The position numbers and the translations under genes were made by a program. This document shows, one piece after another, positions 1 through 59,163 of a stretch of 59,163 nt of DNA (position 1 is its first letter; each line of letters starts with the position of its first letter). The notes under the pieces are model-generated. The model did not search any database, was not told where the DNA came from, and was given only the letters and a program-made list of their open reading frames with translations. This DNA comes from an uncultured Pelagibacteraceae bacterium (GTDB taxonomy: Bacteria; Pseudomonadota; Alphaproteobacteria; Pelagibacterales; Pelagibacteraceae). The stretch spans positions 1 through 59,163 of the forward strand of contig CACIZC010000007.1 in NCBI GenBank assembly GCA_902591045.1. The letters are read 5' to 3'.

Positions 1-90
1 TATTATGTAGCTTGTGTTTTTTTATTTTCTTGCCCACTCTTAAAAATAAGTTGAGTTTAGAATAAGAATTTAAAACTACAGATCTCATCT

Positions 91-1797
91 CTACGATCTT
101 TCTAGGCCAAATAATAGTTTATTTTTTATATTTTTTTTTAATTCGTCTTCTACATCTTCTAGGGTCAAAACATAATTCCAATAATATCTAGCTTGAATTT
201 TTTTATTATTCATCCATAAACAGTCTGCGTAGTGATCGTTCACAATTGGATCTGCTGGCATTAAAATTATTGCTAACTGAAGATACTTTTTTGATTCTAA
301 ATAATTTTTTAACTTATACAAGGCCCAGCCTAAAGAATCGGTGATATAACCGTCATTTTTTTTTAACTGATTTGCTTTTTTAAGCATTCTTAAAGCTTTA
401 TTAATATTTTCTCCGTTCTCAATCCAAGAGTAGGCTAAATAATTCATTACGTAAGGTTCATTAGGAGATACTGCCAATGAACTGAGCAAATCCTTTTCTG
501 CTAGCTTCCACATATTTGATCTTTCATAAGCTGTACCTCTTCGATCTAAAACTTTTGGATATAACTCATGATCTTTATCTATTTCTAATAATATTTTGGA
601 GTAAAATTCTATTGATTTTTCATATTTTTTTTTATTTCTTAAAAAATTTGCTAGATCAAAAGTTTCATATACACCTGGATTAATATTTTTATATGCATTT
701 AATAAATAATTAGCTGATTCGTCATTTTTTTTTTGTCTTTCTAATATTAATGCTATCTGCTTATTAGAGTGCCATTTGTAAATAGAGCCTGCTTTTTGAA
801 GTCTTAAATAAATATTTTTTGCAATATCAAGTTTTTTTAAATCTACAAAATTTTCTGCAAGCAAAGATTGGTACGATAGGAACTTTGGATTTAAATACTT
901 GGCTAAACTTATATAAAAATTAGAAAGTTTATAATCTCCAGTTAAAGATAAAGCAGTTGATATAATATATAAAATTTCGGCTGTAACATGGTTAATATTT
1001 TTGCAGCTAAAAATATTGTAATTTTTTTCTTCTTTTATTAAAATTTTGTTAAATTGATTTATTAATAAATTTCTTGGAAAATTTTCTATTGCAGAATTTA
1101 AAACTTTTTTTGCTTTTTCAAATTCTTTTGAATTATTTAAGTAATTTGCATAAAAAAAATGATATCTTGATAATTCAGTTTTTTTATTTTTAAAAATATT
1201 TTCGAATGAACTTTCTGTTTCTTCACTATCAATATAGCAATTAGCGAAAGCCAGTTGTATTGTAGAGAAACTACCTGATTTAGATTTTATTGAATCTATT
1301 GCTTGATAAATATTTTTTTTATCTTTAGAGCTAGCAATAATTATCCAATCTTTTAGTGAACCTTTTAAAGTTTTAGCAATTAAAGTGTGCTGGAGATTTG
1401 GTTCGATTTTGCTAAAATAAAAATCAGCTTTCTTAAAATCATTTTTTTTCAAATATGATAGGCCAATCATAAGATTTGCTTCAAAGTTTAATTTTTTTTC
1501 TTTTTCTAATTTTTCGGCATAATTTACAGCTTCATTATATTTTTCTAAATTTATTAAAGACTGTATAAATTTTGATGAATAGTTAGCTTTGCTACCATCT
1601 AATCTGTTCAACTTTTTAAAATATTTTTCAGATGATTTGTAGTCAAAATTATCAAAAGAAATTAATGCCGAAAAATAATTTGAAATATTTTTAGCGTCAT
1701 AATTGAAATTTGTTATTTTAGCATTTGCTAAATTAGATATACCTAAACAAATAAAAGTATATAATACAAATTTTAAAATTGAGCTTATAAATTTCAT
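91..1797 (-). CDS. Periplasmic TPR-repeat protein
   Basis: A 568-residue protein that starts with a Sec-type signal peptide: a short basic start, a hydrophobic stretch and a likely cleavage after ANA near residue 26. The rest is a long run of helical pairs with TPR spacing; the clearest units lie in the last 150 residues, where the pattern of small and aromatic positions around SLGWALYKLKNYLESKKYLQ and similar segments repeats. TPR arrays bind other proteins, so this is probably an exported scaffold or assembly factor, but no partner can be read from the sequence. It is divergent from the downstream plus-strand genes, with only 5 nt between the two start codons. The precise family is not recognised; the TPR call is firm, the role unknown. 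Confidence 0.8.
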   Translation of the reverse strand: MKFISSILKFVLYTFICLGISNLANAKITNFNYDAKNISNYFSALISFDNFDYKSSEKYFKKLNRLDGSKANYSSKFIQSLINLEKYNEAVNYAEKLEKEKKLNFEANLMIGLSYLKKNDFKKADFYFSKIEPNLQHTLIAKTLKGSLKDWIIIASSKDKKNIYQAIDSIKSKSGSFSTIQLAFANCYIDSEETESSFENIFKNKKTELSRYHFFYANYLNNSKEFEKAKKVLNSAIENFPRNLLINQFNKILIKEEKNYNIFSCKNINHVTAEILYIISTALSLTGDYKLSNFYISLAKYLNPKFLSYQSLLAENFVDLKKLDIAKNIYLRLQKAGSIYKWHSNKQIALILERQKKNDESANYLLNAYKNINPGVYETFDLANFLRNKKKYEKSIEFYSKILLEIDKDHELYPKVLDRRGTAYERSNMWKLAEKDLLSSLAVSPNEPYVMNYLAYSWIENGENINKALRMLKKANQLKKNDGYITDSLGWALYKLKNYLESKKYLQLAIILMPADPIVNDHYADCLWMNNKKIQARYYWNYVLTLEDVEDELKKNIKNKLLFGLERS

Positions 1798-1802
1798 AAA
1801 TT

Positions 1803-2528
1803 ATGAAAAATAAAATTTTAATTAAATCTAACAAAAAAAAGTTTTATCACAAACTTATAAATAATGGGATAACTTATAATAACAAGCCTTTAAATAGATA
1901 TTCAAAGAACAATTACAATGTTGGGGGTTATATGAGCGAGAAAAAAATTGCACAACTGGACACACTCAAAAAACAGATAAATTCTATTAAAAATTGTGAA
2001 TTAAAAAAAAATGCAACAAATATTGTTTTTTCTGATGGCAATCCATCATCTAAAATAATGATTATAGGTGAAGGTCCTGGGGCAAACGAAGACAAAGAGG
2101 GTAAACCTTTTGTAGGTAGAGCGGGAAAACTGTTAGACAAGATGCTGAGTTCAATAAAATTAAATAGAAATAACGTTTACATTTCTAATGTTGTAAATTT
2201 TAGGCCTCCAATGAATAGAAGGCCAACAGAAGAAGAAATAAAAAGATATCTTCCTTTCCTTATTAAACATATAGAATTGATTAATCCTAAAATTCTATTT
2301 TTGTTAGGTAGTACTGCGCTGAATGCACTTATAGGAAATGAAGTAGTAATTTCTAAAGCTAGAGGAAAATGGGTAAATAAAAAAATTGGTGTTGTTAACC
2401 CAGAAATAATTTCTTCATTTCATCCTGCTTTTCTAATGAGACAACCAGATCAAAAAAAATACGCTTGGGAAGATTTAAAAATGATTAAAAAAAAAATATC
2501 TGAATTAAAAATAAAATTAAATGGCTAA
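1803..2528 (+). CDS. Uracil-DNA glycosylase, family 4-like (lacks Fe-S cysteines)
   Basis: A 241-residue base-excision repair enzyme expected to remove uracil from DNA. The nucleotide-binding motif GEGPGANEDKEGKPFVGRAG lies at about residues 89-108 and the C-terminal catalytic-loop motif FHPAFLMRQP at about 206-215, both typical of family 4 (SPO1 polymerase-like) glycosylases. Canonical family 4 proteins carry a 4Fe-4S cluster held by four cysteines; here only Cys65 remains, and the two central positions are Phe133 and Tyr149. The N-terminal 45 residues resemble the N-terminus of alphaproteobacterial homologues (as I recall them), which supports the first ATG over Met44. Its stop overlaps the start of rnhB by 8 nt, so the two are probably co-translated. 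Confidence 0.87.
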   Translation: MKNKILIKSNKKKFYHKLINNGITYNNKPLNRYSKNNYNVGGYMSEKKIAQLDTLKKQINSIKNCELKKNATNIVFSDGNPSSKIMIIGEGPGANEDKEGKPFVGRAGKLLDKMLSSIKLNRNNVYISNVVNFRPPMNRRPTEEEIKRYLPFLIKHIELINPKILFLLGSTALNALIGNEVVISKARGKWVNKKIGVVNPEIISSFHPAFLMRQPDQKKYAWEDLKMIKKKISELKIKLNG

Positions 2529-3090
2529 TAAAATTCTTGCAGGCGTAGATGAGGTTGGTAGAGGTTGTTTGGCTGGTCCAGTTGTATCGTGTGCACTTAT
2601 TTTAAAAAAAAATATCAATAGAAAGTTATTAAGAGATTCGAAAACCATCCAATTTAAAGACAGAATAGAGATCGCAAAACATATAAAAAAAAATTCTTGG
2701 TATGCCATTGGTTCAGCATCAGTAAATGAAATAGATAAATATAATATTTTTAATGCCACATTGCTATCAATGGAAAGAGCCGTAAAAAAATTAAAAAAAA
2801 AACCTCATCTTTTTCTAATTGATGGAACACACGCACCAAAAAAATTAAAAAACTCTAAAACGGTCATCAAAGGAGATCAAAAAATTAAGTGCATTTCCGC
2901 AGCTTCTATTGTAGCAAAAGTTTATAGAGATCTTTATATGATAAAATTAGGAAATAAATTTCCACAATACAAATGGCACAAAAATTTTGGGTATGGAACT
3001 TGGCAACATTTGGGTGCCTTAAAAAAATTTGGAGTTACAGATTATCATAGAAAGAGCTATAAACCCGTACACAACATCTTGTCCAAATAA
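2521..3090 (+). CDS. rnhB: Ribonuclease HII
   Basis: A 189-residue enzyme that cuts the RNA strand of RNA-DNA hybrids and starts removal of single ribonucleotides from DNA. The signature AGVDEVGRGCLAGPVV begins near residue 7 and supplies the first Asp-Glu catalytic pair; further acidic positions are in LIDGTH (near residue 100) and in the SIVAKVYRD segment. Length is normal for the family. It overlaps the glycosylase gene by 8 nt and is followed by ccrM after a spacer of about 80 nt. The rnhB-ccrM-mutY neighbourhood is common in Alphaproteobacteria. A second, unrelated RNase H (rnhA) lies at 18495. Confidence 0.95.
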   Translation: MANKILAGVDEVGRGCLAGPVVSCALILKKNINRKLLRDSKTIQFKDRIEIAKHIKKNSWYAIGSASVNEIDKYNIFNATLLSMERAVKKLKKKPHLFLIDGTHAPKKLKNSKTVIKGDQKIKCISAASIVAKVYRDLYMIKLGNKFPQYKWHKNFGYGTWQHLGALKKFGVTDYHRKSYKPVHNILSK

Positions 3091-3153
3091 GAATCCTTAA
3101 CACACTATAGACTCAATTTTTTAAAAAAAAAAAATTGACCATAGATTCAATTT
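3091..3153 (+). promoter_or_regulatory. ccrM upstream region with three GANTC sites
   Basis: The spacer before ccrM holds three GANTC sites, the target of CcrM itself: GAATC at 3091-3095, GACTC at 3110-3114 and GATTC at 3144-3148. Two of them sit in a 13-nt direct repeat, ATAGAYTCAATTT, at 3107-3119 and 3141-3153, 34 nt apart. A TTGACC hexamer at 3135-3140 could be a -35 element. In Caulobacter the ccrM promoter also carries GANTC sites and is sensitive to its own methylation state. Feedback here is inferred, not shown. Confidence 0.5.
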
Positions 3154-3169
3154 CGGGTTGAATTCAATA

Positions 3170-4243
3170 ATGTCAAAATTTTCTAATAAAATTGTGCAGG
3201 GAAACTCTTTGGAAATTTTAAAAAAAATTCCAGATAAAACTTTCGATTTAGTTTTCGCTGATCCTCCTTACAACATGCAAATCGGAGAAAAATTAAAAAG
3301 ACCTGACGACAGTAAAGTAAATGGGGTTAATGATAAATGGGATCAATTTTCAAGCTTTAAACATTATGATGACTTTTGCAAAACCTGGCTAAAAGAATGT
3401 AAAAGAGTTTTAAAAGATAGTGGTTCCGTTTGGGTCATCGGTACTTATCACAATATTTTCAGAATAGGTTATCACTTACAAAATTTAAATTACTGGTTAT
3501 TAAATGATGTTATCTGGAGAAAAAATAATCCAATGCCAAATTTTAAAGGAACTCGATTTACTAACGCGCATGAAACTTTGATTTGGGCTTCAAAAAGCAA
3601 AAAATCTAAATATACATTTAATTACCAATCGCTTAAATGCTTAAATGATGACTTACAAATGAGGTCTGATTGGACTCTTCCTATTTGCAATGGAAAAGAG
3701 AGATTAAAAAAGAATGGGAAAAAAATCCATTCAACACAAAAACCAGAGGCTCTTTTACATAGAATTATTTTAGCTACCACAAACAAAGGTGACGCTATCT
3801 TTGATCCTTTTTTAGGCACTGGAACAACAGCGGTAGTTTCCAAAAAATTAGGCAGAAAATACTTTGGAATAGAAAGAGACAAAAAATATTTTAAAGCTGC
3901 TAGCGAACGAGTAAATAAAACAAAAGCTATAGAAGATAACTTTTTAGATACTATTGAAAATAATAAATCTAAACCAAGAATACCTTTTGGTTCTCTTGTT
4001 GAACTAGGAATATTAAAGCCTGGTACTACCCTATTTGATCCGAAGAAGAAAATTAATGCTAAAATTATGGCTGATGGAAGTATTAAATATAAAGAGTCAG
4101 AAGGTTCTATTCATAAAGTGGCAGCAACAATTATGGGTGCTGAAAGCTACAATGGTTGGACTTATTGGCATTGTAATATTAATGGATCAACTGTTTTAAT
4201 TGATAGTTTAAGACAAAAATTTATCACCGAAACCAAAGTTTAA
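3170..4243 (+). CDS. ccrM: CcrM-type DNA adenine methyltransferase (GANTC)
   Basis: A 357-residue beta-class N6-adenine methyltransferase expected to methylate GANTC, the cell-cycle methylation mark of Alphaproteobacteria. The catalytic motif FADPPYNMQ lies near residue 30 and the S-adenosylmethionine-binding motif DPFLGTGTTA near residue 208, in the beta-class order. The last 100 residues form the extra C-terminal domain characteristic of CcrM (LVELGILKPGTTLFD, then GSIHKVAATIMGAESYNGWT), which ordinary Dam or restriction enzymes lack. The ATG at 3170 is preferred over an in-frame TTG at 3158 because the conserved sequence starts just after it. No restriction gene is nearby, so this is a solitary methyltransferase. 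The stop overlaps the convergent monooxygenase by 4 nt. Confidence 0.95.
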   Translation: MSKFSNKIVQGNSLEILKKIPDKTFDLVFADPPYNMQIGEKLKRPDDSKVNGVNDKWDQFSSFKHYDDFCKTWLKECKRVLKDSGSVWVIGTYHNIFRIGYHLQNLNYWLLNDVIWRKNNPMPNFKGTRFTNAHETLIWASKSKKSKYTFNYQSLKCLNDDLQMRSDWTLPICNGKERLKKNGKKIHSTQKPEALLHRIILATTNKGDAIFDPFLGTGTTAVVSKKLGRKYFGIERDKKYFKAASERVNKTKAIEDNFLDTIENNKSKPRIPFGSLVELGILKPGTTLFDPKKKINAKIMADGSIKYKESEGSIHKVAATIMGAESYNGWTYWHCNINGSTVLIDSLRQKFITETKV

Positions 4244-5373
4244 TTCTTATAAACTTTACCTAAATATCTTTTTACAAAAAATTTACGTTTTACCAAAAAC
4301 TTCAAAAATAAATTTCTTATATTTTGCATAATTTTGCTTGAAAAGTGAAATGCAAAGAAGTTAAAATTTGATCTGCTTCTAATAATTTTTGCCCTTTTCA
4401 ACCTAATTTCAAAATAATTATTTTCTTTATCAAGCTTATCTTTTGTCAATAAATTAAATATTTCAAAAGCACTTTCTATAGACTGCCCGGCACCTTGTGC
4501 GAGTGTTGGCAAAAACCCATTAAAGGCATCTCCAATATAAAATACTTTTTTATTAGAAGAGGGAATAATTTTTGGAGTAAAATATAAAGGCCATGTTTTT
4601 ATTTCATTCTCAAATATATTTTTTAATTTTGGGTTTTGTTTTAAAACTATTTCTTGAACTAATTGTTTAACATTATCAGGCTCATATTTTTTACATCTCA
4701 TTATACAAGCCATATTAAGTTCTTTTTTTTTATTTATTGGATAAAGAACAATATGACTGTTACTACCAAGCATTAAACTTATATTTTCTTCATTTATATC
4801 TAGTTCAGATTTTGAATTTAATATTACTCTTGCTGCAATAGCTTTTTTAAATCTTGGCTCAATTTTTTTCATTTCAAAAAATGACCTCGTGTTTGAAAAT
4901 ATTCCATCTGCAGCTACAACGAAATCTACTAGATCATTCGTATTGTCATCAAATTTGATAAGAACTTTGTCTTTAAGTTCAGAGACTTCTTTTATTTTTT
5001 TTCCAAATCTTAAATGCTGTGTGTAAATATCTTCTTTCAAAAATTCGATTAAAGTAGATCTTTGAAGCGTTGTGTATTTTGCTTCAGGGCTATTAAACTT
5101 AGATAAATTTAAATCACATATTTTTTCATTTTGTATATTGTAAAAATCTATTGTTTTCGGGTGAAAAATTTTTTCTTTGTTAATTTTATTAAAACTTATT
5201 TGATTTAAAATTTTTATACTGTTAGTTGCTAGTTGAATACCGTAACCCTCTTCAAGAGACAAACTTTCTTCTCTTTCATAAACCATAAATTCATGATCTG
5301 TATATTTTTTAATTAAGTTTGCTAAAGTTAATCCTGCTATGCCAGCGCCAATTATTGCAATTTTCTTTTTCAT
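4240..5373 (-). CDS. FAD-dependent monooxygenase (UbiH/PHBH fold)
   Basis: A 377-residue flavoprotein of the aromatic hydroxylase group. It opens with the dinucleotide-binding motif IIGAGIAGLTLA at residues 6-17 and carries the second FAD motif GDAFNGFLPTLAQGAGQSIE near residue 282; an Arg of the NAD(P)H/FAD-contact motif is visible in the TLQRSTLIEFL segment. The family includes ubiquinone-ring hydroxylases and salicylate-type hydroxylases; the substrate cannot be chosen from sequence alone. Its ATG overlaps the mutY stop by 4 nt (ATGA), so it is translated with mutY. Confidence 0.8.
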   Translation of the reverse strand: MKKKIAIIGAGIAGLTLANLIKKYTDHEFMVYEREESLSLEEGYGIQLATNSIKILNQISFNKINKEKIFHPKTIDFYNIQNEKICDLNLSKFNSPEAKYTTLQRSTLIEFLKEDIYTQHLRFGKKIKEVSELKDKVLIKFDDNTNDLVDFVVAADGIFSNTRSFFEMKKIEPRFKKAIAARVILNSKSELDINEENISLMLGSNSHIVLYPINKKKELNMACIMRCKKYEPDNVKQLVQEIVLKQNPKLKNIFENEIKTWPLYFTPKIIPSSNKKVFYIGDAFNGFLPTLAQGAGQSIESAFEIFNLLTKDKLDKENNYFEIRLKRAKIIRSRSNFNFFAFHFSSKIMQNIRNLFLKFLVKRKFFVKRYLGKVYKN

Positions 5374-6371
5374 TGATAAAGCGCCGCTACCCTTTTAAAT
5401 ATTTTTTTTGTAAAAGATGGTATAAATTCTTTGTTATTTTTAATTGAATACCAACCAAAGTCATTTGGAATTTTGGAAGAAAATTTGTAATACAAACTTA
5501 TATTCATTTTTGTATTTGATATTGTATTTTTAAAATTGCAGAGATATTTCCATTTTTTGTTTTTAGTTGCTGACTCTTTAATATAAGGCAAATAAAAATT
5601 ATCCAAAAATCCCAACTTGTTTTTTTTTGTTAAAGCAATTCTTTCAGATTTTTTGTCTAAATAACAATAAATATTATATTTCGTTTCTTTTTGAATTTTT
5701 TTCCTTGTCACTATTTTTTTTTCTCCCTCTTTATAGAATTTACAAAATTTTTTAAGATTACAAATAGAGCATTTAGGATTTTTAGAATTACAGATTATAG
5801 CTCCGAATTCCATCAAAGCTTCGGCATAATCTGAGCCTCTTTTTTTAATAAAGAATTTACTTTCATTTTTCTCAATAAATTTATTTATATTAATATTGTT
5901 TCTATTGCCAAAGTATAGTCTTGAAAAAACTCTTTTAACATTACCATCAATTGCTATAGCTTCTTTGTTGTAAATCAATGCCAGTAAAATTTTAGAAGTA
6001 TACTCCCCTACCCCAGGAAGCTGTCTAATTTCTTCAATTTTTGATGGCAATTTTCCTTTATATTTTTTTATTAAAATTTTAGATGTTAGCAATAAATTTT
6101 TCGCTCTTCTGTAATAACCAAGACCTTCCCAAAGCTTAAGGATGGTTCTTTCTTTGCTTGTAGACAATTTGTTTAAATTTTTAATTTTCTTTGTAAATTT
6201 GTTAAAGTAAGGAATAACAGTTTTTACTTGTGTTTGCTGCAACATAAACTCACTTAATAATCTGAAGTAGAGTATGTTTGGTGAATTAGATGGCACACGC
6301 CAAGGTAAAGAGCGCTTATTATTATCATACCAAGTGATTATTTTTTTTGATAAATTATTTTCAATATGCAT
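5370..6371 (-). CDS. mutY: A/G-specific adenine glycosylase MutY
   Basis: A 333-residue repair enzyme that removes adenine opposite 8-oxoguanine. The catalytic Glu sits in SEFMLQQTQV, the helix-hairpin-helix is LPGVGEYTSKILLAL, the catalytic Asp follows in AIDGNVKRVFSRL, and the 4Fe-4S cluster ligands are canonical (Cys-x6-Cys-x2-Cys-x5-Cys in ICNSKNPKCSICNLKKFC). A C-terminal 8-oxoG-recognition domain follows in weaker form. The start is placed at the ATG whose first base pairs with 6371, because the conserved N-terminus begins there; a longer in-frame start at 6413 would lie inside the opposite gene. This ATG shares the palindrome ATGCAT with the start codon of the divergent DUF721 gene. 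Confidence 0.95.
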   Translation of the reverse strand: MHIENNLSKKIITWYDNNKRSLPWRVPSNSPNILYFRLLSEFMLQQTQVKTVIPYFNKFTKKIKNLNKLSTSKERTILKLWEGLGYYRRAKNLLLTSKILIKKYKGKLPSKIEEIRQLPGVGEYTSKILLALIYNKEAIAIDGNVKRVFSRLYFGNRNNININKFIEKNESKFFIKKRGSDYAEALMEFGAIICNSKNPKCSICNLKKFCKFYKEGEKKIVTRKKIQKETKYNIYCYLDKKSERIALTKKNKLGFLDNFYLPYIKESATKNKKWKYLCNFKNTISNTKMNISLYYKFSSKIPNDFGWYSIKNNKEFIPSFTKKIFKRVAALYQ

Positions 6372-6854
6372 GATAAAAAAAATTATAGTAATAAATCCTC
6401 CCATTCGATTCAAGGGCTTAAAACTATTTCTAAATCTTTGCCTCGTGGATTAAAAACAATTCTCAAGAAAGGTGGCTACAATTATTCATCAATTATTAAT
6501 AATTGGTCAAAATTAGTTGGAAAAAAAATTTCAGATGTTTGTTATCCAAAATCAATTAAAACTCCTAAAGAACTTAAAAATGGAACGCTTATCCTAAATG
6601 TGTCACATGGCAATGAGCTTTTTATTGAATACAGTAAAAGAGATATAATTGAAAAGATAAATGCTTTTTTTGGATATCAGTTTATTAAAGAAATTAGATT
6701 AATTCTAATTAAGGATAAAATGGACACTAATAAGAAAATTACTTCTGTCACAGACGGCAATATAAGATATCATAAAAAAATTGAAGATATAAATAATGCA
6801 AGTTTTAAAAAAAATCTTAGTAAATTAATAAATGCTTTTGGTAAAAAAAAATAA
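6366..6854 (+). CDS. DUF721 protein, DciA-like helicase-loading factor
   Basis: A 162-residue DUF721 protein. Members called DciA act on the replicative helicase DnaB in bacteria that lack DnaC-type loaders. The conserved core is the IINNWSKLVGKKISDVCYP segment near residue 40 followed by GTLILNVSHGNELFIEYS and IIEKINAFFGYQFIKEIRLI, which form the small KH-like fold of the family. The position next to mutY and upstream of a DsbA-like gene and smc is typical for Alphaproteobacteria. It begins the long plus-strand gene series that runs to 19304. The helicase role is inferred from the family; the fold assignment is reasonably firm. Confidence 0.8.
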   Translation: MHDKKNYSNKSSHSIQGLKTISKSLPRGLKTILKKGGYNYSSIINNWSKLVGKKISDVCYPKSIKTPKELKNGTLILNVSHGNELFIEYSKRDIIEKINAFFGYQFIKEIRLILIKDKMDTNKKITSVTDGNIRYHKKIEDINNASFKKNLSKLINAFGKKK

Positions 6855-6859
6855 GACAC

Positions 6860-7462
6860 ATGCATAGTTTAAAAAAAATATTATTTATTGTTACATTTTT
6901 TACCTTTATTAATTTAACTATTAGTAATTCCTCCAATACTAAAAATATAACATCTGTCGGAAAAGAGAGCGCAAAAGTAACGGTAAAAGTTTTTTCATCT
7001 CTCTCCTGTCCACACTGTGCTCAGTTTCATGGTGAAGTTTTTAATAAGTTAAAAAAAGATTATATTGATAATGGTATTGTAAAATTTGAACACCATAGCT
7101 TCCCACTTGATCTTCAAGCGCTTAATGCGGAAAAGGTTTTAAAATGTTTCAAGGATAATGAAAAACAATTTGCTTTTTTAGAAGAAATCTATGCAAAACA
7201 AGGTTCTTGGTCTATCGGAAAAGATATTAACAGTATTAACTCCAAAATAAGCAAAATAGCAAAGAATTACGGTTTAAATAGTGATAAAATTAATTTTTGT
7301 TTAAAAGATGAAAGTTTAGAAGAAAATATTTTAAATGAAAGAATTGATGCGAATAAAAAATATTCGATAACTTCTACTCCAACCATCTTTATAAATGAAA
7401 AAAAATACGAAGGTAAACATAACTATAGAGATTTTAAAAAAGTTATAGAAAAAATTTTATAA
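6860..7462 (+). CDS. DsbA-family thiol:disulfide oxidoreductase
   Basis: A 200-residue exported thioredoxin-fold protein. A basic and hydrophobic N-terminal signal covers about residues 1-22. The active site is CPHC in SSLSCPHCAQFH near residue 54, and the cis-proline loop is TSTPTIFIN near residue 173; a helical insertion lies between them as in DsbA and DsbG-like proteins. It should introduce or exchange disulfides in the periplasm. It begins 5 nt after the DUF721 stop and ends 1 nt before smc, an arrangement found in many Alphaproteobacteria. Which DsbA subgroup it belongs to is not decided. Confidence 0.88.
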   Translation: MHSLKKILFIVTFFTFINLTISNSSNTKNITSVGKESAKVTVKVFSSLSCPHCAQFHGEVFNKLKKDYIDNGIVKFEHHSFPLDLQALNAEKVLKCFKDNEKQFAFLEEIYAKQGSWSIGKDINSINSKISKIAKNYGLNSDKINFCLKDESLEENILNERIDANKKYSITSTPTIFINEKKYEGKHNYRDFKKVIEKIL

Positions 7463-7463
7463 A

Positions 7464-9902
7464 ATGAAATTTAAAAAATTAGAATTATCTGGATTTAAAT
7501 CATTTTTTGATAAAACTGTTTTTTTTATTGAAGATGGTCTAACTGGAATTGTGGGACCGAATGGATGTGGTAAATCAAATATTGTTGAAGCTTTAAGGTG
7601 GTGTATGGGAGAAACTTCAGCTAAAAGCATGAGAGGATCTGGCATGGAAGATGTGATCTTCTCGGGTACTTCAAATAGGCCTGCAAAAAATATTTCTGAA
7701 GTATCCATATTAATTGATAATTCAGAAAAAGATGGACAAGGACAGTATGTCGAATTGGACGAGGTTTTAATTAAAAGAAAAATTGAAAGAGATAAAGGAT
7801 CAAAATACTTTATAAATGATAAAGAGGTTCGGGCAAAGGATGCACAAACTTTTTTTGCTGATTTGTCTACAGGAGCGCATTCTCCTTCAATGATTAGCCA
7901 AGGCAGAATAGGAATGATCGTAACCGCAAAACCTTCTGAGAGAAAATCAGTTTTGGAAGAAGCTGCTGGAATATCTGGTATTCATTTGAGACGTCATGAA
8001 GCGGAAACAAGATTGCATGCATCTGAGAATAACTTAAAAAGAGCTGATGAACTAAAAAAACAACAAGAAAAACAACTTGAAAACTTAAAAAAACAAGCAG
8101 AGGAAGCGACTAGGTACAAAGAAATTTCACAAAAAATAAAAACAATTGAAGCTGGGCTTTATTATATAAAGTTAAAAGAAATAGAGGCAGAAACAAATCA
8201 AGTCAAAGAGAAGTCAAATGAAGTTGATGATGATATTAGCGCTATAAAAATTGATATAGATCATAAAAATTCATTAGTTGATGAAGAAAATAAAAAATTA
8301 CAACCATTAAGAGACAAAAAAATTCAAAATCTTTCTACATTGCAAAAAATCAACTTAGAAGTTGATAATTTAAATGAAGAAGAAAAAAGAGTAAAAGAAA
8401 TTAACACAAAGCTTCTGGGTAATATGAAATTAATAGAATCTGACTTGGAAAGAGAGAAGAGCATTTCTTTAGACGCATCATTGAATGAAAAAAGAATTTT
8501 AGATGAAAAGAACGAACTACTTAAAACTGAAAAAGAACTGCTTGAAACAGAATCCCAATCTAAAACTGATCTAAATTCTTCAAAGGATAAGTTAAAAAAT
8601 TTAAAAGAGCGGTTAAATAATTTGATTAGAGAAATAGAAAGCTACATCGATAGTGACAGGCAATTATCGAGAGATTTATTTGAAAATTTAAAGGGAATTG
8701 TTAATGAAATCACAGCTTCTCAAGAAGAATATGCCATTACTTTTGGAAAGAATGAATCAATTAGAAGTGACTCCTTTAAAAGAAAAGAAAGGATTAAAAA
8801 TATTGATCAAGAATTAGAAAATTGGAAAGACTTAAAATTAAATTCTGAAAAAATGATTTTAGAATTAAATGAAAGAAAAAATAAATTAATGAAAGAATTG
8901 GAAGAAAATCAAAAAAATCCTGAAAAAATAGCTATAACTAAAGGCCAAAATATTCAAAATATTGAGAATACAAAAAAACAAAACGAGGAACTTGAAATTG
9001 AAATTCAAAAAGCTGAAGAGAGATATAATCAGATGAATGACAACCTTCAAGCCATTCAAGAAAAATATACTTTGTTAAGAGAGAATAAGGCTAGATTTGA
9101 AGCAACAATTGAAGGAATTGACCAAAGAAAAATGGATCTGATTTATTTAATTAAGAATGAACTAAAAATTGAGAATGTAAATAATTTACTATCAATTTCT
9201 GATTTAATAAATATTGAAAAGCTACCCGATATTAAAGAGCAAGAAGATAAGCTCAATAACATGAAAAAAAATAGAGATGCATTAGGTTCTGTTAATTTAA
9301 GAGCTGATGTAGAAACTGAAAAATTTGAAACAACAATAAAAAAAATGGAAGAAGATAGAGCAGACCTTGTTTCAGCTATTGTAAAATTAAAAACAAGTAT
9401 AAATGAATTAAATCAAAGGGGAAGGGAAAGACTTTTAGAGGCATTTTCTAAAGTTAATAAAAAATTTAATGAGGTTTATACAAAACTCTTTAATGGCGGA
9501 AATGCTAAGCTTGAACTAGTGGATTCAGATGATCCTTTAGAGGCTGGATTAGAAATGCTGGTTTCTCCACCTGGAAAAAGGCTTCAATCCATAACTTTAT
9601 TATCTGGGGGGGAACAAGCCCTAACAGCTCTGTCTTTAATTTTTGCAGTTTTTTTAACAAATCCCTCACCAATTTGCGTTTTGGATGAAGTAGATGCTCC
9701 ATTGGACGATGCCAATGTAACACGTTTTTGTGCTTTGTTAGATGAATTAACAGAAATTACAAAAACTAAATTTATAATTATTACTCACCATGCTTTAACC
9801 ATGTCTCGAATGAATCGATTGTATGGGGTAACAATGCCAGAAAAAGGAATAAGTAAAATAGTAGCTGTGAATCTTGAAAAAGCTGAAGAGCTTGTAGCTT
9901 GA
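7464..9902 (+). CDS. smc: Chromosome segregation protein SMC, short form
   Basis: An 812-residue SMC ATPase that organises and helps segregate the chromosome. The N-terminal head has the Walker A motif GPNGCGKSNIVEALRWC near residue 31; the C-terminal head has the ABC signature LLSGGEQALTALSLIF and Walker B ICVLDEVDAPLDDANV, both matching alphaproteobacterial SMC closely. Between the heads lie about 480 residues of charged coiled coil. Most bacterial SMC proteins are about 1150-1200 residues and carry a globular hinge of 100-150 residues with Gly-rich motifs halfway; I find no such segment here. The partners ScpA and ScpB are not in the window. The gene is intact, with no sign of a deletion that breaks the frame. 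Confidence 0.93.
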   Translation: MKFKKLELSGFKSFFDKTVFFIEDGLTGIVGPNGCGKSNIVEALRWCMGETSAKSMRGSGMEDVIFSGTSNRPAKNISEVSILIDNSEKDGQGQYVELDEVLIKRKIERDKGSKYFINDKEVRAKDAQTFFADLSTGAHSPSMISQGRIGMIVTAKPSERKSVLEEAAGISGIHLRRHEAETRLHASENNLKRADELKKQQEKQLENLKKQAEEATRYKEISQKIKTIEAGLYYIKLKEIEAETNQVKEKSNEVDDDISAIKIDIDHKNSLVDEENKKLQPLRDKKIQNLSTLQKINLEVDNLNEEEKRVKEINTKLLGNMKLIESDLEREKSISLDASLNEKRILDEKNELLKTEKELLETESQSKTDLNSSKDKLKNLKERLNNLIREIESYIDSDRQLSRDLFENLKGIVNEITASQEEYAITFGKNESIRSDSFKRKERIKNIDQELENWKDLKLNSEKMILELNERKNKLMKELEENQKNPEKIAITKGQNIQNIENTKKQNEELEIEIQKAEERYNQMNDNLQAIQEKYTLLRENKARFEATIEGIDQRKMDLIYLIKNELKIENVNNLLSISDLINIEKLPDIKEQEDKLNNMKKNRDALGSVNLRADVETEKFETTIKKMEEDRADLVSAIVKLKTSINELNQRGRERLLEAFSKVNKKFNEVYTKLFNGGNAKLELVDSDDPLEAGLEMLVSPPGKRLQSITLLSGGEQALTALSLIFAVFLTNPSPICVLDEVDAPLDDANVTRFCALLDELTEITKTKFIIITHHALTMSRMNRLYGVTMPEKGISKIVAVNLEKAEELVA

Positions 9903-9906
9903 TAAG

Positions 9907-10188
9907 ATGAGTGACTTGAATAATTTTAAAACTCGCCTAAAAATTGCAAAATCAAAATTAGATGAAAGAAATTTAAGTAAAAATAGCGAAAAAAGTATTT
10001 TTTTAGGAAATGCCTTTAAGCTGGGTACCGAACTTATTGCTGCGGTTGCAGTTGGGACAATTATTGGGTTTATTTTAGATAGTTGGTTTGATACTAAACC
10101 AATATTAATTATTATTTTTTTTCTTTTTGGAGCTGTGGCAGGAATTTGGAATGTCATAAAAGCTGCTAAAAGAATGCAAAAGAACTGA
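9907..10188 (+). CDS. atpI: ATP synthase protein I (AtpI-like)
   Basis: A 93-residue membrane protein at the head of the F0 genes. A charged N-terminal third is followed by two hydrophobic helices, about residues 36-56 and 62-80, with the Gly-rich turn GTIIGFILDSWFDTKP between them. AtpI-type proteins help assemble the c-ring and are not part of the finished enzyme. The first gene of the alphaproteobacterial F0 operon is normally of this kind. It starts 4 nt after the smc stop and ends 12 nt before atpB. Confidence 0.85.
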   Translation: MSDLNNFKTRLKIAKSKLDERNLSKNSEKSIFLGNAFKLGTELIAAVAVGTIIGFILDSWFDTKPILIIIFFLFGAVAGIWNVIKAAKRMQKN

Positions 10189-10200
10189 GGAATATAAATA

Positions 10201-10935
10201 ATGGCAGCTAATCCGATGCACCAATTTACTGTCTATAAAATTGGTCCAAAAATAGAAATAATGGGTATCGACCTTTCATTTACAAATGCAAGCTTATTTA
10301 TGTTGATCAGTGCAGTTTTAATTCTTTTGCTATTAACATTTGGAACAAATGAAAAAAAACTTATTCCTTCTAAAGTCCAGCTTTTATCCGAAACCCTTTA
10401 TAATTTTATTGCAAAAATGATAAGTGATACTGCAGGTAAGAAAGCAAAACCTTATTTTCCTTTTATTTTTAGTTTATTCGTTTTTATATTATTCTGTAAC
10501 ATGTTGGGAATGCTCCCATATTCATTTACTGTAACTAGCCATATAATCGTGACTTTAACTTTTGCATTATTTATTTTTATTGGCGTAACTATTGTTGGTT
10601 TTACAATTCATGGATTTAAATATTTAAAAATATTTGTTCCAAGTGGTGTGCCAATAGTTCTTTTGCCAATTATATCTATAATTGAAATAATTTCTTATTT
10701 AAGTAGGCCGGTAAGTTTATCTGTAAGGCTATTTGCTAATATGATGGCTGGACACACAATGCTAAAAGTTTTTGGTGGTTTTGTTATAAGTTTAGGTTTG
10801 ATAGGAGGTTGGTTGCCTCTAACTTTTTCGGTTGCATTAACTGGTCTGGAAATTTTAGTAGCATTTTTACAGGCATATGTGTTTGCAATTTTAACCTGTA
10901 TTTATTTAAATGACGCTTTAAATTTACATCATTAA
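10201..10935 (+). CDS. atpB: ATP synthase F0 subunit a
   Basis: A 244-residue polytopic membrane protein that forms the two proton half-channels against the c-ring. The essential Arg lies in the helix LSVRLFANMMAGH, and the following helix GLEILVAFLQAYVFAILT carries the usual polar Gln and acidic residues. The N-terminus MHQFTVYKIG is the standard start of alphaproteobacterial subunit a. Length is normal. It is followed by atpE after 29 nt that contain an unusually strong ribosome-binding site. Confidence 0.96.
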   Translation: MAANPMHQFTVYKIGPKIEIMGIDLSFTNASLFMLISAVLILLLLTFGTNEKKLIPSKVQLLSETLYNFIAKMISDTAGKKAKPYFPFIFSLFVFILFCNMLGMLPYSFTVTSHIIVTLTFALFIFIGVTIVGFTIHGFKYLKIFVPSGVPIVLLPIISIIEIISYLSRPVSLSVRLFANMMAGHTMLKVFGGFVISLGLIGGWLPLTFSVALTGLEILVAFLQAYVFAILTCIYLNDALNLHH

Positions 10936-10954
10936 CATTAACAATAACAAAAAA

Positions 10955-10960
10955 AGGAGG
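10955..10960 (+). promoter_or_regulatory. Strong Shine-Dalgarno site of atpE
   Basis: AGGAGG stands 4 nt before the atpE ATG, inside an A-rich leader. Most genes in this window have weak or no recognisable ribosome-binding site, so this one stands out. It fits the need for about ten copies of subunit c per enzyme compared with one of subunit a from the same message. Confidence 0.75.
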
Positions 10961-10964
10961 AAAA

Positions 10965-11192
10965 ATGGAACTAGAAGCAGCAAAAATGATAGGAGCGGGA
11001 TTAGCCGCGATTGCTCTAGCTGGTGCAGGTGTTGGTATTGGAATAATTTTTGGAAATTATTTGTCTGGTGCTATGAGAAACCCTTCAGCAGCTCAAAAAC
11101 AGTTTCCTAATTTGCTTTTAGGATTTGCACTTGCTGAAGCTACTGGTTTATTTGGGCTTGTTGTTGCCCTTATAATACTTTTTGCTTTTTAA
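10965..11192 (+). CDS. atpE: ATP synthase F0 subunit c
   Basis: A 75-residue hairpin of two membrane helices that builds the rotating c-ring. Helix 1 has the small-residue packing pattern GAGVGIGIIFG, the polar loop is MRNPSAAQKQ, and helix 2 carries the ion-binding Glu in FALAEATGLFGLVVA. The residues around the Glu are those of proton-binding rings of Alphaproteobacteria rather than the sodium motif. It follows atpB and precedes the two b-type subunits. Confidence 0.97.
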   Translation: MELEAAKMIGAGLAAIALAGAGVGIGIIFGNYLSGAMRNPSAAQKQFPNLLLGFALAEATGLFGLVVALIILFAF

Positions 11193-11204
11193 TTATTAGA
11201 AAGC

Positions 11205-11771
11205 ATGAAAAAAATATTTTGCTTAATAATACTTTGTGCATACTATGAGCGCAATGTGTTGGCGGCTGAGGCAGGTATGCCTCAGCTTGATCCAGCCTAT
11301 TGGCCATCTCAAGCATTTTGGTTGATAGTTATTTTTTCTTTAATTTATATTTTAATTTCTAAAATCTTTATTCCCAAAATTAAAAGTAATCTTGATTTAA
11401 GAGAAGACAAAATACGAAAAGATTTGGAAGAAGCAAAAATGCTTAAAGAAGAATCTGAAAAAAAATTAAAAAAATACAACTCTTTAATTCAAGCTGGCAA
11501 AATCGAAGTAAAAAAAATTATTGCAGATGGAAGAGAAAAATTGAATAATGATATTCAACAAAAGAGAAGAGAAATAGAAGAAAAGATTGAAAAAGAAACT
11601 AAAAGTGCAGAAAAAGAAATTATAAACTTTAAAAAAAATTCTATAAATAAAATAAGCTCAATATCAGAAGAAGTTGCATCTAATTTGGTAAAAGATATAT
11701 TTGGAGAATCGCCTAATGCCAGCAGTGTTAAGGCAACTATTTCTCAAATAGTAAAGGATAGTAAAATTTAA
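11205..11771 (+). CDS. atpG: ATP synthase F0 subunit b'
   Basis: A 188-residue stator subunit. After a short hydrophobic start that may act as a signal (ending near residue 20, LAAEAG), there is one membrane helix, about residues 37-55, and then a long charged coiled coil reaching to the end. The motif PQLDPAYWPSQAFWLIVIF at the start of the helix is typical of the b' form that Alphaproteobacteria carry in addition to b. It starts 12 nt after atpE and ends 2 nt before atpF. The symbol is used for b' in several alphaproteobacterial annotations; atpX is an alternative. Confidence 0.9.
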   Translation: MKKIFCLIILCAYYERNVLAAEAGMPQLDPAYWPSQAFWLIVIFSLIYILISKIFIPKIKSNLDLREDKIRKDLEEAKMLKEESEKKLKKYNSLIQAGKIEVKKIIADGREKLNNDIQQKRREIEEKIEKETKSAEKEIINFKKNSINKISSISEEVASNLVKDIFGESPNASSVKATISQIVKDSKI

Positions 11772-11773
11772 TT

Positions 11774-12271
11774 ATGAATATTGATGCTACATTTTGGGTT
11801 GCAATATCTTTCTTTATTTTTGTTGGAGTAATTTTTTATTTTAAAGTTCCACAAAAAATAAATAAATCTTTAGACGAAAGTATAAAAAAAATTAAAGAAG
11901 AAATTGAGAATGCAGAAAAACTGAAAGATGAAGCTAAAAACATATTGAGTGAACATGAGAGTAAAATAAGTAAATCTAAAAATGAAATTAACTTAATGAT
12001 GCAAAAAGCTAAAAATGAATTAGAAAAAAATATAATTAAAACTAACGAAGAATTTCACAGCGCTATAGAAAATAGGAAAAAAATAGCAGAAGAGAAAATA
12101 AAACAACTTAAAACACAGGCAATAAAAGATGTAAAAAATTCTTCTGTAAAAATTGCAGTTCAAGCTGTTGAGACAATCATTAAAAATTCAATTGATAAGA
12201 AAAAGCTTGATAAAATTTATATTTCAAGCATTGAAGAGACAAAAAAGATTTTAAAAAACAAATCTATCTAG
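11774..12271 (+). CDS. atpF: ATP synthase F0 subunit b
   Basis: A 165-residue stator subunit with one N-terminal membrane helix (ATFWVAISFFIFVGVIFYF, residues 5-23) followed by a continuous Lys/Glu-rich coiled coil that connects F0 to F1. Sequence and length are normal for the alphaproteobacterial b subunit. It is the last F0 gene; the F1 genes are not in the window. The next gene, crtI, starts 16 nt later on the same strand with no terminator between them. Confidence 0.93.
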   Translation: MNIDATFWVAISFFIFVGVIFYFKVPQKINKSLDESIKKIKEEIENAEKLKDEAKNILSEHESKISKSKNEINLMMQKAKNELEKNIIKTNEEFHSAIENRKKIAEEKIKQLKTQAIKDVKNSSVKIAVQAVETIIKNSIDKKKLDKIYISSIEETKKILKNKSI

Positions 12272-12287
12272 AGTAAGATCAAGGCAT

Positions 12288-13751
12288 ATGACAAAAAAGG
12301 TTATTGTTGTCGGATCGGGATTCGGAGGTCTGGCTTCTGCTCTTAGATTAAAATCAAAAGGTTATGATGTTTCTCTTTTTGAAAAACATCCTGATCTAGG
12401 TGGTAGGGCAAGAGTTTTTAAAAAAGGAAATTTCATTTTTGATGCTGGACCCACAGTTATAACTGCACCACATTTGTTAAGTGAACTCTTTGAGTTATTT
12501 GGCAAAGATATAAAAAAATACGTTCGTATAACACCCTTAAAACTTTGGTATAGATTTATTTTTAACGATGGTTCTAAATTTAATTACTCTGGTGATGAAA
12601 AGATAATGGAAAAGGAAATAGGAAAAATATATTCTAAAGACATAGATGGTTACAAAAAATTATTGGCCTTTACTTCAAAAATTTTTGACAAGGGTTTTAC
12701 AGAGCTTGCTTCTGTGCCTTTTAATAATTTTGTCTTCATGTCAAAACAAGTCCCTTCTTTATTAAAGTTAAAAAGCTATCAATCAGTATATTCTTTGGTC
12801 AGTAATTTTGTTGAAAACGATAAGATTAGAAGAGTACTTAGCATGCACCCTTTGCTTGTAGGTGGCAACCCTTTTACTACCACTTCAATTTATACATTAA
12901 TTTTGTTTTTAGAAAAAAAATGGGGAATTCATTATGCCATTGGCGGAACAGGTAAAATAATAGAGGCGTTGGAAACTCTAATGAAAGAAGAAGGTATTAA
13001 AATACACAAAGATACTGAGATTGAAGAAATCTTAATACAAGAAAAAAAAGTTACGGGCATTAAAAGTAAAGGCCAGATACACAATTGTAATTACTTAATA
13101 TGTAACTCAGATCCTCCGTATGTTTACAATAATATAATCAAAAATAAAAAAGACTATAATTTTCTGTTTAATTTAAAATTAAAAAGAATGAGCTACTCAA
13201 TGGGACTATTTGTATACTACTTTGGAACTAAAAAAAAATATGAAGATGTAGCTCACCATACAATATGTTTTGGAAAAAGTTATAGGGAGCATTTACATAA
13301 AATTTTTAGTAAAAAAATATTATCTGAAGATATAAGTTTTTACCTACATAGACCTTCTGCTACAGATCCCAGTATGGCGCCTGAAAATCATGATGCTTTT
13401 TATGTTTTAGTTCCTGTGCCAAATAATCTTTCCAAAATAGATTGGAAGATCGAGGGGAGAAAATTTAAAAACCTTGTTATTAAAAAAATGAGTGAAACAG
13501 TTTTGCCTAATTTAAAAGATAACATTGTCGAAGATTTCTATTTGACTCCAGACTATTTCGAAAAAGAATTATCAACGCTTCATGGCTCGGGATTTTCTAT
13601 ACAACCTAAATTGACGCAGTCTGCTTATTTTAGATTTCATAACCAATCAGAGATATTTAAAAATCTTTATTTTGTAGGAGCAGGAACACATCCAGGTGCC
13701 GGTGTTCCAGGCGTGTTATCGTCTGCAAAAATTTTGGACAAAATTTTATAA
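12288..13751 (+). CDS. crtI: Phytoene desaturase
   Basis: A 487-residue FAD enzyme that converts phytoene to lycopene in four desaturation steps. The N-terminal dinucleotide motif GSGFGGLASALRLKSKGYDV begins near residue 8, followed by FEKHPDLGGRARV; the C-terminal FAD motif is LYFVGAGTHPGAGVPGVLSS. Both are diagnostic for the bacterial CrtI family. Length is normal. It is the first gene of a four-gene carotenoid cassette and shares its last base with the first base of crtB, so the two are translationally coupled. Confidence 0.95.
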   Translation: MTKKVIVVGSGFGGLASALRLKSKGYDVSLFEKHPDLGGRARVFKKGNFIFDAGPTVITAPHLLSELFELFGKDIKKYVRITPLKLWYRFIFNDGSKFNYSGDEKIMEKEIGKIYSKDIDGYKKLLAFTSKIFDKGFTELASVPFNNFVFMSKQVPSLLKLKSYQSVYSLVSNFVENDKIRRVLSMHPLLVGGNPFTTTSIYTLILFLEKKWGIHYAIGGTGKIIEALETLMKEEGIKIHKDTEIEEILIQEKKVTGIKSKGQIHNCNYLICNSDPPYVYNNIIKNKKDYNFLFNLKLKRMSYSMGLFVYYFGTKKKYEDVAHHTICFGKSYREHLHKIFSKKILSEDISFYLHRPSATDPSMAPENHDAFYVLVPVPNNLSKIDWKIEGRKFKNLVIKKMSETVLPNLKDNIVEDFYLTPDYFEKELSTLHGSGFSIQPKLTQSAYFRFHNQSEIFKNLYFVGAGTHPGAGVPGVLSSAKILDKIL

Positions 13752-14614
13752 TGATTACAAAAAATTATTTATCAATTTATGCAAAATCTTTTAATTGGTC
13801 TGGATTTTTTTTACCAAAAAAGATTTATTCTAAATGTTCTAAATTATACGATTTTTGTAGAACGATAGATAATATTGCAGATCAAAATGTTGATTTGGAA
13901 ATTAAAAAAAAAGAGCTTGGAGAATTTAAAATTAAATTTGAAAAAAAAAACCAACAAGATTCTGTAATAAAAAATATGTGGGATTTAATGGATGAGTTTA
14001 ATATTTCAAAAAAAATAGTGGACGATTTATTTGACGGAATAAAATCTGATCTTAAACAAGAAGTTAGAATAAAAACAGAAAAAGAACTATTAGTTTATTC
14101 TTACAGAGTTGCTGGAACAGTGGGTTTAATGATGGCAAAAATATTTGGTGTTAAGAAAAAAGAATCCCTACAAAGAGCCATTGATTTAGGAATTGCAATG
14201 CAGCTTACAAATATTTCGAGAGATGTTGTAGAAGATGAAAAAAAAAATAGAACTTATTTAATAAAAAACTCACAAGATACAATGTTGGATATAAAAAATA
14301 TTGTCTCTAAAGCTGATTCTTTCTACGATAGCTCTTTTGTTGGTATAAAGGACATTCCTCTTAATTGTCGTTTTTCAATAGTTGTTGCTAGAAGAGTTTA
14401 CAGACAAATAGGAAAAAAAATCTTACAAAAAAAAGATATTGATAGTTATAGGAGGGCCGGAAGAATTTATGTATCAAGTTTTGGAAAAATAATTCAAACA
14501 ATTTTTTCTTTGTTAGATTTAATAATGCTTTTTTTTATAAAACCAAGAAAACATGAAAAAGAAAATGAGTATAATTTAATTAATGAAGATATAAGTTTAA
14601 ATGAAAGAATTTGA
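13751..14614 (+). CDS. crtB: Phytoene synthase
   Basis: A 287-residue enzyme that condenses two geranylgeranyl diphosphates into phytoene. The two Asp-rich metal-binding motifs are present: the first near residue 38 (FCRTIDNIAD) and the second in QLTNISRDVVEDEKKNRTYL near residue 154. VAGTVGLMMAKIFG between them is a family signature. It overlaps crtI by 1 nt and crtY by 14 nt. The geranylgeranyl diphosphate synthase gene that would feed it (crtE) is not in the window. Confidence 0.95.
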   Translation: MITKNYLSIYAKSFNWSGFFLPKKIYSKCSKLYDFCRTIDNIADQNVDLEIKKKELGEFKIKFEKKNQQDSVIKNMWDLMDEFNISKKIVDDLFDGIKSDLKQEVRIKTEKELLVYSYRVAGTVGLMMAKIFGVKKKESLQRAIDLGIAMQLTNISRDVVEDEKKNRTYLIKNSQDTMLDIKNIVSKADSFYDSSFVGIKDIPLNCRFSIVVARRVYRQIGKKILQKKDIDSYRRAGRIYVSSFGKIIQTIFSLLDLIMLFFIKPRKHEKENEYNLINEDISLNERI

Positions 14615-15671
14615 TTATATAATTATTGGTGGCGGATGTGCAGGTTTATCTCTTGCCTATGAATTAGATCTTTATCAAAAACTAAATAAAAAAACACTTG
14701 CAATAGTTGAACCAAGAACAGAGTACAAGAGAGACAAAACCTGGTCTTTTTGGAAAGTTAGTCCTCATAATTTTGAAGACTGTGTTAAAAAAAATTGGAA
14801 AGAATTTTCTATAAAAACACCTTCCGATTCTAAAGTTATTAAATGTGATAATTTTCCCTATCAAAGTATTGATAGTGGGCTTTTTTACAATAAAATTAAT
14901 AAAAAATTAGTAAAAAATAAAAATATTAAATTTTTTAAAAATATTAAAGATTTGAATACAGAAAATTCTTTTATCTTTAACAGTGTGTCTTCATTACAAG
15001 ATAGTGGGTCAAATCTCTGGCAACATTTTCATGGAATTGAAATTGAAACTAATGAAGAATTTTTTAATGACACTACTTTAAATTTAATGGATTTTGATTG
15101 TGATCAAAGAAATAATGTTCATTTCTTTTATGTTTTACCTTTTAGCAAAAATAAAGCAATGATCGAAACCACTTGGTTGTCTAAAAAAGACAATTCTCTA
15201 AAAGATTACGAATCTCAAATAAAAAGCTATATTAATCGTTTGGGTTTAAAAGATTACAAAATAAATTTTAAAGAAGAAGGAGCCATTCCTCTTTTTCATC
15301 CTATTAATGGGAAAGAAAAGAATAAGATAAATATTGGAACAGCTGGTGGCATGACAAGATTAAGTACCGGTTATACATTTCTTAATATTCAAGAACATAG
15401 TAAATATATAAGAATGAACATTGAAAATATTCAAAATACAAAAAAATACGAAATAGGAAAAAAATATCAGTTTTTAGATAAAATATTTTTAAGAGTTATA
15501 AAAAAACATCCAGAAAAAATGCCAGATATATTCTCCAATATGTTCGGCACATCTTACAGCGCTGCTATTAAATTTTTATCAAACAAAAGTAATATTTTAG
15601 AAGATTTGTCTATAATTTTAAAAATGCCAAAATGGATATTTATTAAGTCTATTTTAATTAAAAATGATTAA
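14601..15671 (+). CDS. crtY: Lycopene beta-cyclase
   Basis: A 356-residue flavoprotein that closes both ends of lycopene to give beta-carotene. The N-terminal motif DYIIIGGGCAGLSLAYEL (residues 4-21) is the dinucleotide site of the CrtY family, and AGGMTRLSTGYTFLNIQEHS near residue 250 is the conserved C-terminal motif. KTWSFW near residue 47 is another family signature. It overlaps crtB by 14 nt and blh by 8 nt. Confidence 0.94.
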   Translation: MKEFDYIIIGGGCAGLSLAYELDLYQKLNKKTLAIVEPRTEYKRDKTWSFWKVSPHNFEDCVKKNWKEFSIKTPSDSKVIKCDNFPYQSIDSGLFYNKINKKLVKNKNIKFFKNIKDLNTENSFIFNSVSSLQDSGSNLWQHFHGIEIETNEEFFNDTTLNLMDFDCDQRNNVHFFYVLPFSKNKAMIETTWLSKKDNSLKDYESQIKSYINRLGLKDYKINFKEEGAIPLFHPINGKEKNKINIGTAGGMTRLSTGYTFLNIQEHSKYIRMNIENIQNTKKYEIGKKYQFLDKIFLRVIKKHPEKMPDIFSNMFGTSYSAAIKFLSNKSNILEDLSIILKMPKWIFIKSILIKND

Positions 15672-16599
15672 AAAAATTTACGGTCAACATATATTTTATT
15701 TCTCTGTTTTAACAATTGTATTATCAATAGTTTCATTGACAATTGAAAATAGTGCAGAATTTTTGAATGAGCTTATAATTCCGTTCGTGTGTTTATTTTT
15801 GATTTTATCAGTAGGAATATCCCATGGAGCAATGGATAACTATAAGGCAAATAAAATTTTAAAAATTTATAAAATAAATAATAAAATAATATTTTATTTA
15901 ATTTATACACTAATCTCACTTTTGGTAATCATATTTTGGTTTTTCTTTGCATCACTTACTTTATTATTTTTTTTACTTGTTGCCTCTTATCATTTTGGTA
16001 GAGAGGATACTTCTTTCTTAAATATAGGAAATTCAAATTTTGATCAGTTGTTTTATTTAATAAAAGGCTCTTTGATAATATTTGCACCACTCTTTTTTCA
16101 TATTGATGAAACTTTAAAAATTTTCCAAGTTTTGTTAATAAATGATGAAGTTTTATTTTTTATTAAAGATCAACATTGGATAGTTAATATTTGTTTAGGT
16201 TTAGGCATTTTGGGATATTTATATTTTATTTTTAAAAAAAAATTCAAAGATTTTGAAATTTTAATTCTAGATTTAATTTCTATTCTTGTTTTAAATTTTA
16301 TCTTTTCCCCTTTAATTGCTTTTACAATTTATTTTTGTTTCTTACACTCCATCAGACACATAATATCAGTATCTTATGAATTGGATAAGAGCAGTTTTTC
16401 AAATGGGGTTAAAATATTTGTTAAAAAAGCATTGCCGTTAACAGTTGTTACGGCTTTGTTATATTTGTTGGCAATGCTTTATCTTTCAAATTCATATGGT
16501 TTAAATAATGTAATTATAAAAGTAATATTTATTGGTTTGGCGTCATTAACATTTCCGCATATATTGCTTGAATACTTAATAGAAAAAAATGAAAAATGA
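15664..16599 (+). CDS. blh: Beta-carotene 15,15'-dioxygenase (Brp/Blh family)
   Basis: A 311-residue membrane enzyme that splits beta-carotene into two molecules of retinal, the chromophore of microbial rhodopsins. It has about eight or nine hydrophobic helices. The iron-binding histidines of the family are visible in ISHGAMDNYK (near residue 56), SYHFGRED (near 110) and FLHSIRHIIS (near 228). Retinal has little use in bacteria outside rhodopsins, so the genome very probably encodes one, though none is in the window. The stop overlaps the ispH start by 11 nt. Confidence 0.92.
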   Translation: MIKKIYGQHIFYFSVLTIVLSIVSLTIENSAEFLNELIIPFVCLFLILSVGISHGAMDNYKANKILKIYKINNKIIFYLIYTLISLLVIIFWFFFASLTLLFFLLVASYHFGREDTSFLNIGNSNFDQLFYLIKGSLIIFAPLFFHIDETLKIFQVLLINDEVLFFIKDQHWIVNICLGLGILGYLYFIFKKKFKDFEILILDLISILVLNFIFSPLIAFTIYFCFLHSIRHIISVSYELDKSSFSNGVKIFVKKALPLTVVTALLYLLAMLYLSNSYGLNNVIIKVIFIGLASLTFPHILLEYLIEKNEK

Positions 16600-17524
16600 A
16601 CTTAAAATTCTTTTAGCGGCACCAAGGGGTTTTTGTGCTGGCGTTGATAGAGCTATAGAAATAGTAAAAAAAACTTTAAACAAATACGGTTCACCCGTAT
16701 ATGTAAGACATGAAATAGTTCATAATAAAAATGTTGTTGAATCTCTTAAAAAACTAGGTGCTATTTTTGTAGAAGAACTTTCAGAGATCTCAGATTTATC
16801 AAGACCTGTTATATTTTCAGCCCATGGTGTTCCGAAAAAAATTCCTGAAGAAGCAAAACTTAAGAAAATTTTTTATGTTGATGCTACCTGTCCGTTGGTT
16901 TCTAAGGTACATCGTGAAACCGAACAACTACATAAAAATGGTTATGATATTGTTTTAATAGGACATAGAGACCATCCCGAAGTTATTGGCACTATGGGGC
17001 AATTACCTAAAGACTCCATCAAACTTATAGAAACTATTGATGAAGTTAAAAATTTAAAATCTACTAAGCCATTGGCTTATGTAACTCAAACAACTCTGTC
17101 AGTTGATGATACAAAAGAAATTATTGATGCTTTAAAGTTAAAATTTCCAGAGGCAAAAGGGCCAATTAAAGAAGATATTTGCTATGCAACAACAAACAGG
17201 CAAGCTGCAGTAAAAAAAATTGCGCCTAATTGCGAAATGTTTTTTATAATAGGCAGTAGCAATTCTTCAAATTCTGCAAGATTGGTTGAGGTTGCAAAAA
17301 AATCAGGTTGTAAAAATTCTGAACTTATTTTTTATGGGAAAAAAGTTCCTATAGAAAAAATAAAAAACTGTAAAACCATTGGTTTGTCATCTGGCGCGTC
17401 TGCTCCGGAAGAATTGGTTCAAAATTTTATTTCAGAAATAAAAAAGAATATGAATGTTTCTATTGAAGAAGTTATAACAGCAAATGAAAAAGTGGTTTTT
17501 AAATTACCAAAAGAGTTGCATTAA
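16589..17524 (+). CDS. ispH: 4-hydroxy-3-methylbut-2-enyl diphosphate reductase
   Basis: A 311-residue iron-sulfur enzyme that makes the last step of the MEP pathway, giving IPP and DMAPP. The three cluster cysteines lie in APRGFCAGVDRAIEI (near residue 16), DATCPLVSKVHRE (near 100) and GSSNSSNSARLVEVA with the Cys of EDICYATTNRQ just before it (near 200). Length is normal. It starts inside the last codons of blh, so supply of isoprenoid precursors is coupled to the carotenoid genes; in many Alphaproteobacteria ispH is instead simply followed by thrB and rnhA, as it also is here. Confidence 0.97.
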   Translation: MKNELKILLAAPRGFCAGVDRAIEIVKKTLNKYGSPVYVRHEIVHNKNVVESLKKLGAIFVEELSEISDLSRPVIFSAHGVPKKIPEEAKLKKIFYVDATCPLVSKVHRETEQLHKNGYDIVLIGHRDHPEVIGTMGQLPKDSIKLIETIDEVKNLKSTKPLAYVTQTTLSVDDTKEIIDALKLKFPEAKGPIKEDICYATTNRQAAVKKIAPNCEMFFIIGSSNSSNSARLVEVAKKSGCKNSELIFYGKKVPIEKIKNCKTIGLSSGASAPEELVQNFISEIKKNMNVSIEEVITANEKVVFKLPKELH

Positions 17525-18493
17525 ATGGCTGTATATACAAAATTAGATAAAGAAAAAATCAATTCTATTCTCTCAGAATATAGACTGGGTAATATGAAAA
17601 AATTTGAAGGTATTAAGGAGGGAATAGAGAATACAAACTATTCAATAGAAACTGATAAGGGTAAATATATTTTAACGATTTATGAAAAGAGAGTTAATAA
17701 AAATGATCTTCCCTTTTTTTCTGGATTGATGTTGGGGTTAAGTAAAAAAAGTTTTATTTGTCCAAAACCAATATCGAACAAAAACGATGAATACATATCT
17801 GATTTTGAGGATAAAAAATTTATGATCGTAAGTCATTTGGAAGGTAAATCTAAAAAAAACCTATCGCCGTTAGATTGTAAAATGGTAGGGAGAGAATCTG
17901 CAAAATTACATGAAATTACAAAAAATTTTAATTTTAAAAGAGAAAATGATCTCTCTGTAAAATCTTGGAGAAAAATTTTTGATCAAGTCAAAAACAAATG
18001 TAGTAAAATTCACCCTGATCTTCCTCAATTAATAGAGGGAAATTTGATTGACGTAGAAAATAATTGGCCAAATAATCTACCCAGCGGTATCATTCATGCT
18101 GATCTTTTCAATGACAATATTTTTTTTAAAAAAAATAAATTTTCTGGTTTCATTGACTTTTATTTTTCTTGTAATGACTTTTATGCTTTTGAAATTGCAA
18201 TATGTTTTAATGCTTTATGTTTTGAGGGAGTAAAAGAGAACCTAAGTTTTAATGTAACTAAAGCTAAAAAGTTTATGGAAGGTTACAACGAAGTTAGAAA
18301 GATATCTGAAGAAGAGAAGAAATCTATAAAAGTTCTATCCCAAGGTGCTGCTCTAAGATTTCTTCTAACTAGAGTGTTTGACTATATTAATATTGTAGAT
18401 GGTGCGGTCGTAAAGATTAAGGACCCTATGGAATACTTAAAACGACTTGAATTCCATAAAAATGCAAAAAGTTTTGAGGATTATCTAATTTAA
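17525..18493 (+). CDS. thrB: Homoserine kinase (phosphotransferase type)
   Basis: A 322-residue kinase of the aminoglycoside-phosphotransferase fold that phosphorylates homoserine for threonine synthesis. The N-terminal GIKEGIENTNYSIET is the nucleotide loop, and the catalytic and metal-binding motifs are GIIHADLFNDNIFF (near residue 192) and GFIDFYFSCNDFYAFEIAI just after. This is the alphaproteobacterial ThrB, not the GHMP-type enzyme of E. coli. It starts directly after the ispH stop and ends 1 nt before rnhA. Its pathway partner thrC is at 19783 on the other strand. Confidence 0.93.
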   Translation: MAVYTKLDKEKINSILSEYRLGNMKKFEGIKEGIENTNYSIETDKGKYILTIYEKRVNKNDLPFFSGLMLGLSKKSFICPKPISNKNDEYISDFEDKKFMIVSHLEGKSKKNLSPLDCKMVGRESAKLHEITKNFNFKRENDLSVKSWRKIFDQVKNKCSKIHPDLPQLIEGNLIDVENNWPNNLPSGIIHADLFNDNIFFKKNKFSGFIDFYFSCNDFYAFEIAICFNALCFEGVKENLSFNVTKAKKFMEGYNEVRKISEEEKKSIKVLSQGAALRFLLTRVFDYINIVDGAVVKIKDPMEYLKRLEFHKNAKSFEDYLI

Positions 18494-18494
18494 A

Positions 18495-18923
18495 ATGAAA
18501 TATAAAATATATACAGATGGAGCATGCTCTGGCAATCCTGGTCCTGGTGGTTGGGCGGCTATAATTCTCGTAAATGACAAAGTGCAGGACATGTTGTCTG
18601 GTAATGAAAAAAACACAACAAACAATCAAATGGAGCTTATGGCTCCGATTAAGGCAATTGAAAAATTTAAAAAAAAATCAGAAATTTCAATTTTTACTGA
18701 CTCTACTTACGTGAGAGATGGAATTACAACTTGGATTAAACAATGGGAAAAAAATGGTTGGAAAACTACTTCAAAAAAACCTGTAAAAAATAAAGATCTG
18801 TGGAAAAAATTAAAGATCCTGTCTTCTAAACATTCTATAAAGTGGGTTTGGGTAAAAGGACACGCTCATAACAAATATAATAATCTTGTTGACGAAATTG
18901 CTCAAGAAGCTATAAAAAAATAA
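18495..18923 (+). CDS. rnhA: Ribonuclease HI
   Basis: A 142-residue RNase H type 1. The motif IYTDGACSGNPGPGGWAAII at the N-terminus gives the first catalytic Asp; Glu is in TTNNQMELMAPIKA, the next Asp in IFTDSTYVRDGI, and the last catalytic residues in VKGHAHNKYNNLVDEIA. Length matches a single-domain enzyme. It sits 1 nt after thrB and abuts the rhodanese gene. The genome thus has both RNase H types in this window. Confidence 0.97.
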   Translation: MKYKIYTDGACSGNPGPGGWAAIILVNDKVQDMLSGNEKNTTNNQMELMAPIKAIEKFKKKSEISIFTDSTYVRDGITTWIKQWEKNGWKTTSKKPVKNKDLWKKLKILSSKHSIKWVWVKGHAHNKYNNLVDEIAQEAIKK

Positions 18924-19304
18924 ATGATCAAACAAATACCAAGCAAAGAAATAAAAAATTATATAAAAGATAATCCCAAAAGTATCCTGCTTGATGTAAG
19001 GACAAAAGAGGAATGGGATCAGATTGGAAAACCTGATGGTGAAAAAATTGGCTTAAAAACTTATTTTTTATCTTCACAATATGAAGGGGGGATTATCAAC
19101 GAAAACTTTGTGGAGGAATTCAAAAATTTGAAAATAAACCAAGATTATCAAATTTTAATCATGTGTGGATCAGGGAATAGGTCTCAAAGAGCAGCTGAGC
19201 TATTGACTAAAGAAGGTTACAATTGTTCAAATGTTTCGGATGGTTTTAGAGGAAACGGTGAAGAAAAGATTGGTTGGAAAAACAATCAGTTGCCAATCAA
19301 ATAA
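18924..19304 (+). CDS. Rhodanese-like sulfurtransferase
   Basis: A 126-residue single rhodanese domain. The active-site loop is MCGSGNRSQRAAELL with the catalytic Cys near residue 85, and the upstream DVRTKEEWDQIGKPDG is the usual CH2-type entry motif. Such proteins transfer sulfane sulfur, but the acceptor cannot be told. It is the last gene of the plus-strand series and ends exactly against the convergent peroxiredoxin gene; no hairpin terminator is visible between them. Confidence 0.88.
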   Translation: MIKQIPSKEIKNYIKDNPKSILLDVRTKEEWDQIGKPDGEKIGLKTYFLSSQYEGGIINENFVEEFKNLKINQDYQILIMCGSGNRSQRAAELLTKEGYNCSNVSDGFRGNGEEKIGWKNNQLPIK

Positions 19305-19793
19305 TTAAATTTCTTTTAAAAAATTTTCTGCAGCTGAGATTTCACAGTGACCAGTATCTTTTTCTATGCTTATCTTCTGAATTTTTCCTTGGTCTACAAG
19401 CATAGTATATCTAGATGATCTAATCCCCAGACCTTTTGCTGATTTGTCAGTCTCTAGACCCATCAGCTTGGTAAACTCACAAAAAGGATCGCCCAGCATC
19501 ATGATTTTATTATCAGCCCCGTGTTGTTCACCCCATGCTTTCATTACAAATGGATCGTTTACAGACAAACACAAAATATTTTGTACTTCCTTCTTTAAAA
19601 AATTTTCATATAATTTTAAAAATCCAGGTAAATGTTTTGCGGAACAAACAGAAGTGAAAGCTCCTGGCAACCCCAAAATAATTGTTTTTCCGCTAACAGT
19701 AAAATCTCTAATATCTTTTTTTTGAACTAGATTGCTGTTGTCTAGAAAAAAAACCAAGGCGGAAGGAAGATCGTCTCCAATTTTAATTTTCAT
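19305..19793 (-). CDS. Peroxiredoxin (Prx5/AhpE-like)
   Basis: A 162-residue thiol peroxidase. The peroxidatic Cys is in LPGAFTSVCSAKHLPGFL near residue 49, in the Prx5-type context, followed by SVNDPFVMKAWGEQHGAD, also typical of Prx5. Two other cysteines (near residues 75 and 150) could act as resolving residues. It should reduce hydrogen peroxide or organic hydroperoxides with glutaredoxin or thioredoxin. It overlaps the thrC stop by 11 nt and is likely the last gene of the cox-thrC transcript. Confidence 0.92.
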   Translation of the reverse strand: MKIKIGDDLPSALVFFLDNSNLVQKKDIRDFTVSGKTIILGLPGAFTSVCSAKHLPGFLKLYENFLKKEVQNILCLSVNDPFVMKAWGEQHGADNKIMMLGDPFCEFTKLMGLETDKSAKGLGIRSSRYTMLVDQGKIQKISIEKDTGHCEISAAENFLKEI

Positions 19794-21165
19794 TTATCCT
19801 CTCTAAAATATAACTTTTAACATCTGAAATTTTATTTTCTAAGATATCATATTTTTCTTTTTTATCTAACGTATTGGATAGCTGTGATGGTATTTTAATT
19901 TCCTTTAAAGTAGCCATCTTTATAGTTTCTAAAAACTTATACGGATGTGCAGTACTAAGAATTAAAGTTTCTGAATCATCCTTAATCTTTTTTGCTGCTC
20001 CTACAGCAGTAGCTGTGTGGGGGTCTAATATAAAATTGTATTTATCAGAAAAATTTTTAATAATCTCTAAGGTTTCTTTGTCGCTTGTTTTTTCAGCACA
20101 AAAATCTTTTTTTATAATATTTACTTCTTCTGAACTAAGCTTAAAAGAACCTTTAGATAAAAGATTTGACATTAAATTTGATACTTTTTTATCATCCTTA
20201 TTTAAAACATCAAAAAGTAGTCTTTCAAAATTACTGGAAACTTGAACATCCATACTTGGAGACAAAGATGGTTTTACTTTACTTGGTTTGTACTCTCCAG
20301 AATTAATAACTCTTTGTAAAATATCATTCTCATTTGTGGCTACTATTAATTTTTTTATAGGTAGACCCATTTTTTTTGCCACATAGCCTGCATAAATATC
20401 ACCAAAATTTCCTGTTGGAACTGAAAAGTTTATTTTTTTGTTTTGAAATTTAAAAGAAGAGTAAAAATAATAAACAACCTGACAAACTATTCTTGCCCAA
20501 TTTATGGAATTAACCGCTGACATGTTAATTTTTTCTCTAAAAGAATTTTCAGAAAACATATCCTTAACTATTTTTTGGCAATCATCGAATGTTCCTTTAA
20601 TAGCAATATTATAAATATTACTTGAACCTATTGTTGTCATAATTTTTCTCTGGATATTTGAAATTTTGTTATGAGGGTGTAAAACAAAAACGTTAATATT
20701 TTTTCTGTCATTAAGAGCAGAAATAGCAGCTGACCCAGTGTCCCCTGAGGTAGCCACAACAATATTAATTTTCTTTTCTGAAAATACTTTAAGTTCATCG
20801 TACATATTCCCTATCACCTGCATAGCAACATCTTTAAAAGCAAGAGTTGGCCCGTGGTATAATTCAACTAAATTAATGTCTCCAATTTTTTTTATTTGAA
20901 TAACGTTTTTGGTTGTAAAATTTTTATAAGATTTATTTATTAATTTGTTTAATTTATTTTTTTCTATTTCTGGCGAACAAAAATTAGAAATTATTTCTGT
21001 AGCAAGCTCAACATAAGACATTGTGCTTAAATCATTAAGTTCGGACTCATTATAAGTTTTAATTTTTTTAGGTATAAATAAACCGCCATCTGGGGCTAAC
21101 CCTCTTAGAAAAACATCTTTGAAACCAAAGTTTAAATTTTTATTTCTGGTGCTGATATATTCCAC
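19783..21165 (-). CDS. thrC: Threonine synthase
   Basis: A 460-residue PLP enzyme that converts phosphohomoserine to threonine. The PLP lysine lies in YHGPTLAFKDVAMQ near residue 111, the phosphate-binding loop is VATSGDTGSAAISAL near residue 155, and VPTGNFGDIYAGYVAKKMG follows. The N-terminus YISTRNKNLNFGFKDVFLRG is that of the long, E. coli-like form. The start codon is GTG, which shares its first base with the stop of the 57-aa gene in front of it (TAGTG), so translation is probably coupled. Confidence 0.95.
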   Translation of the reverse strand: MEYISTRNKNLNFGFKDVFLRGLAPDGGLFIPKKIKTYNESELNDLSTMSYVELATEIISNFCSPEIEKNKLNKLINKSYKNFTTKNVIQIKKIGDINLVELYHGPTLAFKDVAMQVIGNMYDELKVFSEKKINIVVATSGDTGSAAISALNDRKNINVFVLHPHNKISNIQRKIMTTIGSSNIYNIAIKGTFDDCQKIVKDMFSENSFREKINMSAVNSINWARIVCQVVYYFYSSFKFQNKKINFSVPTGNFGDIYAGYVAKKMGLPIKKLIVATNENDILQRVINSGEYKPSKVKPSLSPSMDVQVSSNFERLLFDVLNKDDKKVSNLMSNLLSKGSFKLSSEEVNIIKKDFCAEKTSDKETLEIIKNFSDKYNFILDPHTATAVGAAKKIKDDSETLILSTAHPYKFLETIKMATLKEIKIPSQLSNTLDKKEKYDILENKISDVKSYILERINEN

Positions 21166-21338
21166 TAGCTAGACGACTTTTGCCTTTTTTTGAAATATTT
21201 TTTCCAAGTTAAATTTAGCAAACCTAGTACTACGAGTGAAAGTAGAATAATGAATAAAGCGATTTGCCCCCCGGATGTATCTGAGATGCAGACGGCACAT
21301 ATGCTAACTATTTCAGAATTTAATATATCTATGATCAT
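21165..21338 (-). CDS. 57-residue single-helix membrane protein next to Cox11
   Basis: I translated this small frame by hand. It begins MIIDILNSEIVSICAVC, has one strong hydrophobic helix (about residues 25-42, QIALFIILLSLVVLGLL) and ends in a basic tail rich in Lys. Its ATG overlaps the Cox11 stop as ATGA, and its TAG overlaps the GTG of thrC as TAGTG, so it fills exactly the space between two real genes. Two cysteines, three residues apart, stand before the helix. No family is recognised. Its place in the oxidase operon suggests a small assembly or accessory protein of cytochrome oxidase, which is inference. Confidence 0.7.
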   Translation of the reverse strand: MIIDILNSEIVSICAVCISDTSGGQIALFIILLSLVVLGLLNLTWKKYFKKRQKSSS

Positions 21339-21781
21339 TTTTTAAAAAAAACAAATTGGATTATAGCCTCTTTTATATTCTTTGTCACTTTAGGGTCAAC
21401 TAACAAAACCAAAGAATAACTTTCTTTTTCTCCTCCTTTTAAAGTCTGTTCTTCATAGCAAAAACAGTTCAATTTTGTCATAAAATCTTTTAGTTCGCTG
21501 GGATAAACTTGAAAAGTAGCCATTCCATTCATGCTTTTTTTGCTCAAATTTTTCACCGTATAATTAATTGTCTTTACTTCACCCGGTACAATAAGAACGC
21601 TTGTTTCTTCTGTTTCAAATTTAAATGGTAAATCTTTATGAACGCTTGTAATTAATTTAGCCTTAATTGCCTCACTGTTCCCGCCATTTTGTTGAGAAAG
21701 AAAAATTGAAATCGTAAAAATTACAAACAAAAGAAACGAAAAAACTAAAATTAGTTTATTTGGATATTTTTTTTTAAGCAA
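21335..21781 (-). CDS. ctaG: Cytochrome oxidase copper chaperone Cox11/CtaG
   Basis: A 148-residue membrane-anchored protein that delivers copper to the CuB site of subunit I. One membrane helix at about residues 10-29 is followed by the periplasmic immunoglobulin-like domain. The copper-binding motif LNCFCYEEQTLKGGE, near residue 104, is diagnostic, as is LLVDPKV after it. It is shorter than the usual 180-200 residues, mainly in the loops. It overlaps ctaB by 8 nt and the 57-aa gene by 4 nt. Confidence 0.92.
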   Translation of the reverse strand: MLKKKYPNKLILVFSFLLFVIFTISIFLSQQNGGNSEAIKAKLITSVHKDLPFKFETEETSVLIVPGEVKTINYTVKNLSKKSMNGMATFQVYPSELKDFMTKLNCFCYEEQTLKGGEKESYSLVLLVDPKVTKNIKEAIIQFVFFKK

Positions 21782-22721
21782 ATTTGTCCACTAAAATTGA
21801 TATGAAAATTGCAAACAGATAAAGAATTGAAAAAGCAAATATTTGTTTAGCAATAATTTTTTCTGGTTTTGCATCTTTCGCTTTAAAAAGTTTGAAACAA
21901 ATAAAAATATAATATGCACTTAATGGAAGAGAGAATGACAAATAAATTAAACCTAAAAATTTTAAATAAAATGGGGCTAATGCTATGGGAAACAAGAGTA
22001 TAGAATAGATTAGTATGTTGTTTTTTGTGGTTTTGACTCCAGATGTCACTGGTAACATAGGAATATTAGCTTTTCTGTAATCTTCAGACTTGAACAAACT
22101 TAAGGCCCAGAAGTGAGATGGCGTCCAAATAAAAATAATGAGAAATAAAATAATTGGCTCTACGGAAATACCTCCTGTTGCTATTGACCATCCAATTACT
22201 GGAGGTAGTGCTCCTGCTGCACCACCAATTACAATGTTTTGAGGAGTTTTTCTCTTAAGCCATATCGTGTAAACAAAAACATAAAATAAAATAGTTAATG
22301 CTAGTAAAGAAGCTGCCATAAGATTTGAAAAGAAATATAAAGCTCCTACTGAAATAAAAGAAGCTAAGGTCCCAAAAATGAGTGCTTGTTTTCTGGTTAA
22401 TTTTCCAGTTGGAATTGGTCTTAAGCAAGTTCTTGACATTACTGAATCTACGTCAGCCTCATACCAACAGTTTAAAGCTCCAGCAGCTCCAGATCCAAGA
22501 GCGACTGCTGCAATAGATAGGATGGCGTATAAATAATCCACACTTTTAAAGGGAGCAATCAAAAATCCTACTATGCATGTAAAAATAGCTAACGACATAA
22601 CTCTAGGCTTCATTAAATCGTATAAAGCTTTTAGATATTCAATGTTGTTTAGTTTAAGCGATGGGTGATTTTTCTTTAAACGGTCGTGTTTAAAATTAAC
22701 ATCCATTGTCCATTTGTTCAT
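21774..22721 (-). CDS. ctaB: Protoheme IX farnesyltransferase (heme O synthase)
   Basis: A 315-residue integral membrane prenyltransferase that attaches farnesyl to heme b, the first step to heme A. The Asp-rich motif is NCWYEADVDSVMSRTCLRPI near residue 84, and the family motif GGAAGALPPVIGW and later WTPSHFWALSLFKSEDYRKA are present. About eight or nine helices. It overlaps the subunit IV gene by 1 nt (TAATG) and Cox11 by 8 nt. Heme A synthase (ctaA) is not in the window. Confidence 0.96.
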   Translation of the reverse strand: MNKWTMDVNFKHDRLKKNHPSLKLNNIEYLKALYDLMKPRVMSLAIFTCIVGFLIAPFKSVDYLYAILSIAAVALGSGAAGALNCWYEADVDSVMSRTCLRPIPTGKLTRKQALIFGTLASFISVGALYFFSNLMAASLLALTILFYVFVYTIWLKRKTPQNIVIGGAAGALPPVIGWSIATGGISVEPIILFLIIFIWTPSHFWALSLFKSEDYRKANIPMLPVTSGVKTTKNNILIYSILLFPIALAPFYLKFLGLIYLSFSLPLSAYYIFICFKLFKAKDAKPEKIIAKQIFAFSILYLFAIFISILVDKFA

Positions 22722-23065
22722 TATTCTCCTAGAACAAAATAAATAAATCTAGTAAAAACGGTATACTTTCCTTCAGCAACCATCAATCCTACAAAGCAAG
22801 CTATTGCTGTCATAGGCCATAATAAAACGTTTACGAGAGCATAACGCTCCCAAAAAAGATGCATAAAGAAGGCCATGATAAGTCCTGCTTTTAAAAACAT
22901 AAAAATTAAAATCAAAGTCCATCTCAATAAACCTTGAAATTGATACCAATCAACCATGTAAGAAAAAAAACTTAAGACAAACAACAGTCCCCAAATCCAA
23001 AGATAAATTCCAATCTTATGTGTTGATGTTTTTTTTTCTTTATTTGTATCGATATTATCAGACAT
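22721..23065 (-). CDS. Cytochrome c oxidase subunit IV (prokaryotic type)
   Basis: A 114-residue protein with three membrane helices after a hydrophilic N-terminus of about 18 residues. The segment LKAGLIMAFFMHLFWERYAL, near residue 60, is the hallmark of the small fourth subunit of bacterial heme-copper oxidases (CyoD/CoxD-like, COX4_pro type). It lies directly downstream of the second subunit III gene and overlaps ctaB by 1 nt. The exact subfamily is uncertain. Confidence 0.82.
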   Translation of the reverse strand: MSDNIDTNKEKKTSTHKIGIYLWIWGLLFVLSFFSYMVDWYQFQGLLRWTLILIFMFLKAGLIMAFFMHLFWERYALVNVLLWPMTAIACFVGLMVAEGKYTVFTRFIYFVLGE

Positions 23066-23073
23066 AGTTTACC

Positions 23074-23778
23074 TTACCAAAGATAGAAGAAAGCAAAAAT
23101 AAAAACCCAAACTAAATCCACAAAGTGCCAATAAAGCCCTAATATTTCAATGGCGACATAATCTGATTTCATTGTTGTAAAATAACCTCGTTTACCTGTA
23201 TCAAAATCCCCCTTAAAAACTTTTCTTGCAAAAATAAATAGAAAAATTACTCCTATGGATACGTGGGTTCCGTGAAAGCCTGTTATCATAAAGAAAAATG
23301 AACCGAATTGTGGAGCACCAAAAGGATTCTCCCAAGGTCTAACTCCCTCGTGAATAAGCTTGGACCATTCAAATGCTTGCATTCCAACAAAAGTAAGCCC
23401 TCCTATAGCAGTTAACAAAATAAACCATCCGCACATTTTCTTATTTTTTTCATATCCATACTTAACTGCCAAAGCCATCGTCCCACTGCTTGTAATTAAT
23501 ACAAATGTCATGATCGCAATTAACAAGAGAGGTACAGGGACTCCCATAAAATCAAGAGCGAATACTTCGCTTGGATTTGGCCATTCAACTACTGTGGATG
23601 CTCTACCCTTCATGTAAGAAATTAAAAAACAACTAAAGATGAAAGTATCGCTCAATAGAAAAATCCACATCATAGCTTTTCCCCATTGAACACCTTTAAA
23701 AGCTGTTTGATCCGAACCAAGGTCGTTGGGTATACTTTTCCAGCCTTTGGGAAGTTTTTCTATAGATGATTGATCCAT
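23074..23778 (-). CDS. Cytochrome c oxidase subunit III, second copy (CoxP-like)
   Basis: A 234-residue heme-copper oxidase subunit III. Several membrane helices are visible, with ITGFHGTHVSIGVIFLF (conserved His near residue 171) and a C-terminal EILGLYWHFVDLVWVFIFA, both standard subunit III motifs. A 210-residue subunit III of different sequence is encoded immediately upstream, so this operon carries two. Bradyrhizobium coxMNOP is a known operon with two subunit-III-like proteins; the resemblance is by arrangement and motifs. Confidence 0.88.
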   Translation of the reverse strand: MDQSSIEKLPKGWKSIPNDLGSDQTAFKGVQWGKAMMWIFLLSDTFIFSCFLISYMKGRASTVVEWPNPSEVFALDFMGVPVPLLLIAIMTFVLITSSGTMALAVKYGYEKNKKMCGWFILLTAIGGLTFVGMQAFEWSKLIHEGVRPWENPFGAPQFGSFFFMITGFHGTHVSIGVIFLFIFARKVFKGDFDTGKRGYFTTMKSDYVAIEILGLYWHFVDLVWVFIFAFFYLW

Positions 23779-23788
23779 TTTATCCTTT

Positions 23789-24421
23789 TTATGTAAATAA
23801 CATTAATCCAAACAATACTAACCAAACGACCAGTAAAAAATGCCAGTAAATTGCACAAAGCTCTATACTATGTTTTACATCTTCTGCTTTAGAATTTTTG
23901 CTTAAAAATTTTGATGTTGTTCTTCCCCAAAAATATAAGCCTCCTATCAAGTGTAAACCATGAAGCGTAGTAAAAAGATAGAAAAATGCATTTGCCACAT
24001 TAGTTGTTGCATAATAACCAGAGCTCATAAGCTGGTACCATGCCAATAACTGACCAATTAAAAAAGAATAAGCGAGAAAGCCAACAAGATATAATCCATT
24101 TTTTGTTTTATCGTTTTTATTTTTATCTGAAGCTAATTTAGTGAAATGAAAGATTAAACTACCTAAAATAATAACTCCCGTATTCAGCCAAAGCAACCAT
24201 GGTTCTGGCATGGTTCTCCAGTCATGAACCAACATTCTGTCGGAATAAGCAACAATAAATAATGAAAATATAACTGTGCTAACAACCATTATGGTTCTTA
24301 GTCCAACTTTATATTTGCTTAAATTTAAGGTTCGTCCTTGGTGTTTGTTATCAATTTCAATTTGATCCTTCTCCCAAGGTTTTTCAAATAACGATTCTAT
24401 AATCCCTTTTGATTTGCTCAC
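23789..24421 (-). CDS. Cytochrome c oxidase subunit III, first copy (CoxO-like)
   Basis: A 210-residue subunit III homologue with about five membrane helices after a charged N-terminal 35 residues. The conserved motifs are FYLFTTLHGLHLIGGLYFW near residue 147 and ELCAIYWHFLLVVWLVLFG at the end, matching the same two helices in the downstream copy. Between helices there is a linker rich in Lys and Asn. It overlaps the coxA stop by 4 nt (ATGA). The two III-type proteins may occupy one site each in the complex; this is not known from the sequence. Confidence 0.86.
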   Translation of the reverse strand: MSKSKGIIESLFEKPWEKDQIEIDNKHQGRTLNLSKYKVGLRTIMVVSTVIFSLFIVAYSDRMLVHDWRTMPEPWLLWLNTGVIILGSLIFHFTKLASDKNKNDKTKNGLYLVGFLAYSFLIGQLLAWYQLMSSGYYATTNVANAFFYLFTTLHGLHLIGGLYFWGRTTSKFLSKNSKAEDVKHSIELCAIYWHFLLVVWLVLFGLMLFT

Positions 24422-26247
24422 GTTTTTTCAACTTTCGCTCCTATTACTTCGCTTGGCGGAACATTTTGAGGGATGTAATCCTCTTTAGCTCCAGGAACGC
24501 TATAATCATATGCCCAACGGTAAACTTTTGGAGTTTCTTTACCCCAGTTACCATGCTCTGGTGGCATTTGAGGAGTATGCCATTCCAAAGAATTAGCTTT
24601 CCATGGGTTCTTTTCTGATTTCTTTCCTAAACGAGCACTAGTAATAATATTGTACAAAAAGACTAGCTGAGCTGCTCCAACTATTAAAGCTGCTATTGTT
24701 ATAAATTGATTTAAAACCAAAGTTGAAGTTTCAATATAAGGACTTTCATAAATTTCAAAGTATCTTCTAGGAACGCCTACAAAACCTTGGTAATGCATAG
24801 GAAAATAAATTGCGTAAGATCCAACAAAAGTTACCCAAAAATGAATTTTTCCTAGGGTCTCATTTAACATTCTCCCCGTAATCAATGGGTACCAGTGATA
24901 TATGGCTCCAAAAACTACTAATATCGGAGCAATACCCATTACCATGTGAAAGTGAGCAACAACAAAATAAGTGTCAGACAAAGGGACATCTACGGTTACA
25001 TTTCCTAAGAACAATCCGGTTAAACCCCCATTTAAGAATGTAACTATAAATGCCAAAGAAAATAACATAGGCAATGTTAATTGAATATTTGCTCTCCAAA
25101 GAGTTATGATCCAGTTATAAACTTTAAGTGCTGTTGGAACAGCTATAATCAAAGTCGTCGTTGCAAAAAAGAATCCAAACCAAGGGTTCATTCCACTAAC
25201 GTACATATGGTGAGCCCAAACGAAGAAACTTAGAGCTCCAATTCCTACTATTGCCCAAACCATCATTCTGTAACCAAATATATTTTTTCTAGCATGGACA
25301 GAAAGTAAATCGGATACAATTCCAAACGCAGGAAGAGCAACTATGTAAACTTCTGGGTGTCCAAAGAACCAGAAAAGATGTTGAAACAGTATGGGGCTTC
25401 CTCCATCATAAGATAATTTTTCTCCCATAGAAACCATGGCCGGCATGAAGAAACTTGTTCCCAACATACTATCAAGTGTCATCATTAAGCAACCAACTAA
25501 AAGTGCTGGAAACGCTAACAATGCAAGAACTGTTGCTGTAAATATCCCCCAAATCGTAAGAGGCATTCTCATTAAAGTCATTCCTCTTGCTCTAAGTTGC
25601 AAAACAGTAATTATGTAATTAAGACCGCCCATAGTGAAACCCGCAACAAATAAAATTAATGATATCAACATTAATATAATTCCCATATTGCTTCCCGGTG
25701 TACCTGCGGTTATGGCTTGAGGTGGATATAAAGTCCAGCCAGCACCGGTTGGGCCACCTGGAACAAAAAAACTAGCAAGCAAAACTAAAACAGCAACAAC
25801 AAAAGCCCAATAACTGAGCATATTTACATATGGAAAAGCCATATCCCTGGAACCGCACATCAGAGGAATTAATAAATTTCCAAAGCCACCTAAAAATAAA
25901 GCGGTCAATAAATAAATTACCATGATCATCCCATGCATAGTAACAAATTGATAATAAGCAGCTGGTTCTAACAAACCTAAACCCGGAAAGGCCAACTGAA
26001 TTCTCATTAGCCAAGATAATACCAAACCTAAAAGTCCTGTTCCTATTGCTGTTAAGGCGTATTGAATTCCAATATATTTTGCATCTTGTGAAAAAACATA
26101 GGTTGTCCACCAGCTATGCGAATGATAAAGATCCTGATCTGGTAACTCTGCCTCAGGAACCGCATCAATATCTGACGCACCAACGGATGATGCATCAGCA
26201 GTATAATCTGATTTTGCCTCTAATTTATGTTCATGTTCATCTGACAT
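24418..26247 (-). CDS. coxA: Cytochrome c oxidase subunit I
   Basis: A 609-residue catalytic subunit that holds heme a, heme a3 and CuB. The heme a ligand is in FVTMHGMIMVIYL, the cross-linked His-Tyr and the D-channel Glu in FFGHPEVYIVALPAFG, the CuB His pair in VWAHHMYVSG, the K-channel Lys in VPTALKVYNWI, and the heme ligands in VVAHFHMVMG. The D-channel Asp is present in GSRDMAFPY, so this is a type A proton-pumping oxidase. It has a hydrophilic N-terminal extension of about 40 residues and a C-terminal tail with YDYSVPGAKEDYIPQNVP, which I associate with the CoxN branch. It overlaps the next gene by 4 nt. Confidence 0.97.
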   Translation of the reverse strand: MSDEHEHKLEAKSDYTADASSVGASDIDAVPEAELPDQDLYHSHSWWTTYVFSQDAKYIGIQYALTAIGTGLLGLVLSWLMRIQLAFPGLGLLEPAAYYQFVTMHGMIMVIYLLTALFLGGFGNLLIPLMCGSRDMAFPYVNMLSYWAFVVAVLVLLASFFVPGGPTGAGWTLYPPQAITAGTPGSNMGIILMLISLILFVAGFTMGGLNYIITVLQLRARGMTLMRMPLTIWGIFTATVLALLAFPALLVGCLMMTLDSMLGTSFFMPAMVSMGEKLSYDGGSPILFQHLFWFFGHPEVYIVALPAFGIVSDLLSVHARKNIFGYRMMVWAIVGIGALSFFVWAHHMYVSGMNPWFGFFFATTTLIIAVPTALKVYNWIITLWRANIQLTLPMLFSLAFIVTFLNGGLTGLFLGNVTVDVPLSDTYFVVAHFHMVMGIAPILVVFGAIYHWYPLITGRMLNETLGKIHFWVTFVGSYAIYFPMHYQGFVGVPRRYFEIYESPYIETSTLVLNQFITIAALIVGAAQLVFLYNIITSARLGKKSEKNPWKANSLEWHTPQMPPEHGNWGKETPKVYRWAYDYSVPGAKEDYIPQNVPPSEVIGAKVEKT

Positions 26248-26268
26248 TTTTTTTATCCTTTATATAAT

Positions 26269-27111
26269 TCATTTATTACTTTTTGCTAGTTGTAAATTCT
26301 TATTTTTTTTATTTTGTACCAACATTTTTTCAAAAGTTATTTGTTTTGCTTCCCATTTTTTATAATCTTGTTCTTTATCCACTATAACACGTCCACGCAT
26401 TGCATAATGTCCGGAACCACAGTATTCAGCACAGAGAACTTCATAATCTCCTGTTTTGGTTGGGGTAATCCAATAATAAGTGATTATTCCCGGAACCATG
26501 TCCATCTTCCCTCTAAATTGAGGAACATAAAAATTGTGTAGAACATCAATTGTTCTCAACTCAAACTTAACTGATCGATCTAATAAAAGATGAAGTTCGT
26601 CTCCATCGACTAGACGATCATCTTTTCCATTGGGATCCTCTAAAATTAAACCAAAAGGATTTTCGTCACTAATATATCTAATGTCTGTTTTTCCCAAAAC
26701 TCCATCATCACCAGGCAGCCTATATTTCCATCCCCATTGATATGCAAAAACTTCTACCTTGTAAGCATTTTCGGGAACCGTCACATAATTATTCCAGACC
26801 ACCAACCCTGGTGCTAGTAATGCGGCTACACCCAAAGTAGTTATCCAGGTTAGTCTCTTCTCTAACTTATTGTCCTCTGGTTTGTATTCTGCAATTCTAT
26901 CTTTTCTGTAAGCGAACTTCCAAACACAGTATGAAACAAATAAACATATAACTACAAAAACAAAACCAGTTATCCAAAAAGTTAGGATTATCGTGTCGTC
27001 CATTCCTCCCCAATTAGACGCAACCTCAGTCCACCACCAGGGCGACCAAAAGTGAAATACTACTGATCCAACTGTTATTAATAAAAAAGCTACTGCTACT
27101 GTTACTGGCAT
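26269..27111 (-). CDS. coxB: Cytochrome c oxidase subunit II
   Basis: A 280-residue subunit with two N-terminal helices and a periplasmic cupredoxin domain that accepts electrons from cytochrome c. The CuA site is complete: the His in TIDVLHNFYVPQFRGKMD, then CAEYCGSGHYAMRG with two Cys, the Glu carbonyl position, His and Met. The aromatic patch for electron entry is FAYQWGWKYR. There is no fused cytochrome c domain, so this is an aa3-type, not caa3-type, oxidase. It follows an 86-aa membrane protein and precedes coxA by 21 nt. Confidence 0.96.
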   Translation of the reverse strand: MPVTVAVAFLLITVGSVVFHFWSPWWWTEVASNWGGMDDTIILTFWITGFVFVVICLFVSYCVWKFAYRKDRIAEYKPEDNKLEKRLTWITTLGVAALLAPGLVVWNNYVTVPENAYKVEVFAYQWGWKYRLPGDDGVLGKTDIRYISDENPFGLILEDPNGKDDRLVDGDELHLLLDRSVKFELRTIDVLHNFYVPQFRGKMDMVPGIITYYWITPTKTGDYEVLCAEYCGSGHYAMRGRVIVDKEQDYKKWEAKQITFEKMLVQNKKNKNLQLAKSNK

Positions 27112-27117
27112 ATAATC

Positions 27118-27378
27118 CTACGCATTCTTTATAATAAAAACGGCAAATAAAATAATTCCTAAAACTAAAATATGATTTCCTAAATCAATCCAGCCTAACT
27201 TCTTATTTTTTGAATCCACTAAATCTTTCCATCTAAATGGAACGGCTTTTCTTTTAACGGCAATTTCAGCTTCATTTTCATTTTTCTCCAGTCTCAAAGA
27301 TACTGAAAAGAAAACAAAATAAATGAATAGAATCAAAAAAATGACTAATCCAAGAAGCAGTGCATAAGAAGTGCTCAT
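27118..27378 (-). CDS. Small two-helix membrane protein at the head of the cox operon
   Basis: An 86-residue protein with helices at about residues 5-25 and 66-83 separated by a charged loop (EKNENEAEIAVKRKAVPFRW). No family is recognised. It starts the oxidase operon, 6 nt before coxB, and follows a 96-nt spacer after rsmE in which the operon promoter should lie; I could not fix a promoter there. A structural or assembly role in the oxidase is inferred only from position. Confidence 0.7.
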   Translation of the reverse strand: MSTSYALLLGLVIFLILFIYFVFFSVSLRLEKNENEAEIAVKRKAVPFRWKDLVDSKNKKLGWIDLGNHILVLGIILFAVFIIKNA

Positions 27379-27474
27379 GCTTTGAATTTACTATATTAAA
27401 GCGCCTAATGCATGTTTAATAAGTTTTTGCGACACTTTTGCATGGGCAAATTTTCCTTAAATTTAAAGGGTAAA

Positions 27475-28194
27475 TTACTTAAAATTTAAATTGTGACTTA
27501 AAATTGTGGTTGCAGCAATCGCTGCTGTCTCGGCACGTAAAAGATTCTTAGCGAGAGAAATAGAAACAGTTTTTTTATGATTAAGTATCAATTGTCTTTC
27601 ATTTTCTGAAAAATCTCCTTCTGGTCCAATTAAAATACAAGCAGGGCTTTTTTTTGATGAAACATTTTTTAAATTACTAGAATCGCAATTGATGTCACAA
27701 AAAATAAGATTTCCATTTTCTGGGAAGCTTTTTAAAAAACTCTCTAAATTTTGAATTTTTAAAATTTCAGGAACTGAAATTCTATTGGATTGTTCGCTTG
27801 CTTCAGTAACAATTTTTTTTGCTCTTTCAATATTAATTTCCCTAACCACACTTCTTTCACACAAAAGTGGAATATATTTTTGAATTCCAAGTTCTGTGGT
27901 TTTTTGGATCATCATGTCTTGTGGGATTTTTTTTATTGGTGAAAAAGCTAGCCACAAATTATTTTGTTCTTCTTGCGGTCTAGATAATTTTTCAACTTTA
28001 AATTCTGTTAGATCCTTACCGTGAACAAGGATACTTGCATCCCACTCGCCGTTGGAAGAGTTAAAGAGAGATATGGTGTCGCCTGGTTTTAGTCTTATAA
28101 CAGTTTTGGTATAGTGAGATTGGCTTTCTGAAAGTTTAGAAATAAGACCACTTTTTAATTCTTTAGGATAAAAAAGTCTTGCTTTTGAGGTCAT
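27475..28194 (-). CDS. rsmE: 16S rRNA m3U1498 methyltransferase
   Basis: A 239-residue SPOUT-family RNA methyltransferase that modifies U1498 of 16S rRNA. The knot motifs are near the C-terminus: ACILIGPEGDFSENERQLIL, then SISLAKNLLRAETAAIAATT, both diagnostic. An N-terminal PUA-like domain covers about residues 1-70. It is transcribed away from the adjacent oxidoreductase gene, from which it is separated by 21 nt. Confidence 0.95.
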   Translation of the reverse strand: MTSKARLFYPKELKSGLISKLSESQSHYTKTVIRLKPGDTISLFNSSNGEWDASILVHGKDLTEFKVEKLSRPQEEQNNLWLAFSPIKKIPQDMMIQKTTELGIQKYIPLLCERSVVREINIERAKKIVTEASEQSNRISVPEILKIQNLESFLKSFPENGNLIFCDINCDSSNLKNVSSKKSPACILIGPEGDFSENERQLILNHKKTVSISLAKNLLRAETAAIAATTILSHNLNFK

Positions 28195-28215
28195 GAAGAA
28201 TTTATATAAGTTAGA

Positions 28216-29196
28216 ATGGCAAAATCAATTATTATTAACAAGCACGGTGGCCCAGAAGTTTTAGAGCTGGTAGATAGTAAAGTTGGTGCTCCTGGCCCAA
28301 GACATATTAGAATTAAAAATATAGCTATTGGATTAAATTTTATTGACACTTATCACAGAAGCGGTCTTTACCCTTTGAAGCTGCCTTGCGGTTTAGGAAT
28401 GGAAGGCGCAGGAGTTGTTGAGGAGGTTGGACCTGAAGTAAAAAACTTAGCTAGAGGTGATAATATAGCTTATGCATCTCCACCTTTAGGTTCGTATTCA
28501 GATGAAAGAATTATACCAGAAAGAATTGCTGTTAAAATACCAGAAGGCATAACTCACAAAGTTGCAGCTAGCATTATGACAAAAGGTTTAACCGTACATT
28601 ATCTTTTGTACAAAACTTATAAAGTCAGTGCAGGTGAAACAGTTTTGTTTCACGCAGCAGCGGGTGGTGTTGGGCAAATTTTTTGTCAGTGGGCAAAAAG
28701 CCTGGGTTGCAAGGTGATTGGCACCGTTGGATCGGATAGTAAAATTGATATCGCAAAAAAAAATGGGTGCGATTTTGTTATCAACTATAACAAAGAAAGT
28801 TTTGATAAAAAAGTTCTTGATATAACTGAGAATAAAGGAATTGGTGTTGTTTACGATGGTGTGGGAAAAGACACTTTTGAAAAATCTGTTAACTGTTTAA
28901 AACCAAGAGGAATGATGGTCTCTTTTGGAAATTCATCTGGAGCATTAAATCCCATAGATGTAAAAAAATATATAGCTCCAAAAAGTCTATTTTTTACAAG
29001 ACCAGGGCTTACACATTATACAGCAGAAAAAAATGAACTTGAAGAAGGATCTTCTTTACTTTTTGAAAAAATAAAATTTGGTAAAATAAAAATAAAAATT
29101 TTTAAGGAATATGCGTTATCGGATTCAAGAAAAGCTCACGAAGACCTTGCGGCAAGAAAAATTATTGGTCCAGCCTTATTAATACCAAATGAATAA
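28216..29196 (+). CDS. NADPH:quinone oxidoreductase, zinc-free MDR family
   Basis: A 326-residue medium-chain dehydrogenase of the quinone oxidoreductase group. The N-terminal domain has LGMEGAGVVEEVGPEV near residue 60, and the nucleotide-binding motif is AAGGVGQIFCQWAKSLGCKV near residue 150. The cysteines of the structural zinc site of alcohol dehydrogenases are absent, as usual for QOR. It should reduce quinones or enones with NADPH. Its stop overlaps the start of the DUF1289 gene by 8 nt. Confidence 0.9.
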   Translation: MAKSIIINKHGGPEVLELVDSKVGAPGPRHIRIKNIAIGLNFIDTYHRSGLYPLKLPCGLGMEGAGVVEEVGPEVKNLARGDNIAYASPPLGSYSDERIIPERIAVKIPEGITHKVAASIMTKGLTVHYLLYKTYKVSAGETVLFHAAAGGVGQIFCQWAKSLGCKVIGTVGSDSKIDIAKKNGCDFVINYNKESFDKKVLDITENKGIGVVYDGVGKDTFEKSVNCLKPRGMMVSFGNSSGALNPIDVKKYIAPKSLFFTRPGLTHYTAEKNELEEGSSLLFEKIKFGKIKIKIFKEYALSDSRKAHEDLAARKIIGPALLIPNE

Positions 29197-29440
29197 TCCT
29201 GAAACCAATAATATAGTAAGTCCTTGTATAAGCATTTGTAAAAATGATGAGGAAACAGGTTTTTGTTATGGTTGTGCTAGAACAAATGAGGAAAAAAAAA
29301 TCTGGAAAAAAGCAGACACAAGTAATGAATGGAAAAAAGAAAATTTAGGTTCTATTGAACTTAGAATGAGCGAATCACAACTTAAAACTTTTAAGGATTC
29401 ATATCGCGCTAAAATTTTAAAGAAAAAGCCACAAAATTAA
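29189..29440 (+). CDS. DUF1289 small cysteine-rich protein
   Basis: An 83-residue protein with the DUF1289 pattern: SPCISICKNDEETGFCYGCARTNEE places four cysteines in the order C-x3-C-x8-C-x2-C, followed by a Trp in KKIWKKA. The cysteines may bind a metal or an iron-sulfur cluster; function is unknown. It overlaps the oxidoreductase gene by 8 nt. Its 3' end overlaps the convergent two-helix membrane protein gene by 24 nt. Confidence 0.82.
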   Translation: MNNPETNNIVSPCISICKNDEETGFCYGCARTNEEKKIWKKADTSNEWKKENLGSIELRMSESQLKTFKDSYRAKILKKKPQN

Positions 29441-29608
29441 TCCTACAAGAGCCAATATAATTATTAAAATTCGAACTCCAAAAAGATATCTGGTAAGATT
29501 TTTTGAATCCTCAATATCTTTTTTTTTTCCAGCCCCCAGTCTAATAACAAAATAAAAAGCAATTAATAAGACCAATATAACTACAAGTATAATTGGTTTG
29601 CTAAACAT
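29417..29608 (-). CDS. Small protein with two membrane helices
   Basis: A 63-residue protein with helices at about residues 4-23 and 44-62 and a basic loop (GAGKKKDIEDSKN) between them. It is the last of three consecutive small membrane-protein genes on this strand (DUF2721, a 50-aa gene, then this one). The 2-nt gap to the 50-aa gene speaks for one transcript. No family is confidently recognised. Its 3' end overlaps the DUF1289 gene by 24 nt. Confidence 0.65.
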   Translation of the reverse strand: MFSKPIILVVILVLLIAFYFVIRLGAGKKKDIEDSKNLTRYLFGVRILIIILALVGLILWLFL

Positions 29609-29610
29609 AG

Positions 29611-29763
29611 TTAATAAGGATCCTCCGTGGTAATTTTATTTTTCCCCTCTTCTACCGAATTTGCCTTCGAGGTCATAATAATAGGTAAAAATAAACCCAG
29701 AGCATACAAAAGAATTATAACAATTGATGCAATTATAAAGGCTCTAATAGCATTAATTTTCAT
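29611..29763 (-). CDS. 50-residue single-helix membrane protein
   Basis: Translated by hand. It begins MKINAIRAFIIASIVIILLY, with one hydrophobic helix to about residue 30 (through ALGLFLPIIM), and ends in a soluble tail of about 20 residues with ANSVEEGKNKITTEDPY. It lies 5 nt after the stop of the DUF2721 gene and 2 nt before the next start, so it fills the gap exactly. Family unknown. It is too short for common ORF length cut-offs, which probably explains why such genes are missed. Confidence 0.65.
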   Translation of the reverse strand: MKINAIRAFIIASIVIILLYALGLFLPIIMTSKANSVEEGKNKITTEDPY

Positions 29764-29768
29764 AAAAA

Positions 29769-30176
29769 TTATTTCTCATCATCTATTTTCATATCTGACA
29801 AATGAAGAGATAATGCCTTAGTTGAAACAACAATCTCCCAAAGAAAAAATAATATAGAAAAAATCATAAAAAGGCAGCAAAGACCAAAAAGTAATCTTGC
29901 TGCAAAAACTTGTCCTAAATATAGACCAAATATTGTTGTCATGTTTAAAAGAAAGCCAATTCCTGCTAGCCCAATAGCATATTTCAAATTTATACTTCTT
30001 CTGCTCAAATTTTTAAGTTGTTTTTTCCATTCAGGTGGTATGTGTTTTTCAAAAACGTATTCATCGTGTAGCTTTCTTACTAGTGCGCTTAGAGTATGAA
30101 ATCTATTGCTATATACACCCATAATAAGAGCTATAGCCGGAAACATTAATGCTGCTACTGTGTAGTCTATATTCAT
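29769..30176 (-). CDS. DUF2721 family membrane protein
   Basis: A 135-residue membrane protein with an N-terminal helix (AALMFPAIALIMGVYSNRF), a basic middle segment and two more helices towards the end. The pattern NRFHTLSALVRKLHDEY is the conserved core of DUF2721 proteins, whose function is unknown. It is divergent from ubiA, with 52 nt between the start codons, and heads a row of three small membrane-protein genes. Confidence 0.78.
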   Translation of the reverse strand: MNIDYTVAALMFPAIALIMGVYSNRFHTLSALVRKLHDEYVFEKHIPPEWKKQLKNLSRRSINLKYAIGLAGIGFLLNMTTIFGLYLGQVFAARLLFGLCCLFMIFSILFFLWEIVVSTKALSLHLSDMKIDDEK

Positions 30177-30228
30177 ATCGAATCAAATTGATTATGTATT
30201 TAGTGTTTGATATTTACAATACCTAATA

Positions 30229-31098
30229 ATGTCAGTACATGTTAAAAACTTCATCAATGTCACAAGATTAAATAAACCTATTGGTTTTCTATTGCTTTTT
30301 TGGCCATGTGCTTGGGGTTTGTCTCTCGCAAATTATTTTCATAAGGATTTTAACATATTTCTTTATTACATGTTCCTTTTCTTTTGTGGATCTATTTTAA
30401 TGAGAAGTGCAGGATGTATAGTAAATGATATTGTTGATGAAAAAATAGATAAAAAAGTTAGCAGAACAAAAACTAGACCTATAGCCTCGGGATCTTTGAA
30501 CAAAAATTTAGCATGGACTTATGTGTTGGTGCTCTGCTCTTTGGCATTTCTTGTTTTGATGCAATTCAATTTATTAACTATTTATTTAGGCGTGTTTTCG
30601 ATGATATTTGCATTTAGTTATCCATTCATGAAACGTTTTACATACTGGCCTCAATTATTTTTAGGATTTACCTTCAACTGGGGAATCATCATGGCTTGGG
30701 CAGCTATGACAAATAATATCACTTATTTGCCCATACTCCTTTATATAGGAGCCATATTTTGGACACTCGGCTATGACACCATATACGGGTTACAAGACTT
30801 ATCAGACGATGAAGTAATAGGAGTTAAGTCAACAGGAATAAAATTTAAAAAAAATCTTAAATTATTTGTAGGAAGTTGTTATTTTGTGAGTTCAATTTTA
30901 ATAATTTTTGTGATGACTGTATTAGAGTTAAATTATCTTATATTTTTTCTAATATTATTTGTACTTAGTTTGTTTTATCAAATAAAAATTTTTAATATCA
31001 ACAAAGCCTCGGATTGCTTGAGGGCATTTAAAATAAATAACCTGTCTGGTCTTGCTGTCTTTTTGGCTTTTTTTTTAACAACTTATAATAATCAATGA
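30229..31098 (+). CDS. ubiA: 4-hydroxybenzoate polyprenyltransferase
   Basis: A 289-residue membrane enzyme that attaches the isoprenoid tail to 4-hydroxybenzoate in ubiquinone synthesis. The first Asp-rich motif is CIVNDIVDEKIDKKVSRTKT near residue 64 and the second GYDTIYGLQDLSDDEVIGVK near residue 182. About eight or nine helices, normal length. Its stop overlaps the start of the ABC transporter gene by 4 nt (ATGA), so it heads the lipid A transcript. Confidence 0.95.
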   Translation: MSVHVKNFINVTRLNKPIGFLLLFWPCAWGLSLANYFHKDFNIFLYYMFLFFCGSILMRSAGCIVNDIVDEKIDKKVSRTKTRPIASGSLNKNLAWTYVLVLCSLAFLVLMQFNLLTIYLGVFSMIFAFSYPFMKRFTYWPQLFLGFTFNWGIIMAWAAMTNNITYLPILLYIGAIFWTLGYDTIYGLQDLSDDEVIGVKSTGIKFKKNLKLFVGSCYFVSSILIIFVMTVLELNYLIFFLILFVLSLFYQIKIFNINKASDCLRAFKINNLSGLAVFLAFFLTTYNNQ

Positions 31099-32840
31099 AA
31101 ATAGATCAGGTTATTTTTTACATAAAAAGAATTTATAGAAATTATATTAAACAATACTTTAATAAAATTATAATATCATTGATTTTATCTTTAACTGTTG
31201 CGGGTACAACCTCGGCAACGGCCTGGTTATTAGATCCAGCAGTTAAAAAAATATTTATTGACCAAGATAAAACCTATGCTTTGATCATTCCATTTTTAAT
31301 TGTGATTGTGTTCTCTTTAAAAGGTGGATCATTATATTTAGCTAGATCAATTACTTTAGTTATTGGTCATAGAATTCAACAACAAATCAGAACGCAAATG
31401 GCTGGTAATGTTTTGTTGTCAGATACACAAACTTTAGAATCAAAACACACTGGAAAATATGTTTCTCATTTTTTATATGACGTAGGACTTATTTACAATT
31501 TGGTAAGCTCTGGGCTTTTAAATTTAATGAAAGACAGTTTTACTTTGATTGGTCTAGTAATTCTAATGTTTTACCAAAACTGGAAGTTGGCATTGTTTGC
31601 AATAATTATGATGCCACTTGCTGCTTTTTTTGCAAAATCACTAGGTAAAAGAATGGGTAAAGCAACAACGCAAAGTTCTCTTGCTTCAGGAAACTTTTCA
31701 ACTTTGCTGTCTGAGATATTAAGAGGAGCAAAGATTATTAAGATTTATCAAAGGGAAGAAAGTGAAAAAGATAAAGCTGCAGAATCGTTAAAAATTCTTA
31801 CAGATAGAGAGATAAAAATTGGTAAAATTATCATAAGAGCAACTCCTGTTATGGAGGTTTTGACTGGATTAATGATAGCTGGATTTATTTATTTTTCAGG
31901 ATTTTTGATTGCCAAAGGAGAGATTGGTGTAAACAATTTTTTTTCATTTTTAGCCGCAATGATGTTGTCTTATCAACCAGTTAGATCCTTAGCTACATTA
32001 AATATGGCGGTATATCAGGCTGCGGCTGCGGCAGAACGAATTTTTGGTCTATTGGACAGGGAGAATAAAATTAAAAATAATCCTAGTCTGCCGAATATTG
32101 CGATCTCAAATTCAAATATAAATTTTAAGAATATAAGTTTCCAATATGATGCTGGAAATGAAAATGCAATTAAAAATATAGATTTAAATATAAAAGGTAA
32201 CAAAATAACCGCCCTCGTAGGACATAGTGGCGCTGGTAAAAGTACAATTTTAAATCTTATACCAAGATTCTATTCTCCACAAAGTGGAAAAATACTAATT
32301 GATGATCAAGATATTAGTCAGGTTTCCTTGATCTCTCTTAGAAAAAATATTTCTTTGGTCAGCCAAGACGTTATACTTTTTGATGACAGTATAAAAAATA
32401 ATGTTAGTTACGCTAAATTAGATGCTACAGATGATGAGGTTATAAATGCATGTAAGTTAGCTGCTGCTGACGAGTTTATTAGAGAATTACCAGAAAAATA
32501 TAATACGATCGTGGGAGAAAACGGGGTACGTCTGTCAGGAGGTCAAAAACAAAGAATATCGATTGCGAGAGCAATATTAAAAAATTCTCCGATAATTTTG
32601 CTAGATGAGGCTACTTCATCATTGGACGCTGAGTCTGAATCAAAAGTTCAAGATGCTATATTTAATCTAACAAAAAACAAAACTACACTTGTTATTGCGC
32701 ATAGATTTTCAACAATAAGCAAGGCTGACAACATTATATTGATGAGTCGTGGTAAAGTTATTGGAACAGGCGCTCACAACGAATTGCTAAAAAATTCAGC
32801 AGAATACAAAAATCTATACCAAAAACAAATTCTTAATTAG
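31095..32840 (+). CDS. MsbA-like ABC transporter (lipid A flippase type)
   Basis: A 581-residue half-transporter with six membrane helices in the first 310 residues and one ATPase domain. Walker A is GHSGAGKST near residue 378, the signature is LSGGQKQRISIARAIL and Walker B ILLDEATSSLDAESE; the switch His is in LVIAHRFST. It should work as a homodimer. Location between ubiA and the lipid A genes waaA, lpxK and lpxL supports MsbA, which flips lipid A-core across the inner membrane, though general lipid or drug exporters have the same motifs. Confidence 0.85.
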   Translation: MKIDQVIFYIKRIYRNYIKQYFNKIIISLILSLTVAGTTSATAWLLDPAVKKIFIDQDKTYALIIPFLIVIVFSLKGGSLYLARSITLVIGHRIQQQIRTQMAGNVLLSDTQTLESKHTGKYVSHFLYDVGLIYNLVSSGLLNLMKDSFTLIGLVILMFYQNWKLALFAIIMMPLAAFFAKSLGKRMGKATTQSSLASGNFSTLLSEILRGAKIIKIYQREESEKDKAAESLKILTDREIKIGKIIIRATPVMEVLTGLMIAGFIYFSGFLIAKGEIGVNNFFSFLAAMMLSYQPVRSLATLNMAVYQAAAAAERIFGLLDRENKIKNNPSLPNIAISNSNINFKNISFQYDAGNENAIKNIDLNIKGNKITALVGHSGAGKSTILNLIPRFYSPQSGKILIDDQDISQVSLISLRKNISLVSQDVILFDDSIKNNVSYAKLDATDDEVINACKLAAADEFIRELPEKYNTIVGENGVRLSGGQKQRISIARAILKNSPIILLDEATSSLDAESESKVQDAIFNLTKNKTTLVIAHRFSTISKADNIILMSRGKVIGTGAHNELLKNSAEYKNLYQKQILN

Positions 32841-32847
32841 CTATTTT

Positions 32848-34113
32848 ATGTTTAAAGCTATTTATAATATAATTATAACAATAAGTTACATTCCCTATCT
32901 TCTTGTAATTATTTTTAGAAAGTACAAAAATAAAGAACATGAAACTCGTTTTAAAGAAAAGATATTTTTTAATAAAATAAAAAGACCTAAAGGTTTTCTT
33001 TTTTGGTTTCATGCTGCAAGCTTGGGGGAACTGAATAGTATTTTTCCATTTATAGAATTTTATTTAAAAAAAGATAATAAATTTAAATTTTTAATTACTA
33101 CTACTACCCTAAGTTCTTATAATGAATATAAAAAAAAATTTGATAATAATGATAGGGTATTTCATCAATTTTTTCCTTATGATTTAAAATTTTTAGTAAA
33201 TAATTTTTTAAACAATTGGAATCCGGATATTGTATCTTTTGTTGACTCAGAAATTTGGCCAAACTTTATTTTTGCAATAAGAAAAAGGAGCTTGCCTTTT
33301 ATTTTATTCAACGCTCGTATTACAAAAAAAACTTTTAAAAAATGGCTTTATTTTAAAAAATTTTCTCAAGAAATTTTTGGATCATTTTCTCTATCTATTT
33401 CTTCTAGCAAAGAAACTTTGGGACATTTAGAAGCTTTAAATGTAAAAAATGTTAAGTATTTTGGAAATATAAAATTTTGTAAAACTTTTAATATAAGCAA
33501 AATTGATACAAACCAATTTGACTTTATTAAAAATAGAAATTCTTGGTGTGCATTGAGTACGCATGATGGTGAAGAATTATTTTGTGCAAATGTTCATAGC
33601 CAAATAAAAAAAATAAAAAAAGATATTCTAACCATAATAATACCGAGACATGTTAATAGAGTTGATAGGATTTTTTCTCGATTAAAAGATAAAGGTCTTG
33701 AAGTACAAATAAAAAATGAAAACGATCATATTAAGAATGATGTTGATGTAGTGTTAGTTAATTACTATGGATCTACCCTCAAGTATCTAAATTACTTTAA
33801 ACAAATTTTTGTTGGAAAGTCTTTTCTTAAAAAGCTTCAGAGTGTTGGTGGTCAAAATCCAATTGATGCAGTTAAAATGGGCTGCAAAATTTATCATGGT
33901 CCATACGTTTATAATTTTAAAGAAATTTACGATTATTTAGACGAAAATAAGTTTGCAGAAAAAATAGATTCAGAAAGTACTCTTGCAGAAAAAATTGTTA
34001 ACTATTTTGAAAAGCGTCCTATGCAAGACAATAAAGGTATTGAAAAAATAAATATTTATAGTGAGCAAATTTTTAACAACGTTATAAAGGAATATAATAA
34101 GTTTATTACATGA
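32848..34113 (+). CDS. waaA: 3-deoxy-D-manno-octulosonic acid transferase
   Basis: A 421-residue GT-B glycosyltransferase that adds Kdo to the lipid A precursor. FWFHAASLGELNSIFPFI near residue 56 carries the catalytic Glu of the WaaA family, and FVDSEIWPNFIFAI near residue 135 and VGGQNPIDAVKMGCKIYHGP near residue 335 are further signatures. An N-terminal hydrophobic helix anchors it in the inner membrane. The stop overlaps lpxK by 4 nt (ATGA). The Kdo-activating enzyme kdsB is at 57041. Confidence 0.94.
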   Translation: MFKAIYNIIITISYIPYLLVIIFRKYKNKEHETRFKEKIFFNKIKRPKGFLFWFHAASLGELNSIFPFIEFYLKKDNKFKFLITTTTLSSYNEYKKKFDNNDRVFHQFFPYDLKFLVNNFLNNWNPDIVSFVDSEIWPNFIFAIRKRSLPFILFNARITKKTFKKWLYFKKFSQEIFGSFSLSISSSKETLGHLEALNVKNVKYFGNIKFCKTFNISKIDTNQFDFIKNRNSWCALSTHDGEELFCANVHSQIKKIKKDILTIIIPRHVNRVDRIFSRLKDKGLEVQIKNENDHIKNDVDVVLVNYYGSTLKYLNYFKQIFVGKSFLKKLQSVGGQNPIDAVKMGCKIYHGPYVYNFKEIYDYLDENKFAEKIDSESTLAEKIVNYFEKRPMQDNKGIEKINIYSEQIFNNVIKEYNKFIT

Positions 34114-35051
34114 AGATCTTTAAACCAAAATTTTGGGACTATAGTTATTACTCATTTTTTTCTTTGCTTTTATTACCGTTAAGCTTTATTTATCAAATCC
34201 TATTTTTTTTAAAAAAAACAATTGCTTCGGAGAGAAAATTTTCATTACCCATTATTTGTATAGGAAATATTTATGTGGGGGGAACAGGCAAGACTCCTGT
34301 ATCAATAAAAATCTGTGAAATTCTAAAAAAGCTAAATTTTAATCCAGTAGTTATAAAAAAAGATTACGAGGAACAAAAAGATGAGATTTCATTAATAGAA
34401 AAACATGGGCAAGTTTTAATATCAAAAAAAAGGGAAGATGCAATTAGTAAGGCAATTGATAAAAAATTTGATTGTGCAGTATTAGACGATGGTTACCAAG
34501 ATTTTACTGTTAAAAAAAACATAAATATTATTTGTTTTAATTTAAATCAAAAAATTGGGAATGGACTAATATTACCTGCGGGCCCCCTGAGGGAAAGTTT
34601 AAAATCCTTAAAAAATTGTCATATAGTGATGATCAATGGTGAAAAAAATTTAGATTTTGAGAATAAATTAAAAAAATATAATAATAAATTAACTTTTTTT
34701 TACTTTAATTACTATTCTCAAAATGTAGAGCAATTTAAAAATAAGAAATTACTTGCTTTCGCTGGTATAGGAAACCCTGAAAATTTTTTTGATTTTTTAA
34801 AATTATATCATTTAAATGTTGTTAAAGAAATCAGATATCCTGATCATTTTAAATATAATGAAAAAGAGCTTGACCATTTAAAAGATTTAGAAAAAAAATA
34901 TAATGGCAAGTTAATAACTACAGAAAAAGATTATTTAAGAATCGATAGTTTTTTTAGAAAAAGAGTTTCGTTTCTTCCAATTAAAATAAACATCTTGGAA
35001 GAGGAAAAATTAAAAGAGAAAGTTAAAAATTTGTTGAATGAAAATAATTAA
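34110..35051 (+). CDS. lpxK: Tetraacyldisaccharide 4'-kinase
   Basis: A 313-residue membrane-associated kinase that adds the 4' phosphate of lipid A. The P-loop is IGNIYVGGTGKTPVSI near residue 50; the catalytic region is VLDDGYQDFTVKKNINI near residue 122, and AFAGIGNPENFFDFL and TTEKDYLRI follow in the usual order. One N-terminal membrane helix. It overlaps waaA by 4 nt and the acyltransferase by 14 nt. Confidence 0.95.
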   Translation: MKIFKPKFWDYSYYSFFSLLLLPLSFIYQILFFLKKTIASERKFSLPIICIGNIYVGGTGKTPVSIKICEILKKLNFNPVVIKKDYEEQKDEISLIEKHGQVLISKKREDAISKAIDKKFDCAVLDDGYQDFTVKKNINIICFNLNQKIGNGLILPAGPLRESLKSLKNCHIVMINGEKNLDFENKLKKYNNKLTFFYFNYYSQNVEQFKNKKLLAFAGIGNPENFFDFLKLYHLNVVKEIRYPDHFKYNEKELDHLKDLEKKYNGKLITTEKDYLRIDSFFRKRVSFLPIKINILEEEKLKEKVKNLLNENN

Positions 35052-35913
35052 ATACTTAATCGAAGCGGTACTGATTTACACTTTGTTTTTTCTAATTAGA
35101 ATTTTAGGATTAAATATTGGAAGAAAAATATCTACATTTTTGTTTTTAAAAATTGGAATTTTTTTTAGATCTAAAAAGTTAATCAAAAAAAACATTAAAA
35201 CAGCATTTGAGAATATTGATGATCAAAAAATTGAAATTATTTTGAAATCTATGTGGTCAAATTATGGTTCAATTTTTGCAGAGTATATTTTTTTAAAAAA
35301 ATTCCGTTACAATAAATTTTCAGAACCTCACATGAGTATTCTAGGAGAGAAAAAACTAAAAGAAATTAAAGAGTCAAACAAGCCTACTATTTTTATTTCC
35401 GGTCATTTTGCAAATTTTGAGTTAATGGCTATGGAATTAAATAAATGCGATATAAAATTAGCAGCTATATATCGTCCTTTAAATAATATGTTCTTAAATC
35501 CCTTCATGGTTTTCTTAAGAAAAAAATATATTTGTAAAAATCAAATAGAAAAAGGATTAATTGGAACTAGACAGGTGATTGACCTTGTTAAAAAAAAATA
35601 TAGTGTGGCCTTAATGGTTGATCAAAGACTTGGTGAGTCAGAAAGATGTCTTTTTTTTAATAAGCCAGCACATACAACCACTTTGCCAGCACAATTAGCT
35701 TTAAAATTTAACTGTCAAATTGTTCCAATATATTTAGAAAGAACTCAGGAAAATAATTTCAAAATGGAAGTTTTGGATCCGATTGAGATAATCAAAACTA
35801 AAAATACGGAAGAAGATAAGAAAAAAATTACATTAAAAATTAACCATGTAATTGAAAAAATGATTACTAGAAACCCAAATCAATGGATATGGACACACAA
35901 TAGGTGGAAATAA
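35038..35913 (+). CDS. Lipid A late acyltransferase (LpxL/HtrB family)
   Basis: A 291-residue inner-membrane acyltransferase expected to add a secondary acyl chain to Kdo-lipid A. The catalytic pattern His-x4-Glu is in FISGHFANFELMAME near residue 123; the substrate-contact MVDQRLGESE follows near residue 200, and NPNQWIWTHNRWK closes the protein. An N-terminal helix is present. Whether it is LpxL-like or LpxM-like cannot be decided. It ends exactly where the convergent DUF2093 gene ends. Confidence 0.9.
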   Translation: MKIIKYLIEAVLIYTLFFLIRILGLNIGRKISTFLFLKIGIFFRSKKLIKKNIKTAFENIDDQKIEIILKSMWSNYGSIFAEYIFLKKFRYNKFSEPHMSILGEKKLKEIKESNKPTIFISGHFANFELMAMELNKCDIKLAAIYRPLNNMFLNPFMVFLRKKYICKNQIEKGLIGTRQVIDLVKKKYSVALMVDQRLGESERCLFFNKPAHTTTLPAQLALKFNCQIVPIYLERTQENNFKMEVLDPIEIIKTKNTEEDKKKITLKINHVIEKMITRNPNQWIWTHNRWK

Positions 35914-36114
35914 TTATTTTTTTTCATTGATTTGTTGATATCTGATTTTTACCTCTTTTGGAGAATAATAGGCCTCCTGAAGCTCAACATTCCAATAAAC
36001 AAGGTTAGTAAGTAGTATTTTTTTTCCTGACACTGAACAAAGAACATGGTCGCCCTGCTCAATAATTTCAAAATTATTATGATGAAATTTCAGTTTTGCT
36101 TTATTTCCGTTCAT
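35914..36114 (-). CDS. DUF2093 protein
   Basis: A 66-residue protein of the alphaproteobacterial DUF2093 family, recognised by FEIIEQGDHVLCSVSGKKI followed by LVYWNVELQEAYYSPKE, the conserved Trp and Ala-Tyr-x-Ser-Pro positions of the family. Function unknown. It is divergent from purD with only 31 nt between the start codons, and convergent with the acyltransferase gene. Confidence 0.8.
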   Translation of the reverse strand: MNGNKAKLKFHHNNFEIIEQGDHVLCSVSGKKILLTNLVYWNVELQEAYYSPKEVKIRYQQINEKK

Positions 36115-36145
36115 GTTAATTTAATTACTAGTTTGTCTATAATAT

Positions 36146-37423
36146 ATGAATTTAGCAGTTATAGGAAGTGGTGGTCGTGAACACGCAATTTGCTTTAAGT
36201 TAAAGCAATCAAAAGGGATCAAAAAAATATTTTGCATACCTGGTAATGCTGGCACAAGCATTTTGGTAGAAAACATTTCTGAAGATATTGGAAATTTTGA
36301 GGGTATTTATAAAATAATTAAAGAAAAGAAAATTGATATGGTTATCGTAGGTCCAGAGCAACCTTTGGTTGATGGCATAGTAGATTATTTATCCGAAAGA
36401 AAAATTAAGGTAATAGGGCCAGACAAATTTGCATCTCAATTAGAAGGGTCAAAAGCTTTTATGAAAAACCTATGCAAAGAGAATAATATTCCAACAGCTA
36501 ATTATGGCATATTCAATGAATTTAATGCTGCTTTAGATTTTATTCAAAAGAATGGAACACCAATTGTAGTTAAGGCTGACGGTCTAGCCGCAGGCAAAGG
36601 TGTAACCGTCTGTCAAACTATAGAGAAGGCAAAAAATAAAACAAAAGAAATTCTAGATGGAAAATTTAAATCTTCAAAAAAAGTTGTTTTGGAAGAATTT
36701 CTTGAAGGTGAAGAGCTAAGCTATTTTGCGATTGTCGATCATAAATCTTACCTTTATTTTGGTTCAGCACAAGATCATAAAAGAGTTGGGGAAGGAGACA
36801 CTGGACCAAATACGGGTGGCATGGGAGCTTACTCGCCGACAAATATGCTCACAAAAGAACTTGAAGAAAAAATAAAAAAAAAAATTATTGAACCTACTTT
36901 AATGGCAATGAAGAAATTGGGTCATCCATATAAAGGATTCTTGTATGCCGGTTTAATGATAAAAAAAGGAGAACCATATCTAATAGAATACAACATTAGA
37001 ATGGGCGACCCCGAATGTCAGGTTTTAATGATGAGATTAGAAAGTGATCTTCTTGATATTATGGAATCTACAGTAAAAAATAATCTGAACAACAAGAAAA
37101 TTAAATGGAGTAATGATAGTTGTATGACTGTAGTTTTATGTTCCAAAGGCTATCCAGGAAATTATATTAAGAATAGTGAGATAGAAAATCTTGATAAAAT
37201 AAATCTAAATAAAAATTTTCAAATTTTTCATGCCGGAACCTATAAAAATAATAGTAAAATTTTTTCTAATGGTGGTAGAGTTTTAAATATTACATCCTTA
37301 GCTAAAAATTTAAAAAAAGCGAGAGAGGAGTCTTTATCTAACTTAAATAAAATAAAATGGAAAGATGGATTTTTTAGAAAAGATATTGGTTGGAGAGTAA
37401 TTGATAAAAATGAGAATAATTAG
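36146..37423 (+). CDS. purD: Phosphoribosylamine-glycine ligase
   Basis: A 425-residue ATP-grasp enzyme that makes GAR in purine synthesis. The N-terminus VIGSGGREHAICFKL is the typical first motif; GPEQPLVDGIVDYL, the ATP-grasp loop VVKADGLAAGKGVTVC and the acidic metal site EYNIRMGDPECQVL follow in the right order. Length is normal. Its 3' end overlaps rsmD by 14 nt. No ribosome-binding site is visible before the ATG. Confidence 0.97.
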   Translation: MNLAVIGSGGREHAICFKLKQSKGIKKIFCIPGNAGTSILVENISEDIGNFEGIYKIIKEKKIDMVIVGPEQPLVDGIVDYLSERKIKVIGPDKFASQLEGSKAFMKNLCKENNIPTANYGIFNEFNAALDFIQKNGTPIVVKADGLAAGKGVTVCQTIEKAKNKTKEILDGKFKSSKKVVLEEFLEGEELSYFAIVDHKSYLYFGSAQDHKRVGEGDTGPNTGGMGAYSPTNMLTKELEEKIKKKIIEPTLMAMKKLGHPYKGFLYAGLMIKKGEPYLIEYNIRMGDPECQVLMMRLESDLLDIMESTVKNNLNNKKIKWSNDSCMTVVLCSKGYPGNYIKNSEIENLDKINLNKNFQIFHAGTYKNNSKIFSNGGRVLNITSLAKNLKKAREESLSNLNKIKWKDGFFRKDIGWRVIDKNENN

Positions 37424-37973
37424 CGGAAAATTTAAAAATAAAAAACTTATTTTTCCAAAAAGTTTTAAAACAAGACCTCTTAAAGATAGCGTTAAAGAAA
37501 ATATATTTAATATTTTAATCCACTCGAAAACTATTGATGTTGAAATAAATAATTCTTGGATAGTCGACTTGTATTCTGGATCTGGATCATTTGGTTTAGA
37601 ATGCTTATCTAGAAATTCTTCTAAAGTATATTTCGTTGAAAGAGATAGTGAAGCCTTAGAAAGTCTAAAAAAAAATGTAAATAATCTTAAGATAGAAAAG
37701 AAATCAATTATATATCAAGAAGATGTATTAAAATTTTTAGAAATTTTTAGATTGAAAAGAAAGGTTGATTTAATTTTTATTGACCCTCCATATTTAGATA
37801 CTACATATCTTGATGTAATTGCAAAAATTAAAGCAAAAAATATTTTGAAAAAGAACCATGTTATTATTCTTCATAGGGAAGCAAAATCAATAAAAACTGA
37901 ATTTGATCACCTTAAAATTCTTCAAAATAAAATCTATGGTAGATCAGAGATTTTTTTTGGAAAACTATCCTGA
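37410..37973 (+). CDS. rsmD: 16S rRNA m2G966 methyltransferase
   Basis: A 187-residue Rossmann-fold methyltransferase. MRIISGKFKNKKL at the N-terminus and RPLKDSVKENIFNIL are standard, the cofactor motif is IVDLYSGSGSFGLECLSR near residue 52, and the catalytic loop is DLIFIDPPYLDTTY near residue 120 (DPPY). The ATG at 37410 is chosen over a TTG at 37401 because conserved sequence starts at Met-Arg-Ile-Ile. It overlaps purD by 14 nt and the convergent pgi gene by 9 nt. Confidence 0.95.
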   Translation: MRIISGKFKNKKLIFPKSFKTRPLKDSVKENIFNILIHSKTIDVEINNSWIVDLYSGSGSFGLECLSRNSSKVYFVERDSEALESLKKNVNNLKIEKKSIIYQEDVLKFLEIFRLKRKVDLIFIDPPYLDTTYLDVIAKIKAKNILKKNHVIILHREAKSIKTEFDHLKILQNKIYGRSEIFFGKLS

Positions 37974-39092
37974 TGAAAGAAATTTTTTAGTTAAAATTTT
38001 TACTTTTTCCACTGCAGGTTGGTTGTAAGGATTTACTCCCATTATTTTACCCAATGCTATTGTTTCAAAAATAAAAAGCAAAAATAGTTTTGACAAGTTA
38101 TCTTCGTTAAAATTATTAATAATTATTTCTCTGAATGGAGTTTTATTGCTTTTTAAAGTAGCTAGAAATGCATTTTTTTGGGAAGACTTAACGTCTTGAT
38201 AGCTCTTATTTCTTAAATGTTTTATATTTTTTTTAAAAATATTTGATTTTAATTTTAATTTTTTTGTCTTTTTAGTACTAAAAACGTAAAATATTTTATC
38301 CTTTGGCCCATCCAGATATAATTGTAACAAACTATGATGATCTTTTGGAGCAGACGATACTACGGGAATAAATCCTTTTTTATTTTTACCTAAACTTTCA
38401 GCGAAAAGTTGTTGGCTCCAAAATAAAAAGTCATTTAACTCAGGCACATAATTAAACATTATCATCACTCTTGATTTATGAATTTTGAGTTTAATAAGGT
38501 TTTTTAATAATTTGTTTAAATCTTTTTTATTATTTAAAAATCTGTGAAGGTTTTTTTTAAAATTATTTGGTTTTAAACCCATCAAATAAGCTGGCAGCAT
38601 ACCTGCTTCAGAAAAAACAGAGTATCTGCCGCCAATGTATGGATTATGCTCAACAAAAGTAAAGTTGTTTTCTTTTGCAAACCTAAAAAGGGTATTGTCT
38701 TTTTTTTCTGATAAAATTATGACGTTTGATCTTTTTAGAAATCTTTTAAAATAACTTAAATTAATTATTGTTTCATTGGTATTTCCTGACTTAGACACTA
38801 TTAAAAAAAGAGTTTTGCTCAATTTATTCTCTTTTGATGATTTTACCAAAAGGTCCTGGTCTAAATTATCTATAAAAGTAAATTTTTTTTTTATTTTATG
38901 TCTCAAAAAAGAATAAATAGCTTTTGCCCCAAGAATTGAGCCTCCCATTCCAATAACTATAACTGAATTAAATTTCTTAAATTTTTTTATTTTTCCGTAA
39001 TCAAATTTATAAGGTGTTTTGATTAAAAAAGATTTAAACAAATTATTTTTTTCTCTGACAATTTGATCTTTTATTTTTTGTGCAGATAACAT
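37965..39092 (-). CDS. pgi: Glucose-6-phosphate isomerase, short form
   Basis: A 375-residue SIS-fold isomerase that interconverts glucose- and fructose-6-phosphate. The first sugar-phosphate motif is VIGMGGSILGAKAIYSFL near residue 46, SKSGNTNETI near 101, then GGRYSVFSEAGMLPAYLMG near 151, QLFAESLGKNKKGFIPVVSS and DHHSLLQLYLDGP, all in the family order. It is well short of the 430-550 residues of common Pgi proteins; the missing parts are peripheral helices, and all motifs listed are present. It directly follows a lipoprotein gene with no spacing. Confidence 0.9.
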   Translation of the reverse strand: MLSAQKIKDQIVREKNNLFKSFLIKTPYKFDYGKIKKFKKFNSVIVIGMGGSILGAKAIYSFLRHKIKKKFTFIDNLDQDLLVKSSKENKLSKTLFLIVSKSGNTNETIINLSYFKRFLKRSNVIILSEKKDNTLFRFAKENNFTFVEHNPYIGGRYSVFSEAGMLPAYLMGLKPNNFKKNLHRFLNNKKDLNKLLKNLIKLKIHKSRVMIMFNYVPELNDFLFWSQQLFAESLGKNKKGFIPVVSSAPKDHHSLLQLYLDGPKDKIFYVFSTKKTKKLKLKSNIFKKNIKHLRNKSYQDVKSSQKNAFLATLKSNKTPFREIIINNFNEDNLSKLFLLFIFETIALGKIMGVNPYNQPAVEKVKILTKKFLSSG

Positions 39093-39413
39093 TTAGTTTC
39101 TTCTGATTTCTTCAAGAATTTTCTTTTCTAAATTTGAAATAGATTTATTTCCTTCTGAAGAAGAAGTTTCTTCGGTCGACAATATTGATTTGACTTTATT
39201 GTTATTTTCTTTTGTTTTCTGACTACTTTTTGGTAAAGGTAATTCATCAAATTCAGGGGGTAAAATTAACGGATCTTTCTTTTTAATCAAAAATTCATCT
39301 GTAGAATAATCTTTTTCACCCGACATTGTTTTTTTAACCTCGCTCAGTGTCTGACAATTGCCTAAAAATAATGAAATAAAAATTATAAAGATATTTTTTT
39401 TTATCAATTTCAT
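39093..39413 (-). CDS. Lipoprotein, DUF3035-like
   Basis: A 106-residue exported lipoprotein. The hydrophobic signal ends in the lipobox LGNC near residue 19, so Cys is lipidated after cleavage. The conserved segment [20 protein letters not shown] suits the alphaproteobacterial DUF3035 family; the rest is low-complexity and charged. A longer frame up to 39503 lacks a plausible start and would lie in lspA, so the ATG at 39413 is used, which overlaps the lspA stop as ATGA. It lies next to the signal peptidase that would process it. Function unknown. Confidence 0.78.
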
Positions 39414-39913
39414 TGTATATCTTTTTTGAATAAAAATTCTTTTAAAATCATAAATAAAACACCAATAGAAATGAAAATGTCGGCAACATTGAAGGTGAAC
39501 CAATGATAATTTTCTATATGAAAATCTATAAAATCTGGAACAGCAAAGAAGGTCAATCTGTCATATAAATTTCCCGCTGCACCGCCCACAATTAGGGATA
39601 ATATAATTTTTGATGAATTGTCTGAAACAACCATAAGATATATTAGATAAACAATTATTAACAAAATTAAGGCAGAAACTAAATGATAGAATAGATTGGC
39701 ATTAGAACTTAGTAATCCAAAAGCTATTCCAGTGTTCCAATTTAACGTTAAATTTAGAAAATCGTACAAAAATATTTCCCTTTCTTGAGATTGTATTAAC
39801 CCTATAACATATATTTTTGACAACCTGTCTATTGCAAAAATTACTAATGTTATAATAAAGCTGTACAGGTCAATTTTTTCTAATTTTATTTTATCTCTGA
39901 GCATCTTGAGCAC
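39410..39913 (-). CDS. lspA: Signal peptidase II
   Basis: A 167-residue inner-membrane aspartyl protease that removes the signal peptides of lipoproteins. Four helices; the two catalytic Asp residues are in [19 protein letters not shown] (near residue 114) and [13 protein letters not shown] (near 143), and [11 protein letters not shown] is the other family motif. The N-terminus overlaps the 3' end of ileS by 28 nt; a second ATG 9 nt further in is an alternative start. The ileS-lspA pair is common in Proteobacteria. Confidence 0.95.
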
Positions 39914-42606
39914 TTATTATCCTTAACTTTTTCTACAATTTTCCAACATCTAGAACATTTTGTTCCTTTGGCTTTTTTCACAATTACGGACATATCTTTT
40001 TCTTTGGAAATATTTTGAGTCACATTGGATGTGATAAACAATTCTTTTGAGTCTATTTCTTTTAAAATGTCAAATTCAGTTTTTGGCAAAGCGATTTCAA
40101 CATCGGCTTCAAGGCTTGATCCAATTATTTTTTTTGATCTCTTTTCTTCTATTGCAATATTAACTTTCTGTCTCACACGAGATAATGTTTCCCATTTTTT
40201 AAATAAAACTTCATTTTTCCAATTATCAGGAATTTGAGGAAAGTTTTCTTCATGAATGCTTGTTTTTTTGTCTTTTTTAACTAATTCATTTATTTCTTCT
40301 GTAGTAAATGAAAGAACTGGGGCATACCATTTTATCAAGCATTCTAAAATTATATTGAGTAAAGCAACGCAAGATTTTCTTTTTTTTGATTTTAAATCAT
40401 CGCAATACAAAATGTCTTTTCTTATATCAAAATAAAATGAAGATAGATCTAATGCGCAAAAATTTAAAAGATCCTTTTGCAGTTTGTGAAAATTATAGCT
40501 TTTTAAATTTCTTTTAATTTCTTGATTTAAAATAAAAAGCTTGTGTAAAATTAATTTTTCAAGCTCAGGAAAATCTTGAAGTTTAACTTTTTTGAAGTCC
40601 TGTGGGTTAAAATCATCTTTTAAATTCCCCAGTATATATCTAAAAGTATTCCTTATTTTTCTGTAGGACTCCGCATGCTGTTCTAATATAGAATGATCTA
40701 TTCTTAAATCTTCAGCATAATCAGAAGAAGCAACCCACAACCTTAGTATATCTGCGCCATATTTCTTTAAAATATCTTCTGGCGAAATAATGTTTCCTGA
40801 AGATTTTGACATTTTCATTCCTTTTCCATCAACAACAAAACCGTGAGATAAAATACTATCAAACGGTGCTCGACCTCTAGTTCCACAAGATTCTAAAAGT
40901 GATGAATGAAACCAGCCTCGATGTTGGTCGGAACCTTCAAGATACATAGATGCTGGCCACTTCAAATCTTTCCTTTTTTCCAAAACAAAAGAATGGGTAG
41001 AGCCACTATCAAACCAAACTTCGACTATATCGCTCGACTTTGTATAGTCTTCCTTTTTATATTTTTTTCCTAAAAATCTTTGTGGATCATCATAGAACCA
41101 GCAATCAGAACCTTCTTTTTCGTAAATCTTAGCTATATTTTCTATAACGGTAGAATCTCTTAAAGGTTCGTTTGTCTTCTTGTTTACAAAAATTGGCAGT
41201 GGTACGCCCCAGGATCTTTGTCTTGAAATACACCAGTCAGGACGAGTTTCAATCATAGCCCTGATTCTTGCTTTTCCTTTTTCAGGATAAAATGAAGTTT
41301 GATCAATAGAATCCAAAGCTTTCTTTCTTAGCTTGTGGCTTTCCATTGAGATAAACCATTGAGGCGTTGCTCTGTGCACAAGAGGTGCTTTGGACCTCCA
41401 AGAATGTGGGTAGCTATGAACCAAGGTGCCGCTTCCTAATAGATTTTTTTGTTCTTGTAAATTTTTTATAATAATTTCATCTGCTTTAAAAACATGTGTT
41501 CCCTCAAAAACAGGTATATTCTTTGTGTATCTGCCATCGTTATTAACTGTTTCAATAGCTTTCATTCCGTGTTTTAAACATAAATTAAAATCATCTGGGC
41601 CGTGACTAGGGGCACAATGAACAATTCCGGTACCTTGTTCCAAAGTTACAAAGTCTGCCTCAAACATTGGAACATCAAAGTTATATCCTAGATTTTTAAA
41701 AGGATGGGAACATACGATGTTTTTGAACTCATCACCTTTAAAAGATTTTAAAATTTTAAATTTACCTATTGAACAGCTTTCTATTACAGAATTGACCAAT
41801 TTTTCAGCAACAATGATTTTTTTGTTGTCAAATTCTAAAATAGAATAGTTTATATCTTTATTATAAGCCAAAGCCTTATTTGCTGGAATCGTCCAAGGTG
41901 TAGTTGTCCAAATAATAATTGAGGCATCTTGTAAAAAATCCTTATCTGATTTTTTTATCTGAAACACCGCATATATAGTGTTTGACCTATGATCTTTGTA
42001 TTCTACTTCGGCATCTGCTAGCGCTGTTTTTTCTACTGTCGACCACAATACAGGTTTGAATCCCCGGTAAAGACTGCCTTCTAAAAGAAATTTACCTAGC
42101 TCTCTTACAATTTGTGCCTCTGCATCAAAGCTCATAGTAGAATAATAATTCTCCCAGTCACCTATAACACCTAGTCTTTTAAATTCTTTTTTGTGAATAC
42201 CAATCCATTTTTCCGCAAAATCTCTACATTCTTTTCGAAATTCTTTTGTTGGAACTTCATCTTTGTTTTTTTTCTTTTTTTTATATTCTTCCTCAATTTT
42301 CCATTCTATGGGAAGTCCATGACAGTCCCAACCTGGAACATAAACTGAATCTTTATCGCTCATTTGATGAAATTTAGTGACAACATCTTTTAAAATTTTA
42401 TTTAATGCCGTACCCATATGAATATGTCCATTAGCATAAGGTGGACCATCATGAAGTATAAATTTATTCTTACCTGCAGATTTTTTTCTCAACCTCTCGT
42501 AAAGTTTAATTTTGTCCCAAGTTTCTAAAATTTTTGGTTCTTTAGAAGGCAGATTGGCCTTCATAGAAAAAACTGTTTTGGGAAGGTTTAAATTATTTTC
42601 AGGCAT
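39886..42606 (-). CDS. ileS: Isoleucyl-tRNA synthetase
   Basis: A 906-residue class I aminoacyl-tRNA synthetase. The HIGH motif is [20 protein letters not shown] near residue 54, the KMSKS motif is [16 protein letters not shown] near residue 595, and the C-terminal zinc ribbon [10 protein letters not shown] ... KCSRCSEIK has its four Cys. The editing domain lies between residues 190 and 400. Length is normal. It starts 5 nt after the ribF stop and ends inside the start of lspA. Confidence 0.97.
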
Positions 42607-42611
42607 CTAGC

Positions 42612-43520
42612 TTACTTTGCGTCTCTAATATCTTTTTTAATTTGCTTTTTCAATTGAACAACATTTTTAAATTTTTTTTCTCTCCTAATAAATCTAATTA
42701 ACATTATTTCTATCCTTTTATCATATAAATTTTTTTTCAAACCAAAAATATGTGCTTCTAATACAAGTTTGTTTTTTCCAAAAGTTGGTCTATAACCTAT
42801 ATTTACTATGCCTTTCTTTTTGGTTTTTTTATCTACAATTATTTTGGCAGAATAAACTCCAAGTTTTGGTACTACGTAGTTTTTCAAATCTAAATTGCAT
42901 GTGCGGAAACCAATTTTTCTTCCTCTTCTATCACCTTTTTTAACGAAACCTTCTATTGTCCAAAATCTACCAAGTAATTTATTTGCATAATTAATTTTGC
43001 CCTTGGCAATACTTTTTCTTATTAGTGTAGATGAGATTGTTGAGCTCTTTTTCTTTAAAGGAGCAACAGTATTAGTTTTGTAGTTAAAAAATTTCTCTTT
43101 ATTTTTCAGCAATTTTATATCGCCAGTTCTATTTTTTCCAAATCTAAAATTTTTGCTTATAAAAATTAATTTGGTTCTTAATTTTTTGTAAAGAATTTTT
43201 TCTACAAAATCTTTTGAACTTATATTTGAAAATTTTTTATCAAATTTTTTAACTATCAAGAAATCTATTTTATACTTTTTTAACGAAAAGATTTTTTGAT
43301 TCAAAGAGTCTATTCTATAATTTTTTAATCTCTTGTTAAAAAACATTACCGGCAAAGGTTGGAATACCATTAAACCAAATTTAACATTATTTTTTTTTGC
43401 AATCTCCTTACCTTTTTTTATCACTCTTTGATGGCCTAAATGAAAACCATCAAAATTACCTATGGCAATTGCTGAATTTTTAAATTTCTTTTCAATATTA
43501 AAATTTTTATAAATTTTCAT
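42612..43520 (-). CDS. ribF: Bifunctional riboflavin kinase/FAD synthetase
   Basis: A 302-residue enzyme that makes FMN and FAD. The N-terminal nucleotidyltransferase domain has AIGNFDGFHLGHQRVIKKG near residue 20 and a second conserved segment STLIRKSIAKGKINYANKLLG near residue 165; the C-terminal kinase domain has GRKIGFRTCNLDL and GVYSAKIIV, then GYRPTFG. It starts directly at the end of the HAD gene. Long runs of Lys codons make it unusually basic. Confidence 0.94.
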   Translation of the reverse strand: MKIYKNFNIEKKFKNSAIAIGNFDGFHLGHQRVIKKGKEIAKKNNVKFGLMVFQPLPVMFFNKRLKNYRIDSLNQKIFSLKKYKIDFLIVKKFDKKFSNISSKDFVEKILYKKLRTKLIFISKNFRFGKNRTGDIKLLKNKEKFFNYKTNTVAPLKKKSSTISSTLIRKSIAKGKINYANKLLGRFWTIEGFVKKGDRRGRKIGFRTCNLDLKNYVVPKLGVYSAKIIVDKKTKKKGIVNIGYRPTFGKNKLVLEAHIFGLKKNLYDKRIEIMLIRFIRREKKFKNVVQLKKQIKKDIRDAK

Positions 43521-44333
43521 TTACCAGGTTAATTCATTTTGAAAATAATTAGCTGAAACATTATATTTTTTTAGTAATTCATCTACAAATTCTTCATTAT
43601 TTATTTTAGACTTGTGTACTCCATTAGCGATAAATATAGAGTCTAAATTCATATTGTTCGCACCCTTAATATCTGTCTTCAAGTTGTCGCCAATTACTAA
43701 AGTTTTTTGACTCATGTCCAAACACGAAAGATAAACTTCTTTGTAAGGCTTTCCAAAATATATTACTTCTCCTCCCATGTTTTCAAAAATTTCTGCAATT
43801 TTTCCAGCGCAATATTCTTCCACTTTTCCTCTATGAACGGTTAAATCTGGATTGGTACATACTAATTTTTTTTTTATAAAATTTTTTAAAAGATTCTCAT
43901 AATATTTTAAATTTTCCTCTTGCTCATCAAATAGTCCTGTACACAAAATAAAATCACATTCTTCAATTGTAGTTTTATTTTTCTTTATATCAAAAAATAA
44001 AGAGTCGTCTCTTTGAGGTCCCAAATGATAAAACTTTTTACCAAACTTGTTTTGCTTAAAAGAATTCATAGCTACCTCGCCAGAAGTAAAAACATTTTTA
44101 AGAAATTTTTCCTCCATTTTTAATTTTTTTAAAAATTCTACAACTTTTTTCGATGGTCGAGGAGCGTTTGATAAAAAGATAATTTTTTTACCCTTCTCTT
44201 CAAGTTTTTGAACAACATCAATCGCAGACATATTTAATTTAATCCCGTTATGCATAACCCCCCACAAATCGATTAAAAAGGCATCATATTCATTATATAT
44301 TTCAGATAAGTGATCTAGTTTTTTAGTTTTCAT
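43521..44333 (-). CDS. HAD-superfamily hydrolase, class IIA (TIGR01459-like)
   Basis: A 270-residue phosphatase of the NagD-like HAD class. The nucleophile motif is AFLIDLWGVMHNGI near residue 18, motif II FLSNAPRPSK near residue 56, and motif IV with the acidic pair VIGDNLKTDIKGANNM near residue 216. Substrate unknown; a related group sits upstream of ribF in many Alphaproteobacteria, which suggests a role linked to flavin nucleotides, only by position. It is divergent from groES. Confidence 0.85.
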   Translation of the reverse strand: MKTKKLDHLSEIYNEYDAFLIDLWGVMHNGIKLNMSAIDVVQKLEEKGKKIIFLSNAPRPSKKVVEFLKKLKMEEKFLKNVFTSGEVAMNSFKQNKFGKKFYHLGPQRDDSLFFDIKKNKTTIEECDFILCTGLFDEQEENLKYYENLLKNFIKKKLVCTNPDLTVHRGKVEEYCAGKIAEIFENMGGEVIYFGKPYKEVYLSCLDMSQKTLVIGDNLKTDIKGANNMNLDSIFIANGVHKSKINNEEFVDELLKKYNVSANYFQNELTW

Positions 44334-44376
44334 AGGAAATTCAAGGTTTTTTTGGGTAATTTTTTTTTATCATACT

Positions 44377-44404
44377 CTTGAAATATTCTAAATACATACC
44401 ATAT
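44377..44404 (+). promoter_or_regulatory. Putative RpoH (sigma-32) promoter of groESL
   Basis: CTTG at 44377-44380 and CCATAT at 44399-44404 are separated by 18 nt, which fits the alphaproteobacterial heat-shock consensus CTTG - 17/18 nt - CYTATNT. The second element lies about 30 nt before the groES ATG. No CIRCE inverted repeat (HrcA site) is seen. Heat-shock control by RpoH is thus the simplest reading. An AGGAG ribosome-binding site follows at 44425-44429. Confidence 0.5.
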
Positions 44405-44434
44405 TTCTCAATATTATAAATTATAGGAGTTTTC

Positions 44435-44725
44435 ATGAAATTTAGACCATTACACGATAGAGTGTTAATTAAAGTACTTGATAGCGAAGAAAAAACAAAG
44501 GGCGGTATAATCATACCGGATACAGCTAAAGAAAAGCCTCAAGAAGGCGAAATTGTTGCTGTTGGTCCTGGTGCAAAAACTGAAGATGGAAAAATCATAA
44601 AAATGGATGTTAAAATTGGAGATCGAGTTTTATTTGGAAAATGGTCTGGAACTGAAGTAAAAATAGATGGAAAAGAATACAGTATAATGAAAGAATCAGA
44701 CATCATGGGAGTTTCAAAAAAGTAA
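44435..44725 (+). CDS. groES: Co-chaperonin GroES
   Basis: A 96-residue heptameric lid of the GroEL chamber. [20 protein letters not shown] at the N-terminus is the standard start; the mobile loop is [16 protein letters not shown] near residue 20. Normal length. It starts 6 nt after AGGAG and ends 24 nt before groEL, with which it forms the usual two-gene operon. Confidence 0.98.
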
Positions 44726-44749
44726 ATAAATTATTTAAAGGAGATTTAA

Positions 44750-46402
<1,653 letters not shown>

Positions 46403-46408
46403 TCCCTA

Positions 46409-47086
46409 TCAAGTTAATGAATTTAAAAAAGGCTGCAATTTTGCAGCCTTTTTTTTTGAAAAGAACACACACGCTTGTGATTTTAAAATTAATCCATCTT
46501 TAAGAATTCTAAGATTATTATCTTTTAAAGTTTTTCCACTCGAAGTTATATCTGTAATGATCTCTGATGATCCAATAAATGGATAGGTTTCTGTGGCTCC
46601 AAGACTGGTAACAAGTTTGTATTGAATGACTCCTTTCGAAACAAGAAAACTATTGGTTAAATTAGGATACTTGGTTGCAACACGTAATCTAGTATTTTTT
46701 TTATCTCTAAAATCAAAAGATACCTCTTCTAAATCAGCAACAGTTTGAACGTCTATCCAATCATTGGGAACGGCAATTACAAGGTTGGCCATACCAAAAT
46801 CTAATTTTTTTTTCACTTCAATTTTTTTCTGCAAGTTAATTGGGGATTCGTTTAAAAGATCCAGTCCAGATATTCCTATATCAATAGTGCTATCGCCAAG
46901 TCTCTGTATAATTTCTTTTGCATGCAAATAAATAATTTTTGTATTAGGCAAATTTTCAATTTGAGCAAAATAATTTCTTTCTCCTCCATTAGATGTTAAT
47001 TTTAAATTATTTTTTTCAAAAAAGCTCAGTGAACCCTCTTTTAATCTGCCTTTGCTTGGCAAACCTATAGTTATTAAATTCTTCAT
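46409..47086 (-). CDS. hisG: ATP phosphoribosyltransferase, short form
   Basis: A 225-residue first enzyme of histidine synthesis, of the short HisG type that needs HisZ. ITIGLPSKGRLKEGSLSFF at the N-terminus is the catalytic-loop start; ISGLDLLNESP near residue 73 and LRVATKYPNLT near 134 are also conserved, and the PRPP-binding motif is LVTSLGATETYPFIG near residue 158. The C-terminal regulatory domain of long HisG is absent, in agreement with hisZ directly upstream. Start codons of hisG and the hisZ stop overlap by 4 nt. Its last codons overlap the groESL terminator. Confidence 0.95.
   Translation of the reverse strand: MKNLITIGLPSKGRLKEGSLSFFEKNNLKLTSNGGERNYFAQIENLPNTKIIYLHAKEIIQRLGDSTIDIGISGLDLLNESPINLQKKIEVKKKLDFGMANLVIAVPNDWIDVQTVADLEEVSFDFRDKKNTRLRVATKYPNLTNSFLVSKGVIQYKLVTSLGATETYPFIGSSEIITDITSSGKTLKDNNLRILKDGLILKSQACVFFSKKKAAKLQPFLNSLT
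46425..46457 (+). terminator. Rho-independent terminator of groESL, lying inside hisG
   Basis: An A tract is followed by the hairpin GGCTGCA-attt-TGCAGCC (46431-46448) and a run of nine T. This is a standard intrinsic terminator for groESL. The hairpin is also coding sequence: on the other strand it encodes the last residues of HisG (KKKAAKLQPF). With A and T tracts on both sides it could act in both directions, but for hisG it would lie before its stop codon. Confidence 0.85.
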
Positions 47087-48135
47087 GTTTTTAAATTATT
47101 TAAATTAATTGCAGCTCCAACTGCTGAAATATCTTTTTTAGATCCAAGACTTTTTAATAATCCATCGTATCTTCCACCTCTTGCTATCTCTTTTCTTGAA
47201 GAATTATATATCTCAAAAACTATCCCTGTATAATATTCAATATCCCTACCAAAATTTGTTGAGAAAATCATTTTAGAATTTATTTTTGATAAATTTTTTA
47301 TAGTTGATAAATCTTTAAAAACACTATTGCTTAAATTATTTTTTTTAACAAAAATTTTTAAAGTTCTCTCTAGTTTGTCAATTGAACAATTAATTTTTAA
47401 AAACTCTCTAATAATCTTCACAATTTTTTTATTTTCGGAAAATGATCTTGGATCTTTTATTTTTCTATCAAATCTAGATAAAATTTCAGAAACTTTACGG
47501 TTTGCAATTTCTTTATTTTGATCAAAATTTTTCATTTCAGAAAATTTTTTTTTATCTAAATCAACTGTAACAGGATCAACATCAGAATTAGTTTCGAGTC
47601 TATCAAGAAGGTCTTCAAAATATTGGGGTCTCCAAAAGTGTCTCTTTAGTCTCATCTTCCATCTTTCAGGAATTTTTAAAGACTCTATTAACTTCTGAAA
47701 TAAACTTACATCACCCACTTTGATTGAGGTATTTTTTATTTTTATTTTTTCAATTGAATTATTGATTGTTTTTAGAACTTTTAAATCATCAGTAGATTTA
47801 TTTTTAGAACCCAGAATCTCTATTCCCAGCTGATCATTAATAATTTTATCTTTTGAACTATTTGATCTTCTGTAGGCTTGTCCTGAATAAAAAATTTTTG
47901 AATTGGCTTTAGAATTATCTTTTAAATATTTTATACAGGAAGCAACTGTCAAATCTGGTCTTAAACACATATTTTTCCCGTTATCATCCTCAAAAGTAAG
48001 CATTAGCTTTCTAAAGTTCTCGCCTGATCTTTGAATAATATAATCTGAATCCAGAAGAATATCTGGTTCTGACAAAACAAAACCATCTTTTTTAAAAACT
48101 TTTATTATATTTTCAGAGTAGTTTTTTGATTTCAT
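47083..48135 (-). CDS. hisZ: ATP phosphoribosyltransferase regulatory subunit
   Basis: A 350-residue paralogue of histidyl-tRNA synthetase that activates short HisG. It keeps class II synthetase fold landmarks such as MCLRPDLTVASCIKYL (motif 2-like) near residue 61 and GGRYDGLLKSLG near the C-terminus (motif 3-like), but the anticodon-binding domain is missing. The ATG at 48135 is used because the longer frame (48180) only adds residues lying in hisS. It overlaps hisS by 23 nt and hisG by 4 nt. The synthetase it derives from sits directly upstream in the same operon. Confidence 0.9.
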   Translation of the reverse strand: MKSKNYSENIIKVFKKDGFVLSEPDILLDSDYIIQRSGENFRKLMLTFEDDNGKNMCLRPDLTVASCIKYLKDNSKANSKIFYSGQAYRRSNSSKDKIINDQLGIEILGSKNKSTDDLKVLKTINNSIEKIKIKNTSIKVGDVSLFQKLIESLKIPERWKMRLKRHFWRPQYFEDLLDRLETNSDVDPVTVDLDKKKFSEMKNFDQNKEIANRKVSEILSRFDRKIKDPRSFSENKKIVKIIREFLKINCSIDKLERTLKIFVKKNNLSNSVFKDLSTIKNLSKINSKMIFSTNFGRDIEYYTGIVFEIYNSSRKEIARGGRYDGLLKSLGSKKDISAVGAAINLNNLKT

Positions 48136-49447
48136 TTGATAGATCTTCAATTTTAACAGAACTCTCATTGCCGGTCTCAAGATTTTTTAAAGTTACTTTT
48201 CCTGATTTTATTTCATCATCTCCGTACAAAATAACAGCTGGAGAACCTATTTTGTTTGCATACTCCATTTGTTTTTTTAACTTACCTTCTCCTGGATAAA
48301 TCTCAGAACTAATATTTGAGATTCTAAGTTTATTTAATATTTTAATATATTCTTTAATTTTATTTTTATCAAAAACACATATGATTACTGGTCGTGTAGG
48401 TTTTATTTTGAAATCTTTTTTTTGCATCAAAGCAAATACCAATCTGTCAAGACCAATTGATATTCCAGTTGCGGGACAATCAAGATTTCCAAAATTGCTT
48501 ACTAGATTATCATATCTTCCTCCTCCACCTATTGATCCAAATTGAATAGCTTGTCCTTTTGAATTTGTTACCTCAAAATTTAAATTAACTTCAAAAACAG
48601 GTCCAGTATAATATTCCAAGCCTCTTACAACTGATGGATCGAATTTATAATTTTTAAAATCATAAGCCTGAAATATTTTAATAATTTCTAATACATCTTT
48701 ACTATCAGGTGTTTTGCTCTTCAAAGCATTTTCGATTATTGTAATCTGATTGTTTTTGAGATTTGCTCCCTTTGTATAATCTCCTGACTTATCTTTTCTG
48801 CCCTCTCCAAGAAGTTTCTTTGCTTCTCGCCAACCAAGTCTATCGATTTTGTCAAGGGCACGTAGTGTGGTTGACATTTGGTCTTTTGATTTAATATTTA
48901 GCTGCTCAAACAATTTATCAGTGAATTTTCTAGAAGAAATTTTTACAGTGTAGTCTACTTTCTCTAAACCGCACTTTTCTAATATCTCAGATATTAATAC
49001 GCAAAGTTCAGCATCTGCTTGTAAATTTTTTGTCCCTACATAATCTGCATCGAATTGTAAAAATTCTCTAAATCTTCCAGGTCCTGGTTTTTCATTTCTC
49101 CAAACCGATCCTAGCTGATAACGCTTAAAAGGTTTTGGAAGTTCAAGGTAATTTTTTGCAACATATCTTGCCAGTGGAGCTGTAAGATCGTATCGAAGTG
49201 ATAACCAGTTTTTTTCATCTTTAAAAGAAAATACTCCTTCGTCTGGTCTTTCTTTGTCAGGCAAAAATTTTCCAATGCTGTCCGTATACTCGAAACTTGG
49301 TGTTTCAAGATATTGAAAGCCGTACTTAATCATAACTTCTTTAATATTAGAAATTACAAAGTCACGGATTAATAGTTCTTTTTCTTGCCTGTCTACAAAA
49401 CCTAAAGGTAATTCCTTTGAAGGTTTTAGTTTTTTTTCTTTTACCAT
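48113..49447 (-). CDS. hisS: Histidyl-tRNA synthetase
   Basis: A 444-residue class II synthetase. Motif 2 is FKRYQLGSVWRNEKPGPGRF near residue 115, the His-specific motif GLEYYTGPVFEV near residue 275, motif 3 is GISIGLDRLVFAL near residue 330; the C-terminal anticodon-binding domain begins near VIICVFDKN. The start is ATG at 49447; a longer frame to 49513 would have to use a TTG inside the tRNA gene and would translate the tRNA. This ATG follows the CCA end of tRNA-His after only AAAA, so no ribosome-binding site is present. Confidence 0.95.
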   Translation of the reverse strand: MVKEKKLKPSKELPLGFVDRQEKELLIRDFVISNIKEVMIKYGFQYLETPSFEYTDSIGKFLPDKERPDEGVFSFKDEKNWLSLRYDLTAPLARYVAKNYLELPKPFKRYQLGSVWRNEKPGPGRFREFLQFDADYVGTKNLQADAELCVLISEILEKCGLEKVDYTVKISSRKFTDKLFEQLNIKSKDQMSTTLRALDKIDRLGWREAKKLLGEGRKDKSGDYTKGANLKNNQITIIENALKSKTPDSKDVLEIIKIFQAYDFKNYKFDPSVVRGLEYYTGPVFEVNLNFEVTNSKGQAIQFGSIGGGGRYDNLVSNFGNLDCPATGISIGLDRLVFALMQKKDFKIKPTRPVIICVFDKNKIKEYIKILNKLRISNISSEIYPGEGKLKKQMEYANKIGSPAVILYGDDEIKSGKVTLKNLETGNESSVKIEDLSNEIKKLL

Positions 49448-49451
49448 TTTT

Positions 49452-49528
49452 TGGTACAGCAGGGTGGATTCGAACCACCGACCCCTAGTTCCACAAACTA
49501 GTGCTCTAACCAACTGAGCTACTGCTGC
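49452..49528 (-). tRNA. tRNA-His (GTG)
   Basis: A complete cloverleaf with encoded CCA: acceptor GCAGCAG/CTGCTGT, D arm GCTC/GAGC, anticodon arm CTAGT-TTGTGGA-ACTAG with anticodon GTG, T arm GGTGG-TTCGAAT-CCACC. The discriminator is A73 and the first pair is G1-U72; the base before G1 is T, so the extra G-1 of most tRNA-His is not encoded. This is the alphaproteobacterial form of His identity. It is transcribed towards hisS, whose ATG is 4 nt past the CCA. Confidence 0.96.
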
Positions 49529-49768
49529 ATAACTCCTTTTTATATTAATTGTTTATAAATTTGTATTTTAAATATGTAGTGATTTAGCTAAGCAATAGCC
49601 TAGCATGCACTCTGTGAGAGTGTGTGTGAGATATAGCGATGTTTATTCTCGTTAACATTTGTAATTCTTTTAACAAATTAAAAATTAATTTCAACCCTAG
49701 ATTATTGGGACAAAGCCTAAATCTTAGGTAACCTTTGCCCCAATTATCGAATGTGCTGGTAATAAGAT
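49529..49768. other. Non-coding spacer between tRNA-His and the cold-shock gene
   Basis: About 240 nt without a convincing reading frame, one of the longest such stretches in this window. Near 49606-49620 there is a small CACTC-GAGTG hairpin, and at 49705-49743 a larger one listed separately. The tRNA-His promoter and the 3' end of the csp message should both lie here. I cannot place them with confidence. Confidence 0.5.
49705..49743. other. Long imperfect hairpin downstream of csp
   Basis: Arms TTGGG-A-CAAAG-CCTAA and TTAGG-taac-CTTTG-C-CCCAA can pair for 15 bp, with one 1x1 mismatch, a 4-nt bulge and a 3-nt loop (ATC). No T tract follows on either strand, so it does not look like an ordinary terminator. 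It may be the 3' end of the csp message, an RNA processing site, or part of a small RNA. Confidence 0.55.
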
Positions 49769-49978
49769 TTAAGATGTTTTCTGTAGATTTACCGCGGCAG
49801 GTCCTTTTTCTCCGTTCTCTACATCAAAAGTAAGCTCATCACCTTCGTTTAAATATTTTAAACCGGCTGCTCTTACTGCTGAAGAATGAACGAAAACGTC
49901 CTTTTCCTTATCTTCTCTTTCAATAAAACCATATCCTTTAGTTCCATTGAACCACTTAACTTTGCCTTTTAGACTCAT
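49769..49978 (-). CDS. Cold-shock domain protein
   Basis: A 69-residue single cold-shock domain that binds single-stranded RNA and DNA. RNP1 is KGYGFIERE (residues 14-22) and RNP2 is DVFVHSSAV (residues 27-35); [11 protein letters not shown] is the standard N-terminus. An AAGGAAG ribosome-binding site precedes the ATG. It stands alone between accA and tRNA-His with long non-coding sequence on both sides, as often seen for csp genes with structured leaders. Confidence 0.95.
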
Positions 49979-50006
49979 TTTTTCTTCCTTGCTTAGTTAT
50001 TAACGT

Positions 50007-50031
50007 AATATTAGTAAAAATTACTAATATT
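50007..50031. promoter_or_regulatory. Perfect 11-bp inverted repeat upstream of csp
   Basis: AATATTAGTAA and TTACTAATATT are separated by AAA. It lies 29-53 nt before the csp ATG, and a possible -35 TTGACA (minus strand, 50058-50063) stands just before it, so the repeat would fall near the transcription start or in the leader. It could be an operator or a leader hairpin. No T tract follows, so a terminator for accA is less likely. Confidence 0.5.
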
Positions 50032-50101
50032 GCCCTTAAATAGATTTATAGATTAAATGTCAAGCGAATGATTGGGTTTTAAATAAAAAAATAGCGGTTT
50101 G

Positions 50102-51211
50102 TTACATTAAAACATTCAAAATTATAGCTATAGACACAAATATTGAGGCAGCAAATAATATAAATTTTTTGTTCTTAAGCAGGTTAATGAGTTTAGATGT
50201 AGTAGAGCTTATATAGTCGATACCTTTTTCATGAATAAATGTAGATTTTCTAAAACCTTGATCTCTGCCAATTTTAAGAAATTTTGTCTTTCTCTGCTCA
50301 AAAATTTCTTCTCCTGTCATATTTTCAAATTTTTGCAAATTGTTGAGTATTGATCTTTTTATCGCTGCTGCAATATTTTCGCTATCACGATGAGCTCCTC
50401 CCGTTGGTTCTGCTACAACCTCGTCTATGATTCCTATTTTAAGAAGATCTTTTGCTGTAAGCTTCATAGCCTCTGCAGCCTCTAGTGATTTGCTCGGATC
50501 TCTCCAAAGAATAGATGCGCAGCCTTCAGGAGATATTACTGAGTATATGGAATGTTCTAACATTATTACCTTGTTAGAAGAAGCTAAAGCTATAGCGCCA
50601 CCTGAACCGCCTTCACCTATTATGATTGAGATGTTTGGTACTTTTAATGACATACAACATTCTATAGAATTTGCTATTGCAGATGCTTGCCCCCTTTGCT
50701 CCGCACCAATCCCAGGATAAGCTCCTGGTGTATCAATAAAAGATATTACTGGAATACGAAAACGATTGGCAAGTTTCATAAGGCGAACACATTTTCTATA
50801 ACCTTCTGGTCTCATCATTCCAAAATTTCTTTCTAATCTAGTGTTAAGGTCTTCACCTTTCTCTTGTCCAAGAACAAGGGCTGACTTGCCTTCGATGAAT
50901 GCGAATCCAGCAATTATTGATTTGTCATCACCAAAAAGTCTATCGCCAGAAAGCATTGTAAAGTCAGAAAATATTTTTTTTATATAATAATTTGCCCTAG
51001 GTCTATCCTCATGTCTTGCGACTAAAGTTTTTTCCCAACTATTTAATTGTGAATAGGTGTGTTGCAATTTTTCATTAATTTCACTTTCGATTTTAGATAT
51101 CTTCCCTGTATCTACCTCTGAAATTCCATCTTTGTCGAATGGGTTTTTTGCAGCCTCAAGATCTTCTTCTAGTGTTTTAATTTCTTTTTCAAAATCTAGA
51201 TAATTTCGCAT
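50102..51211 (-). CDS. accA: Acetyl-CoA carboxylase carboxyltransferase alpha, with C-terminal helix
   Basis: A 369-residue subunit of the carboxyltransferase that makes malonyl-CoA. ARHEDRPRANYYI near residue 64, DTPGAYPGIGAEQRGQA near residue 160 and GEGGSGGAIALA near 203 are the family motifs. The usual protein ends near residue 320 (KIGRDQGF); here about 48 residues follow, the last 20 of which (FILFAASIFVSIAIILNVLM) form a clear membrane helix. The helix suggests that this subunit, and possibly the complex, is anchored at the inner membrane. The beta subunit accD is not in the window. Confidence 0.94.
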   Translation of the reverse strand: MRNYLDFEKEIKTLEEDLEAAKNPFDKDGISEVDTGKISKIESEINEKLQHTYSQLNSWEKTLVARHEDRPRANYYIKKIFSDFTMLSGDRLFGDDKSIIAGFAFIEGKSALVLGQEKGEDLNTRLERNFGMMRPEGYRKCVRLMKLANRFRIPVISFIDTPGAYPGIGAEQRGQASAIANSIECCMSLKVPNISIIIGEGGSGGAIALASSNKVIMLEHSIYSVISPEGCASILWRDPSKSLEAAEAMKLTAKDLLKIGIIDEVVAEPTGGAHRDSENIAAAIKRSILNNLQKFENMTGEEIFEQRKTKFLKIGRDQGFRKSTFIHEKGIDYISSTTSKLINLLKNKKFILFAASIFVSIAIILNVLM

Positions 51212-51308
51212 AAATTCAAGTTTATATAATAATAAGATTTTTAATAGATTTCAATTATGTCAATAAAATGTTGTCTATCTACATTTTTTTTGATTTATTA
51301 AGCTCTAA

Positions 51309-53459
51309 ATGAAAAAAATTAGCAAAGGAAGTCTAAAAGTAGATCGTCGACTCCTAGATTTTTTAAACAATGAAGTAATTCCAGATACAGAAATCAACCC
51401 AGATAGTTTTTGGGTTAAATTTGATGAAGCCGTCCAGGAATTAGCTCCTGTAAATAAAAAATTAATAAAAGTTAGAGAAGAAATTCAAAAAAAAATAGAC
51501 AAGTGGCATCTGTCAAAGAAAGGTTCTATTTTTGATAAAAATGAGTATTTTAATTTTTTAAAATCAATAAATTATGTTGTTGAAGAAAAAGAAGATTTTA
51601 AAATTACAACATCTAATGTGGACGAGGAGATAACAACAATTGCTGGTCCACAATTGGTCGTGCCGGTAGATAACGCTAGATATGCATTGAATGCTGCTAA
51701 TGCACGTTGGGGAAGTTTATATGATTCGCTTTATGGAACAGATGCTATATCAAAAAATAAAAGCAGAGACTTTAATCAAGAAAAAGCAAAAAAAGTTGTA
51801 GATTATGTTAGAGATTTTTTAGACAAAATATCTCCAATTGATCAAGGAAGCTGGAGAGATATTTCTAAGCTTAAAATAGAAGAAAAAAATCTAACAATAA
51901 TTATTAATAATAAAAATAGACACTTAAAAAATAAAAAACAATTTGTTGGATTTAATGGAGACAAAAATAATCCAAAATCAATTTTATTAAAAAATAATAA
52001 CCTCCATATAGATATTATAATTGATCCGAGCAGTTCAATTGGAAAAAATGATGTAGCAAATATAAGTGATATAATTATTGAATCAGCCATATCAACAATT
52101 GTAGATAATGAAGACTCCGTCGCTGCGGTAGATGCTGAAGATAAAATCAAATGCTACAGAAATTGGCTTGGTCTAATGAAGGGCACTTTACAGGCAGAAA
52201 TCGAAAAAAATGGAAAAAAATTTACTCGAAAATTAAACCCTGACAGGAATTATACGGGAGTGGATGGATCAAAAATCGTGTTACATGGCAGGTCTTTGTT
52301 GCTTAATAGAAATGTAGGTCACCTTATGACAAATCCAGCAATACTTTTGAGCGATGACTCAGAGATTCCTGAAGGGATAATGGACGCATTTATTTCAACA
52401 CTTTGTGCAATACATGATTTTAAAAACAAAAAAAATTCAAGAACAGGCTCTTTCTATATAGTTAAACCCAAAATGCATGGTCCAGATGAAGTAGGATTTA
52501 CTAATGATCTTTTTGAAAAAGTTGAAGAAGTTTTGGGATTAAAAAAATACTCTATTAAAGTTGGAATAATGGACGAAGAAAGAAGAACAACTGTAAACTT
52601 AAAAGAATGTATTAGAAAAGTTAAAGAAAGAGTTGTTTTCATTAACACTGGCTTTTTAGATAGAACTGGAGATGAAATGCATACCTCATTTGAAGCTGGA
52701 CCAATGATTTTTAAAGGTGAAATGAAAAAATCTACTTGGCTAAATACTTATGAAGATTGGAATGTTGATATTGGTTTATCATGTGGATTTTCTGGTAAAG
52801 CACAAATAGGAAAAGGAATGTGGGCTATGCCTGACAGAATGGCTGATATGATGGAACAAAAAATAAATCATCCTAAATCAGGTGCTAACTGTGCGTGGGT
52901 ACCTTCTCCAACAGCGGCAACTCTTCATGCAACCCATTATCACAAATTAGATGTTTTTAAAAAACAATCTGAACTTAAGTCTAGAAAAAAAGCTCAGCTT
53001 GAAAACATATTAAAAATACCGAAAGCAGACAGACCTAATTGGTCAATTGATGATATCAATAAAGAATTAGAAAATAATGCCCAAGGAATTTTAGGTTATG
53101 TTGTCAGATGGATTGATCAAGGAGTTGGATGTTCAAAAGTTCCTGATATAAACAACGTGGGTTTAATGGAAGATAGAGCAACATTAAGAATATCGTCTCA
53201 ACACATGGCAAACTGGTTACACCACAACATATGTACTAAAGATCAAGTTATGGATATTATGAAAAAAATGGCTTTAATTGTAGATAAACAAAATATTAAA
53301 GATAAAAATTACCAGCCTATGGGAGCAAATTTTGAGAAATCTATAGCTTTTGCGACGGCTTGTGACTTAGTATTTAAAGGAAGAGAGCAACCCTCTGGAT
53401 ACACAGAACCTCTGCTTCATCAAAGAAGGCAGCAGAAAAAATTGTCAAGCCAAAGTTAA
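51309..53459 (+). CDS. glcB: Malate synthase G
   Basis: A 716-residue enzyme that joins glyoxylate and acetyl-CoA to malate. [20 protein letters not shown] near residue 117, [15 protein letters not shown] near residue 380, [15 protein letters not shown] near residue 420, and [17 protein letters not shown] near residue 442 are characteristic. Length is that of the single-chain G form. It starts after a 97-nt spacer that holds no glycine-riboswitch-like sequence. The 3' end overlaps recR by 4 nt. Confidence 0.97.
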
Positions 53460-54067
53460 TTTTCGTTATCAGAAACAGGAACTCTGTTTTCAAAAGCAGA
53501 GAATAAGGTGCCATCATCTAATTGTTCAATCTCCCCACCTACAGGCAACCCTTGTCCAAGTTTTGTAATTTTGATTTTATTATTTTTTATTGCATCTTCT
53601 ATAAAGTGTGCAGTAGTCTGTCCTTCAACAGTTGCGCTCGTTGCAATGATAACTTCTTTCAGACTATTATTTTTTACTCTTTTTACGAGAGAGTCGATTA
53701 ATAAATTTTTTTGATCAAACTTTTCTCCTGAACTTATAGTCCCTCCTAGAATATGAAAATGACCTTTGAAGATATCTGAGGACTCTATAACCCACATATC
53801 AGCTAAATTTTCAACTACGCAAATCTTATCAAATTTGTCTTTTGACTCACAAATGCAAATTTTATCCAGAATTTTTAAATTCCCACAATTTAGACATCTA
53901 GTTATTTTCTTATAAACATCTGTTAAAGAATGTGAGAGAGGTTTTAAGATGGTGTCTTTATTTTTAAGTAAATGCAGCACAGCTCTTCTTGCTGACTTGG
54001 GTCCTAACCCAGGAAACTTAGAGATTAATTTTATTAAATCTTCAATTTCTTTTATTCTATTGTCCAT
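53456..54067 (-). CDS. recR: Recombination protein RecR
   Basis: A 203-residue DNA-repair protein of the RecFOR system. [20 protein letters not shown] near residue 13 is the helix-hairpin-helix, then a zinc site with Cys in [19 protein letters not shown] near residue 57, and the Toprim domain with [16 protein letters not shown] near residue 82. It is 5 nt downstream of the ybaB-type gene; recR-ybaB-dnaX is a very widespread bacterial order. Confidence 0.96.
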
Positions 54068-54072
54068 TTCAT

Positions 54073-54393
54073 TTAAAAAGGAGTTTTTAAGTCAAAAGGA
54101 AGACTGACTCCGCCTGTAGCCTTTAAAAGTTCTTCGGAAGTTTTTTTTTTTAGCTTATCTTTGGCGTCATTATAGGCGGCTAAAATTAGATCACTAACGA
54201 TTTCGTTCTTTTCCTTTTTTGTATCTTCGCTTATATAAATTGATTTCATTTCATAATCACCTTTCAAAATTACTTTTACTAGGTTACCGCCAGAACTGCC
54301 TTCTACTTCGATGTTTTTTAAGTTTTCCTGAACTTCTTTCATTTTCTCTTGCATTTTTTTTGCTTGGGATAGCATGTCAGAAAAGTTAGTCAT
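54073..54393 (-). CDS. YbaB/EbfC nucleoid-associated protein
   Basis: A 106-residue DNA-binding protein. MTNFSDMLSQAKKMQEKMKE at the N-terminus and the Gly-rich GSSGGNLVKVILKGDYEMKS strand region are family hallmarks; VSDLILAAYNDAKDKLKKKT closes the helix. The ATG at 54393 is preferred over one 12 nt earlier because the family starts there. It overlaps the dnaX stop by 8 nt and lies between dnaX and recR. Confidence 0.93.
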   Translation of the reverse strand: MTNFSDMLSQAKKMQEKMKEVQENLKNIEVEGSSGGNLVKVILKGDYEMKSIYISEDTKKEKNEIVSDLILAAYNDAKDKLKKKTSEELLKATGGVSLPFDLKTPF

Positions 54394-56041
54394 TTTTCTC
54401 TTCAACCTCAGTTAAATCTGCGTCAGAAAATATCTTTGAAAATTCTAATACGGTCTGACTTTCTTTTTCTTTATCTAGAATTTGATTTTTGTCGTCTATT
54501 TTTTGCTGATATAAAGTTTTTGAGCTTTCATCTTTGCTAAGAGTTATAATCCACCTCTTCTTTGTCCATTCAAAAAGGCTTTGTGAAAGTTTTTTTATAA
54601 AACTTTCGTTAAGTTTTTCATTAAAATTTATATCTATTTTTCCATTTTGAAAATTTATAACTCTAACATTTCTTTCAAGATCAAATTTTAATTCTAACTC
54701 TTTCTTTTGCTCGGCAAGACTTACTAGTTCATCAAATGTTTTGATTTCAACAGCGCTGTCTAAATTTTTCTTTGTTAAGCTTTTTATCTGATCTGTATTT
54801 TTAAGCTGATCTTTAAGAGTTTTATAATTTAAATCATTTTTGTTTTCTTCGATCTTATTTGTGCTTTTGAGTGATTTGCCAGAAACAATATTTGAAAAAC
54901 CTGGTATTGAGTCATTCTCATCGATATTTTTTAAATGAATTAACTGCATCAAATACATTTCTAGAGCAATATTTTCATTAGACACGACTTTTATATCATC
55001 TATAGTTTTTAGCGTTAGTTGCCAAAATAATCCTAGATCTTGCATGTTGAGATTTTTGCTGCTTTTTTCAATTAAGTCTAATTCTCCCTCCGAAAGAAAC
55101 ATGTCTTTTTCAATAGTTCCTAAATTTACAGTTCTTCCAAATAAGTAAATCAGTTCTAAAATATCATTCAGAAAATTTTTTGCATCTAGCCCCTGGTCTA
55201 AAAGTTCTTTTAATTCTTTTAAAGCTTGTTTTTCTGAACCATCTAGAACAGATTTTAACAAATTTATTAATTTAGATTTGTCTGCAAGGCCAAGCATTTT
55301 TCTTATATCTTTTTCGTCAATAATTGTTTCACTATTCAAACTTTGAAAAACTAAAGCTCTATCAAGAAGAGATATACCGTCTCTAACAGATCCTTCGGAA
55401 GCTCTTGCTAATAATTTTAAAGCATTATCCGAGATTTTTCCTTTTTCTAAACTTGAGATTTTTTTTAAGTGTTCAAACATCTTTGATAATTCAACTCTTT
55501 TTAAATCAAACCTTTGACATCTAGATAAAATTGTTACTGGAATTTTTCGTGGTTCGGTTGTTGCTAAAATAAATTTAAGTTTTTCAGGTGGTTCTTCTAA
55601 AGTTTTTAACAGTCCGTTAAATGCCTGTTTAGATAGCATGTGTACTTCGTCTATTATGAAAATTTTATATTTTGCACTTGTGGGATTGTATTTTGCATTT
55701 TCGATTAATTCTCTAACATCATCTATTCCTGTTTTAGAAGCCGCATCCATTTCTAATACATCAATATGATTGGAATTCTCAATTTCTACACAATGCTGGC
55801 AGAAGTCTTTGTCGTCACAAACTTTTTTATTATTATTTTCACAATTAAGATTTTTTGCAATAAGTCTGGCTGAGGTAGTTTTGCCTACCCCTCTGATTCC
55901 AGTTAAAAGATAAGCATTGGGAATTTTGTTGATGCTGATAGCATTTGAAATTGTCTCAGCTACCACCTCCTGTCCTATGAGTTGTTTAAAAGACCTTGGT
56001 CTATATTTTAAAGCTAAAATTTTTGAATTATTAAATCTCAT
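54386..56041 (-). CDS. dnaX: DNA polymerase III subunits gamma/tau
   Basis: A 551-residue AAA+ clamp-loader ATPase. N-terminal ALKYRPRSFKQLIGQE, Walker A LTGIRGVGKTTSARLIAKNL near residue 46, a zinc site with Cys at NCENNN, VCDDKDFCQHC, Walker B IFIIDEVHMLSKQAFNGLLK and the sensor ILATTEPRKIPVTILSRCQR are all present. The C-terminal part that binds the polymerase and helicase is short and weakly conserved. The gene starts 7 nt after the SRP RNA. Confidence 0.97.
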   Translation of the reverse strand: MRFNNSKILALKYRPRSFKQLIGQEVVAETISNAISINKIPNAYLLTGIRGVGKTTSARLIAKNLNCENNNKKVCDDKDFCQHCVEIENSNHIDVLEMDAASKTGIDDVRELIENAKYNPTSAKYKIFIIDEVHMLSKQAFNGLLKTLEEPPEKLKFILATTEPRKIPVTILSRCQRFDLKRVELSKMFEHLKKISSLEKGKISDNALKLLARASEGSVRDGISLLDRALVFQSLNSETIIDEKDIRKMLGLADKSKLINLLKSVLDGSEKQALKELKELLDQGLDAKNFLNDILELIYLFGRTVNLGTIEKDMFLSEGELDLIEKSSKNLNMQDLGLFWQLTLKTIDDIKVVSNENIALEMYLMQLIHLKNIDENDSIPGFSNIVSGKSLKSTNKIEENKNDLNYKTLKDQLKNTDQIKSLTKKNLDSAVEIKTFDELVSLAEQKKELELKFDLERNVRVINFQNGKIDINFNEKLNESFIKKLSQSLFEWTKKRWIITLSKDESSKTLYQQKIDDKNQILDKEKESQTVLEFSKIFSDADLTEVEEKND

Positions 56042-56048
56042 ACTACTA

Positions 56049-56137
56049 GGAGACCAAACAACCCGCTTTCAAAAGTTCGTGCTGCTGTTGTTACACCCTG
56101 ACACATTAAACATATCGAAACCGCCTGAATGGCCTCC
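56049..56137 (-). ncRNA. ffs: Signal recognition particle RNA (4.5S type)
   Basis: The minus strand here folds into a long hairpin. The ends GGAGGCCA and TGGTCTCC pair for 8 bp, and the apical domain carries GTCAGG-10 nt-AGCAGC, the signature of the Ffh-binding domain IV; GTG/CAC closes the internal loop. The apical segment (GTGTAACAAC) replaces the usual GGAA loop by a UAAC loop. A position just upstream of dnaX is common for ffs. The exact 5' and 3' ends may lie a few nt further out. Confidence 0.82.
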
Positions 56138-56194
56138 AAATTATTATATCAATATAAAATTGAATTCTACAAGTCTTGATTCTGTTGTTGTGGA

Positions 56195-57041
56195 CTATTT
56201 TTTTTCTCTAAAAGTAGAAGACTCATAAACACCAAGGATATTTAAGCTTTCAGTATGAAAACCCAATTCCTCTAAAGCTTTTTGTACTTGTGTTTCCTCA
56301 ATATGACCTTCCAAGTCTAAATAAAAATTTGTTTGATCAAAAGTGTTCTTTACAGAGAAACTTTCCAGCTTAGTTAGGTTAACTTGATTGGTTGCAAATC
56401 CACCAAGACATTTGTAAAGAGCTGCTGGTATACTTTTTAACCTGAAAATACAAGTGGTTATATATTTTTTTCCTTTTTTAAACTCAGGTTGATTTATATT
56501 TTTTCCCATTATTAGGAATCTTGTTACGTTATTATTTTCATCTTCGACATTCTTAAATAATATTTTTAGTCCGTAAATTTTGGCCGAAAGTTTTGAGGCT
56601 ATGGCCGCAATAGAAGTATCATTATTTTTTGAAAGTTCTTTTGCAGACCCTGCTGTATCTGCCGATATGATAGTTTTAAATTTATATTTTTTGTATAATT
56701 TTTTGGCATTGGTCTATAGCTTGTGCATGGCTTCTCACATATTTGATATCTTTAAGTTCTGTATTTTCTTTAACCAAAAGATTGTGTTCAACAACTTGAA
56801 AATGCTCAGCATAAATTTGAAGTTTATACTTAGGAAGTAAATAATGAATATCTGCAACTCTTCCGGCTAATGAATTTTCTATGGGAATAATTATTTTATA
56901 GCTATCATCTTCATAAGCAGTTCTGAAAGTTTCTTCAAAAGTTGGGCATGCTTTTATAGAGGCACCCTTAAAAATTTCTTCGGTAGCTATATGTGAATAA
57001 GCTCCTAGCTCTCCTTGAAAAGCAATCTTAAGTGAGGACAT
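56195..57041 (-). pseudogene. pheA: Prephenate dehydratase with a frameshift
   Basis: The two parts together make one 282-residue prephenate dehydratase (phenylalanine pathway). The first frame gives residues 1-119 (LKIAFQGELGAYSHIATEE; IIPIENSLAGRVADIH) and stops at TAA 56682-56684. The second frame carries on without a break as YKFKTIISADTAGSAKE, then the catalytic NNVTRFLIMG and the ACT domain (SIPAALYKCLGGFA, NLTKLES). The switch falls in an A6 run at 56687-56692 (minus strand); one A fewer restores the frame and aligns the protein with family spacing. It could be a real mutation, a sequence error at the homopolymer, or slippage. The gene follows kdsB, as in other Alphaproteobacteria. Confidence 0.9.
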
Positions 57042-57775
57042 TATTTCTCCATAAGTTTTTTAATTTCAGACAAATCTTTTTCTGTATCAACGCTTAAAGG
57101 ATTTGAATTTATATAACCAACATGTATTTTCATTTTATTTTCTAAAGCTCTCATTTGTTCTAATTTTCTTTCAATTTCTAACTTGCTACGATCTAACTTT
57201 ACATACCGCATTAAAGCTTCGGAAGTAAAGCCATAAATACCAATGTGATGAGAAATGAATTTGCTTTTTTCATTATTTAAAATTCGCATGAAGTCTATGG
57301 CCTCAGAAAATTCATTTCTTTTAATATCGTCTTTTGTAACTACTTTTACAATATTTGGATCTTTAATTTCATCATTATTTTTAAAAAATGAAGATAGTGT
57401 GACCATATCACATTGTTCTTTCTTTAAATAGTTATTCAGTTTTACAATGGCGTCTGAATTTAAATTGGGCATATCACCTTGTAAATTAATAATTAATTTT
57501 GGTTTTTCTAAATAATAATTTTGATAGGCTTCGAAAACTCTGTCTGTTCCGGTTTTATGATCTTTTTTAGAAATATAAGCATTACCTCCATTATTAGTTA
57601 TTAAATCTAATATAGCTTTATCAGGAGTGGTAACCAGCACATCTCCTACACCAGATTTTTTTGCAATATCGTAAACATGCAATATCATCTCTTTATTTTG
57701 AATAATCTTTAATGGTTTGTTTGGAAGTCTTTTAGCTTCTAATCTCGATGGAATTATAATTACAGTGTGACTCAT
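57041..57775 (-). CDS. kdsB: CMP-Kdo synthetase
   Basis: A 244-residue cytidylyltransferase that activates Kdo for lipid A glycosylation by WaaA. IIIPSRLEAKRLPNKPLKII at the N-terminus is the nucleotide-binding motif; LVTTPDKAI, HKTGTDRVFEAYQ and INLQGDMPNLNSD follow, and ISHHIGIYGFTSEALMRYV is the conserved C-terminal motif. The stop shares its last base with the first base of pheA. The cycM and kdsB-pheA genes are divergent here, a known alphaproteobacterial neighbourhood. Confidence 0.95.
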   Translation of the reverse strand: MSHTVIIIPSRLEAKRLPNKPLKIIQNKEMILHVYDIAKKSGVGDVLVTTPDKAILDLITNNGGNAYISKKDHKTGTDRVFEAYQNYYLEKPKLIINLQGDMPNLNSDAIVKLNNYLKKEQCDMVTLSSFFKNNDEIKDPNIVKVVTKDDIKRNEFSEAIDFMRILNNEKSKFISHHIGIYGFTSEALMRYVKLDRSKLEIERKLEQMRALENKMKIHVGYINSNPLSVDTEKDLSEIKKLMEK

Positions 57776-57871
57776 AAATTAATTATGCGGCTCAAAGACG
57801 CAATAATGTTCAATTTTAATTCAAGTTTTTTCAATTAACTCGTGATATATTAATTATTAATTACCAAATTT

Positions 57872-58405
57872 ATGAACGGTTTTGAAATAAATAAAATAAT
57901 AGCTGCGGTTATTTTTACTGTTTTGATTGTTTTTGGCATTGGAAAAATCACAGATTTAATATTTTACGTAGAAAAACCTAGTGAGGCCGCTTACAAAGTC
58001 GAGGCTGTAACTGTAAAAACAGCAAGCGCGGAATCGTCAGGTTCTGGAAGTGTAGACATAAAGGCTCTTCTTGCTCTTGGCACAGTAGAGCACGGAGAAA
58101 AAGTTTTTAAAAAGTGTACAGCATGTCATGTAGTTGCAAAAGGTGGTAAAAATAAAATAGGACCGGTTCTGTATGGTGTTTTAGGAAGAAAGTCCGGTGC
58201 CATATCAGATTACAAATATTCAAAGGCCCTTATAGCTCACGGAAAAGTTTGGTCATATGAAGAAATGAATTTATATTTGTTAAAACCTCAGGCTCATATT
58301 AAAGGTACTAAAATGGCTTTTGCCGGATTAAAAAAAGAAAAAGATAGAGCCTCAGTAATTCTTTATATGAATACTAAAAGCGATAACCCGCTTCCTAATC
58401 CATAA
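57872..58405 (+). CDS. cycM: Membrane-anchored cytochrome c (CycM-like)
   Basis: A 177-residue class I cytochrome c with an uncleaved N-terminal helix (residues 8-28) that ties it to the inner membrane and a linker of about 45 residues rich in Ala and Ser. The heme site is KKCTACHVV near residue 87, and the Met ligand is in IKGTKMAFAGLKKE near residue 150. Such proteins carry electrons from the bc1 complex to aa3-type oxidase, and the cox operon of this window would be a natural partner. Confidence 0.92.
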   Translation: MNGFEINKIIAAVIFTVLIVFGIGKITDLIFYVEKPSEAAYKVEAVTVKTASAESSGSGSVDIKALLALGTVEHGEKVFKKCTACHVVAKGGKNKIGPVLYGVLGRKSGAISDYKYSKALIAHGKVWSYEEMNLYLLKPQAHIKGTKMAFAGLKKEKDRASVILYMNTKSDNPLPNP

Positions 58406-58406
58406 T

Positions 58407-59163
58407 TTATTTTATACACCATTCAATAATACTTTTCTGGGCATGAATTCTATTAAAGGCCTGTAACCAAACAACGGATTGTTTTCCATCCATAACTTCG
58501 TTAGTTACCTCTTCCTCTCTACTTGCGGGAAGACAGTGCATAAAAATTGCATCTGATTTTGCAGACTTCATAATTTTTCTATTTACCTGATATTTTTTAA
58601 GAACTTTCTTTTTTTTCTTTTTATCTCCCTTGTCTCCCATAGAAATCCACTTGTCAGTCATAACGCAATCCGCATCACTTGCTGCTTTGTAAGGATCTTC
58701 TGTGATTAAAAGTTTACAATTATTTTTTTTAGCCATTTCTATTATTTTTTTGTCAGGTTGATATTTTTTAGGACACGCAATTTTTAATTCAAATTCAAAT
58801 TTAGTGGCTGCTTCAATAAAGGAATTTGCAACGTTATTTCCATCTCCAAGCCAGGCAATAGTTTTTCCCTCGATTTCTCCCTTTAACTCTTCAAAGGTTA
58901 AAATGTCAGACATGATCTGACATGGATGACTTAAATTAGTAAGTCCATTAATAATTGGAATTTCTAAATATTTTTTAAATTCATTAATATCTTTATGTGA
59001 GTCTGTTCTGATCATAAGAATATCTGCATATTGAGATAAAACTTTAGCTGTATCTTTTATTGTTTCGTCCCCTTTGCCATAGTGAATTTCGTCTTCGTTT
59101 AAAATAATAGATGATCCACCCAACTGTTTGATCGCTAAATCAAAAGAAATTCTTGTTCTTGTT
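58407..59163 (-). CDS. argF: Ornithine carbamoyltransferase, 5' end outside the window
   Basis: The C-terminal 250 or so residues of the enzyme that makes citrulline from ornithine and carbamoyl phosphate. The reading frame is open to the window edge and there encodes TRTRISFDLAIKQLGGSS, the carbamoyl-phosphate motif, so the gene continues outside; roughly 50-60 N-terminal residues are missing. NLSHPCQIMSDILTFEE and the ornithine motif MHCLPASREEEV follow. The Lys-rich insertion GDKKKKKKVLKK stands where most enzymes have a short acidic loop. It is convergent with cycM, 1 nt apart. Confidence 0.95.
   Translation of the reverse strand, partial: TRTRISFDLAIKQLGGSSIILNEDEIHYGKGDETIKDTAKVLSQYADILMIRTDSHKDINEFKKYLEIPIINGLTNLSHPCQIMSDILTFEELKGEIEGKTIAWLGDGNNVANSFIEAATKFEFELKIACPKKYQPDKKIIEMAKKNNCKLLITEDPYKAASDADCVMTDKWISMGDKGDKKKKKKVLKKYQVNRKIMKSAKSDAIFMHCLPASREEEVTNEVMDGKQSVVWLQAFNRIHAQKSIIEWCIK

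Follow-up and report, generated by a model that had tools for sequence, protein, structure and literature searches.

A one-base split of pheA in a SAR11-clade draft contig is most likely an error of the draft sequence at a short A run

Introduction

In a 59,163-nucleotide stretch of DNA from an uncultured Pelagibacteraceae bacterium (contig CACIZC010000007.1; hereafter the window), the gene pheA is split in the deposited sequence. On the minus strand, at 57041-56195, the first frame stops after 119 residues and the remainder of the gene lies in the next frame. Prephenate dehydratase converts prephenate to phenylpyruvate, a step in phenylalanine synthesis. Does the split belong to the living cell, as a recent loss, as a break mended by slippage or as an old pseudogene, or to the draft sequence alone? 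An initial annotation, made from the sequence, had named three options: a homopolymer error, a fresh mutation, and slippage that rescues the protein. The first of these is favoured here, the second is placed behind it, and for the third nothing specific to this locus was found. The accessible parts of the literature on SAR11 pheA frameshifts, on phenylalanine auxotrophy and prephenate dehydratase, and on Pelagibacter pseudogenes and homopolymers hold nothing on this pheA site.

The pheA gene and its neighbours

This SAR11-clade (Pelagibacteraceae) bacterium carries at the locus an ordinary gene for a monofunctional prephenate dehydratase. Its first piece (119 aa; 56682..57041, minus strand; from the ORF list) begins with the ATG at 57041, reads ...QCQKIIQKI and meets a TAA that ends at 56682, just past an A6 run. 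Matches to Pfam PDT (1-114, E 1.6e-31) and PRK11899 (6-120) identify this piece as the N-terminal portion of the prephenate dehydratase domain. The second piece, in the next frame (56195..56689, minus strand), carries the rest of that domain (Pfam PDT 119-179, E 2.7e-16; PRK11899 122-281 of 283, E 5.6e-63) with the ADTAGSA stretch and an NVTRF stretch, which we take to be the TRF motif, followed by a C-terminal ACT-type region. The Pfam search reported no match of the pheA pieces to the ACT model itself; the solved structure nearest to the second piece is 6vh5, a prephenate dehydratase with an ACT domain (E 2.7e-46, aligned over 4-161). Across both pieces the PDT domain is complete (1-114 and 119-179 of 181), and because the two matches do not overlap, the split is not a chance arrangement. 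A chorismate mutase domain is absent, the ORF beginning with the PDT domain in the Pfam search.

Monofunctional PheA proteins (PF00800 with an ACT-type C-terminus; PRK11899) have the same domain order and the same ADTAGSA and TRF stretches as the window gene, whose size also matches that of its relatives (277-281 aa in 89 distinct sequences). The gene order kdsB-pheA-dnaX is common to the window and the relatives. The sole difference is one surplus base, which splits the deposited frame where a monofunctional prephenate dehydratase has an uninterrupted one.

Upstream, kdsB is intact (57041..57775, minus strand; TIGR00466, CTP_transf_3). By the ORF coordinates its stop overlaps the start of pheA by one base, and co-transcription of the two genes is therefore probable. 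The next gene downstream of pheA, dnaX, is also intact (54386..56041, minus strand), and the neighbours kdsB, dnaX, a YbaB-type gene and recR are all whole ORFs according to the ORF list, Pfam and NCBIfam.

Position of the surplus base

The window pheA measures 847 nt, one more than the 846 nt found in those 26 relatives, out of 89 distinct sequences, whose protein has the same length. In the 60 rows listed from a DNA alignment of the 89 distinct relatives, pheA of the relatives is 846 nt or a shorter multiple of three. Together with the reading frames and the Pfam matches, these lengths confirm the initial annotation in its central observation, that one base splits the gene, and its positions for pheA and for two A6 runs near the break were correct. 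The spacing it gave from QC to ADTAGSA, 12 residues, has to be corrected, as the relatives show 14.

Every possible breakpoint between the first and second frame was scored against the 26 equal-length relatives, the other 63 of the 89 being of different length. The best breakpoint leaves 117 or 118 residues in the first frame (score 1211.5) and corresponds to the A6 run (sense strand) at 56687..56692 on the minus strand, which is also favoured by the DNA alignment. The other A6 run, at 56699..56704 (minus strand), corresponds to 113 or 114 residues in the first frame and scores 1202.8, a modest difference of about 9. It is the less likely site because the two residues that follow it in the first frame are conserved isoleucines (residue 115 is I in 25 of the 26 relatives, residue 116 in all 26). 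The preference for 56687-56692 expressed earlier, on the strength of the same conserved residues, is thus upheld, if by a small gap in score. Relatives that have QKY here (L026, L031 and L040) carry five A's, and the remaining relatives use different codons. On this alignment, the relatives most alike at the site have five A's in the run that carries the surplus A.

Condition of the downstream part

The second frame contains no stop in 156 codons. The median ratio of dN in the C-terminal part to dN in the N-terminal part is 0.76 for the window gene, inside the range of 0.66-0.96 seen in the 26 relatives, so the dN of the C part is not raised; dS at this distance is large or undefined. By plain identity, conservation of the C part relative to the N part is a little weaker in the window gene than in most relatives (0.036; median 0.058), only one of the 26 having a lower value. 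The claim that everything downstream of the shift is intact therefore stands, with the small qualification of the plain identity, and, taken overall, these comparisons do not clearly point to an old pseudogene.

Occurrence among relatives

In the genus, 31 genomes, an unselected set, were searched, and 27 had a PDT match. The match is uninterrupted and single in 26 of these 27; only the window genome is split. Both parts of pheA also lie in one frame in all of 110 other loci, a set that leans towards whole genes because it was chosen by best score (the best-scoring 30 matches of one search and the best 80 of 319 named records found by the N-terminal part, giving 89 distinct sequences). The shifted arrangement was thus found in none of the 110 score-chosen loci and in none of the 26 other genus genomes, and a conserved recoding site or programmed frameshift is rejected. 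The nearest relatives are about 78-79% identical in pheA DNA (the nearest genus genome 79%), which means that no copy from the same species was seen.

The order-wide PDT search took in 397 genomes, with a match in 368 and none in 29; as the model covers only part of pheA, C-terminal shifts are missed in these counts. All 11 single-contig genomes have exactly one match (E <= 1.8e-47), the positions being among the matches listed for five of them. More than one PDT match occurs, among the matches listed per genome, in four genomes: the window genome (G000), G351, G400 and G408. The gene is in several frames in G351 (G351:C1:398828-399355, L164), where kdsB is shifted and dnaX apparently so, and in G408 (G408:C16:14422-14952, L162), where kdsB is shifted too; with their neighbouring genes affected as well, these two look like error-rich assemblies. 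G400 belongs to another genus of the family and has a lone one-base split of pheA near residue 158 (G400:C3:6497-7020, L161). This split, too, falls at an A6 run; beside it, kdsB and the part of dnaX that matched each keep to one frame. In G258, G360 and G047 pheA is cut by a contig end. Recurrent decay of pheA in the order was considered and rejected on these cases, given the shifted neighbours in G351 and G408 and the contig ends in the other three; G400 stands as a lone shift.

For 24 genomes that lack a pheA match (20 of the 29 from the order-wide set and 4 of the genus, among them G101, G115, G133, G200, G206, G216 and G293), kdsB was searched as well. Hits were obtained in 7 of the 24, at 30-37% identity (best E 3e-21). 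The kdsB genes that adjoin pheA in the same family give stronger matches (44% in L161 and 42.5% in L165). The whole kdsB-pheA stretch seems to be missing from these genomes, which may reflect assembly gaps or a variable region.

Frequency of similar shifts and the serS control

About half of the window genome (499 kb including the window) was compared with 788 kb of the sister genome G026. At an identity cut of 60%, 372 of 770 G026 ORFs of at least 90 aa were matched over 359 kb of aligned sequence, and pheA was the only shift in the window genome, in a survey that misses shifts near ORF ends or in poorly conserved parts. A smaller first survey with a 45% cut had given one extra candidate, in the genome's own contig 4 (9828-10595), at 49-52% identity and hence below the later cut. 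In 207 kb made up of kdsB, pheA and the first 350 codons of dnaX from 80 named loci, no shift was found, pheA having been part of the selection of these loci.

The reversed survey matched 373 of 498 ORFs and produced four shift candidates in G026. Three are artefacts of ORF calling: one takes a tRNA-His for the beginning of hisS, one is antisense to a second ORF, and one has its start extended over the end of the preceding gene. The fourth stands. It is serS (G026:C6:14660-15906, minus strand, L192), in which a single base breaks the frame at an A run, A6 in G026 and A7 in the window genome; the shift is of the same kind as that in the window pheA. The split copy is the only serS match in G026. 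The gene is in one frame in the other 20 of the 21 genus genomes with a match, 3 of these 20 matches being partial; the remaining 10 of the 31 genus genomes, one of them given as 95% complete, have no match, and these absences are taken as assembly gaps. To our knowledge, no cell lives without serS (seryl-tRNA synthetase). The serS shift is very probably absent from the living cell and probably an error of the G026 assembly; its presence in an indispensable gene indicates that one-base A-run shifts arise in such data without loss of the gene.

The data themselves are relevant here. For 21 of 22 same-genus loci, the pheA sequence is shared with a record bearing an AG- name, although some record titles say MAG, and G026 shares its pheA sequence with CACHPL010000001.1 (AG-430-F03). 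An AG- genome is named as a single-cell genome in the portion of a published report open to us (PMC11247762). The genus relatives are mostly single-cell genomes, and we infer that the genome of the window is a single-cell assembly as well. For the workflow behind such genomes, the available sections of two reports give 1.5 misassemblies, 3.0 indels and 5.0 mismatches per 100 kb (PMC6122165, PMC11247762). The shifts observed here are rarer than that indel rate (1 in 359 kb of the window genome, 0 in the 207 kb from 80 loci), so that the benchmark shows such errors to be ordinary, not that the pheA base is one of them.

Origin of the surplus base

The split is most likely a draft error and not new biology. 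The surplus base would quite probably be an erroneous extra A in an ordinary pheA, introduced by a slip of the polymerase while the whole genome was being amplified, or else in sequencing or assembly; the living cell would carry an intact gene. This reading is favoured because the gene is whole in the 26 other genus genomes, because serS of G026 is likewise shifted, and because rescue by slippage finds nothing specific in its favour here. The case resembles the homopolymer indels that arise as artefacts in single-cell and draft assemblies, in that one base is affected, at an A run, in one genome only and in a gene that is otherwise intact, and serS of G026 repeats the pattern. Less likely, and second in rank, is a genuine insertion, recent and private to this cell or strain, which would have knocked out pheA and left a phenylalanine auxotroph living on phenylalanine that it takes up. 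A runs mutate easily, the rest of the gene is intact, as expected of a young mutation, one coding shift in 372 ORFs shows that errors are not rampant, and G400, in the same order, has its own lone pheA shift at an A6 run. Against it stand the whole pheA in 26 of the 27 genus genomes with a match and the single PDT match in 11 of 11 single-contig genomes across the order (a pheA decayed beyond recognition would escape this search), nor could a cell tolerate the loss of serS that the like shift in G026 would imply. Two of the three other genomes with several matches, G351 and G408, are moreover shifted in neighbouring genes too.

If the extra A were real but tolerated, RNA polymerase or the ribosome would have to slip on the A6 run and restore the frame in part of the product, by a one-base deletion or a +1 step, respectively. 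Such rescue is possible in general; at this locus we regard it as very unlikely. The sequence would permit a +1 slip of tRNA-Lys from AAA to AAA at the run, and in the accessible portions of two reports, indels that shift the frame, at repeats of 3-8 bases, were bypassed in a laboratory gene (PMC3812077), and transcription deletions in AT-rich Buchnera are commonest as single bases, with rates that climb with run length (PMC5574713). According to the same portions, recorded poly(A)-slippage rescues mostly involve runs of 10 or more (PMC3812077), whereas the pheA run has six A's. A rescue by the polymerase needs a deletion, and transcription deletions occur rarely at homopolymers overall: 15 (21%) fell in homopolymers in Buchnera and <1% in E. 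coli, and the part of the study at hand reports that its authors detected no restored reading frame (PMC5574713). The window ORFs of at least 120 aa contain 391 sense A runs of at least six and 203 of at least seven, so the A6 is no special site; it is short and unconserved, and the 203 longer runs lie in intact ORFs. The in-frame codon at the site, ATA, is common (35.5 per thousand), and no rare codon would favour a slip. The absence of the shifted arrangement from the 110 other loci and the 26 other genus genomes further weighs against this explanation. The excerpted discussion in PMC5574713 also treats genes of Buchnera and Blochmannia that are frameshifted at poly(A) tracts and for which slippage rescue was proposed. 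These resemble the window pheA in the AT-rich genome and the A run at the break, but the run is only six A's long and unconserved here. Least probable of all, to the point of being negligible, is an established pseudogene or a pair of separate working proteins. The pieces do stand as separate ORFs as deposited, but pheA shows no clear decay, the break falls inside the PDT domain, and the second-frame ORF in the list, with its ATG at 56509, would yield just the ACT-type region.

Implications for draft genomes of the clade

With the draft error as the preferred reading, the locus serves mainly as a caution. Lone one-base A-run shifts occur in drafts of this clade, even in the indispensable serS of G026, and auxotrophies or pseudogenes should for that reason not be called from them without the reads. 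If the allele were real, a SAR11 cell would have freshly lost the ability to make phenylalanine. A six-A allele that acts as an on/off switch of phenylalanine auxotrophy in SAR11, or that is partly rescued by slippage, is a highly improbable case; if such an allele did segregate or were rescued, streamlined ocean bacteria would tolerate short A-run slips in biosynthesis genes.

Other observations in the window

At 49447-49528 (minus strand), a tRNA-His (49452-49528) ends about 4 bases before the ATG that opens the HisS match, and in the ORF list HisS is lengthened at its N-terminus by the tRNA. At 39410-39503 (minus strand), the lspA ORF and a DUF3035 ORF, both called from their first possible starts, overlap by 94 bases, which is probably a matter of start-site choice.
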